A stretch of DNA of 64,000 nt, taken from contig NZ_VJZZ01000010.1 of assembly GCF_009659535.1 (NCBI RefSeq), positions 186,001 to 250,000 of the forward strand, in the 5' to 3' direction. This document shows positions 1-64,000 of this stretch, piece by piece. The translations under genes and the position numbers were made by a program. The notes beneath the pieces were generated by a model. That model saw nothing but the letters and a program-made list of their open reading frames with translations. It did not search any database and was not told where the DNA came from. The DNA is from Aggregicoccus sp. 17bor-14. GTDB taxonomy: Bacteria > Myxococcota > Myxococcia > Myxococcales > Myxococcaceae. Position 1 is the stretch's first letter. The number at the start of each line of letters is the position of its first letter.

Positions 1-2498
1 GCGTCGGTGAGCTCCACGTCCTCGGTGAGCGCAGGTTCCGGCGCGGCCGCGAGCTCGAGGTCACCCTCCACGGGCGCCACGGTGCTCGCCGCGTCGAGCG
101 GCACCTCCGCGGTCTCATCGAGCTCGATGGGCTCGGCGGGCAGCTCCTGAGCAGCCTCCTCGACGGAGATGGCGTCGAGGCCTGGCGCGGTCACCGCCTC
201 GGCGCTCACCGGAGCGGAGGGCGCTGCTTCGGCCACGTCCTCGGCCTGCAGCGGCGACGCTGCGGTGAGCTCGGGCGCGAGCGGCTCCGCGTCCCACTGC
301 GTGGCCTGCGTGAACTGCTCCGCGGTCAGATCCGACGCGGGCTCGTCGGAGAGAGGCAGGGCGTCGTGCGACGCAGAGAGCTCTGCGGGCGTCGCGTGCT
401 CCGTGCCCGACACCTCGTCGGCCAGCGGCGCTGCGCTCGCAGTCATCCACTGCTGCTCCGGCGCGGCTGCCGGGAACGCCTCCGCGGCCTCCCAGCTCTG
501 CAGCGGTGCGGACTCCGCGCTCGGTGCGGCGACGGTCTCGATTCCGGGCGCTGCGGCCTCCCAGCCCTGGGCAGCGACTGCCTCGGCCTCGGGCACCGCC
601 TCGAGCTCGGGGGCTGCGGCCTCCCAGCTCTGAGCGGGCGCGGCTTCGACTTCAGGAGCGGCGGTCTCCCAGCTCTGCGCAGGAGCAGTCTCCACTTCGG
701 GCGCAGCGGCCTCCCAGCGCTGAGCCGGCGTCGCCTCCGCCTCGGGCGCAGCGGCTTCCCAACTCTGAGCAGGCGTCGCCTCGGCCTCGGGCGCAGCGGC
801 TTCCCAACGCTGCTCCGGCACGGCCTCGACTTCCGTTGCCGCGGCCTCGAGCTCGGGCTCCGCGGCCTGCCATGCGTCGGCGGCAACGGCCTCGGCGGGC
901 TCCGAGAGCTGCGCGGCCTCGAGCTCGGCGCTGGGCGCCCCGTCCTGCACGGACGCCCAATCCTGTGCGGGCGCAGCCTCGACTTCGGCTGCATCCGAGG
1001 CGGACTCGAGCGAGCGGGTCGCCGCGAGTGCCTCCGTCGCAGGCTCCCAGCCCTGCTCGGCCACGGGCTCGGAAGCGCCTTCGTCGCTCGATGCCTCCCA
1101 GCCCTGGGCCACGGGCTCGGCGCCCGGAAGCGGAAGGGCCTCGGCCGCAGTCACCTCGGTCGCGGGCTCCCAGGCCTGCGCACTCAGGGGCTCAGCGTGC
1201 GCCTCTGCCTCCGCGAGCATCGAAGGCGCAGCGGACTCCTCACTCGTCGTCTCCCCGAGCGGAGCGGCTTCGGCGGGCACGTCGGTCTGCGCAGCCGCCG
1301 CGCTCTCCCAACCCTCGGTGGCCTCGGAGGAAACGGGCTCGGCAACGTCCAGCGCCTCGGCAGGGGCCTCGTCGGTGACGGGGACTGCGGGCGCTGCGTC
1401 CCACGCGTCAGGCGCCACGGGCTCGGACGCGCCCGGTGCGTCCGGCGCCGGGAGGGCAGGATCCTGCTGAGCTGCGAGGAGGTCCGCGTGGCCGGCCTCG
1501 GGAGCCGCGAGCTCCGCCATCGGCTCGGAGGCCTCGGCGAGCGCGGCCGGCTCGGCCTGCATCTCGACGAAAGAGCTGTCGGCGCCGGAGGTCTCCACGG
1601 GCTGCACGTCGCCCTCGGCCACCTCGTAGACGTCCTCGATCGGCAGCTCGACGAGAGGCAGCTCGGGCGCCGCGGCCGGAGCCTCGGGCGCGCGCTCGGC
1701 CGTCAGCGGCTGGGGCTCGGCGTAGGTCGGGAGCTCGAAGTCCTCGGCGCCTGCGTGGGCGGCGTCGGCCTCGTGCGCATAGGCCTGCTGCGCTGCGGGG
1801 TCCGCGCCGTAGCCGAGCTGCTGCTGCTGCTGCGCGTACGCGGCGTAGGCCGCAGGGTCCGCGGGGTAGGGCGCTGCGTAGCCCTGCGCGTAGCCCGGGT
1901 GCTGCTGCTGCGCATAGGCGGCGTTGGGATCGTACGGGTACTGGGCCGGGGCGTAGCCGTAGGCCGTGGGATCGTAGCCCTGCGCGGGGTAGGGCTGCGC
2001 GTAGGCCTGCTGGCCGTACTGCGCGGCGTAGGCGGCGTAGGCGTTCGGATCGTAGGCGGCGGCGTTGGGGTCGTAGGCGGCCGCGTTGGGATCGTAGGCG
2101 GCGGGATCGTAGCCCTGGGCGTTCGGGTCGTAGCTGCCGGCGGCGGCGTAGGCGGCGTGGGGATCCTGGGCGTAGTGCTGCTGCTGCTGCTGCTGCTGCG
2201 CGTAGACCTGCTGGGCGTAGACCTGCTGGGCGTAGGCCGCGGCGTGCGGATCATGCGCGGGGGCGTAGGCGCCGGGCGGGTAGGCCGCGGGGTACGCGTA
2301 CCATTGCCCGTCCTGGCCCCAGTAGCCCTGGGGATAGGCGGCGTAGGGATTCGCTGCGGCGGCCTGCGGTGCCTCGGGAGCGCCGAGCTGCGCGCGCAGC
2401 TCGTGCCAGCGCGTCTCCTCCGTCGGAGACAGGCTCCCCAGCTTCCGCTTCTCGTCGAGGAAGCGAAACTCTCTCATCACGGCACGCGTGTCGGACAT
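1..2498 (-). CDS. Low-complexity Ala/Glu/Tyr-rich protein, C-terminus beyond window
   Basis: Partial: the frame stays open to the left edge, so about 832 codons are visible and the C-terminus is missing. The start is ATG at 2498, preceded by a good AAGGTGA ribosome site. The first ~40 residues (MSDTRAVMREFRFLDEKRKL, then a short ETRW helix) look folded and resemble the N-terminal helix I associate with myxobacterial PilZ-type proteins. Residues ~45-260 are rich in Tyr, Gln, Ala and YDPNA units, including a run of seven Gln. The rest is an acidic Ala/Glu/Pro region with Trp-Glu (QSWE) spaced every 15 residues in its array. No catalytic domain is visible. The low-complexity part looks like a long disordered linker in front of a domain that lies outside the window. 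Function unknown. Confidence 0.75.
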   Translation of the reverse strand, partial: MSDTRAVMREFRFLDEKRKLGSLSPTEETRWHELRAQLGAPEAPQAAAANPYAAYPQGYWGQDGQWYAYPAAYPPGAYAPAHDPHAAAYAQQVYAQQVYAQQQQQQQHYAQDPHAAYAAAGSYDPNAQGYDPAAYDPNAAAYDPNAAAYDPNAYAAYAAQYGQQAYAQPYPAQGYDPTAYGYAPAQYPYDPNAAYAQQQHPGYAQGYAAPYPADPAAYAAYAQQQQQLGYGADPAAQQAYAHEADAAHAGAEDFELPTYAEPQPLTAERAPEAPAAAPELPLVELPIEDVYEVAEGDVQPVETSGADSSFVEMQAEPAALAEASEPMAELAAPEAGHADLLAAQQDPALPAPDAPGASEPVAPDAWDAAPAVPVTDEAPAEALDVAEPVSSEATEGWESAAAAQTDVPAEAAPLGETTSEESAAPSMLAEAEAHAEPLSAQAWEPATEVTAAEALPLPGAEPVAQGWEASSDEGASEPVAEQGWEPATEALAATRSLESASDAAEVEAAPAQDWASVQDGAPSAELEAAQLSEPAEAVAADAWQAAEPELEAAATEVEAVPEQRWEAAAPEAEATPAQSWEAAAPEAEATPAQRWEAAAPEVETAPAQSWETAAPEVEAAPAQSWEAAAPELEAVPEAEAVAAQGWEAAAPGIETVAAPSAESAPLQSWEAAEAFPAAAPEQQWMTASAAPLADEVSGTEHATPAELSASHDALPLSDEPASDLTAEQFTQATQWDAEPLAPELTAASPLQAEDVAEAAPSAPVSAEAVTAPGLDAISVEEAAQELPAEPIELDETAEVPLDAASTVAPVEGDLELAAAPEPALTEDVELTD
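613..837. repeat. Tandem 45-bp coding repeat, five units
   Basis: Five consecutive 45-bp units start near 613, 658, 703, 748 and 793. Each contains a GC(A/T)GCGG-CTTCCCA-like core. On the minus strand they encode a 15-residue period of the form W-E-A-A-A-P-E-x-E-x-x-P-A-Q-S. Related but irregularly spaced copies lie on both sides (for example near 549). The period is a multiple of three, so gain or loss of a unit keeps the frame. Confidence 0.8.
2178..2198. repeat. (CTG)7 trinucleotide run encoding poly-Gln
   Basis: Seven uninterrupted CTG triplets on the plus strand read as seven CAG (Gln) codons in the minus-strand low-complexity gene. A shorter CTG run lies near 1818-1832. These are in-frame microsatellites that could vary in length without a frameshift. 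Confidence 0.8.
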
Positions 2499-2623
2499 CC
2501 GTCACCTTGCTGCGGCCGGGGCAGAAGCAGCCTCCAGTCGCAGCGCAAATTTAAGAAGCGCGAGTGTAGGGGAGTCCTCGGCAGGAATAAACTTCGCGCC
2601 GCAGTCCCGCGCTCGCTCGCTCG

Positions 2624-3889
2624 TCACCTTCGCGAGAGGACGGACTTCAGCTCCTCGTCGAGCGACGCCACGCTGCGTCCGTAACGGGCCTGTAGCACCG
2701 CATCGAAGGGGCGACCTTCTCCCACCTCGCGCACCAATGTGAGCAGCCGCGCGGGGCCCTCCTGGCGCAGCAGCTCGCGCACGGCGAGCGCGGAGAGGGC
2801 GTAGGCGAGGCCCGGGTCCCCCTGCGCGATCAGCGCTCCGTGGGCCATGGCCCCGATCGAGGGCAGGGTGCCCGCGCGCGCGGCGGCGGCGAGCCGCGCG
2901 GCGAGTGGGCGCGGCGGCGCATCGCTGCCCAGGTAGCGCCACTCCACGTACTCGGCGAGCCCCTCGTTGAGCCAGGTGGGCAGCGCACCGGCGCCTCCGC
3001 CGAGCTCGTCGAGCGCGGAGTGCACGTACTCGTGCACCAGGGTCGCGCGGGTGTCGGCCGTGAGCTCGCCTGCGTCGCCCAGCGCCTGGTTGATGCGGAT
3101 GGCGCCGCCGGCATACAGCCCTGCGATGCTGCGCGCCGCCTGCGGGCCGTGGGCGCGTGCGAACTGCTCGCGGGTGAGGAAGAGCACGTCCACCGGCGCC
3201 TCGCGCGCGCGGCCCAGGAGGCTGCGGGTGTGCGCGTACGCCTCCTCGAGCGCCGCGACGCAGCGCCCCTCGTAGTCGGCGCGCTGGCCGAAGTCGCGGG
3301 TGCGGTCGAGGTAGCGCACCACGAAGCGGCCGGACTCGCGCACGTGCAGGCCCTCGGGTGCCGCAGTCGAGGCCTCCACGCCCTCGGCCTCTGCGGCCTG
3401 CGCCGCGGCGAGCAGGGCGCTCGCGCGCGCAGCCTCGGGGCTGCCCGCCGGCACCTGCAGGAGCGCAGCGCGGGCGCCCGCCGCGTCTCCCTCGCTCTGC
3501 AGCAGCTCCCCCAGCGCGAGCGCGAAGCCGCCGTCCCCCGGGTGGCGCCGCATCCCCTCGCGCAGGGCGGACTCGGCCGCGGCCCGTTGCTCGGTGGCGA
3601 GCGCCGCGCGCGCGAGGCAGCGCAGCGCCGCGGCCGTGGGCTCGAAGCGCGCGGCGCGCTCGCCCAGCGCGGAGGCCAGCACCGCATCGTTGCGCAGCTC
3701 CGCCGCGCAGCCGCGCGCGAGCGCCCGTGAGAGGGCAGTGCGCTCGCTCGGCGCATAGCGCTCCGGGCTCACGGCCGCGTACGCGAGGTAGAGCGCGTCC
3801 CAGCGCCCCGAGCGGGCGAGCGCCTCGGCGCGCGCGGGCGCGGGGGGCGGCGTGGCCGCGAGCAGCAGGGAGAGCAGGAGCGGGAGCAC
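2624..3889 (-). CDS. Secreted or exported peptidase MA-like gluzincin with TPR-like N-terminus
   Basis: 421 residues from a GTG start. The N-terminus is a hydrophobic Leu-rich signal segment. Residues ~20-170 are Ala/Leu-rich helical pairs with the spacing of tetratricopeptide repeats. The C-terminal half carries the zinc-peptidase motif HEYVH (residues ~286-290) followed by NEGLAEYVE, where the Glu is the expected third zinc ligand. That arrangement is the gluzincin pattern of the peptidase MA-like family. It probably acts in the periplasm or envelope; the substrate is unknown. It lies 42 bp downstream of threonine ammonia-lyase on the same strand, so co-transcription is possible but no functional link is evident. 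No ATG lies in frame just upstream, so the GTG is the best available start. Confidence 0.75.
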   Translation of the reverse strand: MLPLLLSLLLAATPPPAPARAEALARSGRWDALYLAYAAVSPERYAPSERTALSRALARGCAAELRNDAVLASALGERAARFEPTAAALRCLARAALATEQRAAAESALREGMRRHPGDGGFALALGELLQSEGDAAGARAALLQVPAGSPEAARASALLAAAQAAEAEGVEASTAAPEGLHVRESGRFVVRYLDRTRDFGQRADYEGRCVAALEEAYAHTRSLLGRAREAPVDVLFLTREQFARAHGPQAARSIAGLYAGGAIRINQALGDAGELTADTRATLVHEYVHSALDELGGGAGALPTWLNEGLAEYVEWRYLGSDAPPRPLAARLAAAARAGTLPSIGAMAHGALIAQGDPGLAYALSALAVRELLRQEGPARLLTLVREVGEGRPFDAVLQARYGRSVASLDEELKSVLSRR

Positions 3890-3931
3890 GCGCGCCAGTA
3901 TGGCTCAGCGCAGGGCTCCGGCGCCTTCGCC

Positions 3932-5146
3932 CTAGCCCTCCTCTGTCACCCGCCAGCCGCGCTGCGCGAGCGTGCTCTTGAGCTCCTCGATGTGCGGCCG
4001 GCCGCGCGTCTCGAGCGTGGCCTCCACCTCGGCCTCGCCGAGGCCCACCTTGGTGGAGGAGCGGCTGTGGTGGATCTCCATCACGTTCGCCCCCAGCTCG
4101 GCGATGGCGCCGGTGAGCTTGGCGAGGTTGCCCGGGCGGTCCGGAACGCGCACCACCAGGCGCACCTTGCGCCCGTCCTTGAGCAGGCCGCGCTCGATGA
4201 TGCGGCTGAGCAGGTTCACGTCGATGTTGCCGCCGGAGAGCACCAGCGCGGTGCGCTTGCCGCGCGCCTGGGGCACCTTGCCGTGGATGAGCGCCGCGAG
4301 CCCCGCCGCGCCCGCGCCCTCCACCACGCTCTTCTCGCGCTCGAGCAGCAGGAGGATGGCGTTGGAGAGCTCCTCCTCGTCCACGGTGACCACGTCGTCC
4401 ACGTAGCGGCGCACCAGCTCGAAGGTGCGCTCGCCCGGGCGCTTCACCGCGATGCCGTCCGCGATGGTGCTGCTCGCCGGCACGGTGACGAGGCTCTTCG
4501 CGTCCCACGAGGCCTTCATGCTGGGCAGCGCTGCCGTCTGCACGCCCACCACCTGGATGGCCGGGTTCGTCTCCTTCAGCGCGCAGGCGATGCCGGAGAT
4601 GAGCCCGCCGCCGCCGATGGGCACCACCACCAGCTCCAGGCCCGGCACCTGCTCGAGCAGCTCGAGGCCGACGGTGCCCTGGCCCGCGATGATCAGGTCG
4701 TCGTCGAAGGGGTGCACGAAGACGCGGCCCTCGGCGCGCTGCAGCCGCAGCGCCTCGGCGTAGGCCTCGTCGAAGTTCGCCCCGTGCAGCACCACGCGCG
4801 CGCCGTACTCGCGCGTGCGCGTCACCTTGATGAGCGGCGTCTGCTCCGGCATCACGATGGTGGCGCCGATGCCCAGGCGCCCGGAGTGGTACGCCACCCC
4901 TTGCGCGTGGTTGCCGGCGCTCGCCGCGATGACGCCGCGCGCGCGCTCCTCCGCGCTCAGCGTGAGCAGCTTGTTGAGCGCGCCGCGCTCCTTGAAGGCG
5001 CCCGTGCGGTGCAGGTTCTCGAGCTTGCAGTACAGCTCGCCTGCGTCGGTGAGGTCCGAGAACTGGTCGGAGCGGGGGCAGGGCGTGCGCGGCACCGCGC
5101 CCGAGATGCGCTCCTGGGCGGTGCGGATGTCGTGGAGGGTCACCAT
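3932..5146 (-). CDS. ilvA: Threonine ammonia-lyase (threonine dehydratase) with C-terminal ACT domain
   Basis: 404 residues from ATG at 5146; an upstream in-frame start would add 16 residues with no family character, so the MVTLHDIRTAQ start is preferred. PLP-dependent fold type II enzyme converting threonine to 2-oxobutanoate and ammonia. The PLP lysine lies in GAFKERGA and the phosphate-binding glycine loop is PIGGGGLISG. The last ~80 residues (VRVPDRPGNLAKL onward) form one ACT domain. A single ACT domain and this length match the shorter ilvA/tdcB-like class (catabolic or general) rather than the long two-ACT E. coli IlvA. Same strand as the glutamate dehydrogenase and cyclic-nucleotide-binding genes upstream, with a 123-bp gap. 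Confidence 0.92.
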   Translation of the reverse strand: MVTLHDIRTAQERISGAVPRTPCPRSDQFSDLTDAGELYCKLENLHRTGAFKERGALNKLLTLSAEERARGVIAASAGNHAQGVAYHSGRLGIGATIVMPEQTPLIKVTRTREYGARVVLHGANFDEAYAEALRLQRAEGRVFVHPFDDDLIIAGQGTVGLELLEQVPGLELVVVPIGGGGLISGIACALKETNPAIQVVGVQTAALPSMKASWDAKSLVTVPASSTIADGIAVKRPGERTFELVRRYVDDVVTVDEEELSNAILLLLEREKSVVEGAGAAGLAALIHGKVPQARGKRTALVLSGGNIDVNLLSRIIERGLLKDGRKVRLVVRVPDRPGNLAKLTGAIAELGANVMEIHHSRSSTKVGLGEAEVEATLETRGRPHIEELKSTLAQRGWRVTEEG

Positions 5147-5269
5147 GGTGGCGGCCGATGCCTTAACGGAAGTGCGGCCGGCGGGAAAGCCCACAGCACC
5201 CGGCCCACCCCCTGCCGGCCCGGCTGCCCCGGGCTGACCCGGCGCGTCATCGCGCGCAGGTCATCGCAC

Positions 5270-5782
5270 CTAGAACGACCAGTCGCTGAGCACCTTCTGG
5301 AAGGCGCTGAGCTCCTCGCGGCGCGCGCCCTGGCCCTCCACCAGCTTCTCGTTCATCTGCAGGAGCCGCCGGCTCATCACGCGCGCCAGGTTGAGCACCA
5401 GCTTGAGCGCGGGCACCTCGTCGCGCGCGAGCAGGGGCGCGAAGCGTGCCGTGGGCAGGCGCAGCAGGCGCACCTCGCCCAGGGCGCGCGCGGTGGCGCT
5501 GCGGCGCGCGCTGCCGCCCAGAAGGCTCATCTCCCCGAGCACCTGCCCGGGCCCCACCCGCGCGAGCGGCAGCTGCGCGCCCGCGGCGTCCTTCTTGAGG
5601 ATCTCCAGCTCACCCGAGAGCACGAGGTAGAGCGCGTCGCCGCTCGCCCCCTCCTCGAAGAGCGCGCGGCCGCGGGCCACCTCGGCCTCCTCGGCGATGG
5701 CGAGCAGCTGCTCCACCTGCGCAGGGCTCAGCCCCTCGAAGAGGGCGCTGCCCTGCACCTGCTGCGCGAGCGTGGCGTTCAT
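5270..5782 (-). CDS. Cyclic-nucleotide-binding domain protein
   Basis: 170 residues, almost entirely one CRP-type cNMP-binding domain. The start is FEGLSPAQVEQLLAIA; the beta-roll contains LFEEGASGDALYLVLSGELE and the phosphate-binding cassette region GPGQVLGEMSLLGGSARRSATARA. In the cassette, GEMSLL followed by R-R-S-A-T matches the usual GE-LAL-R-A-T pattern, so ligand binding is plausible. There is no DNA-binding helix-turn-helix or catalytic domain after it; the last ~45 residues form a helix. It starts 29 bp after the glutamate dehydrogenase stop, which suggests one transcript and perhaps a sensory partner of that enzyme (inference). Confidence 0.85.
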   Translation of the reverse strand: MNATLAQQVQGSALFEGLSPAQVEQLLAIAEEAEVARGRALFEEGASGDALYLVLSGELEILKKDAAGAQLPLARVGPGQVLGEMSLLGGSARRSATARALGEVRLLRLPTARFAPLLARDEVPALKLVLNLARVMSRRLLQMNEKLVEGQGARREELSAFQKVLSDWSF

Positions 5783-5811
5783 GCGGAAGGCTCCAGGGGA
5801 AGAGGGGGCTC

Positions 5812-7041
5812 TCAGATGCCGCGCAGGACGGTGGCCTTGCCCACGCGCCCGATGGCGAGGATGAAGGCGGCGGTGCGCAGGGTGACCTTGCGCGAGCGGG
5901 AGATCTGCGCCACGCGCTCGTAGGACTCCTTCATGGTGCGCTCGAGCTCCGCGTTCACGCGCTCCTCGTCCCACGACAGGTGCTGCAGGTTCTGCACCCA
6001 CTCGAAGTAGCTCACCGTCACCCCGCCCGCGTTGGCCAGGATGTCGGGCACCACCAGCACGCCGCGCCGCTCGAGGATCTCGTCGGCCTCCGGGTGGGTG
6101 GGGCCGTTCGCGCCCTCGACGATGAGCCGCGCGCGCACCGCCGCGGCGTTCTCGCGGGTGATGACGTTGCCCAGCGCCGCGGGGACGAGCACCTCGCAGT
6201 CCGCCGTGAGCACCTCGTCGCTCGTGCAGGCCTGGCCTCCGGCGAAGCCCTTCACCGTGCCGGTGCGCTTCACGTGCTCGAAGAGGCTGGGCACGTCCAG
6301 GCCCTGGGGGTTCTTCACCCCGCCCAGCGCATCGCCCACTGCGACGATGAGGCCGCCGTCCTCCCAGAGGAGGCGCGCGGTGTGGCTGCCCACGTTGCCG
6401 AAGCCCTGCAGCGCGAAGCGGGTGCCCTTGAGCGGCAGGCCCAGGTCGCGCATCACCTCGCGGCAGATGTAGAGCAGGCCGCGGCCGGTGGCCGCCTCGC
6501 GCCCCTTGGAGCCATAGAGGTCCAGCGGCTTGCCGGTGACCACCGCGGGCGAGTGGCCGTGGAACTTCGAGTACTGATCGAAGATCCACGCCATCACCTG
6601 CGGGTTGGTGTTCATGTCCGGCGCGGGGATGTCGCGCGTGGGCCCGATGACGTCCTGGATCTGGTCCACGAACTTGCGCGTGAGCCGCTCCAGCTCGCGC
6701 AGGCTCATGCGGCTGGGGTCGCAGGTGATGCCGCCCTTGGCGCCGCCGTAGGGCAGGTTCACCACCGCCGTCTTCCACGTCATCAGGGACGCCATGCTCT
6801 CCACCTCCGCGGCGTCCAGCTGCGGGTGGAAGCGCAGGCCGCCCTTCATGGGGCCGCGGCTGTTGTCGTGCTGGATGCGGTAGCCGATGAAGGTGCCGAT
6901 CTCCCCGGAGTCCAGCTCGATGGAGACCTGCACCTTCACCTCGCGCAGGGGCGTGGCGAGCAGCGTCTCGATGCGCTCGCCCACGTCCATGATCCGGGCG
7001 GCCTTGCGGAAGTAGTAGTTGGTTGCCTCGGCGGCGTGCAT
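5812..7041 (-). CDS. Glu/Leu/Phe/Val-type glutamate dehydrogenase
   Basis: 409 residues, a normal length for the hexameric small glutamate dehydrogenases, which interconvert glutamate and 2-oxoglutarate plus ammonia. The catalytic and substrate region shows GPMKGGLRFHP, with KTAVVNLPYGGAKGGI holding the family signature. The Rossmann domain begins near FALQGFGNVGSHTARLL (G-F-G-N-V-G). The coenzyme, NAD or NADP, cannot be fixed by eye; an acidic cofactor-loop reading would favour NAD. First gene of a minus-strand run (gdh, cNMP-binding protein, ilvA) with an amino-acid catabolism theme. An XRE regulator is encoded divergently only 46 bp away. Confidence 0.93.
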   Translation of the reverse strand: MHAAEATNYYFRKAARIMDVGERIETLLATPLREVKVQVSIELDSGEIGTFIGYRIQHDNSRGPMKGGLRFHPQLDAAEVESMASLMTWKTAVVNLPYGGAKGGITCDPSRMSLRELERLTRKFVDQIQDVIGPTRDIPAPDMNTNPQVMAWIFDQYSKFHGHSPAVVTGKPLDLYGSKGREAATGRGLLYICREVMRDLGLPLKGTRFALQGFGNVGSHTARLLWEDGGLIVAVGDALGGVKNPQGLDVPSLFEHVKRTGTVKGFAGGQACTSDEVLTADCEVLVPAALGNVITRENAAAVRARLIVEGANGPTHPEADEILERRGVLVVPDILANAGGVTVSYFEWVQNLQHLSWDEERVNAELERTMKESYERVAQISRSRKVTLRTAAFILAIGRVGKATVLRGI

Positions 7042-7071
7042 GGTCCGGGGACCTTAACAGAAGGGCTGCGC

Positions 7072-7077
7072 TACATT
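7072..7077 (+). promoter_or_regulatory. Candidate -10 box (TACATT) for the XRE regulator
   Basis: TACATT sits 10 bp before the ATG at 7088. Transcription would begin about at the start codon, giving a leaderless mRNA. The whole 46-bp divergent gap with glutamate dehydrogenase leaves no room for separate promoters, so regulation of one gene should affect the other. No convincing -35 box is visible. Confidence 0.35.
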
Positions 7078-7087
7078 GGCCCGCGCG

Positions 7088-7660
7088 ATGCGCCCCACGC
7101 CCCCTGCCGGCCCCGAGCCCCGCCATGCCCCCAGGGCAGGCGGCCGTCCTGCCGCCCCCGCAGGGCCCGCCGCGCGCGAAGGCCTCGCGCGCCGCATCCG
7201 CACCCTGCGCGAGCGGCGCGGGCTCACCCAGGAGGACTTCGCCCGGGCCTGCGGCATCTCGGTGAGCTTCGCGAGCCAGCTCGAGCGCGGCGAGCGCAGT
7301 CCCAGCTACGACACGCTGCTGCAGGTGGCGAGCGCCCTCGGGCTGCCGCTCGCGGAGCTCTTCCTGGAGGCTGCAGGGGCGCCCCCGGACGCGCAGGACG
7401 CGGCGCGCGCCGCCGCCGAGTCGCGGCTGCTCGCCTTCGTGAGGACGCGCGCGCTCGGCGCCGCGGACCTGGAGCGCCTGCTCGCGCTGGCCGAGCTGCT
7501 CTTCGCGCCCGCAGCAGCGGGCGGGGCAGGGGAGGACCCGGCGCGGGCCGCCGCGCGCTGCACCGAGGACGGCTGCAGCCGGGCGGTGCTCGCGCGGGCG
7601 CTGTGCGCCGCGCACTACCATCGGGCCCGGCGCGCCTCGCAGCGCGCGCCGCGCCCGTAG
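7088..7660 (+). CDS. XRE-family transcriptional regulator with C-terminal Cys/His motif
   Basis: 190 residues from ATG at 7088; a TTG at 7076 is possible but less likely. Residues ~33-90 form an XRE/Cro helix-turn-helix (LARRIRTLRERRGLTQEDFA, then SVSFASQLERGERSPSYDTL and ASALGLPLAELF). The C-terminus has C-x4-C...C-x2-H (CTEDGCSRAVLARALCAAHY), close to the small zinc motif seen at the end of some phage HNH or recombination-associated proteins. It therefore probably binds zinc as well as DNA. Divergent from glutamate dehydrogenase with a 46-bp gap, so control of nitrogen or amino-acid metabolism is a reasonable inference. Confidence 0.8.
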   Translation: MRPTPPAGPEPRHAPRAGGRPAAPAGPAAREGLARRIRTLRERRGLTQEDFARACGISVSFASQLERGERSPSYDTLLQVASALGLPLAELFLEAAGAPPDAQDAARAAAESRLLAFVRTRALGAADLERLLALAELLFAPAAAGGAGEDPARAAARCTEDGCSRAVLARALCAAHYHRARRASQRAPRP

Positions 7661-7667
7661 CGCTTCG

Positions 7668-10127
7668 CTAGCGGCGCTTCGCGCGCTCGATCTTCAGCGT
7701 GCGCTCGCCGTGGCTCTTGCCGTGCAGCGCCTCGAAGCCCGCGGCGTCCTCCTCGGCCACGAAGACGTACGCGTAGGTGGGGCGCAGCTCCAGGCGCTGC
7801 ACCTTGCCCGCGGGCGCGCCCAGGGTCTCGAGCGCCTGGGTGAGGCTGCCCTCGTCCAGGCCGTCCTGGCGGCCGAGGCCCACCCACAGGCGCACCTGGC
7901 CCGGCTGCTCCGGAGTGGCCTCGGCGCGGGGAGCGTCGCTGCGGGGGCCGCGCTCGCGGCCTCCGCGCTCCTCGCGCGGCGGGCGCGGGCGGTGCCGCTC
8001 CACCTTGAGGGGCTTGCTCCCGTGCAGCTTGCCGGTGACCGCCTCGAAGCTCCCCGCGTCCGCGTCCGCCACGTAGGCGTAGCCGTACGCGGGGCGCAGC
8101 AGGCTCTTCTGCACCTGGCCCGCGGGGGCGCCGGCCGCCTCGAGCGCCTTCACGAAGGAGGCCTCGTCGAGGCCGTCGTCGGTGCCCAGGTTCACCCAGA
8201 GCTTCGCCTGGCCGGCTTCCGCCTCGGGCGAGCGGGGCGGACGCGAGGGGTCGCGCTCGCCGCGCGGCCGGCTCTTCTCCACCTTCAGCGTCTTGGTGCC
8301 GTGCGTCTTGCCGCTGAGCGCCTCGAAGGCGGCCGAGTCGGCCTCGGCGACGAACACGTACGCGAAGGTGGGGCGCAGCTCGGCGCGCAGCACCTTGTCC
8401 ACCGGGGCGCCCGCGGTCTCGAGCGCCGTCGCGATGCTGCCGGGCCCGAGGCCATCCGCCGTGCCCAGGTTCACCCAGAGCTTCGCCTCGCCGGGGGCGG
8501 CGTCCAGCGCGCTGGGGCCTGCGCCGCGGCGGGGCTCGTCGCGGCGCGGGCGGCGCTCGCGCTCACCCATCTCCGCGCGGGGCGCGCGAGGCGCCTCGCT
8601 GCTGCGCTCGGAGCGCTCGCCGCGCTCACTGCGGGGACCGCGCTCGCGCTCACCGCGCTCGCCGCGGCCGGGGCGCTCGCGCTCCTTGCGGCCCTCGCTG
8701 CGCACGAAGCCGGGCTCCGGCGCCGGGCGGCCCTCGGCCTCGGCGGCCGCCTTGGCCTTCTCCATGCGCGTGTGGCTGAAGAAGTACTTGAGCAGGAAGG
8801 CCACCAGGTCGTCCGCGTCGGGCCGGGTCTTGAGCTGGGAGGCGAGCGGGAAGTAGCCCTCGCTCACGGCGCCGCCGGCCGCCTCGCGGATCTCACGGAT
8901 GTGACGCTCGCTCCACATGCGCATCGCCTCCTCGGGGGCCGGCATGGTGCGCTGCTCGAACTTGATGCCGAACTTCTTCTCCAGCGTGGTGTAGGTCGCC
9001 AGCTCCCGGCCGCTGTACAGGTTGATCGCGGTGCCCTTGTTGCCGATGCGCCCCGTGCGCCCCACGCGGTGCAGGTAGACGGCCGCGTCCTCGGGCAGCG
9101 AGTAGTTGATGACGTACTCGAGGCCGCTGATGTCGATGCCGCGCGCCGCGATGTCCGTGGCCACCATGAAGGCGACCTCGCCGCGCTTCATCTTGGCCAT
9201 CACCCGCTCGCGCTCCTTCTGCGGCAGGTCGCCGTTGAGCAGCTCCGCGTCGAAGCCGTTGCGGTTGAGCACCGCGGTCACCAGCGCCGTGTCGTCGCGG
9301 GTGTTGCAGAAGATGATGGCGTTCTGCGGCTCCTCGCTCTCCAGCACGTAGATGAGGTTGCGCGGCTTGGGGAAGGCCTCGCTGATGTTGTAGCGGATGT
9401 GGTGGATGTGCTCGACGGTGAAGACGTCACCGGAGAGCAGCAGCGTCTCCGCATCCGTGGTGTAGCGCGCGATGAGGCGCTGGATGTCGTTGGGCACCGT
9501 GGCGCTGAACAGCAGCACCTGCCGGTCCTTCGGGCAGCGGTCGAGGATGCGCGTGACCTCCTCGTAGAAGCCCTGGTTGAGCATCTCGTCGGCCTCGTCC
9601 AGCACCGCGAAGCGGCAGCCGTCCAGCTTCAGGTTGCCGCGCCCGATGTGGTCGAACACGCGGCCCGGGGTGCCCACGATGATCTGCGTGCCCTCCTCGA
9701 GCGCGTCCTCCTGCTGCTTCATGGAGGCGCCGCCGTAGATGGCCGCCACCTTCACGCCCTTGTACTTCCCGAGCCGCGTGAGCTCCTCGGCCACCTGCAT
9801 GGCCAGCTCGCGGGTGGGGCAGAGGATGAGCGCGCGCACGCCCCGGTCCTCGGCGGAGATCTTCTCGAGCAGCGGCAGGCCGAACGCGGCCGTCTTGCCG
9901 GTGCCCGTCTTGCTGCGCACGATGAGATCCCTCCCCGCCATCACGGGGCCGAAGGCCTTGGACTGCACGGGGGTGGGGTTCGTGTAGCCGGCCTCGGCGA
10001 TCGCGCGCCGCAGGGGCTCGGAGAGGTTCATCTCCTCGAAGGAGATGTCCGCGATGTACTCGGCGGGGCGGGTGGAGGGCGCGCCGTCGGCGCCCTCGCC
10101 AGGGGTCGGATCTTGAATGTCGCTCAT
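7668..10127 (-). CDS. DEAD-box ATP-dependent RNA helicase with three DbpA-like RNA-binding domains
   Basis: 819 residues. The helicase core (~25-390) has all family motifs: NPTPVQSKAFG (Q motif), SKTGTGKTAAFG (Walker A), PTRELA, GTPGR, VLDEADEML (DEAD), FSATVP, ATDIAARGIDI and HRVGRTGR. An Arg/Glu/Gly-rich linker (~470-545) follows. Three copies of a ~75-residue unit then occur at about 548-622, 641-715 and 745-819, each starting LWV(N/G)LG and ending in a basic KxxR segment; they match the DbpA RNA-binding (GUCT-like) fold pattern. DeaD/CsdA and DbpA proteins usually have one such domain. Likely role: ribosome assembly or mRNA remodelling. A plausible promoter (TTGCCA, 17 bp, TATGCC) lies directly upstream. 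Confidence 0.93.
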   Translation of the reverse strand: MSDIQDPTPGEGADGAPSTRPAEYIADISFEEMNLSEPLRRAIAEAGYTNPTPVQSKAFGPVMAGRDLIVRSKTGTGKTAAFGLPLLEKISAEDRGVRALILCPTRELAMQVAEELTRLGKYKGVKVAAIYGGASMKQQEDALEEGTQIIVGTPGRVFDHIGRGNLKLDGCRFAVLDEADEMLNQGFYEEVTRILDRCPKDRQVLLFSATVPNDIQRLIARYTTDAETLLLSGDVFTVEHIHHIRYNISEAFPKPRNLIYVLESEEPQNAIIFCNTRDDTALVTAVLNRNGFDAELLNGDLPQKERERVMAKMKRGEVAFMVATDIAARGIDISGLEYVINYSLPEDAAVYLHRVGRTGRIGNKGTAINLYSGRELATYTTLEKKFGIKFEQRTMPAPEEAMRMWSERHIREIREAAGGAVSEGYFPLASQLKTRPDADDLVAFLLKYFFSHTRMEKAKAAAEAEGRPAPEPGFVRSEGRKERERPGRGERGERERGPRSERGERSERSSEAPRAPRAEMGERERRPRRDEPRRGAGPSALDAAPGEAKLWVNLGTADGLGPGSIATALETAGAPVDKVLRAELRPTFAYVFVAEADSAAFEALSGKTHGTKTLKVEKSRPRGERDPSRPPRSPEAEAGQAKLWVNLGTDDGLDEASFVKALEAAGAPAGQVQKSLLRPAYGYAYVADADAGSFEAVTGKLHGSKPLKVERHRPRPPREERGGRERGPRSDAPRAEATPEQPGQVRLWVGLGRQDGLDEGSLTQALETLGAPAGKVQRLELRPTYAYVFVAEEDAAGFEALHGKSHGERTLKIERAKRR

Positions 10128-10135
10128 CAGGCAGG

Positions 10136-10164
10136 GGCATAGCCTCCGCGCTACCCTCTGGCAA
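10136..10164 (-). promoter_or_regulatory. Candidate promoter of the DEAD-box helicase
   Basis: On the minus strand, TTGCCA (10164-10159) and TATGCC (10141-10136) are separated by 17 bp. The -35 matches five of six consensus bases and the -10 matches three. The predicted start of transcription is about 2 nt from the ATG at 10127, so the message would be nearly leaderless. Confidence 0.4.
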
Positions 10165-10195
10165 CAACGGCAACACTTTGCGCTAAGGAACCCGC

Positions 10196-11332
10196 ATGGC
10201 GATTGGAGGGAAGAGAACCAAAACCCCGACTTCCCAGGCCCCTTCCAAGGCCCCCAGAAAGCGCGCGCCGCGGGCGAAGAAGGCCCCTGCCGCCGAGCGG
10301 GAGCGGGCCGCCGCGGCAGACGCGGACGAGACCGGCGAGGAGACCGGGGCGGCGCTGGACCCGGAGGCGCTGGAGCCCGCGCCCGAGGAGCTGGAGGAGA
10401 CCGAGGCCGAGCTGGAGGGCGACCTGAGCATCCCCCCGGTGACGGCGCTGGCCCGGGCGCCGGAGGCGGGGCTCACCCGCAAGGACCCGCTGCAGGCGTA
10501 CATGGCGGAGGTGACGCGCCACCCGCTGCTCAGCCGCGACGAGGAGCTGCGGCTCGCGCGGCACCTGCGCGCGACGGGGGACGTGCAGGCGGCCTACCGG
10601 CTGGTGGCCTCGAACCTGCGCCTGGTGGTGAAGCTCGCCCACGAGTACCACCGCAACCCGCTCTCGCTCCTGGACCTCATCCAGGAGGGAAACATCGGGC
10701 TGATGCAGGCGGTGAAGAAGTACGACCCGGAGCGCGGCGTGAAGCTCTCGAGCTACGCCGCGTGGTGGATCCGCGCGTACATCCTCCGCTACATCATGGA
10801 CAACTGGAAGATGGTGAAGCTGGGCACCACCGAGGCCCAGCGGAAGCTCTTCTTCAAGCTGCGCCAGGAGCAGGAGAAGCTCTTGCGCGAGGGCTTCGAA
10901 GCGAGCCCCAAGCTGCTCGCGGAGCGCCTCAGCGTGAGCGAGCAGGACGTGGTGGAGATGGACCAGCGCCTGGGCAACGACGAGCTCAGCCTGGATGCGC
11001 CCCTGGGCGACGACGCGAAGGGCACCCGCGCGGACCGCCTCCTGCCCTCCAGCGCCCAGCCCGCGGACGAGCGCCTCGGCGGCGAGGAGCTCAAGGCGCT
11101 GTTTCGCGAGAAGCTCGCCGCCTTCGCCCAGACGCTCGAGGGCAAGGAGCGCTTCATCTTCGAGAAGCGCCTCACCGCGGACGAGCCCCTCACGCTGCAG
11201 GACATCGGGGACAAGTACGGGGTGAGCCGCGAGCGGGCCCGGCAGATCGAGGCCGCGCTCATCGGGCGCATGCGCGAGTACATGCGCGAGCAGATCCCGG
11301 ACTTCGACCTCGTGGCCGAGCCCAAGGGCTAG
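10196..11332 (+). CDS. RNA polymerase sigma factor, sigma-32 (RpoH) type
   Basis: 378 residues. Residues ~1-95 are a Lys-rich then Glu/Ala-rich extension absent from E. coli RpoH (284 residues). Region 2 contains ASNLRLVVKLAHEY, LLDLIQEGNIGLMQAVKKYD and SSYAAWWIRAYI. The RpoH box, QRKLFFKLR (residues ~213-221), is diagnostic for sigma-32 and binds core polymerase. Region 4.2 is TLQDIGDKYGVSRERARQIE. Myxobacteria carry RpoH-like alternative sigma factors (SigB/SigC of Myxococcus xanthus) active in heat shock or development; this gene belongs to that group, but which paralogue cannot be settled here. Divergent from the DEAD-box helicase with a 68-bp gap. Confidence 0.9.
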   Translation: MAIGGKRTKTPTSQAPSKAPRKRAPRAKKAPAAERERAAAADADETGEETGAALDPEALEPAPEELEETEAELEGDLSIPPVTALARAPEAGLTRKDPLQAYMAEVTRHPLLSRDEELRLARHLRATGDVQAAYRLVASNLRLVVKLAHEYHRNPLSLLDLIQEGNIGLMQAVKKYDPERGVKLSSYAAWWIRAYILRYIMDNWKMVKLGTTEAQRKLFFKLRQEQEKLLREGFEASPKLLAERLSVSEQDVVEMDQRLGNDELSLDAPLGDDAKGTRADRLLPSSAQPADERLGGEELKALFREKLAAFAQTLEGKERFIFEKRLTADEPLTLQDIGDKYGVSRERARQIEAALIGRMREYMREQIPDFDLVAEPKG

Positions 11333-11412
11333 GGGAGCGCCGCGGTGTCCGGCGGTGGCCAGGCGGCGCGGGGCCCCCGGAGAACTCGGGGAATGCAGCC
11401 GCGCGCGGACGG

Positions 11413-11418
11413 TATATA
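11413..11418 (+). promoter_or_regulatory. Candidate -10 box (TATATA) of the DUF4159 gene
   Basis: TATATA lies 8 bp before the ATG at 11427 in an otherwise GC-rich 94-bp gap. No Shine-Dalgarno fits between it and the start codon, so a leaderless transcript is likely. No good -35 element is visible. Confidence 0.45.
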
Positions 11419-11426
11419 GACCCCGC

Positions 11427-12185
11427 ATGAGCGCGCGGCCCCTCTCCCGCAGACACCTGCTCCTCGGCTCCGCCGCGCTCGCGGCGCTCGCGCCCCTGCG
11501 CGCCCGCGCCTTCGGGGACGCGAGCCGCTTCATCCCCGCCGTCGCGCAGCACGGCGGGCGCTGGGACACGCGGCTCTCCGGCCTGCGCCGCCTCGCCTGG
11601 GAGCTGCAGCGGCGCACCTCGGTGGAGGTGGTGACGGACGCGCGCCCCTTCGCGCTCTCCAGCCCCAAGCTCTTCGAGTACCCCTTCCTCTACTTCGGAG
11701 GGGAGGGGGGCTTTCCGCCGCTCTCGGGCGCGGAGGTGGAGAACCTGCGCCGCTACCTCACCTTCGGCGGCTTCATGCTCGCGGACGCGAACGACGGCAG
11801 CGACGGGGACGGCTTCGACGCGTCCTTCCGCCGCGAGATGGCCCGGGTGCTCCCGCAGAGCCCGCTCGCCGCGCTTCCGGGCGAGCACGTGGTCTTCAAG
11901 TCCTTCTTCCTCCTGGACGCCGCTCCCGGGCGGCTCCTGCACAAGCCGCAGCTGGAGGCGGCGCAGCTGGGCAAGCGCGCCGCCGTCCTCTACTCGCAGA
12001 ACGACCTCGCGGGCGCGTGGAGCCGCAGCGAGGGCGGCGACTACGAGTTCGACGTGAGCCCCGGCGGCGAGCCGCAGCGCGAGCTCGCCTTCCGCGTCGG
12101 CGTGAACATCTGCATGTACGCGCTCTGCCTCGACTACAAGGACGACGCGGTCCACCTGCCCCTCATCCTCAACAAGCGCCGCTAG
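11427..12185 (+). CDS. DUF4159 protein with Tat-type signal
   Basis: 252 residues. The N-terminus has SRRHLLLGSAALAALAPL, a twin-arginine signal, followed by a probable cleavage after Ala-Arg-Ala. The mature part shows the DUF4159 pattern: FEYPFLYFGGEGGFPPLS, then LRRYLTFGGFMLADAND and later GVNICMYAL near the C-terminus. DUF4159 adopts a class I glutamine-amidotransferase-like fold with no known activity and usually sits in operons with MoxR, DUF58 and VWA membrane proteins. Here only the VWA partner follows, 24 bp downstream. The function is probably envelope-related; the reaction is unknown. Confidence 0.85.
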   Translation: MSARPLSRRHLLLGSAALAALAPLRARAFGDASRFIPAVAQHGGRWDTRLSGLRRLAWELQRRTSVEVVTDARPFALSSPKLFEYPFLYFGGEGGFPPLSGAEVENLRRYLTFGGFMLADANDGSDGDGFDASFRREMARVLPQSPLAALPGEHVVFKSFFLLDAAPGRLLHKPQLEAAQLGKRAAVLYSQNDLAGAWSRSEGGDYEFDVSPGGEPQRELAFRVGVNICMYALCLDYKDDAVHLPLILNKRR

Positions 12186-12209
12186 CGCCGCCCCCCGCGC
12201 GCGCACCCG

Positions 12210-14492
12210 ATGAACGCCCCCTCCTTCAACGCCTGGAAGCTCGTGAGCCTCTCGCCCCTGCCCGCCTGGGCGCTCGGGCTGCTCGTCCTGGGGCTCGCGC
12301 TCGGCGTGGGGCTCGCCGCGTGGGGCGTGCGCCGCGAGCCCAGCCGCGCGCGCCGCGTGGCGCTCTGGGCGCTGCGGCTCGCGGCGGGGCTCGCCGCGCT
12401 CTTCTTCCTGCTCGAGCCCGGCGTGCGCCAGCTGCAGGTGGCGCGCATGAAGAACCGGCTCGCGGTGCTCGTGGACCGCTCGGCCTCCATGGGCTTTCCC
12501 GCGGAGCCCGGCGGGCAGACGCGCGCGCAGGCCGCGAGCGCCTTCCTGCGGCGCGCGGCGCCCGGGCTGCAGGCGCTCCAGGATCGCTACACGGTGGAGG
12601 TCTACGGCTTCGACCCGGAGCTCAGCCCCACCAGCGCGGAGGCGGTGGGGCGCGAGCCGCCGCGCGGCGGGAGCACGGACCTGCTGGGCGCACTGCGCGC
12701 CGCGGCGGCGGGCTCGCAGGGCTCGCGCAAGCTCGGCGGCGTGCTGCTCTTGAGCGACGGCGCGGACAACGCCGAGCTCGCGCAAGGGGTGAACGGCCGC
12801 GCGCGCGCGGCGCTCAAGGACCTGGGCGTGCCGGTGTCCACGGTGGCGGTGGGGCAGGAGGCGCTCAAGGACCTCGCGGTGGAGCGGGTGAAGGCGGACG
12901 ACTTCGCCTTCGTGCGCAACTCGCTCAGCGTGGAGGTGGACGTGCGGGGCCGCGGCTTCTCCGGCAAGGACATCCCGGTGGTGCTGAGCCAGGAGGGCAA
13001 GACGGTGGCGAGCAAGACCGTGCGCCTCACCTCTCCGGACGACGTGAAGAGCGTCACCTTCACCTTCACCCCGGACCAGACCGGCCGCTTCGTCTACACC
13101 GTCACCGTGCCCACCTTCCCGGACGAGGTGGTGAGCGAGAACAACAGCCGCTCCTTCACGCTCAAGGTCATCCGCGACCGCGTGCGCGTGCTGCTGGTGG
13201 TGGGCCGCCCCTCGTGGGACGAGCGCTACCTGCGCGCGCTCCTGCGCCAGGACGCGAACGTGGACCTCGTATCCTTCTACATCCTGCGCACCGTCTCGGA
13301 CGACCCGGGCGTGGTGAACCAGGAGCGCGAGCTCTCGCTCATCCCGTTCCCCATGGACGAGATCTTCGACACGAAGCTCTCCACCTTCGACGTCGTCATC
13401 TTCCAGAACTTCGGCTACGTGGACCCGCAGCTGTCCATCGCGCTGTACGAGCGCAACCTCGAGCGCTACGTGCACGACGGCGGCGCCTTCGTGATGATCG
13501 GCGGCGACAGCGTGCTGGGCGAGGGGCGCGCGAGCTTCCCCACGCTCAACCAGGTGCTGCCAGTGGAGGCCGCGGGCCCCGCGAACCCCGAGCCCTTCAA
13601 GCCGCGCCTCACGCCGGAAGGCCTGCGCCACCCGGTGACGGCCCTGGGAAGTGGCGCCGCAAGCACCGAGAGCGCCTGGGGCGAGCTGCCCCCCATCCCG
13701 GGCGCCAACGTCACGCGCGCGAAGAGCGGCGCCACGGTGCTGCTCGAGCACCCCTTCCAGACGGCCGGCGGCAAGAACGCGCCGCTCGTCGCCGTCTGGG
13801 ACTACGGGCGCGGCCGCGCGCTCACCGTGGCCACCGACGCGAGCTGGTACTGGAGCTTCACCGCGCACCGCAACGGCAGCCCCTCTCGCGCCTACGATCG
13901 CTTCTGGGGCAACGCCCTGCGCTGGCTGGTGCGCGACCCGGACCTCACCACGCTCAAGGTGACCGCGGACCCGCCCTCGGTGGAGCCGGGCAAGCCCGTG
14001 GGCGTGGTGGTGGCGGCGCGGCTGCCGGACTACCAGCCCGCGGAAGGGGCGCAGGTGCGCGTGGAGCTCGTCGCGGTGGCCACGCAGAAGGCCGTGGCGG
14101 TGCAGACGGGCACCACCGGGCCGGACGGCGGGGTGCGCCTCGAGTTCGCCCCGCCTGCGCCCGGCGCCTACAAGCTCGTGGCCAGCGCGAAGAAGGGCGA
14201 GCAGGACCTGGGCAAGGGCGAGGACGCGGTGGCCGTGCGCGCGGTGGGCCCCGAGCTCTCGGACGCCTCGGTGCGCACCGCGCTCCTGCGCGACGTGGCC
14301 GAGGCCACCGGGGGCAAGAGCTTCAGCCTGCCCTCCGGCGGCCTGCCCGAGCTGCCCTTGCTGGACCCTCCGGTGGTGGAGGTGGGCCGCGCGAAGGACC
14401 GCCCGCTCTGGGACCGCTGGTACTACCTGGCCGCGCTCGTGGCGCTGCTGGGCGGCGAGTGGTTCCTGCGCCGCCGCTTCGGCTACGTGTAG
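12210..14492 (+). CDS. Membrane protein with VWA and glutamine-amidotransferase-like domains
   Basis: 760 residues. Two membrane segments near the N-terminus (~11-35 and ~47-68) precede a von Willebrand A domain with MIDAS motif DRSAS in VLVDRSASMGF (~89-99). An Ig-like stretch (SLSVEVDVRGRGF) and a class I GATase-like domain follow (VVIFQNFGYVD, then GGAFVMIGGDSVLGEGRA). A second Ig-like part lies at ~585-690 and a final membrane helix (YYLAALVALLGGEW) near the C-terminus. It pairs with the DUF4159 gene, 24 bp upstream. The architecture matches the large periplasmic protein of MoxR/BatA-type clusters; a chaperone-like or envelope-assembly role is inferred. Confidence 0.85.
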   Translation: MNAPSFNAWKLVSLSPLPAWALGLLVLGLALGVGLAAWGVRREPSRARRVALWALRLAAGLAALFFLLEPGVRQLQVARMKNRLAVLVDRSASMGFPAEPGGQTRAQAASAFLRRAAPGLQALQDRYTVEVYGFDPELSPTSAEAVGREPPRGGSTDLLGALRAAAAGSQGSRKLGGVLLLSDGADNAELAQGVNGRARAALKDLGVPVSTVAVGQEALKDLAVERVKADDFAFVRNSLSVEVDVRGRGFSGKDIPVVLSQEGKTVASKTVRLTSPDDVKSVTFTFTPDQTGRFVYTVTVPTFPDEVVSENNSRSFTLKVIRDRVRVLLVVGRPSWDERYLRALLRQDANVDLVSFYILRTVSDDPGVVNQERELSLIPFPMDEIFDTKLSTFDVVIFQNFGYVDPQLSIALYERNLERYVHDGGAFVMIGGDSVLGEGRASFPTLNQVLPVEAAGPANPEPFKPRLTPEGLRHPVTALGSGAASTESAWGELPPIPGANVTRAKSGATVLLEHPFQTAGGKNAPLVAVWDYGRGRALTVATDASWYWSFTAHRNGSPSRAYDRFWGNALRWLVRDPDLTTLKVTADPPSVEPGKPVGVVVAARLPDYQPAEGAQVRVELVAVATQKAVAVQTGTTGPDGGVRLEFAPPAPGAYKLVASAKKGEQDLGKGEDAVAVRAVGPELSDASVRTALLRDVAEATGGKSFSLPSGGLPELPLLDPPVVEVGRAKDRPLWDRWYYLAALVALLGGEWFLRRRFGYV

Positions 14493-14496
14493 CGGC

Positions 14497-14512
14497 GGCG
14501 CGGCTTCGCGCC
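14497..14512. terminator. Short GC hairpin between convergent genes
   Basis: GGCGCG (14497-14502) and CGCGCC (14507-14512) form a 6-bp stem with a GCTT loop in the 36-bp gap between the VWA gene and the superoxide dismutase gene. There is no T-run. It could end transcription from both sides only weakly. Confidence 0.35.
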
Positions 14513-14528
14513 GGCTCCTTCGCGTCGC

Positions 14529-15080
14529 CTACTTCGACTCGATGACGCCGCAGGCGATGCGGTCGCCCGCGTTGCCCGCGGGGCCGCTCATGTGATCGTC
14601 CGCCTTGGCGTGCACGACGAGCGCGGTGCCGTCCTTGTCCATCACGCTGTTCTTGCCCTTGCCCAGGGTGAGCGCATCCGTGACGGCCTCGAACTGCGCC
14701 TTGCCGTCCGAGCCCACGGTGAAGTTGGGCAGGTCGCCCGCGTGGTGGCCCTTCTTGTTCATCAGGCCGTGCTCGTGCTTCGTCGGGTTGAAGTGGCTGC
14801 CCGCGCTGGTGAAGGGGGCCTCGCACTTGCCCACCTCGTGGAAGTGGATGGCGTGCGTGCCGGGGGGCAGGCCCTGGAGGTTGCCGCGCAGCATGAGGCC
14901 CGAGGGCGTCTGGGTGAGCGTCACCTCGCCCACGCTCTTGCCCTGCGCGTCCTTCAGCTCCACGCGGGTGCCCTCGTCGGCCTTCGAGGTGCTGGCTGTC
15001 CCGCCGTCCGCGGACTGGGCGAGCGCGGGCGCGGCGAAGCTGAGCAGGGCGGTGGCACAGAGCAGGGCAGGCGTCTTCAT
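14529..15080 (-). CDS. sodC: Periplasmic Cu/Zn superoxide dismutase
   Basis: 183 residues from ATG at 15080, which has a perfect GGAGGTCTC ribosome site; longer upstream starts lack it. Signal peptide to ALAQSADG. The mature enzyme dismutates superoxide to hydrogen peroxide and oxygen. Copper and zinc ligands are visible as [30 protein letters not shown] and [11 protein letters not shown], and the disulphide cysteines are in GKCE and RIACGVIE. Length and motif order match bacterial SodC. It stands alone, convergent with the VWA gene. Confidence 0.95.
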
Positions 15081-15185
15081 GAGACCTCCGGGGACTGCGG
15101 GTGTGGATGCGGCCTCTCGCTTAGCGCAAGCGCGCGAAAGCCCCCACTGTCTTGCGCGCGGTGGGGTCTGCTGCCGCACGCTCCC

Positions 15186-16781
15186 TCACTCGAGGGGCAC
15201 CGGCACGATGCGGGTGGCCCCGAAGACGGGAGCCCAGCGCTCCTGCACCTCGGGGCCGTTGAGGAAGCGGACGATGGCGCGGAACGCCTCGCGCGGGCCG
15301 CCCAGGCGCTCGGCCCAGGCGAGCCCGCGCGGCGAGAGGTTGGGCACCAGCGGCCCCAGCGCCGACGCATCGAGCGCGCCGCGCGTCACCTTCAGGCCGC
15401 GCTCGCGCACCGCGAGCGGCACCTGCAGCGGGGCGAAGCGGGCGTGGCGGTGATCGTGCACGCAGCCCGCCTCCTCCAGCAGCGCCGCGGACAGGGGCAG
15501 CTCGCGCACGTTGAAGAGCAGCTTCACGGCCTCCGCGTGCGGATCGTAGGGCCCGCGCAGCCGGTGGTCCCCGCGCGGGATGAGGCGCCGGTCCAGGTAG
15601 CACCAGGCGCGTGCCCCGGGCGGAACCTCGCCGCGGTGGTGCGCGCCGCGGTAGCGGAAGAAGGGGCGCAGGTGGCGCGGGTCCACCTGCACCGGAGGCC
15701 CTGCGCGCAGCGCCCACAGCTTGGGCAGGAGCGCAGTGGGCAGCGCGTGGCGCTCGGCGAAGTCCGGGAGCCCCTCGGGCGGCGTGCGCGCGAACTCCTC
15801 GAGCCGCGCGAGCAGGCGCTGGGGGTCCGCGTCCACGAGCAGCTCGTCGAAGCGCGTCTTCACCCCCGGCAGGCTCACCGGCACCAGCTGCGTGAGCGGC
15901 TCGCCCACCGCGCGCCAGTGCCGCTCGAGCTGCTCGGCATCGGCGGACACCGGGGTGAGCAGCCACTCGGGGGGCCGCGGCTGCAGCGCCCCCGCGCCGG
16001 CGCCGCGCACCGGCGGCTGCAGGCGCTCGCGCGGGCTCGTCCACACGCTGATGCAGGTGTGCACCTGCACGTCGTGGAAGGCGCTCGCGCCCAGGTCCAC
16101 CACCTCGCGCAGGGTGAGCGTCTCGAGCAGCGCGGCGCGCACCGGGGCGTAGAGGAACGCGTCCAGGAGGCTCGCGGGCGTGATGAAGGCGAGCGCGCCC
16201 GCGTGCGTGGCGAGCCGGTGCGCCGCGCGCAGCAGGAAGAAGGCGAAGTCGTCGCGCAGGCTGGTACCCGGGGGCAGGGCGCGCGGCAGCAGCGCGCGCA
16301 GGCGGGCGTAGGCCTCGGGGTCGTGCAGCAGCGCGGAGGTGCCGTTGAAGGGCGGGTTCGTCACCCACAGCTCGCGCGCCCCCGCGGGCACCTGCGCGAG
16401 CAGCCGGTCCAGGTCCTCGCGCAGCGCATCGCCCACGTGGATGCACGCCGAGGGCACGCGGCGCTGGCACACCCGCGCCACCGGCTCGCTCAGCTCCAGG
16501 CCCAGCAGGAGCGCGTCCGGGCGGCGGCGCGCGGCCGCCGCGAGGAAGGCGCCCGCGCCGCAGGCCGGGTCCACCACCGCGAGCGGCCCTGCCCCCTCTC
16601 CTACGTGAGCCAGCGCGAGCGAGAGGGTGCGTTCCACCAGCGGCGCTGGCGTGAAGAAGGCCCCGAGCGCCTTGCGGTCCAGCCCGGGGAACAGGTGCAC
16701 CAGCGCCTCTTCGTCCGGTGCCTCGTCGCCCGCGCCGCGCGGCGCAGGCGCGTCGTCGCGGGGGTGGGGCGGGCGCACCAT
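15186..16781 (-). CDS. N6-adenine-type DNA methyltransferase, solitary
   Basis: 531 residues. N-terminal SAM-binding motif I is DPACGAGAFLAAA (~72-84), preceded by GAFFTPAPLVERTL, the motif X region typical of Eco57I/type I-like adenine methylases. Catalytic motif IV is NPPF in VTNPPFNGTS (~139-148). About 300 residues follow that probably hold the target-recognition part (YRGAHHRGEVPPGARAW, then FNVRELPL). There is no endonuclease domain inside the protein and no restriction or specificity gene next to it: the neighbours are sodC and a lipoprotein. It may be an orphan regulatory methyltransferase or a remnant of a restriction-modification system. The modified sequence cannot be read from the gene. 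Confidence 0.8.
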   Translation of the reverse strand: MVRPPHPRDDAPAPRGAGDEAPDEEALVHLFPGLDRKALGAFFTPAPLVERTLSLALAHVGEGAGPLAVVDPACGAGAFLAAAARRRPDALLLGLELSEPVARVCQRRVPSACIHVGDALREDLDRLLAQVPAGARELWVTNPPFNGTSALLHDPEAYARLRALLPRALPPGTSLRDDFAFFLLRAAHRLATHAGALAFITPASLLDAFLYAPVRAALLETLTLREVVDLGASAFHDVQVHTCISVWTSPRERLQPPVRGAGAGALQPRPPEWLLTPVSADAEQLERHWRAVGEPLTQLVPVSLPGVKTRFDELLVDADPQRLLARLEEFARTPPEGLPDFAERHALPTALLPKLWALRAGPPVQVDPRHLRPFFRYRGAHHRGEVPPGARAWCYLDRRLIPRGDHRLRGPYDPHAEAVKLLFNVRELPLSAALLEEAGCVHDHRHARFAPLQVPLAVRERGLKVTRGALDASALGPLVPNLSPRGLAWAERLGGPREAFRAIVRFLNGPEVQERWAPVFGATRIVPVPLE

Positions 16782-16916
16782 CCACCAAGGCTAGGCAGTG
16801 CCCGGGCCCGGGGGACGCGGGGCTGGCCTTCAGGGCAGGAGCCCTGCGGGACGACATCCCGTGGCGCCATCGGCCGCCGGACGCTCGCCCGGCAGGCGCG
16901 CGGGGCGACTTCGGCG

Positions 16917-17780
16917 CTACGGCGTGGAGGCGCCGGAGGCGGCCGGCGCGGAGGGCGCGGTCTTGGGCACCGAGGTCGGAGGCACGTCCATCTCCGTCTC
17001 GGGGAAGTTGCGCGCGGCCTGCAGGTACTTCGCCGGCTGCACCTTGCGCTGCGCCCGGCGGCTGAGGCCCTCGGGGGCGTGCAGCGCGGGCTCGCCGCCG
17101 GGCAGCTGCTCCACGATGTGCCCGTCGCAGAACAGCCACTCGGTGCGCCCGTCGAGCGAGCGGCGGGCGAAGAAGAGGTCCGTCGTGCCCACCACCGGCT
17201 TGGGCGGGCACCACGTCTGGCGCGCGGTGGCCTCGCGCTGCGGGGCCTCCAGCACCCAGCGCTCGCGCACGCGCTGCAGGGCGGCGGCGGCGAGCAGCTT
17301 GGGCGCGTCCGCGAGGCGCTGCTGCGCCTGCGGCACCAGCTCGTTGCCCTTCTGGGCAATGGCCGGGAACAGCCCCGAGCCCTTGAAGGAGCAGGACTGC
17401 AGCGCCTTCAGGTTCTTGCCGTGCACCTCCACCACGGGCGCGAGCGTGCGGCTCGCCTCCTCCAGCAGCGCGGTGCGCTCGGCCTCCTGGGCCTCGGCGC
17501 CGTCGGGGCGCTCCGCCGTCGCCTCGAGGAAGCGCGAGAGCAGGGTGTTCACCCCGCCCAGCTCCTCGCTCAGCCAGCGCGGCTCGGCGTCGCAGATGGA
17601 CTGCCCGGGCCGCGTGTAGTCGCGGTACTCGGCGCGCGTGGCGCCCAGGGCGTAGCGGGTGCTCGGCGCGGGGGCGTGCGAGGCGCAGGCGCCCAGCGCC
17701 GCCGCGAGCGCTGCGGCGCCCAGGGCGCTCGCGAGGCGCCGGGGCACGGACGGGGACGGGGAGGGGAGGAAGGGGGCCAT
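16917..17780 (-). CDS. Hypothetical lipoprotein
   Basis: 287 residues. The signal peptide ends in the lipobox LGAC (ALAAALGAC), so it is probably lipidated and anchored in the envelope. The mature protein is mostly helical (VNTLLSRFLEATAERP, RTALLEEASRTLAPVVE) with an SC-rich spot (LQSCSFKG) and a C-terminal Pro/Ala/Ser tail. The segment TRQTWCPPKPVVGTTDLFF..EWLFCDGHIVEQLPGG in two parts suggests a small beta domain with a Cys pair. No family recognised. It is 34 bp downstream of the M14-like gene on the same strand. Confidence 0.6.
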   Translation of the reverse strand: MAPFLPSPSPSVPRRLASALGAAALAAALGACASHAPAPSTRYALGATRAEYRDYTRPGQSICDAEPRWLSEELGGVNTLLSRFLEATAERPDGAEAQEAERTALLEEASRTLAPVVEVHGKNLKALQSCSFKGSGLFPAIAQKGNELVPQAQQRLADAPKLLAAAALQRVRERWVLEAPQREATARQTWCPPKPVVGTTDLFFARRSLDGRTEWLFCDGHIVEQLPGGEPALHAPEGLSRRAQRKVQPAKYLQAARNFPETEMDVPPTSVPKTAPSAPAASGASTP

Positions 17781-17814
17781 GGGTGGGTTTCTAGTCCACC
17801 CCGGGCCTCCGGGC

Positions 17815-18615
17815 CTAGCCTGCCCCCCGCGCCGCGAGGTCGATGAAGCCGCGGATCCACACCAGGTTCACCGCATGACAGGCGGCCAGGGGCGTGGCGG
17901 TGGTGGTCTCCAGCGCGGCCGCGTAGGGCACGCCCAGGCGCATGAAGTAGTCCGTGACGCTGCCGTCGTGGAACTCCACCAGCCCGTCCGCGTCCGCCAC
18001 GTTGTGCTCGTCCACGCGCTCGCCGCCCATCACCCGCGCGTGCGCGCTGGCGGCGCGCATCAGCGGCCGGTACGCCCCCTTGTCCCCGAAGGTGTACGCG
18101 TAGGTGCAGACCCCGCCCAGGTAGTTGTCCTGGTGGATGTCCAGCGCGGCCGCCGGCGCCGGCAGCCGCGCGATCTCCGTGCGCACCGCGCGCGTCTCCT
18201 GGGGCCCGCCGTCGTAGAGCACGTGGCGCAGGGGCTGGTCTGCGCCGTACAGCTCGCCCTTCCACACCCCCGGCTGCACCTCGTAGCGCAGGAAGTCGTT
18301 GTTGGGCTTCTCGCCGCTCGCGTTGTAGCGCGTGCCCGCCTCGAAGCCCGAGGGGTTGATGCAGGGGTACACCTTGAGCCCCACGCGCCGCTCGCGCGCG
18401 TACGCCGCCACCTCCGCGAAGTGCTCGAGCAGGGTGAGCGGCCCCGCCGGCTCCTCCCCGTGGAAGCCCGAGGTGATGACGAGCCAGCGCTCCCCGGGCA
18501 CCGTGAGCCGCAGGAGCGGATAGTCGCGGCCCCGCTCCCGCACCCGCCCGTACTCGCTGACCTCGGCCTCGCGGGCGTGCGCCCGCATGCGCTCGGCGTA
18601 GACGTCGTAGTTCAC
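17815..18615 (-). CDS. M14-family (AspA/AstE-like) zinc carboxypeptidase
   Basis: 266 residues from GTG at 18615. Zinc ligands: H-x-x-E in SGFHGEEPAGPL and a later His in LDIHQDN. Substrate-carboxylate region: PCINPSGF followed by TRYNASGEKPNNDF, close to the NPDG..R.N....D-N pattern of M14 enzymes. The probable catalytic Glu is in AALETTTATPL near the C-terminus. This fits the small M14 / succinylglutamate desuccinylase-aspartoacylase group, which cleaves C-terminal residues or N-acyl amino acids. There is no signal peptide, so it acts in the cytoplasm. Substrate not determinable. Confidence 0.8.
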   Translation of the reverse strand: MNYDVYAERMRAHAREAEVSEYGRVRERGRDYPLLRLTVPGERWLVITSGFHGEEPAGPLTLLEHFAEVAAYARERRVGLKVYPCINPSGFEAGTRYNASGEKPNNDFLRYEVQPGVWKGELYGADQPLRHVLYDGGPQETRAVRTEIARLPAPAAALDIHQDNYLGGVCTYAYTFGDKGAYRPLMRAASAHARVMGGERVDEHNVADADGLVEFHDGSVTDYFMRLGVPYAAALETTTATPLAACHAVNLVWIRGFIDLAARGAG

Positions 18616-18805
18616 CCCTGCACCCTAACCACGCCGGGCGCCCGCGGGAGGATGCCGCGCCGAGCCATTCCGCGGGTTTATGAGAAAGGCAACGGGGGTT
18701 GAAGCGGAGCTGGGCAGGCAGGCGAGCTCACGTGCGCACCCGTGACAATGCCATGACCGGCGCAGTGGTTCTCTCGCCACCTCGACTCAGGAGCCAGAGA
18801 CCGCC

Positions 18806-19588
18806 ATGGCCGTCATCCTCACGTTCTTCGTCGCGCACTGGATCCTGTGCGTCTTCTTCCAGAGCTTCTTCCAGCACCGCTACGCGGCGCACCGCATGTA
18901 CACGATGGGGCCGCGCACCGAGAAGGTGATGCACCTGCTCACGTACCTCGTGCAGGGCTCCTCGTACCTGTCGCCGCGCGGCTACGCCATCCTGCACCGC
19001 GAGCACCACGCCTTCAGCGACACCGAGCGCGACCCGCACTCGCCCTGGTTCCACAAGGACGCGCTGCGCATGATGCTGCGCACCAAGAAGACCTACGACG
19101 ACTACGCCTACGGCCGTAAGCAGCCCGAGGCACGCTTCCTCGGGGGCTACCCCGAGTGGAAGTTCGTGGACCAGACCCTCGGCCAGAGCTGGGTGATGCG
19201 CCTCGTCTGGATCGGCCTGTACACGGCCTTCTACGTGCACTTCCACACGGCCGCGTGGCAGTTCGCGCTGCTGCCCATCCACTTCGTGATGGGCCCGGTG
19301 CACGGCGCCATCGTCAACTGGGCGGGGCACAAGTACGGCTACCAGAACTTCGACAACGGCGACAAGTCGCGCAACACCCTGCCCATGGACGTGCTCTGCA
19401 TGGGCGAGCTCTTCCAGAACAACCACCACAAGTTCGGCATGAGCCCCAACTTCGCCGCCCGCCGCTGGGAGCTGGATCCTACCTGGCAGGTGATGAAGGT
19501 GCTCGCGGCCGCGCGCCTCATCGAGATCGCCACCCCGCAGCGTGCGGTGTACCCCGAGCCGCACGTGGAGGCGCGCGCCGCCGCCTGA
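18806..19588 (+). CDS. Acyl-CoA/fatty-acid desaturase (membrane di-iron)
   Basis: 260 residues. The three histidine boxes of membrane desaturases are present: HRYAAH (24-29), HREHH (64-68) and NNHHKFG (His 207-208). Hydrophobic segments lie at ~2-17, ~35-55, ~131-150 and ~150-175. It introduces a double bond into fatty acyl chains, adjusting membrane fluidity. It is shorter than stearoyl-CoA desaturases, as many bacterial members are. The start at 18806 (MAVILTFFVAHW) follows an AGAGACC-type ribosome site; a longer start at 18753 is possible. The gene stands alone; the next gene is an FRG-domain protein. Confidence 0.88.
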   Translation: MAVILTFFVAHWILCVFFQSFFQHRYAAHRMYTMGPRTEKVMHLLTYLVQGSSYLSPRGYAILHREHHAFSDTERDPHSPWFHKDALRMMLRTKKTYDDYAYGRKQPEARFLGGYPEWKFVDQTLGQSWVMRLVWIGLYTAFYVHFHTAAWQFALLPIHFVMGPVHGAIVNWAGHKYGYQNFDNGDKSRNTLPMDVLCMGELFQNNHHKFGMSPNFAARRWELDPTWQVMKVLAAARLIEIATPQRAVYPEPHVEARAAA

Positions 19589-19699
19589 GCGAGCGCCCGC
19601 AACCCGCCCGCCTGCACCCCGAGGGCCCGTGCACAGGCTTCCCGCCTGCGCCCGGGCCCTTCGTGCGTCCGGGGCACCGCACTGCACATCTTCGCCTGC

Positions 19700-20671
19700 G
19701 TGGACGCCATCCGGGTGGACAGCTGGGGCCAGCTGCACGAGCAGCTCTTCGAAGGCTCCTGGAACGAGGCCCTGGGGCGCTACCGCCCGAGCTACGCCTT
19801 CCGCGGCGTGCCGGACCGCGAGCACGACCTGTCCACCGCGCTGGTGCGCCTGGGCGGCAACTTCGCGCGCCACGAGCGCGACCTGCTGCGCGCCTTCCGC
19901 AAGTACGCGCGCGGCCGCGCCGACGACCGCTCCTACTCGGTGTGGGACTGGCTCGCGCTCGCGCAGCACCACGGCCTGCCCACGCGGCTCCTGGACTGGA
20001 CCTTCAGCCCCTACGTGGCGCTGCACTTCCTCACCGAGGACCCGGCCCAGTACGACGTGGAGGGCGCCGTGTGGTGCGTGGACTACCGGGTGACGAACAG
20101 GGCGCTGCCCGCGGCGCTCAAGCGCCAGCTGCAGCGCGAGGGCGCGGACGTGTTCACCGCCGAGATGCTGCACGCGGCCGCCACGGACCTGGGGAGCTTC
20201 GACCAGCTCACCCGCAAGCCCTTCGTGCTCTTCTTCGAGCCGCCCTCGCTCGACGAGCGCATCGTGAACCAGTTCGCGCTCTTCTCGGTGATGAACGGGG
20301 CACCCTGGCGCATCGACGAGTTCCTCGCGCACCAGCGGATGGGCGTGCGCAAGCTGCTCATCCCCGCGCGCCTCAAGGCGGAGATCCGCGACAAGCTGGA
20401 CCAGGCCAACATCACCGAGCGCGTGCTCTTCCCGGGGCTGGACGGGCTGTGCCGCTGGCTGCGCCGCTACTACAGCCCCATGGGGCTCCCCGCGGGACTG
20501 CCCGCCGCGCCGCAGGTGCCGGAACCTCCCGAGAGCGAGGACGTCGGCAGCGGCGCTGGCAGCGAGGAGCCCGCGCGCGGCACGCGGCGCAACCGTGTTG
20601 CAAAAACGCGAGCGCGCACGCGCGGAGCACCCGCTCGGGGGCGCTCCGCGCACGCGCGCTCAGGGCACTGA
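19700..20671 (+). CDS. FRG-domain protein with basic C-terminal tail
   Basis: 323 residues from a GTG start at 19700. The N-terminal domain carries the name-giving F-R-G motif (YAFRGVPDREHDL, ~32-44) and the second conserved block QHHGLPTRLLDWTFSPYVALHF (given here as two parts, QHHGLPTRLLDWT and SPYVALHF; ~93-115), both characteristic of the FRG family. The reaction is unknown for the family; FRG domains occur in mobile and defence-related contexts as well as alone. The C-terminal ~40 residues are Arg/Ala/Gly-rich and look disordered. The last ~20 codons coincide with a strong hairpin that serves as terminator for the opposite-strand gene. Confidence 0.82.
   Translation: MDAIRVDSWGQLHEQLFEGSWNEALGRYRPSYAFRGVPDREHDLSTALVRLGGNFARHERDLLRAFRKYARGRADDRSYSVWDWLALAQHHGLPTRLLDWTFSPYVALHFLTEDPAQYDVEGAVWCVDYRVTNRALPAALKRQLQREGADVFTAEMLHAAATDLGSFDQLTRKPFVLFFEPPSLDERIVNQFALFSVMNGAPWRIDEFLAHQRMGVRKLLIPARLKAEIRDKLDQANITERVLFPGLDGLCRWLRRYYSPMGLPAGLPAAPQVPEPPESEDVGSGAGSEEPARGTRRNRVAKTRARTRGAPARGRSAHARSGH
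20602..20661 (-). terminator. Rho-independent terminator of the lipoprotein gene, inside the FRG gene
   Basis: Arms 20643-20661 and 20610-20628 pair at 17 of 19 positions around a 14-nt loop. On the minus strand the hairpin is followed by five T (20606-20602). It lies about 40 bp after the stop of the minus-strand lipoprotein gene and overlaps the 3-prime coding end of the FRG gene. Confidence 0.75.
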
Positions 20672-20697
20672 AGTGACTGCGAAGACGACCGGTACGA

Positions 20698-21114
20698 CTA
20701 GCTCGCGGAGCAGGCCGCGCTCAGGTCGCGGTTGCGGCTCTCCATGTTGCTCAGCTTCACGGTGTCGTTCGGGGCCACGGTGACCTGCGAGCCGTTCGCG
20801 CAGGTCCAGCTCGCGGGGGCCTGGACGTTGAGCTTCAGCTCCTGGCCCGAGGGCAGGCCGGAGATCTGGTACGAGCAGCGGCCGCGGCTCTGACGCACCA
20901 CCGCGCGGCCCACGAGGATGTTGCTGTCCTCGGCGAGAGCGGCCGTGATGCCCAGGCCGTCGCACGCGTTCGCCTGGCCCTGCGCGGACTCGGGAACGGC
21001 GACCACGCCGAGCAGGGTGGCGTTGCCACCGCGCGAGCTGGAGACCTGGGGACCGGAAGCGCAGGCGGTGGCGAAGGACGCGGCAACGGCAACAGCAACG
21101 AGGATGCGACGCAT
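20698..21114 (-). CDS. Small hypothetical lipoprotein
   Basis: 138 residues from ATG at 21114 with a TAGGAGC ribosome site. Signal peptide MRRILVAVAVAASFATACAS with lipobox ATAC. The mature part (~118 residues) has four further Cys (NACDG, RGRCSYQ, SWTCANG, SAACSAS), probably two disulphides, and a beta-rich pattern (YQISGLPSGQELKLNVQAP) resembling a carboxypeptidase-regulatory-like or Ig-like fold. No family recognised. A strong terminator follows within the FRG gene, so this is a single-gene transcript, probably well expressed. Confidence 0.75.
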   Translation of the reverse strand: MRRILVAVAVAASFATACASGPQVSSSRGGNATLLGVVAVPESAQGQANACDGLGITAALAEDSNILVGRAVVRQSRGRCSYQISGLPSGQELKLNVQAPASWTCANGSQVTVAPNDTVKLSNMESRNRDLSAACSAS

Positions 21115-21548
21115 GTGGATGCTCCTAGGGAGTTGGGGACGACTGGGGACTTCCAAAGCAAGAAAGGTGCAGAGGCTCGTGACCCCCGCGGTTCGTGCCG
21201 CATGAACGGCCTTGCGCGGGGGACATACCGGCTCGGCCGTCGAGACACTTACGGCGCGGCGCACAGACAATTGCGGACCGCCCGCATTCCCCTCTTTGAA
21301 CAAAGAAAGCGTGTGCAGTCTTGGGAAAGTGCATCGCAGAAATGGGATCGATCGCGCGGCGATGAGCAGCGGTGATGGCGCGGAACATCGCAGCGCAGGT
21401 GCGACCTCCTGCGCGCGTCTGCTCGCCTGGGTGCCACTCGGCCCGGAGGTACCCGTCGGACGCACGCGTGCTCCGTGCGCATCTCTGGAGGCAGGCGGTC
21501 CGCCGCTGTCACAGGGGCGAAACGGACCCACGAACCCGGGAGGCGAAC
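21115..21548. other. 434-bp divergent intergenic region
   Basis: No convincing gene. It separates two divergent lipoprotein genes and is locally less GC-rich at 21245-21365 than anywhere nearby, as expected for promoters. It holds an inverted repeat, TCTTTG-AA-CAAAGA (21293-21306), that could be an operator. No clear -35/-10 pair could be fixed on either strand. Confidence 0.5.
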
Positions 21549-21947
21549 GTGGCCACGCATGGGAAGCGCAGGACGGTCTGGACGGGCGCACTGCTCGCAC
21601 TGGGGGTCGCGAGCAGTGGCTGCTTGCAGCACGAGGAGGACGCGGGGGGCAGCCTGAACGACCGTCGCCACGCGCAGATGCACGCGCAGCCCTTCGAGAG
21701 CTTCGGCGACGGCAAGCTGCAGCAGGAGATCAAGGTCCTGCCGCCCGGCACCGGCGGCTCGGGCACCGTGCCGGGCAGTGGCACCATGGCCGGCCCCGCC
21801 GCGAAGCAGCTGCAGGAGCAGACCGGCAGCTCGAACCAGGCCGCGAGCCCCGTGTGGCGCATGGACACCGGCGGCTCCGCGCAGCCGGCCGCGGGCACGC
21901 AGGGCGCGACCCCGCACCGCGACTCGGGCTCCTCCGAGAAGAACTAG
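21549..21947 (+). CDS. Small Gly/Ser/Gln-rich lipoprotein
   Basis: 132 residues from GTG at 21549, chosen because GGGAGGC lies just upstream and the N-terminus then begins with a proper signal (KRRTVWTGALLALGVASSGC) ending in the lipobox SSGC. Longer in-frame starts give an N-terminus with no signal character. The mature protein is low-complexity and charged, probably disordered, with PPGTGGSGTVPGSG and a Ser/Glu/Lys end. No family recognised. Convergent with the sulfatase-fold gene; only 9 bp separate the stops. Confidence 0.65.
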   Translation: MATHGKRRTVWTGALLALGVASSGCLQHEEDAGGSLNDRRHAQMHAQPFESFGDGKLQQEIKVLPPGTGGSGTVPGSGTMAGPAAKQLQEQTGSSNQAASPVWRMDTGGSAQPAAGTQGATPHRDSGSSEKN

Positions 21948-21956
21948 GCGTAGGCG

Positions 21957-24056
21957 CTACGGCGCGGAGGGCTGCGCGCGCACTCGCTCCCGGGCGAGCA
22001 GCGCGCGCAGCTGCGCCACCACCTCGGGGTGCGCGCCCGCCACGTCCACGCGCTCCTCGGGGTCTGCCTGCACGTCGTAGAGCTGCAGCTGCAGCCCCGC
22101 GGGCGTGGGCAGCTCGAGCAGCTTCCAGCGGCCCCAGTACAGGCCGCGGTGCTTCGCGCGCTCCACCGTCTCCTCCCACGCGGGCTTCAGCGCGATGTCG
22201 CCGCGGGGCGGCTCCACGCGCGCCGTCTCGTACACCCACGGGTAGGGCAGCCGCAGCCGCTGGTAGGGCTCGCCGTCGCGGTCGGAGAACCAGACGTCGG
22301 TCTCCAGCAGCGCGGGCGCATCCGGCAGCGCCTGCACTGCACCGGGCGCGACCAGCGGTGCGAGGGAGCGGCCCTGGAAGCTCGCCGGCGCGCCCACGCC
22401 CAAGAGCGCGAGCAGCGTGGGCGCCACGTCCAGCGAGCGCACGCGCTGCGCGACGGTGCGCCCCTCCGTCACGCGCCCCGGCAGCCGCAGTGCGAGGGGG
22501 ATGCGCAGGGACTCCGCGCCCCACAGGTGCTCGCCGTGGCCCTGGCCGCGCCCCGGCACCTCCATGAGGTGCTCGCCGTGGTCCGAGAGCAGCACCACCA
22601 GCGTGCGCCCGGCGAGCCCGCGCCGCTCGAGCGCCGCGAGCACGTCTCCGGCGAGTGCGTCGAAGGCGGCGACGCCCGCGTCGTAGTTGCCCACCAGCGC
22701 GGCCACGTCCTCGGGGCCCGCGGGCGCGCGCTGCGGGTCCACCTCCATCTGCGGCGTGGCCCCGAAGCGCCAGGGCCCGCGGTAGCCCTCGGGCACGAAG
22801 CGCCCCTCCTCGGGCCAGGGCGCGGCGTAGGGGAAGTGCGTGGTGGAGGCGAAGAGCAGCAGCGCGAAGGGCTCGCCCCGCGCATCGAGGCGCCCGAGCG
22901 CGTCCAGGGCCCGTGCGCGCAGGGGAGAGGGGTCCGTGAGCTCGGGGAACTGCTCGCGCTCGGGAAAGAGCGAGGGCACGAGCGCGGTGAAGGGCAGCAG
23001 CGCCACGTGCGTGATGAGCATGCGCTGGCGGATGAGGCCCGGGAAGTCGAAGCCCGGCGCCTGCACCTCGTCGAAGCCGAAGGCGAAGCGGCTGAAGAGG
23101 TCTCCCGCGTAGTCGGAGAGCGCCACCGTGCGGTAGCCCGCGGCGCTCAGCGCCGTGGCCAGCGTGGGCAGCCGCGCCTCGCGCGCGGCGGCATCCACCA
23201 GCGTGTGGCGCACCGGCTGCGCGCCTGCCCAGCGCGAGGTGAGCAGCGTGGCCCACGAGGGCGCGGTGCGCGGCAGCTGCACCACCGCGTCGCTGAAGCG
23301 CGTGCCGTGGGCCATCAGCGCGTCCAGGTTCGGCGAGGTGGGGCGCGCGTAGCCGTTGCCCGAGAGGTGGTCCGGCCGCAGTCCGTCCGAGGCGAGGATG
23401 AGCAGGTTGGGGCGCTCGGGCGCGCGCGTGGCCTGCGCCGTGCGCAGCTGCGCGGCTCCGTGCACGCCGAAGAGCAGCGCCCCGAGCGCGAGCGCGCCCG
23501 AGACGGCCGCCACCCCGGGCCGCGGCGCCACCCGCAGCCGCCGCAGCGCTGCGCCCGCGAGGGCCACGAGGGGCGCGAGCACGAGCAGCAGCGCGGGCGC
23601 CCGGAAGAGCCACGGGTTCGTTCCGCTCAGCCCCCGCAGGAGCGCCGCCCACGCACCGCCGCGCCCGTACAGCGTCGCCGCGTAGAGGTGGGGGTGCTGG
23701 GCCATGTCCGCCGCCACCAGCAGCGCGTCCAGGAGCAGCGGCCCCAGCGCGCCCGCCCAGAGCACCGCGCCACGGCGCGGCCAGCGCAGCCCCACGGCCA
23801 GGCCGAACAGCGCGCCGCTCACGAGCCCCACGAGCGAGTAGGCGAGCAGGAGCCGGCCCACCTGCCACAGCACGACGGAGCGCCACTCGTTCCAGACGAG
23901 CGCATTGAGCAGCGCGCTCTCGTTGCCCTGGTAGCCCAGGCGCATGTTGAAGACCGCGCAGGCCGTGTAGAGCGCGAGCAGGGCGCAGAGCCCCGCCCTG
24001 CAGCCGAGCAGGGCCGCGCGGGGCAGCGGCAGGGGAGGGCGGAGGGAGGGGGACAC
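21957..24056 (-). CDS. Membrane sulfatase-fold (alkaline phosphatase superfamily) enzyme
   Basis: 699 residues. About five hydrophobic segments in the first ~190 residues, then an extracytoplasmic sulfatase-fold domain starting PNLLILASDGLRPDHLSGNG (metal-binding Asp). The nucleophile position is Thr in RTAPSWATLLTS, where formylglycine sulfatases have C/S-x-P-x-R and the Arg is Trp here; so this is probably not a formylglycine enzyme but a phospho- or phosphoglycerol transferase or hydrolase. The second metal site is LLSDHGEHLME (D-H). The enzyme probably modifies an envelope lipid or polysaccharide. Start ATG/GTG near 24056; the exact codon is uncertain. Confidence 0.75.
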   Translation of the reverse strand: MSPSLRPPLPLPRAALLGCRAGLCALLALYTACAVFNMRLGYQGNESALLNALVWNEWRSVVLWQVGRLLLAYSLVGLVSGALFGLAVGLRWPRRGAVLWAGALGPLLLDALLVAADMAQHPHLYAATLYGRGGAWAALLRGLSGTNPWLFRAPALLLVLAPLVALAGAALRRLRVAPRPGVAAVSGALALGALLFGVHGAAQLRTAQATRAPERPNLLILASDGLRPDHLSGNGYARPTSPNLDALMAHGTRFSDAVVQLPRTAPSWATLLTSRWAGAQPVRHTLVDAAAREARLPTLATALSAAGYRTVALSDYAGDLFSRFAFGFDEVQAPGFDFPGLIRQRMLITHVALLPFTALVPSLFPEREQFPELTDPSPLRARALDALGRLDARGEPFALLLFASTTHFPYAAPWPEEGRFVPEGYRGPWRFGATPQMEVDPQRAPAGPEDVAALVGNYDAGVAAFDALAGDVLAALERRGLAGRTLVVLLSDHGEHLMEVPGRGQGHGEHLWGAESLRIPLALRLPGRVTEGRTVAQRVRSLDVAPTLLALLGVGAPASFQGRSLAPLVAPGAVQALPDAPALLETDVWFSDRDGEPYQRLRLPYPWVYETARVEPPRGDIALKPAWEETVERAKHRGLYWGRWKLLELPTPAGLQLQLYDVQADPEERVDVAGAHPEVVAQLRALLARERVRAQPSAP

Positions 24057-24179
24057 GCAGGGGCCGGGAGGGGCGGGACGCAGGGTGAAGGAGGCGCGGG
24101 ATCTGCTCGATCCCAGGCACCCCGAAGGTTAGCTTCCGCGACCCGCCGTCGCCTGCCCGGAAGCCCCCGGGACGCCGAT

Positions 24180-24208
24180 TTGCGGGGGTCAGACGCCGCC
24201 GTTAGGGT
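24180..24208 (+). promoter_or_regulatory. Candidate promoter of dnaE
   Basis: TTGCGG (24180-24185) and TAGGGT (24203-24208) with 17-bp spacing. Transcription would start near 24215, leaving a leader of about 28 nt with no Shine-Dalgarno before the ATG at 24243. The match is only moderate. Confidence 0.35.
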
Positions 24209-24242
24209 GGCGGACCCTCCCTCGCCGCCTCACCTTTCGACC

Positions 24243-27785
<3,543 letters not shown>

Positions 27786-27810
27786 GCTTCTTGCCGAACA
27801 CAGTGAGCGC

Positions 27811-27845
27811 ACCCTTTCCCTCTCCCCCTGGGAGAGGGAAAGGGT
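27811..27845. terminator. Perfect 15-bp hairpin between convergent dnaE and DUF3999 genes; repeat family member
   Basis: Arms 27811-27825 and 27831-27845 are exact reverse complements around CCCTG; the core is CCCTCTCC / GGAGAGGG followed by AAAGGGTGAGGG. There is no T-run. The position between convergent stops suggests a two-way terminator. The same core occurs at 37093-37113, so it is also a dispersed intergenic repeat. Confidence 0.7.
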
Positions 27846-27869
27846 GAGGGAAGCGGCCTCCCCGCTGCG

Positions 27870-29228
27870 TTACCCGCGAGCCGGCGGCGGCGCCTTGAGC
27901 AGCTGCAGCACCATCGCCACCACGGCCAGCGCCCCGAGCACCAGCACGCCCCACAGCACGTACGTGCGCGCGCCGCCCTTGGGCACGGGCCGCAGGGCCT
28001 CCTCTCCGCCCGCCGCTTCCGAGGCGCCGAGCGTGGCCCGCACCGGCTCCCACTCGGGGCCGTACTTCGCGCGCACCTGCGCCACCAGCGCGTCCAGCGG
28101 GTAGTCGTCGCGGCGGGCGCGCTCGCTGCCGGCCACCACGCGGAAGGGCGCGGGGCCGTGGGTGAGCAGCAGCCAGCGCTCCGGCACGTAGGCGAGCCGC
28201 AGCACCGGCGGCCGCGCGAGCGGCGTCGTGGACTGCAGGCGCCACTGCCGCTCGCGGGTAGGGGCGAGCACCGCGGGCTCGTTCACCAGCTCCAGCCCCG
28301 CGCCGCGCAGGCGGAACGCGGTCATCGCGGCCTGCGGGCGCCACGGTGCGTCCTCGCCCTCGCGGCTCTGCACGCTCAGGTGCGCGACGGCGTTGTCCGC
28401 GCCCAGCTGCACGTCCAGTTGCTCGGCGGGGACGCGCGCGGGCAGCGCGTACACGTAGCCGCCGCGCTCGTCCTTCTGAACGAAGCGCGCCTCCAGCCAC
28501 TGCGGCCGGGGCACCGCGCCCGGGGCGCGCAGGCGCAGCTGGACGCCGCGCACGGCGGGCGCCGCGCCCTCGCCGCTCACGCGCACCCGCAGGTAGGTGG
28601 CCGGGCCGGGCGAGAGCTCCACGTGGCGCCGCAGCAGCGTCTGGTCTCCCTGGCGCAGCAGTGCCACCGGCACGCCGCTCGCCACGGTGCGCCAGCTGCG
28701 CAGGTCGTCGCTCGCCTCCACCCGCGCCTCGGCGCTGAAGGCGGGCGCATCCGGGGCGAAGTCCAGCGCGAGCGCGTCCACCTGCTGCTCGCCACCCTGC
28801 ACGTCGATGAGCAGGTCGCGGCCGTCCGCCTCCTCGCCGCGCCCGCGCCGCACCGAGCTGTCCAGCGTGAGCTCGCCCTGCGCCGAGCGCCTCACCAGCA
28901 CGCGCAGATCGTCCGAGCCCGAGCCCGAGCCCGAGCCGGGACGCGGCGCCGGAAGGGGGAACCAGCGCGCGGGGCGCCAGGTGCCGCGCGGCGGGACGTA
29001 GGCGGCCGGCATGGGCCCGAAGGCGAGCGCCTCGCCCTTCGCGTCGAAGGCGGCCACGTCCGAGAGGTCCGGCTGGCGCGCCTGGGCATACACCTCCGGC
29101 GTCAGCTCCACCGCATACGCCCCCTCCTCCTGCGCGGAGACGGGCCACTGGCGGGCGAAGTCCTCCGGCTCGGAGGCCTGTGCGAGCGCTGCGGCCAGGA
29201 GGAGCAGGACGGCGGAGAGGCGGGTCAT
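27870..29228 (-). CDS. DUF3999 membrane-anchored periplasmic protein
   Basis: 452 residues. Signal peptide (LSAVLLLLAAALAQA), a long beta-rich extracytoplasmic part with two jelly-roll-like stretches (LLIDVQGGEQQVDALALDF and YLRVRVSGEGAAP), and one C-terminal membrane helix (YVLWGVLVLGALAVVAMVL) with a short basic tail. This is the usual DUF3999 layout. Its ATG overlaps the stop of the DUF2339 gene by 4 bp, so translation is coupled. The two proteins are a conserved pair, probably forming an envelope complex of unknown role. A (GAGCCC)3-4 run at 28915-28938 encodes a Gly-Ser stretch. Confidence 0.85.
   Translation of the reverse strand: MTRLSAVLLLLAAALAQASEPEDFARQWPVSAQEEGAYAVELTPEVYAQARQPDLSDVAAFDAKGEALAFGPMPAAYVPPRGTWRPARWFPLPAPRPGSGSGSGSDDLRVLVRRSAQGELTLDSSVRRGRGEEADGRDLLIDVQGGEQQVDALALDFAPDAPAFSAEARVEASDDLRSWRTVASGVPVALLRQGDQTLLRRHVELSPGPATYLRVRVSGEGAAPAVRGVQLRLRAPGAVPRPQWLEARFVQKDERGGYVYALPARVPAEQLDVQLGADNAVAHLSVQSREGEDAPWRPQAAMTAFRLRGAGLELVNEPAVLAPTRERQWRLQSTTPLARPPVLRLAYVPERWLLLTHGPAPFRVVAGSERARRDDYPLDALVAQVRAKYGPEWEPVRATLGASEAAGGEEALRPVPKGGARTYVLWGVLVLGALAVVAMVLQLLKAPPPARG
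28915..28938. repeat. Hexanucleotide GAGCCC run
   Basis: Three perfect GAGCCC units plus one GAGCCG encode alternating Gly-Ser in the DUF3999 protein. Slippage would add or remove two residues without changing the frame. Confidence 0.75.
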
Positions 29229-31990
29229 GGCGTGTCCAGGTTCTCGCGCCGCGGAGGCGAGGGCGCGAAGTAGCCCACCCCGACCAGCAGCAGGCCGACG
29301 GCGAGGAAGGAGATGATGCCCTCGAGGTTGCCCATGTAGCGGCGGTCCACGGTGACGAGCTTCAGCAGCACCAGCCCCATCAGCACCGCGCCCCCCAGCC
29401 ACAGCGGGCGGTTGCGGTGGCGGCTTGCGCGCACGCAGGCCGCCACCCCCGCGAGGCTCCACACCACGGTGAGGCAGGTCTGCGCGAAGCCCGAGTCCAG
29501 CACCTCCGGGCCCCAGGGCTCGCCGTGGTGGTGGTGCACCGCGCGCAGCGTGGCGAGGCTCACCAGCGCGAAGGCGAGGAAGGGCAGGGCGCGGCGCAGG
29601 GCAGGCCACGCGGCGCCGCCCTCGGCATGCACGTACGCCACGGCGAGCGCCGAGAGCGCCACCAGCGCGAGCTCCAGCGGGTTGAGCAGCGGCAGGTAGG
29701 GCAGGGGGCTGGCAGCGCCCTCGAGGAAGAGGCCCACGCCCCACGCGAGCGCGATGAGCCCGAGCGCCGGCGCGAACCAGCCTGCGCGGTAGCGCGGGAA
29801 GAGGGGCGCGCGCGGCCAGGCGGCGGCCCCGGGCGCGCGCCACAGCGCGAGCGTGAGCAATGCGAGCGGAAGCACCAGTGCGGCGAAGCGCCACCCGTTG
29901 CCGAGCGCGAGCGACCGCGCCACTTCGTGCCGCAGCTGCAGCCCCGCCCCCAGCGCCAGCGTCCACAGCAGCGCGAGGTGCACGAGGTGCGAGGCCCAGC
30001 CCGCGCGCGCACGCAGCAGCCACAGCGCTGCCACGCTCGCCACGCCAAAGGCGCTCCAGCCCCAGAGCGCGGAGCGGTCGAAGGGCGCGCCCAGCGCGAG
30101 CGCCGCGATGGGCACCGCGAGCAGGCCTCCCACGGCCGCCACCGCCGCGAGCAGCTCGAGGCGCACCCAGTCCAGGGGACCGCGCAGCGCGGCCGCCGCG
30201 AGCAGCGTGAAGCCCAGGAAGGCGAGCGCGAAGTTCCACCCGCCCACGGAGGCCGTGGCCGAGTCCACCTCGTGCGCGCCCGCGCCCAGCCACCACGCCG
30301 TGGCCCACAGGAGCAGCGGCAGGCCGAGGTGCGCGTTGGGGCGGTGCCGGTCGTGCAGCCGGCTGAGCACGAAGCCTGCGAGCGCGAGCATCGCCGCGCC
30401 GAGGAAGTGGCCGTTGAGCAGCAGCGTCGAGTCGCGCTGCGTGTACTCGGCCCAGTCCGGCCCCACGGGCGGGTTGAGCACGCTCACCCAGAAGGCCACG
30501 GCCGCGAAGGCCTGCAGCGCGAGCCCGCCCAGCCACGGTACCCAGCGCCGCTGCCGCAGGCCCAGCCATGCGGCCCCCGCGCCCTCCAGCGCCCAGAGGC
30601 TGGTGGTGGTGCTGGTGGAGAAGGCGAGCGGCACCGCGAGCGTGGCGAAGCCCAGCGCGAGCGCGCCGTAGGCCTCCGCGAGCAGGCGCTCGGAGTGGCG
30701 GCGGTGCAGCAGCACCACCAGCCCCGCGTAGAGCACCGCCACGATGAGCGCGCTGAAGGCGAGCGCGAGCGGCTGGCCCTTGAGCAGCGCCGCCTGCAGC
30801 GGGAAGGCGAGCAGGGGCGTGCCGAACACCAGCGTGCCATCCACCCAGGGGCGCGGGTGCTTCGCCTGGCGCAGCACGTAGAGCAGCCCGATGCCCACGT
30901 AGAAGGCGAAGAAGAGGATGAGGAAGGGCTCGACGGTGGCGAAGTGCTCGGGCCGGTAGAAGCGCGCGCCCCACGCCGCGCCCACGCCGAAGGTGAAGGC
31001 GAAGCCGATGAGGTTGAGGGCGCGCCAGCTCTCGCGCCAGGAGATGGCCAGCACGGCGGCGTTCATCACCGCGTAGAACGAGAACAGCGCCACGTGGTTG
31101 TGGCTGCCCGTGGAGATGAGCACCGGGGCGAGGTAGCCGCCGAGGAAGCCCAGCGCCGCAAGCGCCTGCGCGTGCTGCAGCACCGCGAGCGCCGCGGCGC
31201 CCGCCACCAGCACCAGCACCATCGCGAAGGTGGCCGCCGGGGGCAGCATCCCGTAGAGGCGGAACGCTGCGAACACCGTGAGCAGCAGCACGCCCAGCGC
31301 GCCGCCCTGCAGGCTCAGGCCGAAGGCGGGCCGCCGCACCCGCTCGCGCCAGCCGAAGCCCAGCGCGACGAGCGCCGCCAGGGCGATGAGCGCGAGCCGC
31401 AGCTCGAGGGGGAAGGTGTAGTAGCCCTGCACCGCCGCGTAGCGCAGCGCCGCGGCCACGCCCGCGAAGAGCACCAGCACGCCCACCTTCACCGGCACGT
31501 TGCCCTCGGTGAACCAGGCCTGCACCGCCCTCAGCGCGCGCTCGTCCCAGCCCGGCTCGCTCGGAGGCGGCGGGGCAGGGGGCGGCGCCGGCGCACGGGG
31601 CGGCAGGGCAGGGGGCTGCGCCTCGGCGGCCAGCGGCGCCGCGGCCGGAGGCAGCGCTCCGGTGGTGGGCGGGGCGAGCGCTGCACCCGCAGGCGGCAGC
31701 GGCACCTCGCGCTCCGGCGGCGGTGCGGCTGGGACGGCCGTCGGCGCGCCGGGCTCGGCCTCCGGGGACGGCGCGAGCGCCGTTGCGCGCTTCAGGGCGG
31801 CGCGCAGGTCCCGCAGCTCCCTGCGGGTCTGCTCGTGCGCCTCCTCGCTGTGCTCGAGCTGGTCGCGCACCCGGGACAGGGTGACGAGCATCCAGCACAC
31901 CCCGAAGCCCAGCAGGGCCGAGGCGAGGTCGTGGTTCTCGGAAAGGGCGAAGCCCAGCAGTGCTCCGAGCAGCCCCAGTATCCAGCTCAT
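29225..31990 (-). CDS. DUF2339 polytopic membrane protein
   Basis: 921 residues. The start at 31990 (MSWILGLLGALLGFALSE) puts a membrane helix first, as in the family; a short upstream extension has no support. A coiled-coil (~35-65, DQLEHSEEAHEQTRRELRDL in part) and a Pro/Ala-rich linker (~75-160) follow, then roughly 25 or more closely spaced hydrophobic segments to the end, typical of DUF2339. A GGYLAPVLISTGSHN-like loop near residue 290 is the conserved spot of the family. It precedes and overlaps the DUF3999 gene. Function unknown; a transporter or envelope-assembly component is likely. Confidence 0.88.
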   Translation of the reverse strand: MSWILGLLGALLGFALSENHDLASALLGFGVCWMLVTLSRVRDQLEHSEEAHEQTRRELRDLRAALKRATALAPSPEAEPGAPTAVPAAPPPEREVPLPPAGAALAPPTTGALPPAAAPLAAEAQPPALPPRAPAPPPAPPPPSEPGWDERALRAVQAWFTEGNVPVKVGVLVLFAGVAAALRYAAVQGYYTFPLELRLALIALAALVALGFGWRERVRRPAFGLSLQGGALGVLLLTVFAAFRLYGMLPPAATFAMVLVLVAGAAALAVLQHAQALAALGFLGGYLAPVLISTGSHNHVALFSFYAVMNAAVLAISWRESWRALNLIGFAFTFGVGAAWGARFYRPEHFATVEPFLILFFAFYVGIGLLYVLRQAKHPRPWVDGTLVFGTPLLAFPLQAALLKGQPLALAFSALIVAVLYAGLVVLLHRRHSERLLAEAYGALALGFATLAVPLAFSTSTTTSLWALEGAGAAWLGLRQRRWVPWLGGLALQAFAAVAFWVSVLNPPVGPDWAEYTQRDSTLLLNGHFLGAAMLALAGFVLSRLHDRHRPNAHLGLPLLLWATAWWLGAGAHEVDSATASVGGWNFALAFLGFTLLAAAALRGPLDWVRLELLAAVAAVGGLLAVPIAALALGAPFDRSALWGWSAFGVASVAALWLLRARAGWASHLVHLALLWTLALGAGLQLRHEVARSLALGNGWRFAALVLPLALLTLALWRAPGAAAWPRAPLFPRYRAGWFAPALGLIALAWGVGLFLEGAASPLPYLPLLNPLELALVALSALAVAYVHAEGGAAWPALRRALPFLAFALVSLATLRAVHHHHGEPWGPEVLDSGFAQTCLTVVWSLAGVAACVRASRHRNRPLWLGGAVLMGLVLLKLVTVDRRYMGNLEGIISFLAVGLLLVGVGYFAPSPPRRENLDTP

Positions 31991-32056
31991 CCCGCGTCCC
32001 CCTCGAGCGTGTGGCGCCGCCACTCTACCGGGGCGAAGCGTCAGCCGGGGAACAGT

Positions 32057-32557
32057 CTACTTGCGCGCCTGCTGCTTCTGCAGCTTGCGCATGCGCTCGA
32101 GGATGAGGGTGCGCTTGAGGCTGGAGAGGTGGTCCACGAAGACGTGGCCGTCCAGGTGATCGATCTCGTGCTGCAGCACGTGCGCGAGCCGCCCCTCCGC
32201 CTCCAGCTCCTGCCAGGCGCCCGTCTTGTCCTGGTACTTCACCTTCACCCGCTCCTTGCGCGGGCACTTCTCCCACTCGCCGGGGACCGAGAGGCAGCCC
32301 TCCTCGTACTTCACGTCGCCCTCGCGCGAGAGGATCTGCGGGTTCACGATCTCGAAGAAGGTGCCGTCCTCGCGCCCCACCAGCGCGCAGCGCAGCGGCA
32401 CGCCCACCTGGTTCGCCGCGATCCCGATGCCCTCCGCCTCGCGCATCGAGGCGTCCATCTCCTCGAGCAGCTTCTCCAGCGCGGGGCCGAAGTCGGTGAC
32501 CGGCTGGGTCGGGGTGGTGAGCACCTTGTGGGGCCAGATGACGATCTCGCGTGCCAT
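32057..32557 (-). CDS. def: Peptide deformylase
   Basis: 166 residues from ATG at 32557 (MAREIVIWPHKVL). It removes the formyl group from the N-terminal Met of new proteins. All three motifs are intact: GIGIAANQVG (motif 1), EEGCLSVPG with the metal-binding Cys (motif 2) and LQHEIDHLDG (motif 3, HExxH). The short length without a C-terminal extension fits bacterial type 1 enzymes. It stands alone here, without fmt. A TATGCA sequence shortly before the start may be its -10 box. Confidence 0.95.
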   Translation of the reverse strand: MAREIVIWPHKVLTTPTQPVTDFGPALEKLLEEMDASMREAEGIGIAANQVGVPLRCALVGREDGTFFEIVNPQILSREGDVKYEEGCLSVPGEWEKCPRKERVKVKYQDKTGAWQELEAEGRLAHVLQHEIDHLDGHVFVDHLSSLKRTLILERMRKLQKQQARK

Positions 32558-32721
32558 GGAGCCGCTGCATACCGCAAAGCGCCCGGGCCTCCGAGAGCCC
32601 TGTTGCCCGAGGTACGCCCCTGTAGGATTACGGGGATTTCGTGTCCCGCCGCTTTGCGTGTACTGTCCGCCACTCATCGGTCCGCCCGGGCAGGAACGGA
32701 CCTTGTGGAGGGGCAAGACAC

Positions 32722-33174
32722 ATGAAGTCGATGAAGACGTTGTTCGGGGCGGTCGCCGCAGTGGTCCTGGTGACGGGCTGTGGCAGCAGCAGCCCCTGTG
32801 AGCAGGCGGGTGATGCCCTCCGTGACTCCGTGAAGCTTGCGGCCAAGTGCGAGCCGGGGTCGGTCACGCCCTCGGACGACCAACTGGAGGAGCTCGTGGA
32901 CGACAAGGCGTGCGAGACGCGCACGAAGACCGCCTGCACCGAGGACGAGGCCAAGATCGTGGGCGAGGTCCTCGACTGCGCCTTCGGCAAGCTCACCTGC
33001 TCCAACCTCCAGAGCAACGGCGGACCCACGGACGCCGACCTGGCCGCCTGCGACCCGGGCGACGACGTCACGGTGCGTGAGGCCTGCTTCTTCGCCTTCT
33101 TCCCGCCGGGCTCCATCGACACCGGAACCCAGGCTGTCGCGCGCAAGGCGCTGCGCATCAGCGCGAGCCGCTAG
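32722..33174 (+). CDS. Small cysteine-rich lipoprotein
   Basis: 150 residues from ATG at 32722 with a GGAGGGGC ribosome site. Signal peptide (KTLFGAVAAVVLVTGC) with lipobox VTGC. The mature part is acidic and has seven further Cys (CEQAG, AAKCEPG, KACETR, TACTED, LDCAFG, LTCSNL, AACDPG, EACFF among them), suggesting several disulphides, as in the many small secreted lipoproteins of myxobacteria. No family recognised. A strong hairpin follows the stop. Confidence 0.75.
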   Translation: MKSMKTLFGAVAAVVLVTGCGSSSPCEQAGDALRDSVKLAAKCEPGSVTPSDDQLEELVDDKACETRTKTACTEDEAKIVGEVLDCAFGKLTCSNLQSNGGPTDADLAACDPGDDVTVREACFFAFFPPGSIDTGTQAVARKALRISASR

Positions 33175-33193
33175 AACCTCACGCAGCAGCGGG

Positions 33194-33230
33194 CGGCCCG
33201 GTCTCTCCCTCGGGAGAGCCGGGCCGTTTC
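33194..33230 (+). terminator. Terminator after the cysteine-rich lipoprotein gene
   Basis: CGGCCCGG-T-CTCTCCC pairs with GGGAGAG-CCGGGCCG (one bulged T), followed by TTTC. It begins about 20 bp after the stop codon and forms a very stable 15-bp stem. Confidence 0.75.
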
Positions 33231-33292
33231 GCGTCATAGACGCACCGCGTCGTTTGTGGTCGAGTCGCCCACCTCTTCGGCGGAGGGCTCAG

Positions 33293-34144
33293 ATGGGCAC
33301 CAGCGGCGACGCAGGCTTCACCTCACTGCGGATGGAGCGGAGCTCGGAGGGCCGGGCGGACGGCGTGGCCGAGCTCGTGCTGCGCGGCCCCGGCAAGGGC
33401 AACGCCCTGGGGCCGGACTTCTGGCGCGAGATGCCCCAGGCGCTCGCGAGCCTGGACGCGGACCCCGCCGTGCGCTGCGTGCTCTTGCGCGGGGAGGGCG
33501 CCCATTTCACCTACGGCCTGGACCTGCTGGGCATGATGGAGGAGCTGGGCCCGCTGCTCTCCGGCGAGAACCAGGCCGCCGAGCGCACGCGCCTGCTCGA
33601 GCTCATCGGCCGCATGCAGCAGTCCACCGAGGGGCTCTCGCGGATGAAGAAGCCCGTCATCGCCGTGGTGCACGGCTGGTGCATCGGCGGCGGCATGGAC
33701 CTCATCGCGGCGTGCGACTTCCGCATCTGCTCGAAGGACGCGCGCTTCAGCCTGCGCGAGGTGAAGGTGGCCATCACCGCGGACCTCGGCGCGCTGCAGC
33801 GGCTGCCGCGCATCATCGGCGAGGGCGCCACGCGCGAGCTCGCGTACACCGGCGGCGACTTCGATGCGGCGCGCGCGCTGCAGATGGGCCTCGTCAACAG
33901 CGTGCACGAGAGCCCCGAGGCGCTGCTCGCCCACGCGCGCGAGACGGCGCGCACCATCGCCTCGAACCCGCCCCTCGTGGTGCAGGGCATCAAGCAGGTG
34001 CTCGAGTACGGCGCGGACAAGTCCGTGCAGGACGGCCTGCGCTACGTGGCGGTGTGGAACGCCGCCTTCTTGCAGTCGCACGACCTCGCCGAGGCCTTCG
34101 CCGCGTTCGCGGAGCGCCGGCCCGGCAACTTCCAGGGAAAGTGA
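33293..34144 (+). CDS. Enoyl-CoA hydratase/isomerase family protein, dienoyl-CoA isomerase type
   Basis: 283 residues from ATG at 33293 with a GGAGGGCT ribosome site. Crotonase fold: first oxyanion region HFTYGLDLLGM and second HGWCIGGGMDLIAACDFRIC. The acid/base region reads REVKVAITADLGALQRLPRI, close to the EVDVGLAADVGTLQRLPK pattern of delta(3,5)-delta(2,4)-dienoyl-CoA isomerase (ECH1), with the Glu and Asp both present. It would shift double bonds of polyunsaturated acyl-CoA during beta-oxidation. The next gene, 7 bp downstream, resembles 2,4-dienoyl-CoA reductase, which supports this reading. Confidence 0.82.
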   Translation: MGTSGDAGFTSLRMERSSEGRADGVAELVLRGPGKGNALGPDFWREMPQALASLDADPAVRCVLLRGEGAHFTYGLDLLGMMEELGPLLSGENQAAERTRLLELIGRMQQSTEGLSRMKKPVIAVVHGWCIGGGMDLIAACDFRICSKDARFSLREVKVAITADLGALQRLPRIIGEGATRELAYTGGDFDAARALQMGLVNSVHESPEALLAHARETARTIASNPPLVVQGIKQVLEYGADKSVQDGLRYVAVWNAAFLQSHDLAEAFAAFAERRPGNFQGK

Positions 34145-34151
34145 CCTCACG

Positions 34152-34985
34152 ATGAGCCAGACCCAGACGAGCCAGAGCGACAGCAGCAGCGTGTTCCGCA
34201 GCGACCTCCTGAAGGGCAAGGTGGCCTTCGTCACCGGCGGCTCCTCCGGCATCAACCTGGGCATTGCCGAGGCCTTCGTGCGCGCCGGCGCGAAGGTGGT
34301 CATCAACGGCCGCAACGTGGAGAAGCTCGAGGCTGCGGTGAAGGGCCTGCAGGCGCTGGGCGGCACGGCCATGGGCGTGGCGGCGGACGTGCGCGACTAC
34401 GCCGCGGTGGAGAAGGCCTTCCAGAGCGCGCGCGATGCGTACGGCGAGCTGGACATCCTCGTGTGCGGTGCGGCGGGCAACTTCCCCGCGCCCGCGCTGG
34501 GCATGTCCTCCAACGGCTTTCGCGCGGTGCTGGAGATCGACGTGCTGGGCACCTTCAACGCCTGCCGCGCGGCCTTCGAGCACCTGAAGAAGCCGGGCGC
34601 GAGCGTGATGAACATCTCCGCGCCCCAGGCCTACCTGCCCATGGCGATGCAGGCGCACGTGTGCGCGGCGAAGGCGGGCGTGGACATGATCACCCGCACG
34701 CTCGCCATCGAGTGGGGCGGCACCGGCGTGCGCGTGAACTCCATCGTCCCCGGCCCCATCGACGACACCGAGGGCATGCGCCGGCTCGCTCCCAGCGAGG
34801 AGAGCCACGAGAAGCTGCGCGCGCTGCTGCCGCTGCAGCGCTTCGGGAAGAAGGAGGACATCGCGAACCTCGCGCTCTTCCTCGCCTCGCCCGCGGCGTC
34901 CTACGTGACGGGCGCCATCATGGTCTGCGACGGCGGCCAGTCGCTGCTGGGTTCGGGCTCCATGATGCAGGCGCTGGGGATGTAA
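34152..34985 (+). CDS. SDR-family 2,4-dienoyl-CoA reductase-like enzyme
   Basis: 277 residues. Rossmann nucleotide-binding motif TGGSSGINLGIAEAF; the acyl-CoA reductase-like segment CGAAGNFPAPALGMSSNGF matches the AAGNF motif of mammalian DECR2-type reductases rather than the NAG of ordinary SDRs. The SDR Tyr-x3-Lys position reads HVCAAKAGVD, so the Tyr is replaced, as in the DECR group where catalysis uses other residues. The C-terminus has DGGQSLLGSG. It reduces 2,4-dienoyl-CoA with NADPH. Forms an operon with the isomerase gene (7-bp gap). Confidence 0.85.
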   Translation: MSQTQTSQSDSSSVFRSDLLKGKVAFVTGGSSGINLGIAEAFVRAGAKVVINGRNVEKLEAAVKGLQALGGTAMGVAADVRDYAAVEKAFQSARDAYGELDILVCGAAGNFPAPALGMSSNGFRAVLEIDVLGTFNACRAAFEHLKKPGASVMNISAPQAYLPMAMQAHVCAAKAGVDMITRTLAIEWGGTGVRVNSIVPGPIDDTEGMRRLAPSEESHEKLRALLPLQRFGKKEDIANLALFLASPAASYVTGAIMVCDGGQSLLGSGSMMQALGM

Positions 34986-35138
34986 CCGCGTCCTCCCTTG
35001 CCCTGGGGCGGCGCATCCACGCCCGCCCCTCGTCCGGGAGAACAATGCGCAGGGGGCGCCCCGCCTTTTCCGGGTGCCACCTGACGCGCGCGCATTAGCT
35101 TTACGCGGCCGGCCCACCCCTGCCCGAGGAGCCACCGC

Positions 35139-37082
35139 ATGACCGCCCCCGCCGACGCCGCCCGCCTCGTCACCTGCCCGCCGGACGTGTTCACCCGCGC
35201 GAGCCAGGAGGCCATGGAGGCCACCCGCACGGGCATCGCGCGCTTCAAGGCGCTGCCCACCCCGCGCGCGGCCCGCGAGGCGCTCGAGCTCTACGACGAG
35301 GCCGTGGCGGCGCTCTCGGACGCCTCTGCGCGCGCGAGCGTGGTGCGCCACAGCCACCCGGACGAGGCCATGCGCACCGCGGCCGAGGGCGCCGAGCAGG
35401 AGCTCGAGGCGCTGGCCACCGACCTCGCCCTGGACCGGGGCCTCTACGACGTGCTCGCCTCGCTCGACGTCTCGCGCGAGGACGCCGCGACGCAGAAGTA
35501 CATGGAGCGCCTGCTGCGCGACTTCCGGCGCGCGGGCGTGGACCGCGACGAGGCCACGCGCGCGCGCGTGAAGGCACTCAACGAGGAGCTGGTGCGCATC
35601 GGGCAGGAGTTCAGCCGCAACATCCAGGAGGACGTGCGCGCGGTGGAGCTCACGCCCGCGCAGCTCGAGGGGCTGCCGGAGGACTACGTGCGCGCGCACG
35701 AGCCGGGCGAGCGCAGCACGGTGCGCATCACCACGGACTACCCGGACCTCGTGCCCTTCATGACCTACGCGCGCTCGCACACGGCGCGCGAGCTGCTCTG
35801 GCGCGCGAACCGCCAGCGCGGTTTTCCCAAGAACCAGGAGGTGCTGCAGCGCCTGGTGCAGAAGCGCCACGAGCTCGCGACGCTGCTGGGCTACCCCAAC
35901 TGGGCGGCGTACGCGACCGAGGACAAGATGATCCGCACCGAGAAGGCGGCAGCGGACTTCGTGGAGAAGATCTCCCAGGCCTCGCTCGCCCGCAGCCAGC
36001 GCGACTACGAGACGCTGCTCGCGCGCAAGCGCCAGGAGGACCCGGGCGCCGAGCGCGTGGACCCCTGGGACCAGGCCTACCTGGACGACCGGGTGAAGGC
36101 CGAGCAGTACAGCTTCGACAGCCAGAGCGTGCGGCCCTACTTCGAGTACGGGCGGGTGAAGGAGGGCGTGCTGGGCATCACCTCGCGCCTCTTCGGCGTG
36201 CAGCTGCGCAAGCTCGCGGACGCGCCCGTGTGGCACCCGGACGTGGAGGCCTACGACGTGCTGCAGGGGGACAAGCCCCTGGGCCGCTTCTACCTCGACA
36301 TGCACCCGCGGGACGGCAAGTACAAGCACGCGGCGCAGTTCACGCTGGCCACGGGCAAGGCGCAGCGCCGCCTCCCCGAGGCGGTGCTGATGTGCAACTT
36401 CCCCAAGCCGGGCAAGGAGCCCGCGCTGATGCAGCACTCGGACGTGGAGACCTTCTTCCACGAGTTCGGGCACCTGCTGCACCACATCTTCGGGGGGCAC
36501 ACGCCGTGGGCGGGCCTGTCCGGCGTGCGCACGGAGTGGGACTTCGTGGAGGCGCCGAGCCAGATGCTGGAGGAGTGGGCCTGGGATGCGCGCAGCCTGC
36601 AGACCTTCGCGCGCCACTACCAGACGAACGAGCCGCTCCCGGCGGAAACGGTGCAGCGCATGAAGCGCGCGGACGAGTTCGGCAAGGGGCTGTGGGTGCG
36701 CCAGCAGATGTTCTACGCGGCGCTCAGCCTCGAGCTCTACCGGCGAGACCCGAAGGGGCTGGATGCGACCGCGCTGGTGCGCGAGCTGCAGGGCAAGTAC
36801 ACGCCCTTCCCGTACCTGGAGGGCACGTACTTCCACCTCAGCTTCGGCCACCTGGATGGCTACAGCGCCATCTACTACACGTACATGTGGAGCCTCGTCA
36901 TCGCGAAGGACCTCTTCACGGTCTTCAAGGACAAGGGGCTGATGGAGCCGGGGCCCGCGCAGGCCTACCGCCGTGCGGTGCTCGAGCCGGGCGGCAGCAA
37001 GGACGCGGCGCTCCTGGTGAAGGACTTCCTCGGCCGCGACTACGACTTCCGCGCCTACGAGTCCTGGCTCAACGCGGCCTGA
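35139..37082 (+). CDS. M3-family metallopeptidase (thimet oligopeptidase-like)
   Basis: 647 residues. Zinc motif HEFGHLLHH (H441-E442..H445) and the downstream Glu in EAPSQMLEEW. The N-terminal ~400 residues are helical, as expected for the cap of M3 enzymes, and the C-terminal block GTYFHLSFGHLDGYSAIYYT is characteristic. There is no signal peptide, so it is a cytoplasmic oligopeptidase that degrades short peptides. The start ATG has a GAGGAGCC ribosome site. A dispersed hairpin repeat follows 11 bp after the stop. Confidence 0.92.
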   Translation: MTAPADAARLVTCPPDVFTRASQEAMEATRTGIARFKALPTPRAAREALELYDEAVAALSDASARASVVRHSHPDEAMRTAAEGAEQELEALATDLALDRGLYDVLASLDVSREDAATQKYMERLLRDFRRAGVDRDEATRARVKALNEELVRIGQEFSRNIQEDVRAVELTPAQLEGLPEDYVRAHEPGERSTVRITTDYPDLVPFMTYARSHTARELLWRANRQRGFPKNQEVLQRLVQKRHELATLLGYPNWAAYATEDKMIRTEKAAADFVEKISQASLARSQRDYETLLARKRQEDPGAERVDPWDQAYLDDRVKAEQYSFDSQSVRPYFEYGRVKEGVLGITSRLFGVQLRKLADAPVWHPDVEAYDVLQGDKPLGRFYLDMHPRDGKYKHAAQFTLATGKAQRRLPEAVLMCNFPKPGKEPALMQHSDVETFFHEFGHLLHHIFGGHTPWAGLSGVRTEWDFVEAPSQMLEEWAWDARSLQTFARHYQTNEPLPAETVQRMKRADEFGKGLWVRQQMFYAALSLELYRRDPKGLDATALVRELQGKYTPFPYLEGTYFHLSFGHLDGYSAIYYTYMWSLVIAKDLFTVFKDKGLMEPGPAQAYRRAVLEPGGSKDAALLVKDFLGRDYDFRAYESWLNAA

Positions 37083-37092
37083 CCCGCGTCCT

Positions 37093-37113
37093 CCCTCTCC
37101 CTCTGGGAGAGGG
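37093..37113. repeat. Dispersed intergenic hairpin repeat
   Basis: CCCTCTCCC (37093-37101) and GGGAGAGGG (37105-37113) pair perfectly around TCT, followed by TCGGGGTGAGGG. The same core and trailing GGGTGAGGG are found at 27811-27850. It lies just after the M3 peptidase stop and may also act as a terminator. Confidence 0.7.
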
Positions 37114-37195
37114 TCGGGGTGAGGGTGCTGGGCGAAGCCGGGTCACTGTCGACGCCGGGCCGGGGTGGGGATAGCTCCGCCCCACCGTGCCCCGT

Positions 37196-37223
37196 TTGAC
37201 GCCGCCTCGCCCCGCGGGTTACT
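37196..37223 (+). promoter_or_regulatory. Candidate promoter of the LtaS/MdoB-like gene
   Basis: TTGACG (37196-37201) and GTTACT (37218-37223) with a 16-bp spacer. The start point would be about 5 nt before the ATG at 37235. The -35 matches five of six consensus bases. Confidence 0.4.
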
Positions 37224-37234
37224 GCCGCTCCCCC

Positions 37235-38920
37235 ATGGAGCGGCCCCCGCGCGGCGACAGACGAATGGCGTACGCGGCGCTGCTCCTCTTCGCGCTGGCG
37301 CTCTGGCTCGGCCCGCTGCAGGAGCCTGCGCACGAGGCCAAGGCCTTCGCCACGGGGCTGTGCGTCAGCCTGGCGCTGCTCCTCGCCGCGCTCACCGGCC
37401 GCGCCGTCTTCGCGGTCGCCTTCACGTCGCTCCTGATGGGGGTGCTGGGGCTCGCCGCGTGGCTCAAGTACAGGTACCTCGCCCTGCCGCTGCTCGCGCC
37501 CGACCTGCGCTACCTCGCGGGGGCGGACCTGCTGCGCACGCTGGTGCACTACCCATCGCTGCTCACGCTGTGGCTCTCGCTGCTCCTGACGCTGCCATGG
37601 GTGCTCGCCGGCTTCTGGCGCCACGACCGAGGGCGCCCTTTCGGGCGCGCGCCGCTGCGCGCGGCCGTGGCGCTCCTGGGGATGCTCGGGCTGCAGCAAG
37701 CGCTCTCGCCCACGGGCCCGTTCGCCTCGGTGCACGCGAAGGACCCGTACGACCTGATGCAGGAGCGCAGCCCCTTCGCCAGCTTCGCCATCTCCTTCCG
37801 CGCGATGCAGCCGCGGCCGCCCTCCTACGCCCCGGACGCCGCAGGGGCCTTCACCTGGACGCAGCCTCCCGGGCAGCCCCCCGCGAGGCGACCCCTGCCC
37901 GACCTCGTCGTGGTGCTCGAGGAGAGCACCTTCGACCCGCGCACCCTGGGCTTCTGCTCGGAGCCCGTGTGCGAGCGGCGCATGTTCCAGCCCGACGCGC
38001 GCACCGTCTCCGAGGGCCTGCTCAACGTGCACACCTGGGGCGGCGGCACGTGGACGAGCGAGTTCACCTTCCTCACGGGCCTCGTGCACAGCTCGTTAGG
38101 TCCGGCGGGCATCTACGCGCCCTTCAACCTCGCCCCGCGCATCCGCTTCTCGCTGCCGCGCGCGCTCGAGGCGCAGGGCTACCGCACGGTCGCGGTGTAC
38201 CCGACCCCGGCGAGCTACCTCAACGCGGCGCAGGCCTACGCGGCCTACGGCTTCGACGCCTCCTACGACGGGGAGGCAAGCGGGCTGAGCTGGACCTCCA
38301 CGGACGCGGAGATCGTCCGCGCCTTCGCGCGCATCGCGGCGCAGGAGCGCGCGCATGGCGGTGGCCGGCCGCTGTTCCTCTACCTGCTCACCATCCGCCA
38401 GCACGGCCCGCACGGGGAGGCCCACGGCGACCGCCCACCTCCCTACGCGCACGCGCTCGAGCGCAGCCCGCTCGATGCGCGCCAGCAGCGCGCCCTCGCG
38501 GACTACCTCTCGCGGCTCGAGGACTCGGACCGAGCGCTCTCGGAGCTGGAGTCCGTGCTGGAGCGCAGCGGGAGGCCCACGCTGCTGCTGCACTTCGGCG
38601 ACCACCAGCCCTCGTTCGGAGGCGCGCTGGAGGGGCTCTCACTGCCGCCGCACGAGGGCGTCCCGGACGCGCGCCGCGCGACCTACTACCACCTGCGCGC
38701 CCTGCACTGGCCGGTGCAGGGCCTGCGCTACCCGGCGCTGGACCTCGCGCTGCTCGGCGGCCTGCTGCTGGATGCCGCAGGGCTCGCCAAGGATCCCTTC
38801 TTCACGGCGAACGCCCTGCTGCGCGAGCGCTGCCAGGGGCAGTACCTCGCGTGCGAGGCACCGCGCCTGGTGGACTCCTACCACACCCGCGTCTTCGCGG
38901 AGCTCGGCGACCTGCAGTAG
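37235..38920 (+). CDS. LtaS/MdoB-like membrane phosphoglycerol-transferase family protein
   Basis: 561 residues from ATG at 37235. Three to five membrane helices in the first ~165 residues, then an extracytoplasmic sulfatase-fold domain. Metal-binding Glu in VVVLEESTFDP; the probable nucleophile Thr is in GGGTWTSEFTFLTG, matching the LtaS pattern (KTS...EF); the second metal site is LLHFGDHQPSFGG. Members move phosphoglycerol or phosphoethanolamine onto envelope glycans or lipids. Unlike the sulfatase-fold gene at 21957-24056, this one is clearly LtaS-like. Gram-negative members include OpgB/MdoB; the substrate here is unknown. Confidence 0.82.
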   Translation: MERPPRGDRRMAYAALLLFALALWLGPLQEPAHEAKAFATGLCVSLALLLAALTGRAVFAVAFTSLLMGVLGLAAWLKYRYLALPLLAPDLRYLAGADLLRTLVHYPSLLTLWLSLLLTLPWVLAGFWRHDRGRPFGRAPLRAAVALLGMLGLQQALSPTGPFASVHAKDPYDLMQERSPFASFAISFRAMQPRPPSYAPDAAGAFTWTQPPGQPPARRPLPDLVVVLEESTFDPRTLGFCSEPVCERRMFQPDARTVSEGLLNVHTWGGGTWTSEFTFLTGLVHSSLGPAGIYAPFNLAPRIRFSLPRALEAQGYRTVAVYPTPASYLNAAQAYAAYGFDASYDGEASGLSWTSTDAEIVRAFARIAAQERAHGGGRPLFLYLLTIRQHGPHGEAHGDRPPPYAHALERSPLDARQQRALADYLSRLEDSDRALSELESVLERSGRPTLLLHFGDHQPSFGGALEGLSLPPHEGVPDARRATYYHLRALHWPVQGLRYPALDLALLGGLLLDAAGLAKDPFFTANALLRERCQGQYLACEAPRLVDSYHTRVFAELGDLQ

Positions 38921-38926
38921 CCCTGG

Positions 38927-41440
<2,514 letters not shown>

Positions 41441-41667
41441 GGGGAGCGGAGGTCCTTTCGAGTGGGGCGAGCGACCCAGAGGTGTACCGCGCCGCCCGCG
41501 CCTGCCTCTAGCGCGCCGTGGGAGCCTCTTCCGCCTCCGTTCAGCCCTGGTCGGAGGGCGGGCGGGCAGCAGGGCCCCCGCAAACGGCCGCGCCCCCGGC
41601 CAGCGCCCCGGTCCAGGGGGCGCTGCGGCGGGGGCGCGGGGGAATGCGGGAGGGAAGGGGAGGAGGC

Positions 41668-42870
41668 TTAAGGCTGACCGGTCACGGCCGGGCCCACCGG
41701 GGCCTGGGCCGCCACCGCCGCCACGTTCATCGAGTCCAGGCGGTCCGCGAGCGGGGCGATCTTCGCCTGGAAGTCCGCCACCAGGGTGCGCGGCAGGGGC
41801 TCGGCGCGGGGGAAGTTCTGGTTCAGCGGGTTCACGAAGGCGCCGTTGCGCTTGAGGGCGAAGTGCAGGTGCGGCCCCGTGCTGCGCCCGGTGTTGCCCG
41901 AGTACGCGATGACCTGCTTCTGGCTCACGCGCGAGCCCTGGTGCACGCCCGCCCCGTAGCGGCTCAGGTGCAGGTAGCAGGTCTCCATCGCGTTGACGTG
42001 GCGGATGCACACCGTGTTGCCGCCCGGGCCCGTGTTCTGCGCCCGCGTCACCACGCCGTCCGCCACCGCCCACACCGGCGTGCCGATGGCCGCGCCGTAG
42101 TCCACGCCGTTGTGCGCCTTCACGTACTGGAGCACCGGGTGGAAGCGGCTGCCGAAGCCGCTGGTCACGTGCGCGAACTTGAGCGGGCTCTTGAGGAAGG
42201 CCTTGCGCGCGCTCTGCCCGTCCTGCTGGTAGTAGCTCGCGATGCCGCCCGGCAGCTCGTAGCGGAACACCCGCTTCTTGCCCACCGTGCTGCCCGCGTA
42301 GTTGGCCGCGAGCACGTCGCCGTAGCGCACCACGCGCCCGCGGCTCACGAACTTCTCCACCAGCGCGCGCACCTGGTCGCCCTTCTGCACGTCGCGGTAG
42401 AAGTCGATGTCCCACGCGAACACGTCCGCGAGCACCATGCCGATGCTCGGGTCCTCGCCCGCCGCCACCGCCGCCTCGTACAGCGAGCTGGTCACGTCCA
42501 GCGTCACCAGCGACACCTGCTTCTCCACCTCGATGGCGCGCTTGCTGCCCACCAGCTTCTCGCCCTCGCGGCGCACCTGCCACTCGTCCAGGTCGCTCTG
42601 GCGGTAGTCCAGGAAGTCCAGCTCGCCGTCGCGCAGCACCAGGCGCACCTGGTCACCCGTGCGGCTCTTGCGGAAGTCGAACACGCCCTCGAGCGCGGCG
42701 ATCACCGCCTCCACCTGCTCGTCCGGGAGCCCCGCGTCGTGCAGCGCCTGCTTCAGTGTCGAGCCCTGCTCGACGCGCCGGTTCTTCACCAGCGAGCGGG
42801 AGGGGGTGGCGGCCTGGGCGGGGAGGGCGGCGAGCAGCAGCGCCGCGAGGACGAGAGACAGATGACGCAT
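41668..42870 (-). CDS. Secreted M23-family peptidoglycan endopeptidase
   Basis: 400 residues. Signal peptide MRHLSLVLAALLLAALPAQA. Residues ~30-130 resemble the OapA/LysM-like N-terminal region of M23 enzymes (VEQGSTLKQALHDAGLP). The peptidase domain has the zinc ligands H-x3-D in AHNGVDYGAA and H-x-H in GPHLHFAL. It cleaves peptide cross-links in murein, acting in the periplasm. A Gly-rich loop and the PSGFG-like TSGFGSRFHP block are typical of the lysostaphin type. A candidate promoter lies just upstream. Confidence 0.93.
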   Translation of the reverse strand: MRHLSLVLAALLLAALPAQAATPSRSLVKNRRVEQGSTLKQALHDAGLPDEQVEAVIAALEGVFDFRKSRTGDQVRLVLRDGELDFLDYRQSDLDEWQVRREGEKLVGSKRAIEVEKQVSLVTLDVTSSLYEAAVAAGEDPSIGMVLADVFAWDIDFYRDVQKGDQVRALVEKFVSRGRVVRYGDVLAANYAGSTVGKKRVFRYELPGGIASYYQQDGQSARKAFLKSPLKFAHVTSGFGSRFHPVLQYVKAHNGVDYGAAIGTPVWAVADGVVTRAQNTGPGGNTVCIRHVNAMETCYLHLSRYGAGVHQGSRVSQKQVIAYSGNTGRSTGPHLHFALKRNGAFVNPLNQNFPRAEPLPRTLVADFQAKIAPLADRLDSMNVAAVAAQAPVGPAVTGQP

Positions 42871-42903
42871 GGACACCGGGGCAGGGCGGGGGGGAGAGCG
42901 CGA

Positions 42904-42933
42904 AGTGTAGAGGAGCTCGCGGCTGCGGCCCAA
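42904..42933 (-). promoter_or_regulatory. Candidate promoter of the M23 peptidase gene
   Basis: On the minus strand, TTGGGC (42933-42928) and TACACT (42909-42904) are 18 bp apart. Transcription would begin about 27 nt before the ATG at 42870. The 236-bp gap upstream otherwise shows nothing recognisable. Confidence 0.45.
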
Positions 42934-43106
42934 CAGGTGGCCGACGAAAAATCTTTCCGGCTCGTCCGTCCGGTCGCTCCCTACATCCGGCGCAGGGCCG
43001 CGGCAGCGAGGTGCGGCGCAGTTTTCCAGCTCCACCGCGCCACGGTCCCCTCTCGCACTGCGAGACGGCCGGGGCGGGGGAAGGGCGCTGCGCCCTGCGG
43101 GCCCCG

Positions 43107-43730
43107 CTACTCGCCGCGCCGGCCCTTGAGGCGCTGGTACTCGGCCCAGTGCGCCTGGGCGCGGCCGAGCAGCTCGTGCACTTCCTGCTCCTCCTGGCCG
43201 GCCCCGCCGCCCGCGGCGCCGGGGGCCTCCGTGCCGGAGGAGGCCGCGGGGGCGGCGGAGACCGCGGGCGCCTGCGCCCGGTCCTTCGCCCCCGCGTCGT
43301 CCGCCGCCTGGGCGAGGTGCGCCGCGGCGGAGTGGGTGGACAGGCCGGGGTAGTCGGTCACGCCGCGCACGATGTGCACGGGGGTAGGTCGGGCCCCGGG
43401 GCCGCCCTGCACCTGGGCCTCGAGGTCCCCGCCGTAGCGCACCATCATCGCGCCCAGGGTGGCGAGGAAGAAGCTGCCGTCCGCGTCCTCGCGGATCTGG
43501 ACCTCCCGCAGCGCCACCACCCCCTCGTCCGCCGGCTCCACGGGGGCGAAGCGCAGCAGGCAGCCCCCGCGCTCCTCCGCGAGCTCCAGCAGCTCTGCGC
43601 CGCCCGGGCCCGGGCTCCGGGTGAGCCGCAGCGCGAGCTCGGGGGCGAGCTCGCCGGGAAGGCGCTCCAGGGCGCGCCGCGGGACCTCCAGCCAGAAGGA
43701 GTGCACCTGCATCCGCTCGATCCGCGCCAT
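43107..43730 (-). CDS. Hypothetical protein downstream of spoVR
   Basis: 207 residues. The first ~115 look like a compact alpha/beta domain (MQVHSFWLEVPRRALERLPG, then SFFLATLGAMMVRYGGDLEAQV). The last ~85 are Ala/Gly/Glu-rich and probably disordered, ending in a basic stretch. No family recognised. It lies 46 bp after spoVR on the same strand, so it may be the last gene of the prkA-yeaH-spoVR transcript. This would be a lineage-specific addition; no function can be assigned. Confidence 0.65.
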   Translation of the reverse strand: MARIERMQVHSFWLEVPRRALERLPGELAPELALRLTRSPGPGGAELLELAEERGGCLLRFAPVEPADEGVVALREVQIREDADGSFFLATLGAMMVRYGGDLEAQVQGGPGARPTPVHIVRGVTDYPGLSTHSAAAHLAQAADDAGAKDRAQAPAVSAAPAASSGTEAPGAAGGGAGQEEQEVHELLGRAQAHWAEYQRLKGRRGE

Positions 43731-43776
43731 GTGCGTCGCCGTCCTCCGCGTCGTGCGCTCCGCTCCGGGAGCGGCC

Positions 43777-45270
43777 CTACAGGTCGACCTTCTTCTCCGA
43801 GTGGTTCTGCCCGTCGAAGCGCAGCATCACGCCCTTGCCATCGTAGCGCGTCACCAGGCTCACCGGGCGGCGCCACAGGGACTGCAGGTTGCGGAGTGTC
43901 TCCCGGGCGTAGTCGCCCTTGAGGTCCTGCCCGTCGTGTTTGTGCGCGAGCAGCAGCTCACTGCGGTTCTCGTGGTTGCCGTCCACCACCTCGATGATCG
44001 GCTGGCCGAAGTTGGTCAGCCCCGCGAGCAGCTTGCTCTTCACCTTGCGGAACTCGCGGTCGAGGATCTCCCAGCTGTTGCGCTTGTCGTTGAAGCCGTA
44101 GACGAACAGCTTCTGCTCCATCGCGAACTCGGGGGTGAGGAAGGTGTCGATGAAGGTGATGTCGTTGTAGTGCTTGCGCACCTCGAACAGCTTCTCGCGC
44201 CCCGCGCCCAGCTTCTTGTCCCAGGAGCGGCGCGCGCGCAGGTCGTCGCACTCGTCCCACTCCTTGCCGAAGCGGCCCTTGTTCCAGCGCTCCTCGATGT
44301 CCCGGTACAGCTCGATGCCCAGCTTGTAGGGGTTCAGGCTGCCGGGGCGGGTGCCCATGGTGCCGGAGTGGTGGTCCGCGTAGTCGATGATCTCGTGGTC
44401 CTTGAGCGCCCGCGTGGTCATGATCGTGGAGTGCCAGTAGCTGGCCCAGCCCTCGTTCATGATCTTGGTCTGGCCCTGCGGCGCGAAGTAGTAGGCCTCG
44501 TCGCGCAGGATGGAGAGGATGTCCACCTCCCAGTCCTCGAGCGGCGCGTGCTCGAGCAGGAAGAGCAGCACGTCGCGCTGGGGGCGCTCGGGGAAGCGCT
44601 TTGCCCGCTGCTTCTCGTCCTCCACGCGCTTGCGCTGCTCGTCGAGGAACTCGGAGGGGTTGATGAAGCCGCGCATGTATTCGCGCCCCACCTTGAAGCC
44701 CTCCACCCGCTCGTTGCTCTTCGCCTCGTCCTCGGCCCGCTTGGGGTCGGGGTTGCGGCGGATGTGCGGCGCGTGCTGATCGATGAGGTTCTCGAGCGAC
44801 AGCGTGCGGTCGATGAAGTCCTCGACCTTCTCCACGCCGATCTTGTCCACCCAGCGCCGCACGCGCGTGGCGTGGTTCGCCATGTCGTCGATCATCCGGC
44901 GGTTGGTGTGCCGGAAGCTGAAGTTGTTCTTGAAGAAGTCGCAGTGCCCGTAGACGTGGGCCATCACCAGCTTCTGGTCCACCTCGGCGTTGCTCTCCAG
45001 CAGGTACGCGTAGCAGGGGTCGTTGTTGATCACGAGCTCGTAGATCTTGCTGAGCCCGTACTCGTACCCCTTGGACAGCTGCTCGTACTCCATGCCCCAG
45101 CGCCAGTGCGGGTAGCGGTTGGGGAAGCCGCCGTAGGCGGCCACCATGTTCAGCTCGTCGTAGGTGAGCACCTCGAACACGGTCTCGAAGAAGTCGAGCC
45201 CGAAGGCGCGCGCGTAGCCCTCGATCTCGTCCTTCAGCGCGGACAGGCGCGGCGTGAGGCTCTTGGGCAT
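43777..45270 (-). CDS. spoVR: SpoVR family protein
   Basis: 497 residues. Matches SpoVR/YcgB across its length: [69 protein letters not shown] and DFFKNN-type His-rich spots that suggest a metal-binding core. In Bacillus it takes part in spore cortex formation; in proteobacteria it is linked to the PrkA kinase under stress or starvation. The start lies 5 bp after the yeaH stop. Third gene of the prkA operon. Confidence 0.95.
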
Positions 45271-45275
45271 GGGCT

Positions 45276-46385
45276 TCAGCGCCCCTTTCCGAGGAAGTCC
45301 TTGATGGAGGGGTAGATGGCGTCCTTGTCGCTGATCTCGCTCAGGGCCACGTTCTCGTGGTCCCCCACGCTCTCGCGCAGGTCCTTGATGAACTGCCCTG
45401 AGCCGTAGGGGCTCTCCACCTGGCCGTACGCGAACTGGTTCACGTGCGGGAGGATGTCGTCGCGCAGCATGTCGATGCACTGGCGCGTGTCGTCCGCGCT
45501 CCAGTTGTCGCCGTCGCTGAAGTGGAAGGGGTACACGTTCCACGCGCTCTTCGGGTAGTCCGCCTGGATGATCTCCCGGCACAGCTTGTAGGCGCTGGAG
45601 ATCATCGTCCCGCCCGACTCGCGGGTGTGGAAGAAGGTCTCGCGGTCCACCTCGCGCGCCACCGCGTCGTGGATGACGTAGCGGCTCTCCAGCCCCTTGT
45701 ACTGGTGGCGCAGCCAGGTATCGAGCCAGAAGCTCTCGATGCGAACGATCTCCTTCTGCTCGTCGCCCATCGAGCCGGAGACGTCCATCATGTAGATGAT
45801 GACCGCGTTGGTGTCCGGCAGGTCCTGCAGCTTGTAGCTGCGGTAGCGCCGGTCCTCGCGCGTGGGCACGATGAGCGGCTTGCCCGGGTCGTAGGTGCCG
45901 CTCGCGATCTGCCGCTTCAGCGCCTGCTTGTAGGTGCGCTTGAAGTGGCGCAGCGACTCGGGGCCGGTGGTGTTGACGCCGGTGTACTTGATCTTCTGGG
46001 TGACGATCTTCTCGCTCTGCCGCCGCTCGATGCGCGGCAGCTGCAGCTCCTCGCCGAGGATCTGCGCGAGCTCGTCCAGCGTCACGTCCACTTCCAGCGA
46101 GTGCTCTCCCTCGCCCTGGCCCGCCTGCTTTCCCTCGCCGGGCTGCACGCTGCCGGGCCCCAGCTGCTGGCCCACCTCGCCGTCGCCCTGCCCGACGCCG
46201 CCCTGCTCCTTGTGGCCGTACTTGAAGTGGGGGATGTCGATGAAGGGCAGGGGGATGCTGATGAAGTCCTTGCCCTTCTTCCCCAGCATCTCGCCCTTCT
46301 GCACGTACTTGCGCAGGTTGGCTTTGATCTTCCCTCGGACGATCTGCTTGAAGCGCGAGTGGTCCTGGTGGATTTTGAGGGACAC
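45276..46385 (-). CDS. yeaH: YeaH/YhbH (DUF444) family protein with VWA-like domain
   Basis: 369 residues. N-terminal [12 protein letters not shown] and a Gly/Gln-rich linker (~75-95), then a VWA-like domain with a MIDAS-type DVSGSMG in [12 protein letters not shown] and [12 protein letters not shown] near the end. The family is always found next to prkA and spoVR; its exact role is unknown. The gaps to both neighbours are 5 bp, so a tightly coupled operon. Start ATG at 46385 ([12 protein letters not shown]). Confidence 0.95.
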
Positions 46386-46390
46386 GGCGC

Positions 46391-48457
<2,067 letters not shown>

Positions 48458-48476
48458 GTCTCTCCCTCGGCCAACC

Positions 48477-48566
48477 CGGGAGCCCGCGCCGGCCGCGCGC
48501 GCGCCTGGGAGGTGAATGCGTGAACCTGGGGTGACGGGCAGCGATTCCAGCCCGTCCGGGCTCCCG
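48477..48566 (-). promoter_or_regulatory. Nested inverted repeat in the prkA leader
   Basis: CGGGAGCCCG (48477-48486) and CGGGCTCCCG (48557-48566) are perfect reverse complements. They enclose a second hairpin, GACGGGC (48533-48539) with GCCCGTC (48550-48556). In the prkA message the structure would end about 19 nt before the ATG, next to the ribosome site. It could control translation or be an operator. Confidence 0.45.
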
Positions 48567-48712
48567 CGCGTACGGCTGCGCGGGCCCAGGCACGACGACT
48601 GCGTTCGCTGTCCTCTCGGGTCCCCGCCGCGGAGTCGGACCGCGTGCGCGTGTCGGTGGTCGCGCCGCCGGTGCGGCGCCCTGCCTCCACGGGGTGAGAG
48701 AGCACGGCTCTG

Positions 48713-48718
48713 AGTATA
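48713..48718 (-). promoter_or_regulatory. Candidate -10 box for prkA
   Basis: TATACT on the minus strand, 255 bp before the prkA start, in a less GC-rich spot. A weak -35-like TTACCC lies 19 bp upstream. If used, the leader would include the nested inverted repeat. Confidence 0.35.
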
Positions 48719-48956
48719 TGGAGCCCCCTGCCCTTAGGGGTAACGGGCCCCCGTTCTCCCGGCCATTGGTGAACGCGCCGGACGCACGCTCGCCAGGAAC
48801 TGGACGGTGCGCGACGGGGCGCGTGTACGCCCGTCCAACACACGGCCCCCGGCACGGCGGGGCCACCGCCCGCGCGCTGCGCGCCCGCCTGCCTGCCCTG
48901 CCGGCAGACCCGCTCCCTTTCCTTTGGGAGCCAGGTGGGATAGCTCCTCGCGCGCC

Positions 48957-50552
48957 ATGTCGTCTGTCGCCCCCTCTGCCGCCGCCCCCTCCCAGACCCC
49001 TCCGCTCGGCGCGCTCACGCCGGCGCCGGCCGCCGTGGCCGCGCCCGAGCCCGCCCGGCTGCTGCTGTGGCTGCTCGCCGCGGCGCTGCTGCCGCGCCTG
49101 GGGCTCTTCTTCTTCAACGAGAACCTCTACGGGGACGCGGTGGTGCGCACCGAGCTGGCAGAGCGCTGGCTCGGCCATCCGCACTGGATCCGCGGCTACG
49201 GGGACGGCACCTTCCAGTTCGGCCCGCTGCACGTGTACCTGGGCGCGCTGTTCCTGAAGCTGCTGCCCTACCGCGAGCACGCAGGAAGGCTGATGAGCCT
49301 GGTGTTCGGCACGCTCAGCGTGGTGCCGCTCTACGCGCTCACCCGCCGGCTCTTCGGCTGGAAGGCGGCCGCGTGGGCCTGCCTCGCGCTCGCGGCGTGG
49401 GGCATGCACCTGCAGATGTCCACCACGGCGGCGAGCGAGGCGCTCGCGCTCTTCCTCATGCTGGGCGTCTTCGCGCTCTACGCCGAGGCCCTCGACGAGA
49501 ACCGCTTCGCGCCCCTGTTCTGGAGCGCGGTGCTGCTCAACTTCGCGTGCGCCACGCGCTACGACGCCTGGATGTACATGCCGCTGCTCACGGGGTTGCT
49601 GCTGTTCAGCCCCGGGGACGTGGTGGCGCGGGTGACGCGCGCGGTGGGCTTCGGCCTGGTGTGCCTGCCCTTCCCGCTGGTGTGGATGCAGGGCAACGAG
49701 CTGATGCACGGCGACCCCTTCTTCCCCATCCACGACATCGAGAAGTTCCACGCGGCGTGGGTGGCGGACGGGGTGGGGCGCTACGGGCACCTGCTGTACC
49801 GGCTGCAGAACCTCGGCTTCTGGCCGGCCATGGCGCTGTTCACGCTCACCCCGGGCGTGGCGCTGCTGGGCGCGCTCGGCATGCGGCGGGCGTGGAAGAC
49901 CGAGCGCGAGACGCGCTGGCTCATCCTCTCGGCGCTGCTGCCCGCGGCGTTCTACGCCTTCAAGGGCGCGGTGCTGCTGAACTTCGTCCCGCTGGGGCGC
50001 TTCACGGTGACGCAGTTGGTGGTGCTCCTGCCCTTCGTGTGGCTCGGCTACGAGACCTCCGTCGCCGGGCGCAGCGCGGGGGCGCGGCGTGCGGTGGGGG
50101 TGGCCACGGTGCTGCTCGCGGTCGCCATGCCGCTCGCGCTCGGGCTCTACACCTTCCGGCGCGACGGCGGCCTCGCGGACACGATGCGGCCGGTGAGCCC
50201 CGTCACCACCAACCCGGTCCCCATCATGGAGGCGGCGCGCTACCTCAAGGCCGAGGCGGCCGCGAAGGGGAAGGGCGCCATCCTCGACGACGAGCCGCAG
50301 CTCTACATGGACCTGCAGCTCGCCTTCTTCAGCGGCCTGCCGGAGCTGCGCATGGCGCGCTACCGCTGGGACACCTTCCGCCAGCGCCTCGCGGACGCGG
50401 ACCCCGCGGTGCTGGTGCGCTTCGACAACGGCAACCTGGCGAAGGACCCGGGCGTGAAGCTCGAGGGCCGCACGCTCAGCGTGGACGGCCTGCGCTTCGA
50501 GGAGGTGGACGGCTTCCACGCCCCGGTGCACGTGTACCACCGGGCGCCGTAG
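48957..50552 (+). CDS. GT39-like (ArnT/PMT-type) membrane glycosyltransferase
   Basis: 531 residues from ATG at 48957. About ten to twelve membrane segments. The first extracytoplasmic loop has the catalytic acidic site of the GT-C fold (NENLYGDAVVRTELAERW, Glu/Asp). Such enzymes move a sugar from a polyprenyl phosphate to lipid A, protein or another envelope acceptor. The C-terminal ~120 residues form a soluble periplasmic domain. No other polysaccharide gene is nearby, so the acceptor is unknown. A perfect hairpin follows the stop. Confidence 0.8.
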   Translation: MSSVAPSAAAPSQTPPLGALTPAPAAVAAPEPARLLLWLLAAALLPRLGLFFFNENLYGDAVVRTELAERWLGHPHWIRGYGDGTFQFGPLHVYLGALFLKLLPYREHAGRLMSLVFGTLSVVPLYALTRRLFGWKAAAWACLALAAWGMHLQMSTTAASEALALFLMLGVFALYAEALDENRFAPLFWSAVLLNFACATRYDAWMYMPLLTGLLLFSPGDVVARVTRAVGFGLVCLPFPLVWMQGNELMHGDPFFPIHDIEKFHAAWVADGVGRYGHLLYRLQNLGFWPAMALFTLTPGVALLGALGMRRAWKTERETRWLILSALLPAAFYAFKGAVLLNFVPLGRFTVTQLVVLLPFVWLGYETSVAGRSAGARRAVGVATVLLAVAMPLALGLYTFRRDGGLADTMRPVSPVTTNPVPIMEAARYLKAEAAAKGKGAILDDEPQLYMDLQLAFFSGLPELRMARYRWDTFRQRLADADPAVLVRFDNGNLAKDPGVKLEGRTLSVDGLRFEEVDGFHAPVHVYHRAP

Positions 50553-50578
50553 CGCCCCCCGCGCGAGCATGAAGCAGC

Positions 50579-50611
50579 GAAGGGCCGCGACGGCAGACGT
50601 CGCGGCCCTTC
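50579..50611. terminator. Perfect 14-bp hairpin terminator between convergent genes
   Basis: GAAGGGCCGCGACG (50579-50592) and its exact reverse complement (50598-50611) around GCAGA. The GAA/TTC ends give the short A/T edges. It lies between the glycosyltransferase and mltG stops and can terminate both. Confidence 0.75.
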
Positions 50612-50666
50612 TCGTCTCGGCAGGGCCCGTGGGGAGAGGCGAGGGCGGGGCGCCGCCCGTGCCGCG

Positions 50667-51722
50667 CTACCCGCCGCGCTTCTTCTTGCGGAAGTACTCC
50701 ACCTGCCACTGCTGCACGGCGGCCTGGTGGCACTCGTAGGTGGGGCAGAAGATGTGCGTGCCGTCGTTGCGGCTGACGAAGAAGAGGTCCTTGCAGTCCT
50801 GCAGCGGGTTGAGCGCCGCCTGCAGCGCCGCGGCGCCCGGGCTCGCGATGGGGCCGGGCGGCAGCCCCTTGGTGAGGTAGGTGTTGTACGGGTGCGGGGT
50901 GCGCAGGTCCTTCGCGGTGATGTTCTTCGAGTACACGCCGCGCAAGAGCCGCATCGCGTAGATGACCGTGGGGTCGGTGGCGAGCTGCATGCCCTGCTTC
51001 AGCCGGTTGTGGAACACGCAGCTGATGTGCGGCCGCTCCTGGGGCTGGCCCGTCTCCTTCTCGATGATGGAGGCGAGCGTCACCGTCTGCAGCAGGTCCA
51101 GGGTGACGCCCGCCTGCCGCTGCGCATCCGCCTTGCGGTACTCCTCGAGCGTGCGCTGCACCATCTTGGTCAGCACGCTCTCCGGCGTAGCGCTGCGGGT
51201 GAAGGTATAGGTGTCCGGGAAGAGGAAGCCCTCGATGGAGTCCGCCGGTACGCCCACCTTGTGAAGGAAGGCGGGGTCGGCGGCGAGCCGCTCGAGCTGG
51301 GCGCGGTCCAGCCCCAGCGGGGAGGCCGCCACGATGGGCAGAATCTCCTCGGCGCGCAGGCCCTCGGGCACGGTGAAGCGGTACACGCGCACGGTGCCGG
51401 TGCGGATGCGCTCGAGCGCCTCGGGCGGCGTGAGCGTCCCCTCGAAGTAGTACTCGCCCGCCTTGAGCTTGGGGCCCAGGTTCTCGCGGCGGATGTAGAG
51501 GTACGCGAGCTCCGCGTCGTTCACCACGCCCGCCTGGGCGAGCTGGGTGGCGAGCGCGCGGGGGCCCGTGCCCGGCGCCACGTTCACGATGGCGGGCGAG
51601 GCGAGGGTGACCGGCGTGCGGGCAAAGGCGTCGATGCGGCGCTCGCGGTTCCAGTACCAGGCGCCAGCGGCAACGCCGGCGACGAGCACCAGCGCGAGGA
51701 GGGCGAGCAGGACTCTCTTCAC
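50667..51722 (-). CDS. mltG: Endolytic murein transglycosylase
   Basis: 351 residues from GTG at 51722. One N-terminal membrane helix (VKRVLLALLALVLVAGVAAGAW), then a periplasmic YceG domain with the catalytic Glu in SIIEKETGQPQERPHIS and the family block FHNRLKQGMQLATDPTVIYA. It cuts glycan strands to end peptidoglycan polymerisation. The GTG start follows the ruvX stop by one base (TGA-A-GTG), so the two are translated together. The C-terminal LPPGPIASPG block is typical. Confidence 0.95.
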   Translation of the reverse strand: MKRVLLALLALVLVAGVAAGAWYWNRERRIDAFARTPVTLASPAIVNVAPGTGPRALATQLAQAGVVNDAELAYLYIRRENLGPKLKAGEYYFEGTLTPPEALERIRTGTVRVYRFTVPEGLRAEEILPIVAASPLGLDRAQLERLAADPAFLHKVGVPADSIEGFLFPDTYTFTRSATPESVLTKMVQRTLEEYRKADAQRQAGVTLDLLQTVTLASIIEKETGQPQERPHISCVFHNRLKQGMQLATDPTVIYAMRLLRGVYSKNITAKDLRTPHPYNTYLTKGLPPGPIASPGAAALQAALNPLQDCKDLFFVSRNDGTHIFCPTYECHQAAVQQWQVEYFRKKKRGG

Positions 51723-51723
51723 T

Positions 51724-52179
51724 TCAGTTCCCTTCGTCGTAGTCGTCGTAGTCCGACGGATCGTATGGAGGCTGGCGCGCATCGAGCCAGCCCTGCAGGA
51801 TGAACTGCGCGGCCATCTGGTCGATGACCTCGCGCCGCTTCGCGCGCGACACGTCCGCCTCCAGCAGCGTGCGGGTGGCCGCGACCGTGGACAGGCGCTC
51901 GTCCCAGAACTCCACCGGAAGTCCCGTGGCCGCCGTCAGCTGGTCGGCGAACTTGCGGGACGCCTCGGCGCGCGGGCCCTCGCTGCCATCCATGTTGAGC
52001 GGCAGTCCCACCACGAAGCGCTCGGCCTCGTGCTCCTGCACGAGCGCCTTCAGGGCGGTGAGGTCGGCCTTCAGGTTGGTGCGGCGCACCGTGGTGACGC
52101 CCTGGGCGGTGAGCCCGAGTCCGTCCGACACGGCGACGCCGATGGTCTTGGTTCCCACGTCCAGCCCGAAGGTGCGCAT
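51724..52179 (-). CDS. ruvX: RuvX/YqgF Holliday-junction resolvase-like nuclease
   Basis: 151 residues. RNase H-like fold with the acidic motifs LDVGTKTIGVAVSD (first Asp), VGLPLNMDGSEGPRAE and WDERLSTVAA, and a final Asp in VIDQMAAQFILQ. It acts in Holliday-junction resolution or 16S rRNA 5-prime processing. The C-terminus is an acidic Tyr/Asp tail (PSDYDDYDEGN). It forms an operon with mltG, a common pairing in bacteria. Confidence 0.95.
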   Translation of the reverse strand: MRTFGLDVGTKTIGVAVSDGLGLTAQGVTTVRRTNLKADLTALKALVQEHEAERFVVGLPLNMDGSEGPRAEASRKFADQLTAATGLPVEFWDERLSTVAATRTLLEADVSRAKRREVIDQMAAQFILQGWLDARQPPYDPSDYDDYDEGN

Positions 52180-52386
52180 CCCGGCCGGACTCTAGCCGCA
52201 ATCTCCCACCCTGGACCGCGCCGTCCACCGTCGGGGACCGCTCTTGTGGGGGGACGTGGGCCAAGTGCGCTGAATCGTTGGCGCGAGCGGCAGGCAGGCG
52301 GACGGCACCGCCGCTGCACAGGGCCTCCCCCGCGACGCGCGGCCACGCAGCAGTCCCCACCCGGCCCTGCGCGCAGGAGAGTCACG

Positions 52387-53805
52387 ATGAGCTTCCTGAG
52401 TGGCGCACTGCACATGCTGGACAGTCTCAACCCGGTGTCGAAGCTGCTGGACGCGGCGGGCGATGCGCTCGGGCTTCCGCCGGAGGTGAAGCACGCGCTC
52501 AAGATCGGCGCCGGCTTCGCCACGGGCAACGTGGTCATGATTGCCACGGGCGCAGCAGACGCGGCCGAGGACGCCGCGCGCCATATTCCTGCGAGGACGG
52601 AGTACTCCCCCGGGGGCTCGGGCGGGCAGCAGAGCTGCCCCGGCTATGCGCCCCCGGCGGGCGGGAGCCGAGCTCCGGTGGGCCCCGATCCGCAGGCGGG
52701 AAGGCTGGACCCCCGCGTGCTCGAGTACCGGGACGCGCTGCGCACGGTGTCCTCGAACTTCGAGCTCTTCGACGTCATCGACGGCAGCAACAACGACAAG
52801 TTCAGCTACCAGACCCTGGGGAAGGTCCGTGACAACGGCCAGGTTCCGGCGGACGTGCGGAAGGCGGCGGACTTCCTCCTCAGCCACCCCGAGTACCTGC
52901 GCCAGCTCGACACGGCGCACCGGGGCGGTAACCCCGACGGCACCATCAGCCGCAAGGACCTGGACCAGGCGCTGCGCAACGTGGACAAGGCCATCGCCGA
53001 GCACGGCGTGCGCGAGCCCTGTGATGCGCCCCCGCCCTGTGCGCCGCCGCCTCCGCCCTCGGGCGGCACGCCCTCGACGCCCCCGCCTCCGGGTGGAACC
53101 CCCTCCACGCCCTCGCCGGGAACGGGCGGCTCGGGCTCGCCGCTGGACCCCGAGATCCACGACTACCTCTCCGCGCTGCGCACCCTCGAGGCGAACTTCC
53201 CCACGATGGACGGTGCGGCGGGCAGCGTGAACGCGCGCCTCTCGCTCGAGGACCTGCGCAACATGGCGAGCGACCTGCGGCTCTCGCCCGAGCTGCGCAA
53301 GGCTGCGCAGTTCCTCTCCACGAATCCCGGCTACTTCGAGCGCCTGGATGGCGCAGGTGGCAGCGCGAACGACGACGCGGTCGACCTGCAGGGCGTGCGC
53401 TCGGAGATCGGCCAGGTGCAGGCGGACCTGCGCAAGTACGGCGCGCCGCCACGCTCCGGGAGCAGCAGCGGCTCCGGCGCCAGCAGCATCGGCGACATCG
53501 TGCGCGACCCGAGCATGAGCATCGAGGAGAAGGTCGAGGCGGTCCTCTCCTCGGTGCTGGACGGCATCGACTCGGAGATCTCCCGCACCATGGATGACCT
53601 GGCGGCTGCCCAGGACAAGGCCGCGCACATGAAGGACGGCGGCAACCAGGCCCAGGAGAGCGCGGACTCGGACGTGCAGAAGCTCAGCATGCGCCTGCAG
53701 AAGCTCGTGGAGAAGCGCAAGGCCATGTTCGACCTGATGAGCAACATGTCCCAGAAGTTCAACGAGATGGCGAACACGGCCATCTCCAACCTGGGGCGCG
53801 CGTGA
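52387..53805 (+). CDS. Putative type III secretion translocator-like protein (HrpF/NolX/HrpK-like modules)
   Basis: 472 residues from ATG at 52387 with a GCAGGAGAG ribosome site. A hydrophobic helix (HALKIGAGFATGNVVMIATG, ~36-55) is followed by two copies of a ~100-residue module, at 107-208 and 253-352. Each has LDP...Y..ALRT, a Gly/Asn/Asp loop, (V/L)RKAA.FL...P.Y...LD and a final helix. The first copy has an EF-hand-like loop (GGNPDGTISRKD). Pro-rich linkers separate them. The last ~100 residues form long helices ending in LQKLVEKRKAMFDLMSNMSQ, reminiscent of EspA-like needle or translocator tails. The next gene encodes a TPR protein of chaperone type. No secretion genes lie in the window. 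Assignment is by pattern only. Confidence 0.55.
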   Translation: MSFLSGALHMLDSLNPVSKLLDAAGDALGLPPEVKHALKIGAGFATGNVVMIATGAADAAEDAARHIPARTEYSPGGSGGQQSCPGYAPPAGGSRAPVGPDPQAGRLDPRVLEYRDALRTVSSNFELFDVIDGSNNDKFSYQTLGKVRDNGQVPADVRKAADFLLSHPEYLRQLDTAHRGGNPDGTISRKDLDQALRNVDKAIAEHGVREPCDAPPPCAPPPPPSGGTPSTPPPPGGTPSTPSPGTGGSGSPLDPEIHDYLSALRTLEANFPTMDGAAGSVNARLSLEDLRNMASDLRLSPELRKAAQFLSTNPGYFERLDGAGGSANDDAVDLQGVRSEIGQVQADLRKYGAPPRSGSSSGSGASSIGDIVRDPSMSIEEKVEAVLSSVLDGIDSEISRTMDDLAAAQDKAAHMKDGGNQAQESADSDVQKLSMRLQKLVEKRKAMFDLMSNMSQKFNEMANTAISNLGRA

Positions 53806-53846
53806 GCCGCGCCCTCGACCCGGTCACCCCAGAGGCGGAGGACACC

Positions 53847-54338
53847 ATGGACACGCAGAGCGAGATGGCAGCACGGCTGAGGGCGTACGCGCGCGGGGAG
53901 CTGACGTGGGCGCAGGTGGAGGGGATGACCTTCGAGGAGGCCAAGGCCATCGCCCAGGTGGGCTGCGAGCTGGCGGCCGCGGGACAGCTGGAGGAGGCGC
54001 GGGTGCTCTTCGAGGGGCTCGTCGAGGGCAACCCGCGCGACGCGGCCGCCCGCGCCGCCCTGGGCACCGTGTACCAGAAGCTGGGGCGCAGCCAGGAGGC
54101 GCTCGCGCAGTACGACGCGGCGCTCGCGCAGGAGCCCAAGAACCCGGTGGCGCTGGGCAACCGCGGTGAGCTGCGCCTCAAGCAGGGCAACCGCGAGGGC
54201 TTCCAGGACCTCGCCCACGCGGTGGAGGCGGACCCGGCGGGCCTCACGGCCGCCGGCCGCAGGGCCAAGGCGCTGGTGAAGGCGATCGCGCTGGGCGCCG
54301 TGGAGCGCTTCCACGCGCAGGGAGCCCCCAAGGCCTGA
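53847..54338 (+). CDS. TPR protein, SycD/LcrH-like class II type III chaperone candidate
   Basis: 163 residues from ATG at 53847, which has GGAGGACACC upstream; a GTG at 53802 overlapping the previous stop (GTGA) is the alternative. Three TPR units are visible: AIAQVGCELAAAGQLEEARV, AALGTVYQKLGRSQEALAQ and ALGNRGELRLKQGNREGFQ. Three TPRs after an N-terminal helix, in ~165 residues, is the size and layout of class II type III secretion chaperones (SycD, LcrH, IpgC), which bind translocators. It directly follows the translocator-like gene. It could also be an ordinary small TPR protein. Confidence 0.6.
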   Translation: MDTQSEMAARLRAYARGELTWAQVEGMTFEEAKAIAQVGCELAAAGQLEEARVLFEGLVEGNPRDAAARAALGTVYQKLGRSQEALAQYDAALAQEPKNPVALGNRGELRLKQGNREGFQDLAHAVEADPAGLTAAGRRAKALVKAIALGAVERFHAQGAPKA

Positions 54339-54397
54339 GGCGCACGAGTTCAAAGCAGTCGCCGTGCCGTCGGGGAGCGGCGCGGCGGTGGCCACTG

Positions 54398-54466
54398 GCG
54401 AGCGGGCCCCGAGGTGGGGTTGGTGTGGGATGGACGGGTTGGGGCCCGTTCGCCGGCGGCGTTTTT
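54398..54466 (+). terminator. Terminator after the chaperone-like gene
   Basis: GCGAGCGGGCCCC (54398-54410) pairs with GGGGCCCGTTCGC (54441-54453) at 12 of 13 positions across a 30-nt loop, followed by GTTTTTCTTCTC. It lies 60 bp after the stop and before the convergent TPR lipoprotein gene. Confidence 0.6.
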
Positions 54467-54471
54467 CTTCT

Positions 54472-55599
54472 CTACGGTTGGGGCGAGGTGGCAGCAGGGG
54501 AGGGCTGCGCCTCGGCATCCGCAAGCAGCAGCGCCTTCACCTTGCGCAGGCTCTCGCGGGTGCGCTCCACGAAGGGGTTCTCCGAGCCGATGCGCTCGGC
54601 GGCCTCGAGCGTGCGCTCGTAGATGCCGATGGCCTTGGTGAGCAGCACCCGCACGCGGCTGCGCACCTCCTGGCGGTAGGCCTCGGCCTGCTCGGCATCG
54701 AGCTCCGGAGGCACCGGCGTGTTCACCATCTGCGCATGGAGGTTCTCGTACATGCTGCCCACCTGCGCCCCGGAGGCCGTGGCCCACTGGCCGTTGCCCG
54801 CGCGGATGGAGCGCAGGTAGTGACCCTGCGCAGAGAGCAGCAGCTCGGCCTTGTGCTCCAGGTCCTTCGCGAGCCCGTCCGCGCCGTGCGAGGGGTCCAG
54901 CTTCGCCGCCTCGAAGTTGAGCCGGTAGATCTCCCCGAGGAAGAAGTGAGCCTGGGCGGGGTAGTAGCTGTCCACCTCGCCCGCATCCGAGACGCTGCCG
55001 TAGAGCGACAGCGCCTGGCGCAGCGTGCCCTCGGCGCGCTCGGCGTCGCCCGACTCGAGCTCGCACACGCCCTGCTGCACGCGCGCCTCGATGCGCCGGC
55101 CCGCGGGCAGGTCGTCGCGCGCAGCGAGCGCGCTCAGCACCCGGACGGCCTCGGGGTAGCGCTCGAGGTGGTACTCCGCCTCGGCGAGCCGGAACGAGGC
55201 CTCCAGCGCATCGCCCGTGCCATGGACCGGATCCGCGAGCTGCGCAAAGCGGGCCTGCGCGTCCGCCCAGCCCTCGGTGCGCTCGTAGGCGAGCCCCGAC
55301 TGCAGCAGCGCATCGCGCCGGTGGGCGCTCTGGGGGAAGCGGTCGATGATGCGGTCGAAGACGCGCGCCGCGAGCGCGAAGTCGCCGGCGGCGAAAGCGG
55401 CCGTGCCCTTCGCATGGAGCTCCGCGTCGTTGAGCCCTTCCAGGCCGGGGTCTCCCACCACCTGCTCGGGCGGGTAGGCCACCTCCTGGCGCTGTGCGCG
55501 CGCGTCCGCCTCGTGCCCCGCGCGGCTCGCGCCGCTGCAGCCTGCGAGCCCCAGCGCAAGGCTGCCCACCAGCATCCATCCCCGACGAACCATCGCCAT
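54472..55599 (-). CDS. TPR lipoprotein
   Basis: 375 residues. Signal peptide (MLVGSLALGLAGC) with lipobox LAGC. Mature part: TPR-like helical pairs (AELHAKGTAAFAAGDFALAA, HRRDALLQSGLAYERTEGWA, DALEASFRLAEAEYHLERYP) to ~residue 230, then a helical C-terminal region (LTKAIGIYERTLEAAERIG). The layout resembles the AglT/GltE-type TPR lipoproteins of the myxobacterial gliding machinery, but none of the other glt genes are nearby, so the link is only a possibility. Ribosome site GAGGACA. It is outer- or inner-membrane anchored. Confidence 0.75.
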   Translation of the reverse strand: MAMVRRGWMLVGSLALGLAGCSGASRAGHEADARAQRQEVAYPPEQVVGDPGLEGLNDAELHAKGTAAFAAGDFALAARVFDRIIDRFPQSAHRRDALLQSGLAYERTEGWADAQARFAQLADPVHGTGDALEASFRLAEAEYHLERYPEAVRVLSALAARDDLPAGRRIEARVQQGVCELESGDAERAEGTLRQALSLYGSVSDAGEVDSYYPAQAHFFLGEIYRLNFEAAKLDPSHGADGLAKDLEHKAELLLSAQGHYLRSIRAGNGQWATASGAQVGSMYENLHAQMVNTPVPPELDAEQAEAYRQEVRSRVRVLLTKAIGIYERTLEAAERIGSENPFVERTRESLRKVKALLLADAEAQPSPAATSPQP

Positions 55600-55833
55600 C
55601 CGTGTCCTCGCTCCGTATGGAGACCCTGCGGGTCCCCTGGGCCCTCGAGGGGCCCTGTGCTCCCGGGAGGACGCGCGAGCCTCGCGCGCCTCACCGGCTC
55701 TGGGTGCGGCAGCTTAACCCGCACTCCCCCCTGCAGCTTCCCTGGCTGCCCACCCGCCGTGCGGCAGCGCACGGCATGTGTGCCCCTCGCACGCTCCGTC
55801 GGGAAGGGGCTGCGGACAAGGGGCGCGCCGGGG

Positions 55834-56952
55834 CTAGGCGAGCTGTGCTTCTCCCAACAGGAAGCGCCCGGTGCGCCAGAGGGCGTCCACGTCGTGCACG
55901 TCCACGTCGAAGCGCGGCACCTGCACGAGCGGAGTGCCGGGGCAGGCCTGGGAGAGCTGCGCGATGCCGGCGGCGTCCTGCTCGGCCAGCACCTTCAGCT
56001 CCTCCAGCGTGCGCAGCACCTTGTCGCGCCGCGCGGGCACCAGCTCCTGGGCCTCGTCCCACAGCGCGGGCGGGGGCAGCGGGTGCACGCGGTTCACCAC
56101 GATGGCGACGAGGTCCATGCGGTTCTGGCGCAGCAGCTTGTGGAAGTGGATGGCCTCGTCGAGCCGCTCGGCGGCCGGCGCCGTCACCAGCACGAAGCCC
56201 GTCTGCGGGGACTCGAGCAGCGAGCGCACGCCGCGCGCGCGCTCGCGGAAGCCCTCGTTCATGGAGGAGATGGCCAGCATGAACGCCGAGAGCTCCTGCA
56301 GCGTCTCGGTGCCGGTGAACCTGGCCAGCGTCTTCGCCACGTAGCTGCCGCCGAGGTTGAACAGCGAGAGCCCGAGCTTTCCCGCGGCCAGCGCCGGGGT
56401 GAGGAGCCACTTCGCCGCCTCGTTGTCCAGGAAGTCCAGGACGCGGTTGGGGGCATCGAGGAAGTCCAGCGCGTGCGCGGTGGGCGGGGTGTCCAGCACC
56501 ACCAGCTCGAAGTCGCTGCCGCTGCGCAGCTCCCACAGCTTCTCCATCGCGATGTACTCCTGGCTGCCGGCGAGCGCGCCCGAGAGCGACTGGTAGAAGC
56601 GGTTGGAGAGGATGCGCTCGCGCTTGTCGGCCGGGGCAAACCGGGTGATGAGGTCGTCCCAGGTCTGCTTCATGTCCAGCATCATCGCGTAGAGCGCGGC
56701 GCGCGGCTGCAGCCCCGCGGCGCGCAGCGCGGACTCGGGGATGCGCGCCTGCGTGTTGCCCAGCGCCGAGACGCCGAGGCTGTTGGCCAGGCGCTTCGCC
56801 GGGTCGATGGTGCAGACGATCGCCGAGCGGCCGTCCACCGCGGCGCGCAGCGCGAGCGTGGCCGCCACGGTCGTCTTCCCCACGCCGCCCGAGCCCACGC
56901 AGATGAGCGTGCGCTTGTCGGCGAGCGGGCGCGCGAGGGGGCTCGCGCTCAT
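55834..56952 (-). CDS. Get3/ArsA-like ATPase, BagB-type subunit
   Basis: 372 residues. P-loop VGSGGVGKTTVAATLAL: the signature Lys that starts deviant Walker A motifs is Ser here. Switch region VVLDTPPTAHALDFLDAP (D-T-P-P-T) is ArsA-like, and CTIDPAKRLANSLG follows the P-loop. It overlaps the preceding BagA-like gene by 4 bp (ATGA). The pair matches the Rv3679/Rv3680 (BagA/BagB) arrangement of mycobacteria, where two different Get3-like ATPases form a complex. No arsenite-binding Cys pattern is seen, so an arsenic role is unlikely. Function here unknown. Confidence 0.85.
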   Translation of the reverse strand: MSASPLARPLADKRTLICVGSGGVGKTTVAATLALRAAVDGRSAIVCTIDPAKRLANSLGVSALGNTQARIPESALRAAGLQPRAALYAMMLDMKQTWDDLITRFAPADKRERILSNRFYQSLSGALAGSQEYIAMEKLWELRSGSDFELVVLDTPPTAHALDFLDAPNRVLDFLDNEAAKWLLTPALAAGKLGLSLFNLGGSYVAKTLARFTGTETLQELSAFMLAISSMNEGFRERARGVRSLLESPQTGFVLVTAPAAERLDEAIHFHKLLRQNRMDLVAIVVNRVHPLPPPALWDEAQELVPARRDKVLRTLEELKVLAEQDAAGIAQLSQACPGTPLVQVPRFDVDVHDVDALWRTGRFLLGEAQLA

Positions 56953-57863
56953 GGCGTGCCCTGCACGAGCGCGGCGAGGCTCGCGGCCACCTGCTCGGTG
57001 GCCTCGCGCCCGAAGGTGGGCAGGAAGAGGCGGGGCACGGGGTGCACGGGCACGTGCAGGTTGCGCTCGAGCTTCATCTCCGCGAGCACCGTGCGCGCGG
57101 CCCGGTCGTGGTGCGCCTGCGCGAGCGCGAGCAGCTCCGGGTGGCCGGCGAGCGCGCTCAGGTCGTCCTCGCTGAAGCGCTCGGGGAAGGCCATGTTCAG
57201 CACCGCCGCCTCGGTGCGCACGCGCACGCGGTCGCGCAGCGCGGCGTGCAGCTCCAGCGTCTCGTTCACCGGCATCTCCTCGGGCAGGCTCACCAGCACC
57301 GCGGCGGTGGTGCGCGGGTCCACGAGCAGGTCGCGCATCTTCAGCGCCTCCTTGGACATGGGGCCCGGGGGCACCGTCTCGAGCAGCACCTGGGGCACGC
57401 GCAGGAAGGAGATGGCGTGGCCGGTGGCCGGCGCGTCCATCACCACCGTCTCGTACTTGTAGCGCCCGTCCGGCAGCTTCTCCTGCAGGTGGAAGAGGAT
57501 CTTCCCCAGCAGCACCAGCTCCTGCAGCGAGGGGATGAAGCGCAGGAAGTAGCGCACCAGCCGGTTCTCGAACACCGTGCGGTACAGCGCCTCGAAGCGC
57601 AGCACCATCAGCGCGTACTCGCGCATGGACTCCTGGGGCCTGCAGTTCACCGCCCACAGGTTCTTCTCGAGCAGCCGCACCTCGGGGCCCACGGGCTTGT
57701 GCCCCAGCAGCCCGCTCACGCGCTCCTGGGTGTTCACCTCGCAGACGAGCGTGCGGCGCCCCGCCTGCGCGGACGCGAGCGCCAGCGCCGCCGCGACGGT
57801 GCTCTTGCCCACCCCGCCCTTGCCGGAGACCACCCACAGGCGTTTGTCGAGAAGGCCGGGCAT
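56949..57863 (-). CDS. Get3/ArsA-like ATPase, BagA-type subunit
   Basis: 304 residues. The full deviant Walker A, SGKGGVGKSTVAAALAL, keeps the signature Lys. Following is CEVNTQERVSGLLG; the switch II region VVMDAPATGHAISFLRVP is the ArsA-like D-x-P-A-T-G-H. Shorter than its partner. It is the first gene of the pair and overlaps the second by 4 bp. A candidate promoter (TTGACA, 17 bp, TACGGT) places the transcription start about 6 nt before the ATG. Probable heteromeric ATPase for membrane-protein or envelope handling (inference from the mycobacterial pair). Confidence 0.88.
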   Translation of the reverse strand: MPGLLDKRLWVVSGKGGVGKSTVAAALALASAQAGRRTLVCEVNTQERVSGLLGHKPVGPEVRLLEKNLWAVNCRPQESMREYALMVLRFEALYRTVFENRLVRYFLRFIPSLQELVLLGKILFHLQEKLPDGRYKYETVVMDAPATGHAISFLRVPQVLLETVPPGPMSKEALKMRDLLVDPRTTAAVLVSLPEEMPVNETLELHAALRDRVRVRTEAAVLNMAFPERFSEDDLSALAGHPELLALAQAHHDRAARTVLAEMKLERNLHVPVHPVPRLFLPTFGREATEQVAASLAALVQGTP

Positions 57864-57875
57864 GCGTGCGCGCGA

Positions 57876-57904
57876 ACCGTAAGGATGGCCCCCGGGGGTG
57901 TCAA
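57876..57904 (-). promoter_or_regulatory. Promoter of the Get3/ArsA-like pair
   Basis: On the minus strand TTGACA (57904-57899), 17-bp spacer, TACGGT (57881-57876). The -35 is perfect. The mRNA would start about 6 nt before the ATG at 57863 with no room for a ribosome site. Confidence 0.55.
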
Positions 57905-57942
57905 CGCGCGTTTCCCCCCGGGCCGCGCGCTCCGGGCGCCGC

Positions 57943-57971
57943 TTGACACGACGCGTTGCCCCTCCCACAGT
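57943..57971 (+). promoter_or_regulatory. Promoter of the phasin-like gene
   Basis: TTGACA (57943-57948), 17-bp spacer, CACAGT (57966-57971). Perfect -35. The predicted start is near 57978, giving an ~80-nt leader before the ATG at 58060. It lies back to back with the promoter of the Get3/ArsA-like pair, 38 bp apart. Confidence 0.6.
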
Positions 57972-58059
57972 GCGCGCGGTTTTCCGGATGGAGGCGCGCA
58001 GACGCGGGCCTCCCGCACTGGCGCCGCACCCGCGTGCGCGCGCCCCGAGAAGAGAGTCC

Positions 58060-58368
58060 ATGCTCAAGAACAACCCTGTGATGAAGAAGCTGGTGGAGAC
58101 CGGCGAGGAGCGGGTGGGCAAGCTCGCGCAGCAGCTGCTCTCCAACGAGAAGTTCGTGGCCACGGTGCAGACCCTGGTGAGCCGCTCGCTCTCCGCGAAG
58201 GGCTCGCTGGACAGCGCGCTGCGCTCGGCGCTGGGCGCGATGAACCTGCCCTCCACCGCGGACGTGGAGCAGCTGCGCGCGAAGGTGGACGACCTGGAGC
58301 GCCTGCTCAGCTCGATCGAGGCGAAGCTGGACGAGAAGCTCGGCGCCGCGGCCGGCGCGAAGAAGTAG
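58060..58368 (+). CDS. Phasin-like small helical protein
   Basis: 102 residues from ATG at 58060. All helical: an N-terminal basic segment (MLKNNPVMKKLVETGEERV), a middle amphipathic helix (LLSNEKFVATVQTLVSRSL), and a C-terminal coiled coil (VEQLRAKVDDLERLLSSIEA) ending in an Ala/Lys tail. This is the layout of short phasins and PHA-granule or fusogenic small proteins. The gene for ParA follows 44 bp downstream and the PHA regulator PhaR lies just beyond, which supports a granule link. Other helical scaffolds cannot be excluded. Confidence 0.65.
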   Translation: MLKNNPVMKKLVETGEERVGKLAQQLLSNEKFVATVQTLVSRSLSAKGSLDSALRSALGAMNLPSTADVEQLRAKVDDLERLLSSIEAKLDEKLGAAAGAKK

Positions 58369-58412
58369 GGCCGGCGCAGAGCGCGGGCGCCCGGGCGCCC
58401 ACAGGAGGGGTG

Positions 58413-59207
58413 ATGCGGCGCATCGCGTTCATCAACGAGAAGGGCGGCACGGGCAAGACCACCCTCGCCGTGAACACCGCCGCCTGGCTCGCGCAGCAGC
58501 GCAGGCTGCGCGTGCTGCTCGTGGACCTGGACACCCAGGGCCACGCGGGCAAGTCGCTGGGGCTGGACGTGCGCTCGCTGCGCCCCAACGTGTTCCACCT
58601 GCTCACCGGGGAGGCGCGCTTCGAAGAGGTGGTGCGCCCCTCGCAGGTGCCCGGGCTGGACGTCATCCCGGCCTACAAGGAGATGGCCGAGTTCCCGGTG
58701 GCGGTGGCGGCGGACCCCGCGCGCGCGCGCCGGCTCGACGGGGCGCTCGCGCCCGCGCAGGCGGCCGGCTACGACGCGGTGGTCTTCGACGCGCCGCCCT
58801 CCCTCGGGCTCACCACGCGCAACATCCTCGTCGCCTCCACCGAGGTGGTGGTGCCGGTGGCGCTCACCTACTTCGCGCTCGACGGCTGCGCCGAGGTGGC
58901 CGCCACGGTGCGCGAGGTGGCCGAGGCCGAGGGGCGCCCGGAGCTGCGGGTGACGAAGGTGGTGCCCACGCTGTACCGCAAGACGGCGCTCGCGGGCGCC
59001 ATCCTCGAGCGGCTCGGGGCCTACTTCCCGGACGCGCTCGCCCGCACGCCGCTGGGCTACAACGTGAAGGTGGACGAGGCCCAGAGCCACGGCCAGACCA
59101 TCTGGCAGTACGCGCCCACGAGCCGCGGCGCGCAGATGCTCGGCGAGATCGCCGCCGAGATCTACGGCCCTGCGGCGGGCCGGAAGCGCGGCGCGAAGGT
59201 CGCGTAG
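58413..59207 (+). CDS. ParA/MinD-family ATPase
   Basis: 264 residues from ATG at 58413 with an AGGAGGGG ribosome site. Deviant Walker A with signature Lys: INEKGGTGKTTLAVN. Walker A' VDLDTQGHAGKSLG and Walker B VVFDAPPSLGLTTRN. C-terminal basic AAGRKRGAKVA tail. No ParB or parS-like element is nearby, so it is not the chromosome-partition ParA locus. ParA-type ATPases also position protein cargos such as carboxysomes, chemotaxis arrays and PHA granules; the neighbouring phasin-like and PhaR genes suggest a granule role (inference). M. xanthus PomZ is another ParA homologue, but its pomX and pomY partners are absent here. Confidence 0.88.
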   Translation: MRRIAFINEKGGTGKTTLAVNTAAWLAQQRRLRVLLVDLDTQGHAGKSLGLDVRSLRPNVFHLLTGEARFEEVVRPSQVPGLDVIPAYKEMAEFPVAVAADPARARRLDGALAPAQAAGYDAVVFDAPPSLGLTTRNILVASTEVVVPVALTYFALDGCAEVAATVREVAEAEGRPELRVTKVVPTLYRKTALAGAILERLGAYFPDALARTPLGYNVKVDEAQSHGQTIWQYAPTSRGAQMLGEIAAEIYGPAAGRKRGAKVA

Positions 59208-59300
59208 GCGAGGGGCGCGCAGGCGGCCCGCGCTCGCGTGCACGCTTTCCCGGGCGAGCTGCCGCAGACGCTCGCGGCACGCGGCGCCCGGGAGGAGGCG

Positions 59301-59942
59301 TTACGAACCCTTGCGGCTCTTCTCGAGCTCCTCGAGCTTGCGCTCGAGCTGCTCGAGGCGCTGGGTGAGCCCCTGCATGTCGCGGCCGAGCGCGGGCAGG
59401 TTGCCCGTGAGGTTGTCCACCACGTGCTTCACGCGCTCGTCGATGCGCCGCTGCCAGTCCTCGAGTGCGCGCTGGCTCGCCTTGAGCAGCTCCGCGGGGC
59501 CGCCGGGGCCTGCGGCCGCGGCGTCCTCCTTCGCGGCGGGGGACGGGGCGGCGCCCGGCTCGTCGCGGCGCAGCAGCTTGTCCAGGCGGCTCTCGGCCTC
59601 CTCGCGGATGGAGGCCACGCGCGGGGTGACCTCCTTCTGGATGAAGCCGGTGAGGCTCTCGCCGGGGCGGCGGATGATCTCGCGCAGCACCGCGAGCGGC
59701 ATCTGGTTCTGCTTCTTCTCCTCCTCGAAGATGATCTGCGCGAGGGTGACCGAGGTGAGGTCCTCCTTGGTGCGGTTGTCCACGATCTGGACCTCCACAC
59801 CCTCCTTGATCATCCCGGCGATCTCGTCGAGCGTGACGTACCGGCTCTCCACGGTGTCGTAGAGCTTGCGGTTCGTGTAGCGCTTGATGACCTTGGGCTC
59901 CCGGGCTGCGGGGGCACCACCGGACTGTTCGAGCTCGCTCAT
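59301..59942 (-). CDS. phaR: PHA synthesis regulator, PhaR family
   Basis: 213 residues. The N-terminal PHB/PHA accumulation regulator domain has the hallmark IKRYTNRKLYDT followed by YVTLDEIAGMIKEG and DLTSVTLAQIIFEEEK. The C-terminal half is a helical coiled coil (RLEQLERKLEELEKS). PhaR binds DNA and PHA and represses phasin and PHA genes. There is no phaC, phaA or phaB in the window. It is convergent with the ParA gene. The start ATG at 59942 is the natural one. Confidence 0.9.
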   Translation of the reverse strand: MSELEQSGGAPAAREPKVIKRYTNRKLYDTVESRYVTLDEIAGMIKEGVEVQIVDNRTKEDLTSVTLAQIIFEEEKKQNQMPLAVLREIIRRPGESLTGFIQKEVTPRVASIREEAESRLDKLLRRDEPGAAPSPAAKEDAAAAGPGGPAELLKASQRALEDWQRRIDERVKHVVDNLTGNLPALGRDMQGLTQRLEQLERKLEELEKSRKGS

Positions 59943-60067
59943 GACTCTCTCCGCCGAATCCGTGCTGGAAGTATGCTCTGGGAACGGCGCTCTCGCGTCG
60001 CTGTAGCAGAGGGGGGGTAGGGGAGCAAGCAGCCCGGGAGCGGTTCGCTCCCTGCCGCTGGCCCGCC

Positions 60068-60073
60068 TATACT
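60068..60073 (+). promoter_or_regulatory. Candidate -10 box of the zinc-ribbon gene
   Basis: TATACT, five of six consensus bases, 20 bp before the ATG at 60094. A poor -35 (TTCGCT) lies 18 bp upstream. The leader would be about 14 nt. Confidence 0.4.
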
Positions 60074-60093
60074 CGCCGCCCGGCCAGGGCCCC

Positions 60094-61647
60094 ATGATCG
60101 TCCAGTGTGAGCAGTGCCAGACGCGGTTCCGAATCCCCGACGAGAAGGTGACCGACAAGGGGGTCAAGGTCCGCTGCACGCGGTGCCAGCACACCTTCCG
60201 GGTGGCGCGCCCCCTCGCGGACGCCCCGGCGGCCAGCCTGGCGAGCGCCGCGCCTGAACGCCCGGCCGACACCTTCGAGGAGCCCACCCGCGTGGCCACC
60301 CTCTCCCACGAGGAGCTGGCGAAGCTGGGGCTCCTCTCGCCCGCGCCCGGCGCCGGGCAGGCCGCTGCGCCTGGGGTGGCCCGCGCCGTGGCGCCGCCGC
60401 CCCCTGCCGCGCGGCCACCGCCCGTGGCACCGTCCTCCCTCCCGCCTCCCGCCGTGCGGCCCCTCGCACCGGCCCGCTCCGCGGCGCCGCCGGGCGTGGA
60501 GCTCGGCGAGCTCGACTTCGACGCCCCGCTGCACGCCGCCGGTGCAGCGTCGCCGCCTCCACGCGCTGCAGCCCCGCAGGCCTCCGTGGCAGCGCCGCCC
60601 CCGCCGGCGGCGCGCCCCGCGCCCCCGGAGGGCGGGCGGACGGCGGTCGACGAGGGGCTTCGCCGTGCTGCGAGCGGGACAGCGCCGGCCCCGGCGGCGG
60701 CCGTGGCCCTGAGCGCCTCGCAGCTACCTGCCGCGGCGCCCCCGGCCCGGTCGGGCCTGGACAGCGCGGACCTGTTCGGCGGCTTCGGGGACCTCGACCT
60801 CGCGGGTGAGCCCGCAGCGCCCGCGGCGGGACACACGCCGGGACAGTCCCTGCTCGGCGACCTCGATGCGCCCGAGGAGCGGGCGTCCACCCCGTCCGCC
60901 GCGGACCTGGAGAACGCGCGCGCGCTCTTCGACCTGCCGCGCCGCGAGGTCATCCCGCCGCTGCCCCCGCCGCCCGCGGCCCAGGCGCCGCTCGAGCTCG
61001 AGCTCGCGCTGCCTCCTGCGCGCATGGCCCCTGCGCAGGCTCCGGGCGCGGAGCGGGCCCGCTCGGCGGGCGGACCGGAGGAGGCGGCGGACCGCGCGCG
61101 CTTCCAGCCGCTGCGCTTCACCGGGACGGTGCTCGGGCTCGCGGGCAACCTCGCGCTCGCGCTGCTCCTGGTGCTCGCCCTGGCTGCGGTGGGGCGTGCG
61201 TCGCTTCGCGAGGGTCGGCTCGCGCTCGGAGCGCTCGCTCCGGGGCGGCTGGGCGAGCTGCTCGCGCCTTCCTCCGGGCCGCTCGCGCTGCACGACGTGG
61301 GCAACGGCCTCTACGACACCCGCGACGGCCGCGCCGTCTTCTACGTGCGCGGTGAGGTGGAGAACCGCGGCGGGGCGCCGGCGCGGGTGCGCGTGCGCGC
61401 GGCGCTCTACGACGGCGACCAGCGGGTGAAGAGTGCCGAGGGGCTCGCCGGACAGGAGCCCGGACCCGAGGCGCTCTACGCCCTCACCAGCGCGGACGAC
61501 GCGATGGCGCTGCGCATCCGGCTGGATGCGGCCGCACGGGTGCTCGCCCCGGGCGAGCGCGCGCCCTTCACCGTGGTCTTCTTCGAATACCCGCCCCAGC
61601 TCGGCGACTACCGGCTGGAGCTCACCCCCGAGCCCGTCGCGCCCTGA
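60094..61647 (+). CDS. Zinc-ribbon (MJ0042-type) membrane protein with DUF3426-like end
   Basis: 517 residues. N-terminal zinc ribbon with two CxxC pairs, CEQC (5-8) and CTRC (28-31), in MIVQCEQCQTRFRIP and VRCTRCQHTFRV. A long Pro/Ala-rich linker (~45-340) follows, then one membrane helix (GLAGNLALALLLVLALAAVG, ~350-370) and a beta-rich periplasmic C-terminal domain (VFYVRGEVENRGGAPARVRV) typical of DUF3426. Architecture: cytoplasmic zinc ribbon, one helix, periplasmic Ig-like part. Similar layouts occur in the myxobacterial envelope machinery (such as GltJ/AgmX), but the function here is unknown. Divergent from phaR. Confidence 0.85.
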   Translation: MIVQCEQCQTRFRIPDEKVTDKGVKVRCTRCQHTFRVARPLADAPAASLASAAPERPADTFEEPTRVATLSHEELAKLGLLSPAPGAGQAAAPGVARAVAPPPPAARPPPVAPSSLPPPAVRPLAPARSAAPPGVELGELDFDAPLHAAGAASPPPRAAAPQASVAAPPPPAARPAPPEGGRTAVDEGLRRAASGTAPAPAAAVALSASQLPAAAPPARSGLDSADLFGGFGDLDLAGEPAAPAAGHTPGQSLLGDLDAPEERASTPSAADLENARALFDLPRREVIPPLPPPPAAQAPLELELALPPARMAPAQAPGAERARSAGGPEEAADRARFQPLRFTGTVLGLAGNLALALLLVLALAAVGRASLREGRLALGALAPGRLGELLAPSSGPLALHDVGNGLYDTRDGRAVFYVRGEVENRGGAPARVRVRAALYDGDQRVKSAEGLAGQEPGPEALYALTSADDAMALRIRLDAAARVLAPGERAPFTVVFFEYPPQLGDYRLELTPEPVAP

Positions 61648-61673
61648 GCCCTCCGGGCCAGGCCCCCCTCCCG

Positions 61674-62432
61674 ATGTCCACGCTCGAAGAGGCGAAGAAC
61701 CTGGCACGCCGGCTCCACGCCTACGGGGGAGGCCCCGAGGTGGTGCGCAAGGCCGCCGCGCGTGAGCTCGCGCGCCGCCCTCCGGACGAGGCGGTGCAGC
61801 TGGTGCACGCCCTGCAGCTGCTCGCGCGCGAGGGCTGGGAGCCGGCCACCTGCGTGCTGGGGGCCGCGATGGCGGCGCTGGGCCAGGAGACCGAGAGCCT
61901 CCCCGCGCCCGAGGTGCTGGAGCAGAGCGCGGGGGCGCAGGCGCTGCCCGAGGTGACGGTGCTCTTCACCCGGGCTCCGGCGCGCCAGGAGCTGGACCCG
62001 CGCGCCGCGGCGAAGGCGGACGCGCGGCTCTTCAGCATGCCGCTCGGCCACCTCAAGCAGCAGGCGCGCCTCACCCGCGACCCGGACGAGCTGGCGCGCC
62101 TGGCCACCGCGAGCAACGCGGCCGTGGTGCGCAACGCGCTGATCAACCCGCGCCTCACCGAGGCCCTGGTGGTGCGCATGGCGGCGCGCCGCCCCGCGCG
62201 TCCCGAGCCGCTGGTGGAGATCTGGAAGAGCAGCCGCTGGAGCACCCGCCACGCGGTGCGCCGCGCGCTGGTGTTCAACCCCTACCTGCCGCCCGAGGTG
62301 GGCGCGAAGATCGTCCCGCTGCTCAACGCCTCGGACCTGGAGGAGCTCGTCGCGGACAACAGCCTGCACGCGGCCCTGCGCGAGCAGGCGCGGCTGCTGC
62401 TCGCGCACGCGAGAGCCGGCGGCGCGCGCTAG
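61674..62432 (+). CDS. Helical-repeat hypothetical protein
   Basis: 252 residues. All-helical with repeats of ~25 residues in the second half (DELARLATASNAAVVRNALI, ALVVRMAARRPARPEPLVEI, STRHAVRRALVFNPYLPPEV), similar to leucine-rich-variant or HEAT-like repeats. Probably a protein-interaction scaffold in the cytoplasm. No family recognised by name. It starts 26 bp after the zinc-ribbon gene, on the same strand, and may be co-transcribed. Its stop overlaps the convergent TatA-like gene by 4 bp. Confidence 0.7.
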   Translation: MSTLEEAKNLARRLHAYGGGPEVVRKAAARELARRPPDEAVQLVHALQLLAREGWEPATCVLGAAMAALGQETESLPAPEVLEQSAGAQALPEVTVLFTRAPARQELDPRAAAKADARLFSMPLGHLKQQARLTRDPDELARLATASNAAVVRNALINPRLTEALVVRMAARRPARPEPLVEIWKSSRWSTRHAVRRALVFNPYLPPEVGAKIVPLLNASDLEELVADNSLHAALREQARLLLAHARAGGAR

Positions 62433-62647
62433 CGGCGGCGCGGCTCGGTGAACTCGGCGTCCGAGGGCTCCTGGTGCTGGCGCGAGGGCAGGCGCTTGGC
62501 GTCCACCAGGTCCTGGCCCTGGCTCGCGCGCTTGAACGAGTAGACGAACTTGCCCACGGCGTTGCCCAGCTGGCCCATCCGCGCCGCGGAGAAGACCACC
62601 ATCAGGATGAAGCCGATCACGATGATTTCGCCGAGGCCCAGGCCCAT
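62429..62647 (-). CDS. TatA/E-like protein
   Basis: 72 residues from ATG at 62647 (MGLGLGEIIVIGFILMVVFS). Single N-terminal membrane helix, then the amphipathic helix MGQLGNAVGKFVYSFKRA. The spacing and L-G..vG....FK..S pattern match TatA, but the usual FG-x-K-x-L hinge is FSAARM here. The C-terminus is short, charged and disordered. No tatB or tatC is nearby. It could be a TatA paralogue of the twin-arginine translocase or a TatA-like small membrane protein. Confidence 0.7.
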   Translation of the reverse strand: MGLGLGEIIVIGFILMVVFSAARMGQLGNAVGKFVYSFKRASQGQDLVDAKRLPSRQHQEPSDAEFTEPRRR

Positions 62648-62763
62648 GCGGCGCACAGTGCCCCAGCGCCCCGCGGCTGGCAAGCCGCCGCAGGTCCTCC
62701 TCTGGACGCCCCGCGCCGCTCCGCCTTGGCCCCGCCCGGCGTCCCTGGGGTAAGGGAGGCCCC

Positions 62764-63480
62764 ATGCTCCTGCTCGCTCACCGCGGTGCCAGCGCCGACG
62801 CCCCCGAGAACACCCTGGAAGCCTTCGCGGAGGCCGTGCGCCAGGGCGCAGACGGCGTGGAGCTGGACGCGATGGTGTGCGGCTCGGGCGAGGTGGTGGT
62901 GTGCCACGACGAGCGCCTCGAGCGGCTCGCGGGGCTGCCCTGGGAGGTGCGCCGCACGCCGTACTGGAAGCTGCGGGGCGCGGACGTGGGCAGCCGCCTG
63001 GGCTTCGCGCCCGCGCGCATCCCGCTGCTCACCGAGGTGCTCGAGCTGCTGCCCGCGCGGATGCTCGTGAACATCGAGCTCAAGTGCGAGCGGGTGGAGG
63101 ACGACGGCCTGAGCGTGAAGGTGGCCGAGCTGGTGCGCTCGCGCGGGCTCGCCGAGCGCGTGGTGGTCTCCAGCTTCAACGCCCTGTGCCTCGTGCGCCT
63201 CGCGCAGGCCGCGCCGGAGCTGCGCCGCGGCTACCTCATCGATCCGGACAAGCGCTGGTGGCCCCAGGCCTGGGGGCTCGCGCCGCTGGTCTCGAGCCAC
63301 TCGGTGCACCCCTTCGCGAGCGCGTGCACGCCCGCGCGCATGCGCGTGTGGCGCGAGGCCGGGCTGGAGGTGGCCGCGTGGACGGTGGACGACCCGGCGG
63401 AAGGCGAGCGGCTGCGCACGCTGGGCGTGCGCTACCTCATCACCAACCGCCCCGGCGCGATGCGGGCAAGCCTCGGTTAG
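62764..63480 (+). CDS. Glycerophosphodiester phosphodiesterase
   Basis: 238 residues. TIM-barrel GDPD domain. HRGASADAPENTLEAF gives the first catalytic His and the Glu-Asn metal site; VELDAMVCGSGEVVVCHDERL the next acidic and second His; MLVNIELKCE another metal Glu. It hydrolyses glycerophosphodiesters to glycerol 3-phosphate and alcohol. No signal peptide, so it is cytoplasmic. Ribosome site AAGGGAGG. Its stop overlaps the convergent outer-membrane protein gene by 4 bp. Confidence 0.94.
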   Translation: MLLLAHRGASADAPENTLEAFAEAVRQGADGVELDAMVCGSGEVVVCHDERLERLAGLPWEVRRTPYWKLRGADVGSRLGFAPARIPLLTEVLELLPARMLVNIELKCERVEDDGLSVKVAELVRSRGLAERVVVSSFNALCLVRLAQAAPELRRGYLIDPDKRWWPQAWGLAPLVSSHSVHPFASACTPARMRVWREAGLEVAAWTVDDPAEGERLRTLGVRYLITNRPGAMRASLG

Positions 63481-64000
63481 AAGTCCAGCCCCAGCGTGGT
63501 GTTGAAGGTGAGTACCCCGGGCACCGAGCGGCTCTCGGTGCCCACGCCGGTGGCCACGCTGCCCACCTGCGTGAAGGAGACCTCCGCGCCCAGCTGCAGC
63601 ACGCCGCCGATGAAGCGCGCGCCGCCGTAGATGCGCGGCATGAGGTGGTCCGTGAGCCCGATGGGCGCGTAGCTCGCGCGGTCCGCGAGCGCCGCGTCCG
63701 GGCCCAGCGTGTCACCGCCGGGCCGATCCGGGCGGAAGTTCACGTTGTTCGCGCTGGCGGCGACGCCCATCAGATCCAACCCGCCGTAGGGCGTGAGGGT
63801 GACCATGCCCCCGATGGGGAACTGCTTGCCCACGCCCACGTCCAGGCCGCCCGTGGTGAGGCTGAAGTCGCGGTTGCCCAGCAGGCGGGTCGCGTGCAGG
63901 CGCGCGCCCACGTCCGGCAGGTAGGTGAAGCCCTCGGTGATCGCCACCTTCACCTCGCCGGTGAAGGCCGCCATGCCGCTCTTCTCCACCCAGGTGCTGC
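63477..64000 (-). CDS. C-terminal part of an outer-membrane beta-barrel-like protein, edge-truncated
   Basis: Partial: the frame is open to the right edge, so the N-terminus is missing. The visible ~174 residues alternate hydrophobic and polar in strands with Gly-rich turns (GARLHATRLLGNRDFSLTTG, then MVTLTPYGGLDLMGVAA and GGARFIGGVLQLGAEVSFTQ) and end in TTLGLDF, with a terminal Phe as in outer-membrane barrel proteins. It is probably a porin or OmpA-like barrel of the outer membrane. The sequence alone does not show whether it is involved in transport or adhesion. Confidence 0.7.
   Translation of the reverse strand, partial: STWVEKSGMAAFTGEVKVAITEGFTYLPDVGARLHATRLLGNRDFSLTTGGLDVGVGKQFPIGGMVTLTPYGGLDLMGVAASANNVNFRPDRPGGDTLGPDAALADRASYAPIGLTDHLMPRIYGGARFIGGVLQLGAEVSFTQVGSVATGVGTESRSVPGVLTFNTTLGLDF

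What the first reader, a model, noticed from the sequence alone, without database searches (positions are those of the whole stretch)
52387..54338. Orphan translocator-like protein with a class II (SycD-like) chaperone, without a secretion apparatus
Seen: a 472-residue protein with a hydrophobic helix, two homologous ~100-residue modules (107-208 and 253-352) and a long helical C-terminus, followed by a ~163-residue three-TPR protein. Known: type III translocators are encoded next to class II TPR chaperones, and HrpF/NolX/HrpK-type proteins carry repeated modules of this flavour. M. xanthus uses a needle-less type III-like system (T3SS*) in contact-dependent prey killing. Inference: this pair may be a substrate or adaptor of such a system encoded elsewhere, separate from the apparatus genes. 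That would be a new component for a predation machine.
Basis: partly seen in the sequence, partly recalled or inferred. Interest (0 to 1): 0.7.

Follow-up and report, generated by a model that had tools for sequence, protein, structure and literature searches.

The report
Surface protein and chaperone for T3SS(2)
A conserved two-gene unit in myxobacteria encodes what is probably an exported surface (tip or translocator-like) protein and its dedicated chaperone for a poorly understood second type III secretion machine, so that machine may have the outer parts it was thought to lack.

Summary
In detail: a 472-aa protein (two NolX/HrpK modules, C-terminal helical hairpin) is followed by a 163-aa SycD-fold TPR protein. 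The reading [quoted passage not shown] is supported; the link to the predation system T3SS* is not. The host genome has no T3SS* export gate. It has one SctV, in the clade of the "short" Myxo locus, T3SS(2). Across relatives the pair, nearly always between ruvX and a TPR-lipoprotein gene, is in every readable genome with that SctV clade (23 of 23) and in none of six without it, one of them with T3SS* only; nine genomes with the pair lack the T3SS* SctV. The protein's last ~40 residues match the end of gene 1 of the T3SS(2) cluster, which weakly resembles T3SS needle/pilin families. I conclude, by inference, that the pair is a T3SS(2)-exported tip/translocator-type protein and its chaperone. 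Published work says Myxo systems lack needle, tip and translocon. Limits: needle similarity is sub-threshold; the chaperone lacks the two SycD groove tyrosines and the partner lacks the PxLxxP motif; NolX modules also occur in unrelated proteins; no binding or secretion was tested.

The parts
52387..53805 (+). 472-aa modular protein P0001, the proposed T3SS(2)-exported surface protein
52387..52653 (+). N-terminal region (aa 1-89): mildly hydrophobic segment 38-56, conserved LGLPP and TEYxP...GYA motifs
   Evidence: alignment A1, hydropathy
52705..53010 (+). NolX/HrpK module 1 (aa 107-208), EF-hand-like helix-loop-helix pair
   Evidence: Pfam PF16937/PF05819, AF2 pLDDT >90
53143..53442 (+). NolX/HrpK module 2 (aa 253-352)
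   Evidence: internal repeat z = 21, AF2
53500..53802 (+). C-terminal box 'MSIEEK' plus helical hairpin (aa 372-472); the last ~40 residues match the C-terminus of gene 1 of the T3SS(2) cluster
   Evidence: HMM among 3747 ORFs, hhalign 94.8-98.4%, AF2 hairpin
53847..54338 (+). 163-aa SycD/LcrH-fold TPR chaperone P0002
   Evidence: TIGR02552 48.7 bits, below cut-off; AF2 pLDDT 95; Foldseek 3gz1, 2vgx, 3wxx top three
51724..52179 (-). RuvX/YqgF family gene, conserved upstream flank of the insertion site
   Evidence: synteny and empty-site comparison
54472..55599 (-). TPR lipoprotein gene, conserved downstream flank; adjoins ruvX directly in genomes where the pair is absent

Best explanation
P0001-P0002 is an exported-protein/chaperone pair of the second, 'short' Myxo type III system, T3SS(2). 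P0002 binds newly made P0001 in the cytoplasm and keeps it soluble and export-competent (inferred). P0001 is then exported by the T3SS(2) gate (SctRSTUV), powered by the SctN-SctL unit encoded elsewhere (inferred). Its needle-subunit-like C-terminal helix docks on, or co-polymerises with, the filament made by gene 1 of the T3SS(2) cluster, and it displays the N-terminal segment and the EF-hand-like NolX/HrpK modules outside the cell as a tip or translocator-type adaptor touching the target membrane (inferred). Shown here: pair conservation, module identity, chaperone fold (predicted), shared C-terminal module, co-occurrence with the T3SS(2) SctV. Not shown: binding, export, polymerisation, target. 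I put association with T3SS(2) at about 0.8 and the specific tip/translocator role at about 0.45.
For: SctV tree: three clades (flagellar-type, T3SS*-type, short-type); the own SctV lies in the short clade at 100/100. Pair present in 23/23 readable tree-confirmed short-clade genomes and absent from 6/6 readable sites without it (G019, G020, G040, G043, G046, G048); Fisher p = 2e-6, ignoring relatedness. Nine genomes with the pair have no T3SS* SctV (G000, G006, G011, G026, G039, G045, G054, G057, G059). An HMM from C-termini of T3SS(2) gene 1 finds the pair's partner family among 3747 ORFs (best 1.2e-7, first unrelated ORF E = 1.6); hhalign gene 1 vs P0001 family 94.8%, E 5e-8; vs the Anaeromyxobacter-like group 96.6%, E 6e-10. 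Gene 1 hits HrpA pilin in 9/19 members and T3SS_needle_F in 6/19. HrpK/NolX modules. SycD-like fold, 34% identical over nearly the full length to a T3SS*-cluster chaperone that passes the LcrH/SycD cut-off. The partner diverges faster (27-52% identity) than the chaperone (46-74%), as expected for a surface protein with a cytoplasmic chaperone. Genomes with a T3SS keep one SctN even when only T3SS(2) remains.
Against: Needle/pilin similarity is below curated cut-offs, and the PDB profile match is only E 0.04-0.06 among coiled-coil noise; the gene 1 profile finds no needle in the PDB. Fold search of P0001 found no significant relative. The chaperone scores below the SycD cut-off, has Ala36/Ala43 where PcrH has the two groove tyrosines, and the partner lacks the PxLxxP motif. 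NolX modules occur in proteins with no visible T3SS link. No secretin was seen in the T3SS(2) cluster. One incomplete genome (G024, 87%) has the chaperone end but no detected SctV.
Confidence: 0.6

Rival explanations
1. P0001 is an injected effector or secreted adhesin of T3SS(2), not a tip or translocon part; P0002 is its secretion chaperone. The C-terminal needle-like helix is only an export or gate-docking signal shared with gene 1.
For: Variable module number and fast divergence; NolX modules also stand alone in other proteins; only mild hydrophobicity.
Against: A fixed chromosomal site in most genomes and a C-terminal box conserved from Myxococcaceae to Anaeromyxobacter-like genomes look structural; members from the latter carry a stronger hydrophobic stretch of the translocator kind.
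Confidence: 0.2
2. P0001 is a minor filament/needle subunit and P0002 works like the class III needle chaperone YscG/PscG, holding the polymerising C-terminal helix in its TPR groove.
For: Shared C-terminal module with gene 1; loss of the class II groove tyrosines and of the hexapeptide motif; literature notes that TPR proteins also chaperone needle subunits (PMC3443056).
Against: Foldseek ranks class II chaperones first; no YscE-like co-chaperone gene was seen; the protein is far larger than a needle subunit.
Confidence: 0.25
3. One reading: the pair is a substrate or adaptor of the predation system T3SS* encoded elsewhere.
For: The T3SS* clusters carry related SycD-like chaperones; the own genome keeps an SctL-SctN pair whose SctN is 79% identical to the T3SS* one.
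Against: No T3SS* SctV in the own genome; nine pair-bearing genomes lack the T3SS* SctV; a genome with T3SS* only has no pair at the site.
Confidence: 0.07
4. The pair has nothing to do with type III secretion: an EF-hand-like protein and a generic TPR partner.
For: Both kinds of module are found in unrelated contexts; TPR and helical hairpins are common folds.
Against: Co-occurrence with the short-clade SctV with empty sites elsewhere, the C-terminal module shared with T3SS(2) gene 1, and HrpK/NolX plus SycD as best matches together.
Confidence: 0.08

Closest known systems
HrpF/NolX/HrpK type III translocators (Xanthomonas, rhizobia, Pseudomonas)
   Same: Carries the imperfect ~110-residue module, present in 1-3 copies in HrpF/NolX (PMC5483457) and varying in number across the family here; Pfam PF16937 over cut-off; fast-evolving; can be encoded away from the hrp cluster (PopF of R. 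solanacearum, PMC5483457).
   Different: Only the N-terminal part of the profiles matches; the C-terminus is a needle-like helical hairpin not covered by the NolX/HrpF profile matches; paired with a SycD-fold chaperone; a soil myxobacterium instead of a plant symbiont or pathogen.
Class II translocator chaperones SycD/LcrH, IpgC, PcrH, AcrH
   Same: Three TPRs plus C-terminal helix; top Foldseek hits; adjacent to a translocator-like gene; related to a T3SS*-cluster LcrH-type chaperone over nearly the full length.
   Different: Below the LcrH/SycD equivalog cut-off; the two groove tyrosines are alanines; partner lacks the PxLxxP hexapeptide.
Short Myxo NF-T3SS / T3SS(2), MXAN_5643-5654 of M. 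xanthus
   Same: The pair co-occurs with its SctV clade and shares a C-terminal module with its gene 1.
   Different: The pair is encoded elsewhere (38-280 kb away where both lie on one contig) and I found no description of it as part of the system; that system was described as lacking needle, tip and translocon (PMC3459982).
Needle-less T3SS* (MXAN_2434-2464)
   Same: Has related SycD-like chaperones and the SctL-SctN unit.
   Different: Its SctV clade is absent from this genome and does not track with the pair.

Membership tests
HrpF/NolX/HrpK translocators | HrpK1/NolX module by curated profile | tested here: met
   PF16937 36.0 bits (cut-off 30.9) on P0001; NolX matches 16/24 members, best 1.8e-12
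HrpF/NolX/HrpK translocators | Module repeated in variable copy number | tested here: met
   Two copies in P0001 (z = 21); fewer or more in relatives
HrpF/NolX/HrpK translocators | Match along the rest of the family profile, including the C-terminus | tested here: not met
   Best matched stretches cover only positions 16-65 of 251 (HrpK1) and 16-81 of 436 (NolX)
HrpF/NolX/HrpK translocators | Type III export and insertion into a target membrane | not testable with these tools
   needs experiments
Class II (SycD/LcrH) chaperones | Three TPRs plus flanking helices with SycD-like fold | tested here: met
   AF2 pLDDT 95.2; Foldseek 3gz1, 2vgx (TMt 0.82), 3wxx; VIA Z 17.4, rmsd 3.9, 147 residues of 3wxx_E; unrelated TPR proteins score nearly as high
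Class II (SycD/LcrH) chaperones | TIGR02552 above curated cut-off | tested here: not met
   48.7 bits, cut-off 104.8
Class II (SycD/LcrH) chaperones | Two conserved groove tyrosines | tested here: not met
   Aligned through a T3SS*-type chaperone to PcrH they fall on Ala36 and Ala43 (feature from PMC3443056)
Class II (SycD/LcrH) chaperones | Partner carries the PxLxxP-type hexapeptide | tested here: not met
   Absent in P0001; 4/34 members, as in shuffled sequences (4.0)
Class II (SycD/LcrH) chaperones | Binds the neighbouring translocator | not testable with these tools
   needs pull-down
T3SS needle/pilin subunits (SctF, HrpA) | Curated profile match above cut-off | tested here: not met
   T3SS(2) gene 1: HrpA 24.9 bits (cut-off 34), needle_F best E 0.017; best partner match 0.057
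T3SS(2) component | Co-occurs with the short-clade SctV and absent without it | tested here: met
   23/23 vs 0/6 readable sites
T3SS(2) component | Shares sequence with a cluster-encoded component | tested here: met
   C-terminal module shared with gene 1
T3SS* component | Co-occurs with the T3SS* SctV clade | tested here: not met
   Nine genomes with the pair but no T3SS* SctV; G019 with T3SS* only has no pair at the site

The most novel reading that the evidence does not exclude
The earliest-branching non-flagellar type III system, thought to lack needle, tip and translocon, in fact has a needle-like subunit (gene 1 of the short cluster) and a modular tip/translocator protein with its own chaperone encoded at an unlinked, conserved site, and it shares one SctN-SctL unit with T3SS*. 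It would then be a working contact machine with its own unknown target, and the claim that the first NF-T3SS could not deliver proteins would have to be reopened.
Probability: 0.4. Interest if true: 0.8.

Novelty: new variant of a known kind. Interest (0 to 1): 0.6.

Why it matters
T3SS(2) is conserved across the suborder but has no known function and has been described as a relic or as possibly unable to secrete. A dedicated exported-protein candidate and chaperone, found where that machine is, make its function directly testable with a two-gene deletion. They also bear on how injectisomes evolved from flagella: the argument of Abby and Rocha (PMC3459982) that the ancestral system was not a contact-dependent delivery system rests partly on the missing needle and translocon.

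Tried and rejected
Searching genome contigs with P0001 alone found no relatives; the genome search did. Sequence search of P0001 against solved structures gave nothing, and Foldseek/VIA of the P0001 model gave only generic helical hairpins, flagellins among them; I do not use that as evidence. The gene 1 profile against the PDB gave a hydrophobic region of a pore-forming protein, taken as chance. The idea that NolX modules alone mark a translocator was dropped, because they also occur in stand-alone proteins and inside an unrelated protein. The T3SS* assignment was rejected by co-occurrence. Two attempts at a class-wide profile search failed on the server, so the distribution outside the order is unknown. 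Genomes with a short-type SctV but no detected pair (G017, G021, G023, G031) could not be scored: ruvX was not found there and the flanking contigs end at or near the site. G036 has the pair at a different site.

Full report
What is there. The window holds two adjacent genes on the + strand: a 472-residue protein (52387-53805) and a 163-residue TPR protein (53847-54338). Both have the codon composition of real genes. The first protein has two homologous modules (107-208, 253-352; z = 21 against shuffles). AlphaFold2 folds both with pLDDT mostly above 90, as helix-loop-helix pairs that look EF-hand-like, followed by a C-terminal helical hairpin.

What the parts look like. Pfam HrpK1/HrpF (PF16937) matches the modules over its curated cut-off, and NolX matches 16 of 24 relatives. 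The TPR protein's best NCBIfam match is LcrH/SycD, below cut-off. Its AF2 model (pLDDT 95) ranks IpgC, SycD and AcrH first among PDB chains, and VIA aligns 147 residues of an AcrH-type chain of 151 (Z 17.4, rmsd 3.9). Other TPR proteins score almost as high, so fold alone is weak. It is 34% identical over nearly its whole length, including the N-terminal part outside the TPRs, to a chaperone in the T3SS* cluster of a relative that passes the LcrH/SycD cut-off.

Conservation. The pair is found in 36 genomes counting this one (one with only the chaperone half on its contig), nearly always between ruvX and a TPR-lipoprotein gene. The chaperone is conserved (46-74% identity) and the partner is not (27-52%). 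Members in Anaeromyxobacter-like genomes show no NolX modules and have instead a more hydrophobic central region, but keep the C-terminal boxes.

Which machine. The genome has one SctV. A tree of 58 SctV/FlhA proteins gives three well supported clades: flagellar-type, T3SS*-type and a third; the own protein is in the third. That clade's gene cluster (own: L002:12441 to L003:1255) reads gene 1 - SctI-like - SctJ - unknown - SctQ - FliO-like - SctR-S-T-U-V (R, S, T and U assigned by eye from their sequences). It fits the 'short' Myxo locus of Abby and Rocha (PMC3459982) and T3SS(2), MXAN_5643-5654, of M. xanthus (PMC10196010); this identification rests on gene content, distribution and the two-cluster layout, not on a locus-tag match. 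T3SS* (MXAN_2434-2464) would be the second clade, absent here.

Co-occurrence. Among sites that could be read, all 23 genomes with a tree-confirmed third-clade SctV carry the pair, and six sites in genomes without that clade lack it: in G020, G040, G043, G046 and G048 ruvX lies next to the lipoprotein gene with no pair between, and in G019 neither the chaperone nor the C-terminal profile finds anything there. Fisher p is 2e-6, but genomes are related, so it is only a guide. Nine pair-bearing genomes have no T3SS*-clade SctV; G019 has T3SS* only. G024, 87% complete, has the chaperone end and no SctV found; it also holds T3SS*-like chaperone hits, so a gap in its assembly is likely. Where both lie on one contig the pair is 38 to 280 kb from the apparatus.

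A shared C-terminal module. An HMM built only from the C-termini of gene 1 of the T3SS(2) clusters was run over 3747 ORFs from the pair loci. Its best hits are the pair's partner proteins (best 1.2e-7); the first ORF outside the family has E = 1.6. Single f1-family members, P0001 included, match weakly or not at all on their own; the profile-profile comparison carries that link: gene 1 vs P0001 family 94.8% (E 5e-8), gene 1 vs the second partner group 96.6% (E 6e-10), the two partner groups 98.4% (E 7e-15). Gene 1 itself shows repeated sub-threshold matches to HrpA pilin (9/19 members), needle_F (6/19) and PF06266 HrpF (9/19). The combined C-terminal profile reaches a needle-complex chain and a needle-tip fusion in the PDB only at E 0.04-0.06, amid coiled-coil noise. 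The shared module is therefore well supported, its needle identity only suggestive. Abby and Rocha state that SctF should have been found in Myxo systems if present.

One ATPase. The own genome has one SctN over the curated cut-off, next to SctL and away from the T3SS(2) cluster. The same search found one in each of the other five genomes whose only SctV is the third clade, one in each of three genomes with both T3SS* and T3SS(2), and none in the six genomes tested that have no SctV. The own SctN is 79% identical to the one in a T3SS* cluster. I infer that T3SS(2) uses this SctN-SctL unit and that both systems share it where both exist.

Mechanism and limits. The most likely reading is that P0002 holds P0001 ready for export by T3SS(2), and that P0001 sits at or in the filament made by gene 1, exposing its modules to a target. 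Export, binding and target are inferred. Against a canonical translocator-chaperone pair: Ala36/Ala43 in place of two groove tyrosines, no PxLxxP motif beyond chance, no match to the rest of the HrpF/NolX profile. These facts leave room for a needle-type chaperone mode, and for an effector role. [quoted passage not shown] The HrpF/NolX relation might hint at a eukaryotic target, but that is speculation.

Noticed in passing
L097:12740-13912 (G022, T3SS*-type cluster): 390-aa protein with a DUF1521 domain (51 bits, cut-off 23.6) and a GDPH motif, followed directly by a SycD-like chaperone gene. DUF1521/NopE1-type proteins are type III-secreted, calcium-activated self-cleaving proteins elsewhere (PMC6506597); a candidate T3SS* substrate, where effectors are reported as unknown.
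   Followed up: partly
G000:C11:163167-165233 (L109:13167-15233): Isolated SctL-SctN pair in a genome without the T3SS* export gate; one SctN per T3SS-bearing genome tested suggests that T3SS* and T3SS(2) share the ATPase.
   Followed up: partly
L002:12441-12887 (own T3SS(2) cluster, gene 1): 148-aa needle/pilin-like protein with a nearly invariant C-terminus (SNIMKVRHDSAKAAINNIR) at the head of T3SS(2) clusters; literature says Myxo systems lack a needle.
   Followed up: partly
L178:7525-8681, L179:6449-7638, L180: Second copies of the chaperone (~60% identical) in G011, G016 and G032, each next to a 225-243-aa glycine/leucine-rich partner that keeps the TEL...GY motif but has no modules or C-terminal box.
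   Followed up: no
L162:6381-9095, L161, L163, L164: In genera g5/g16 a further pair (~440-500-aa protein plus ~397-aa TPR protein) lies between ruvX and the chaperone pair, on the opposite strand; possibly another substrate/chaperone set.
   Followed up: no
L092:7214-8887 (G023): A NolX-like module appears to be inserted in the middle of an unrelated protein that lies next to ABC-transporter-like membrane genes.
   Followed up: no
L097:12252-12476, - strand: 74-aa ORF in a T3SS*-type cluster whose end (FVANLMKKLNEIAMSVIGKI) resembles needle C-termini by eye; no convincing family hit.
   Followed up: partly
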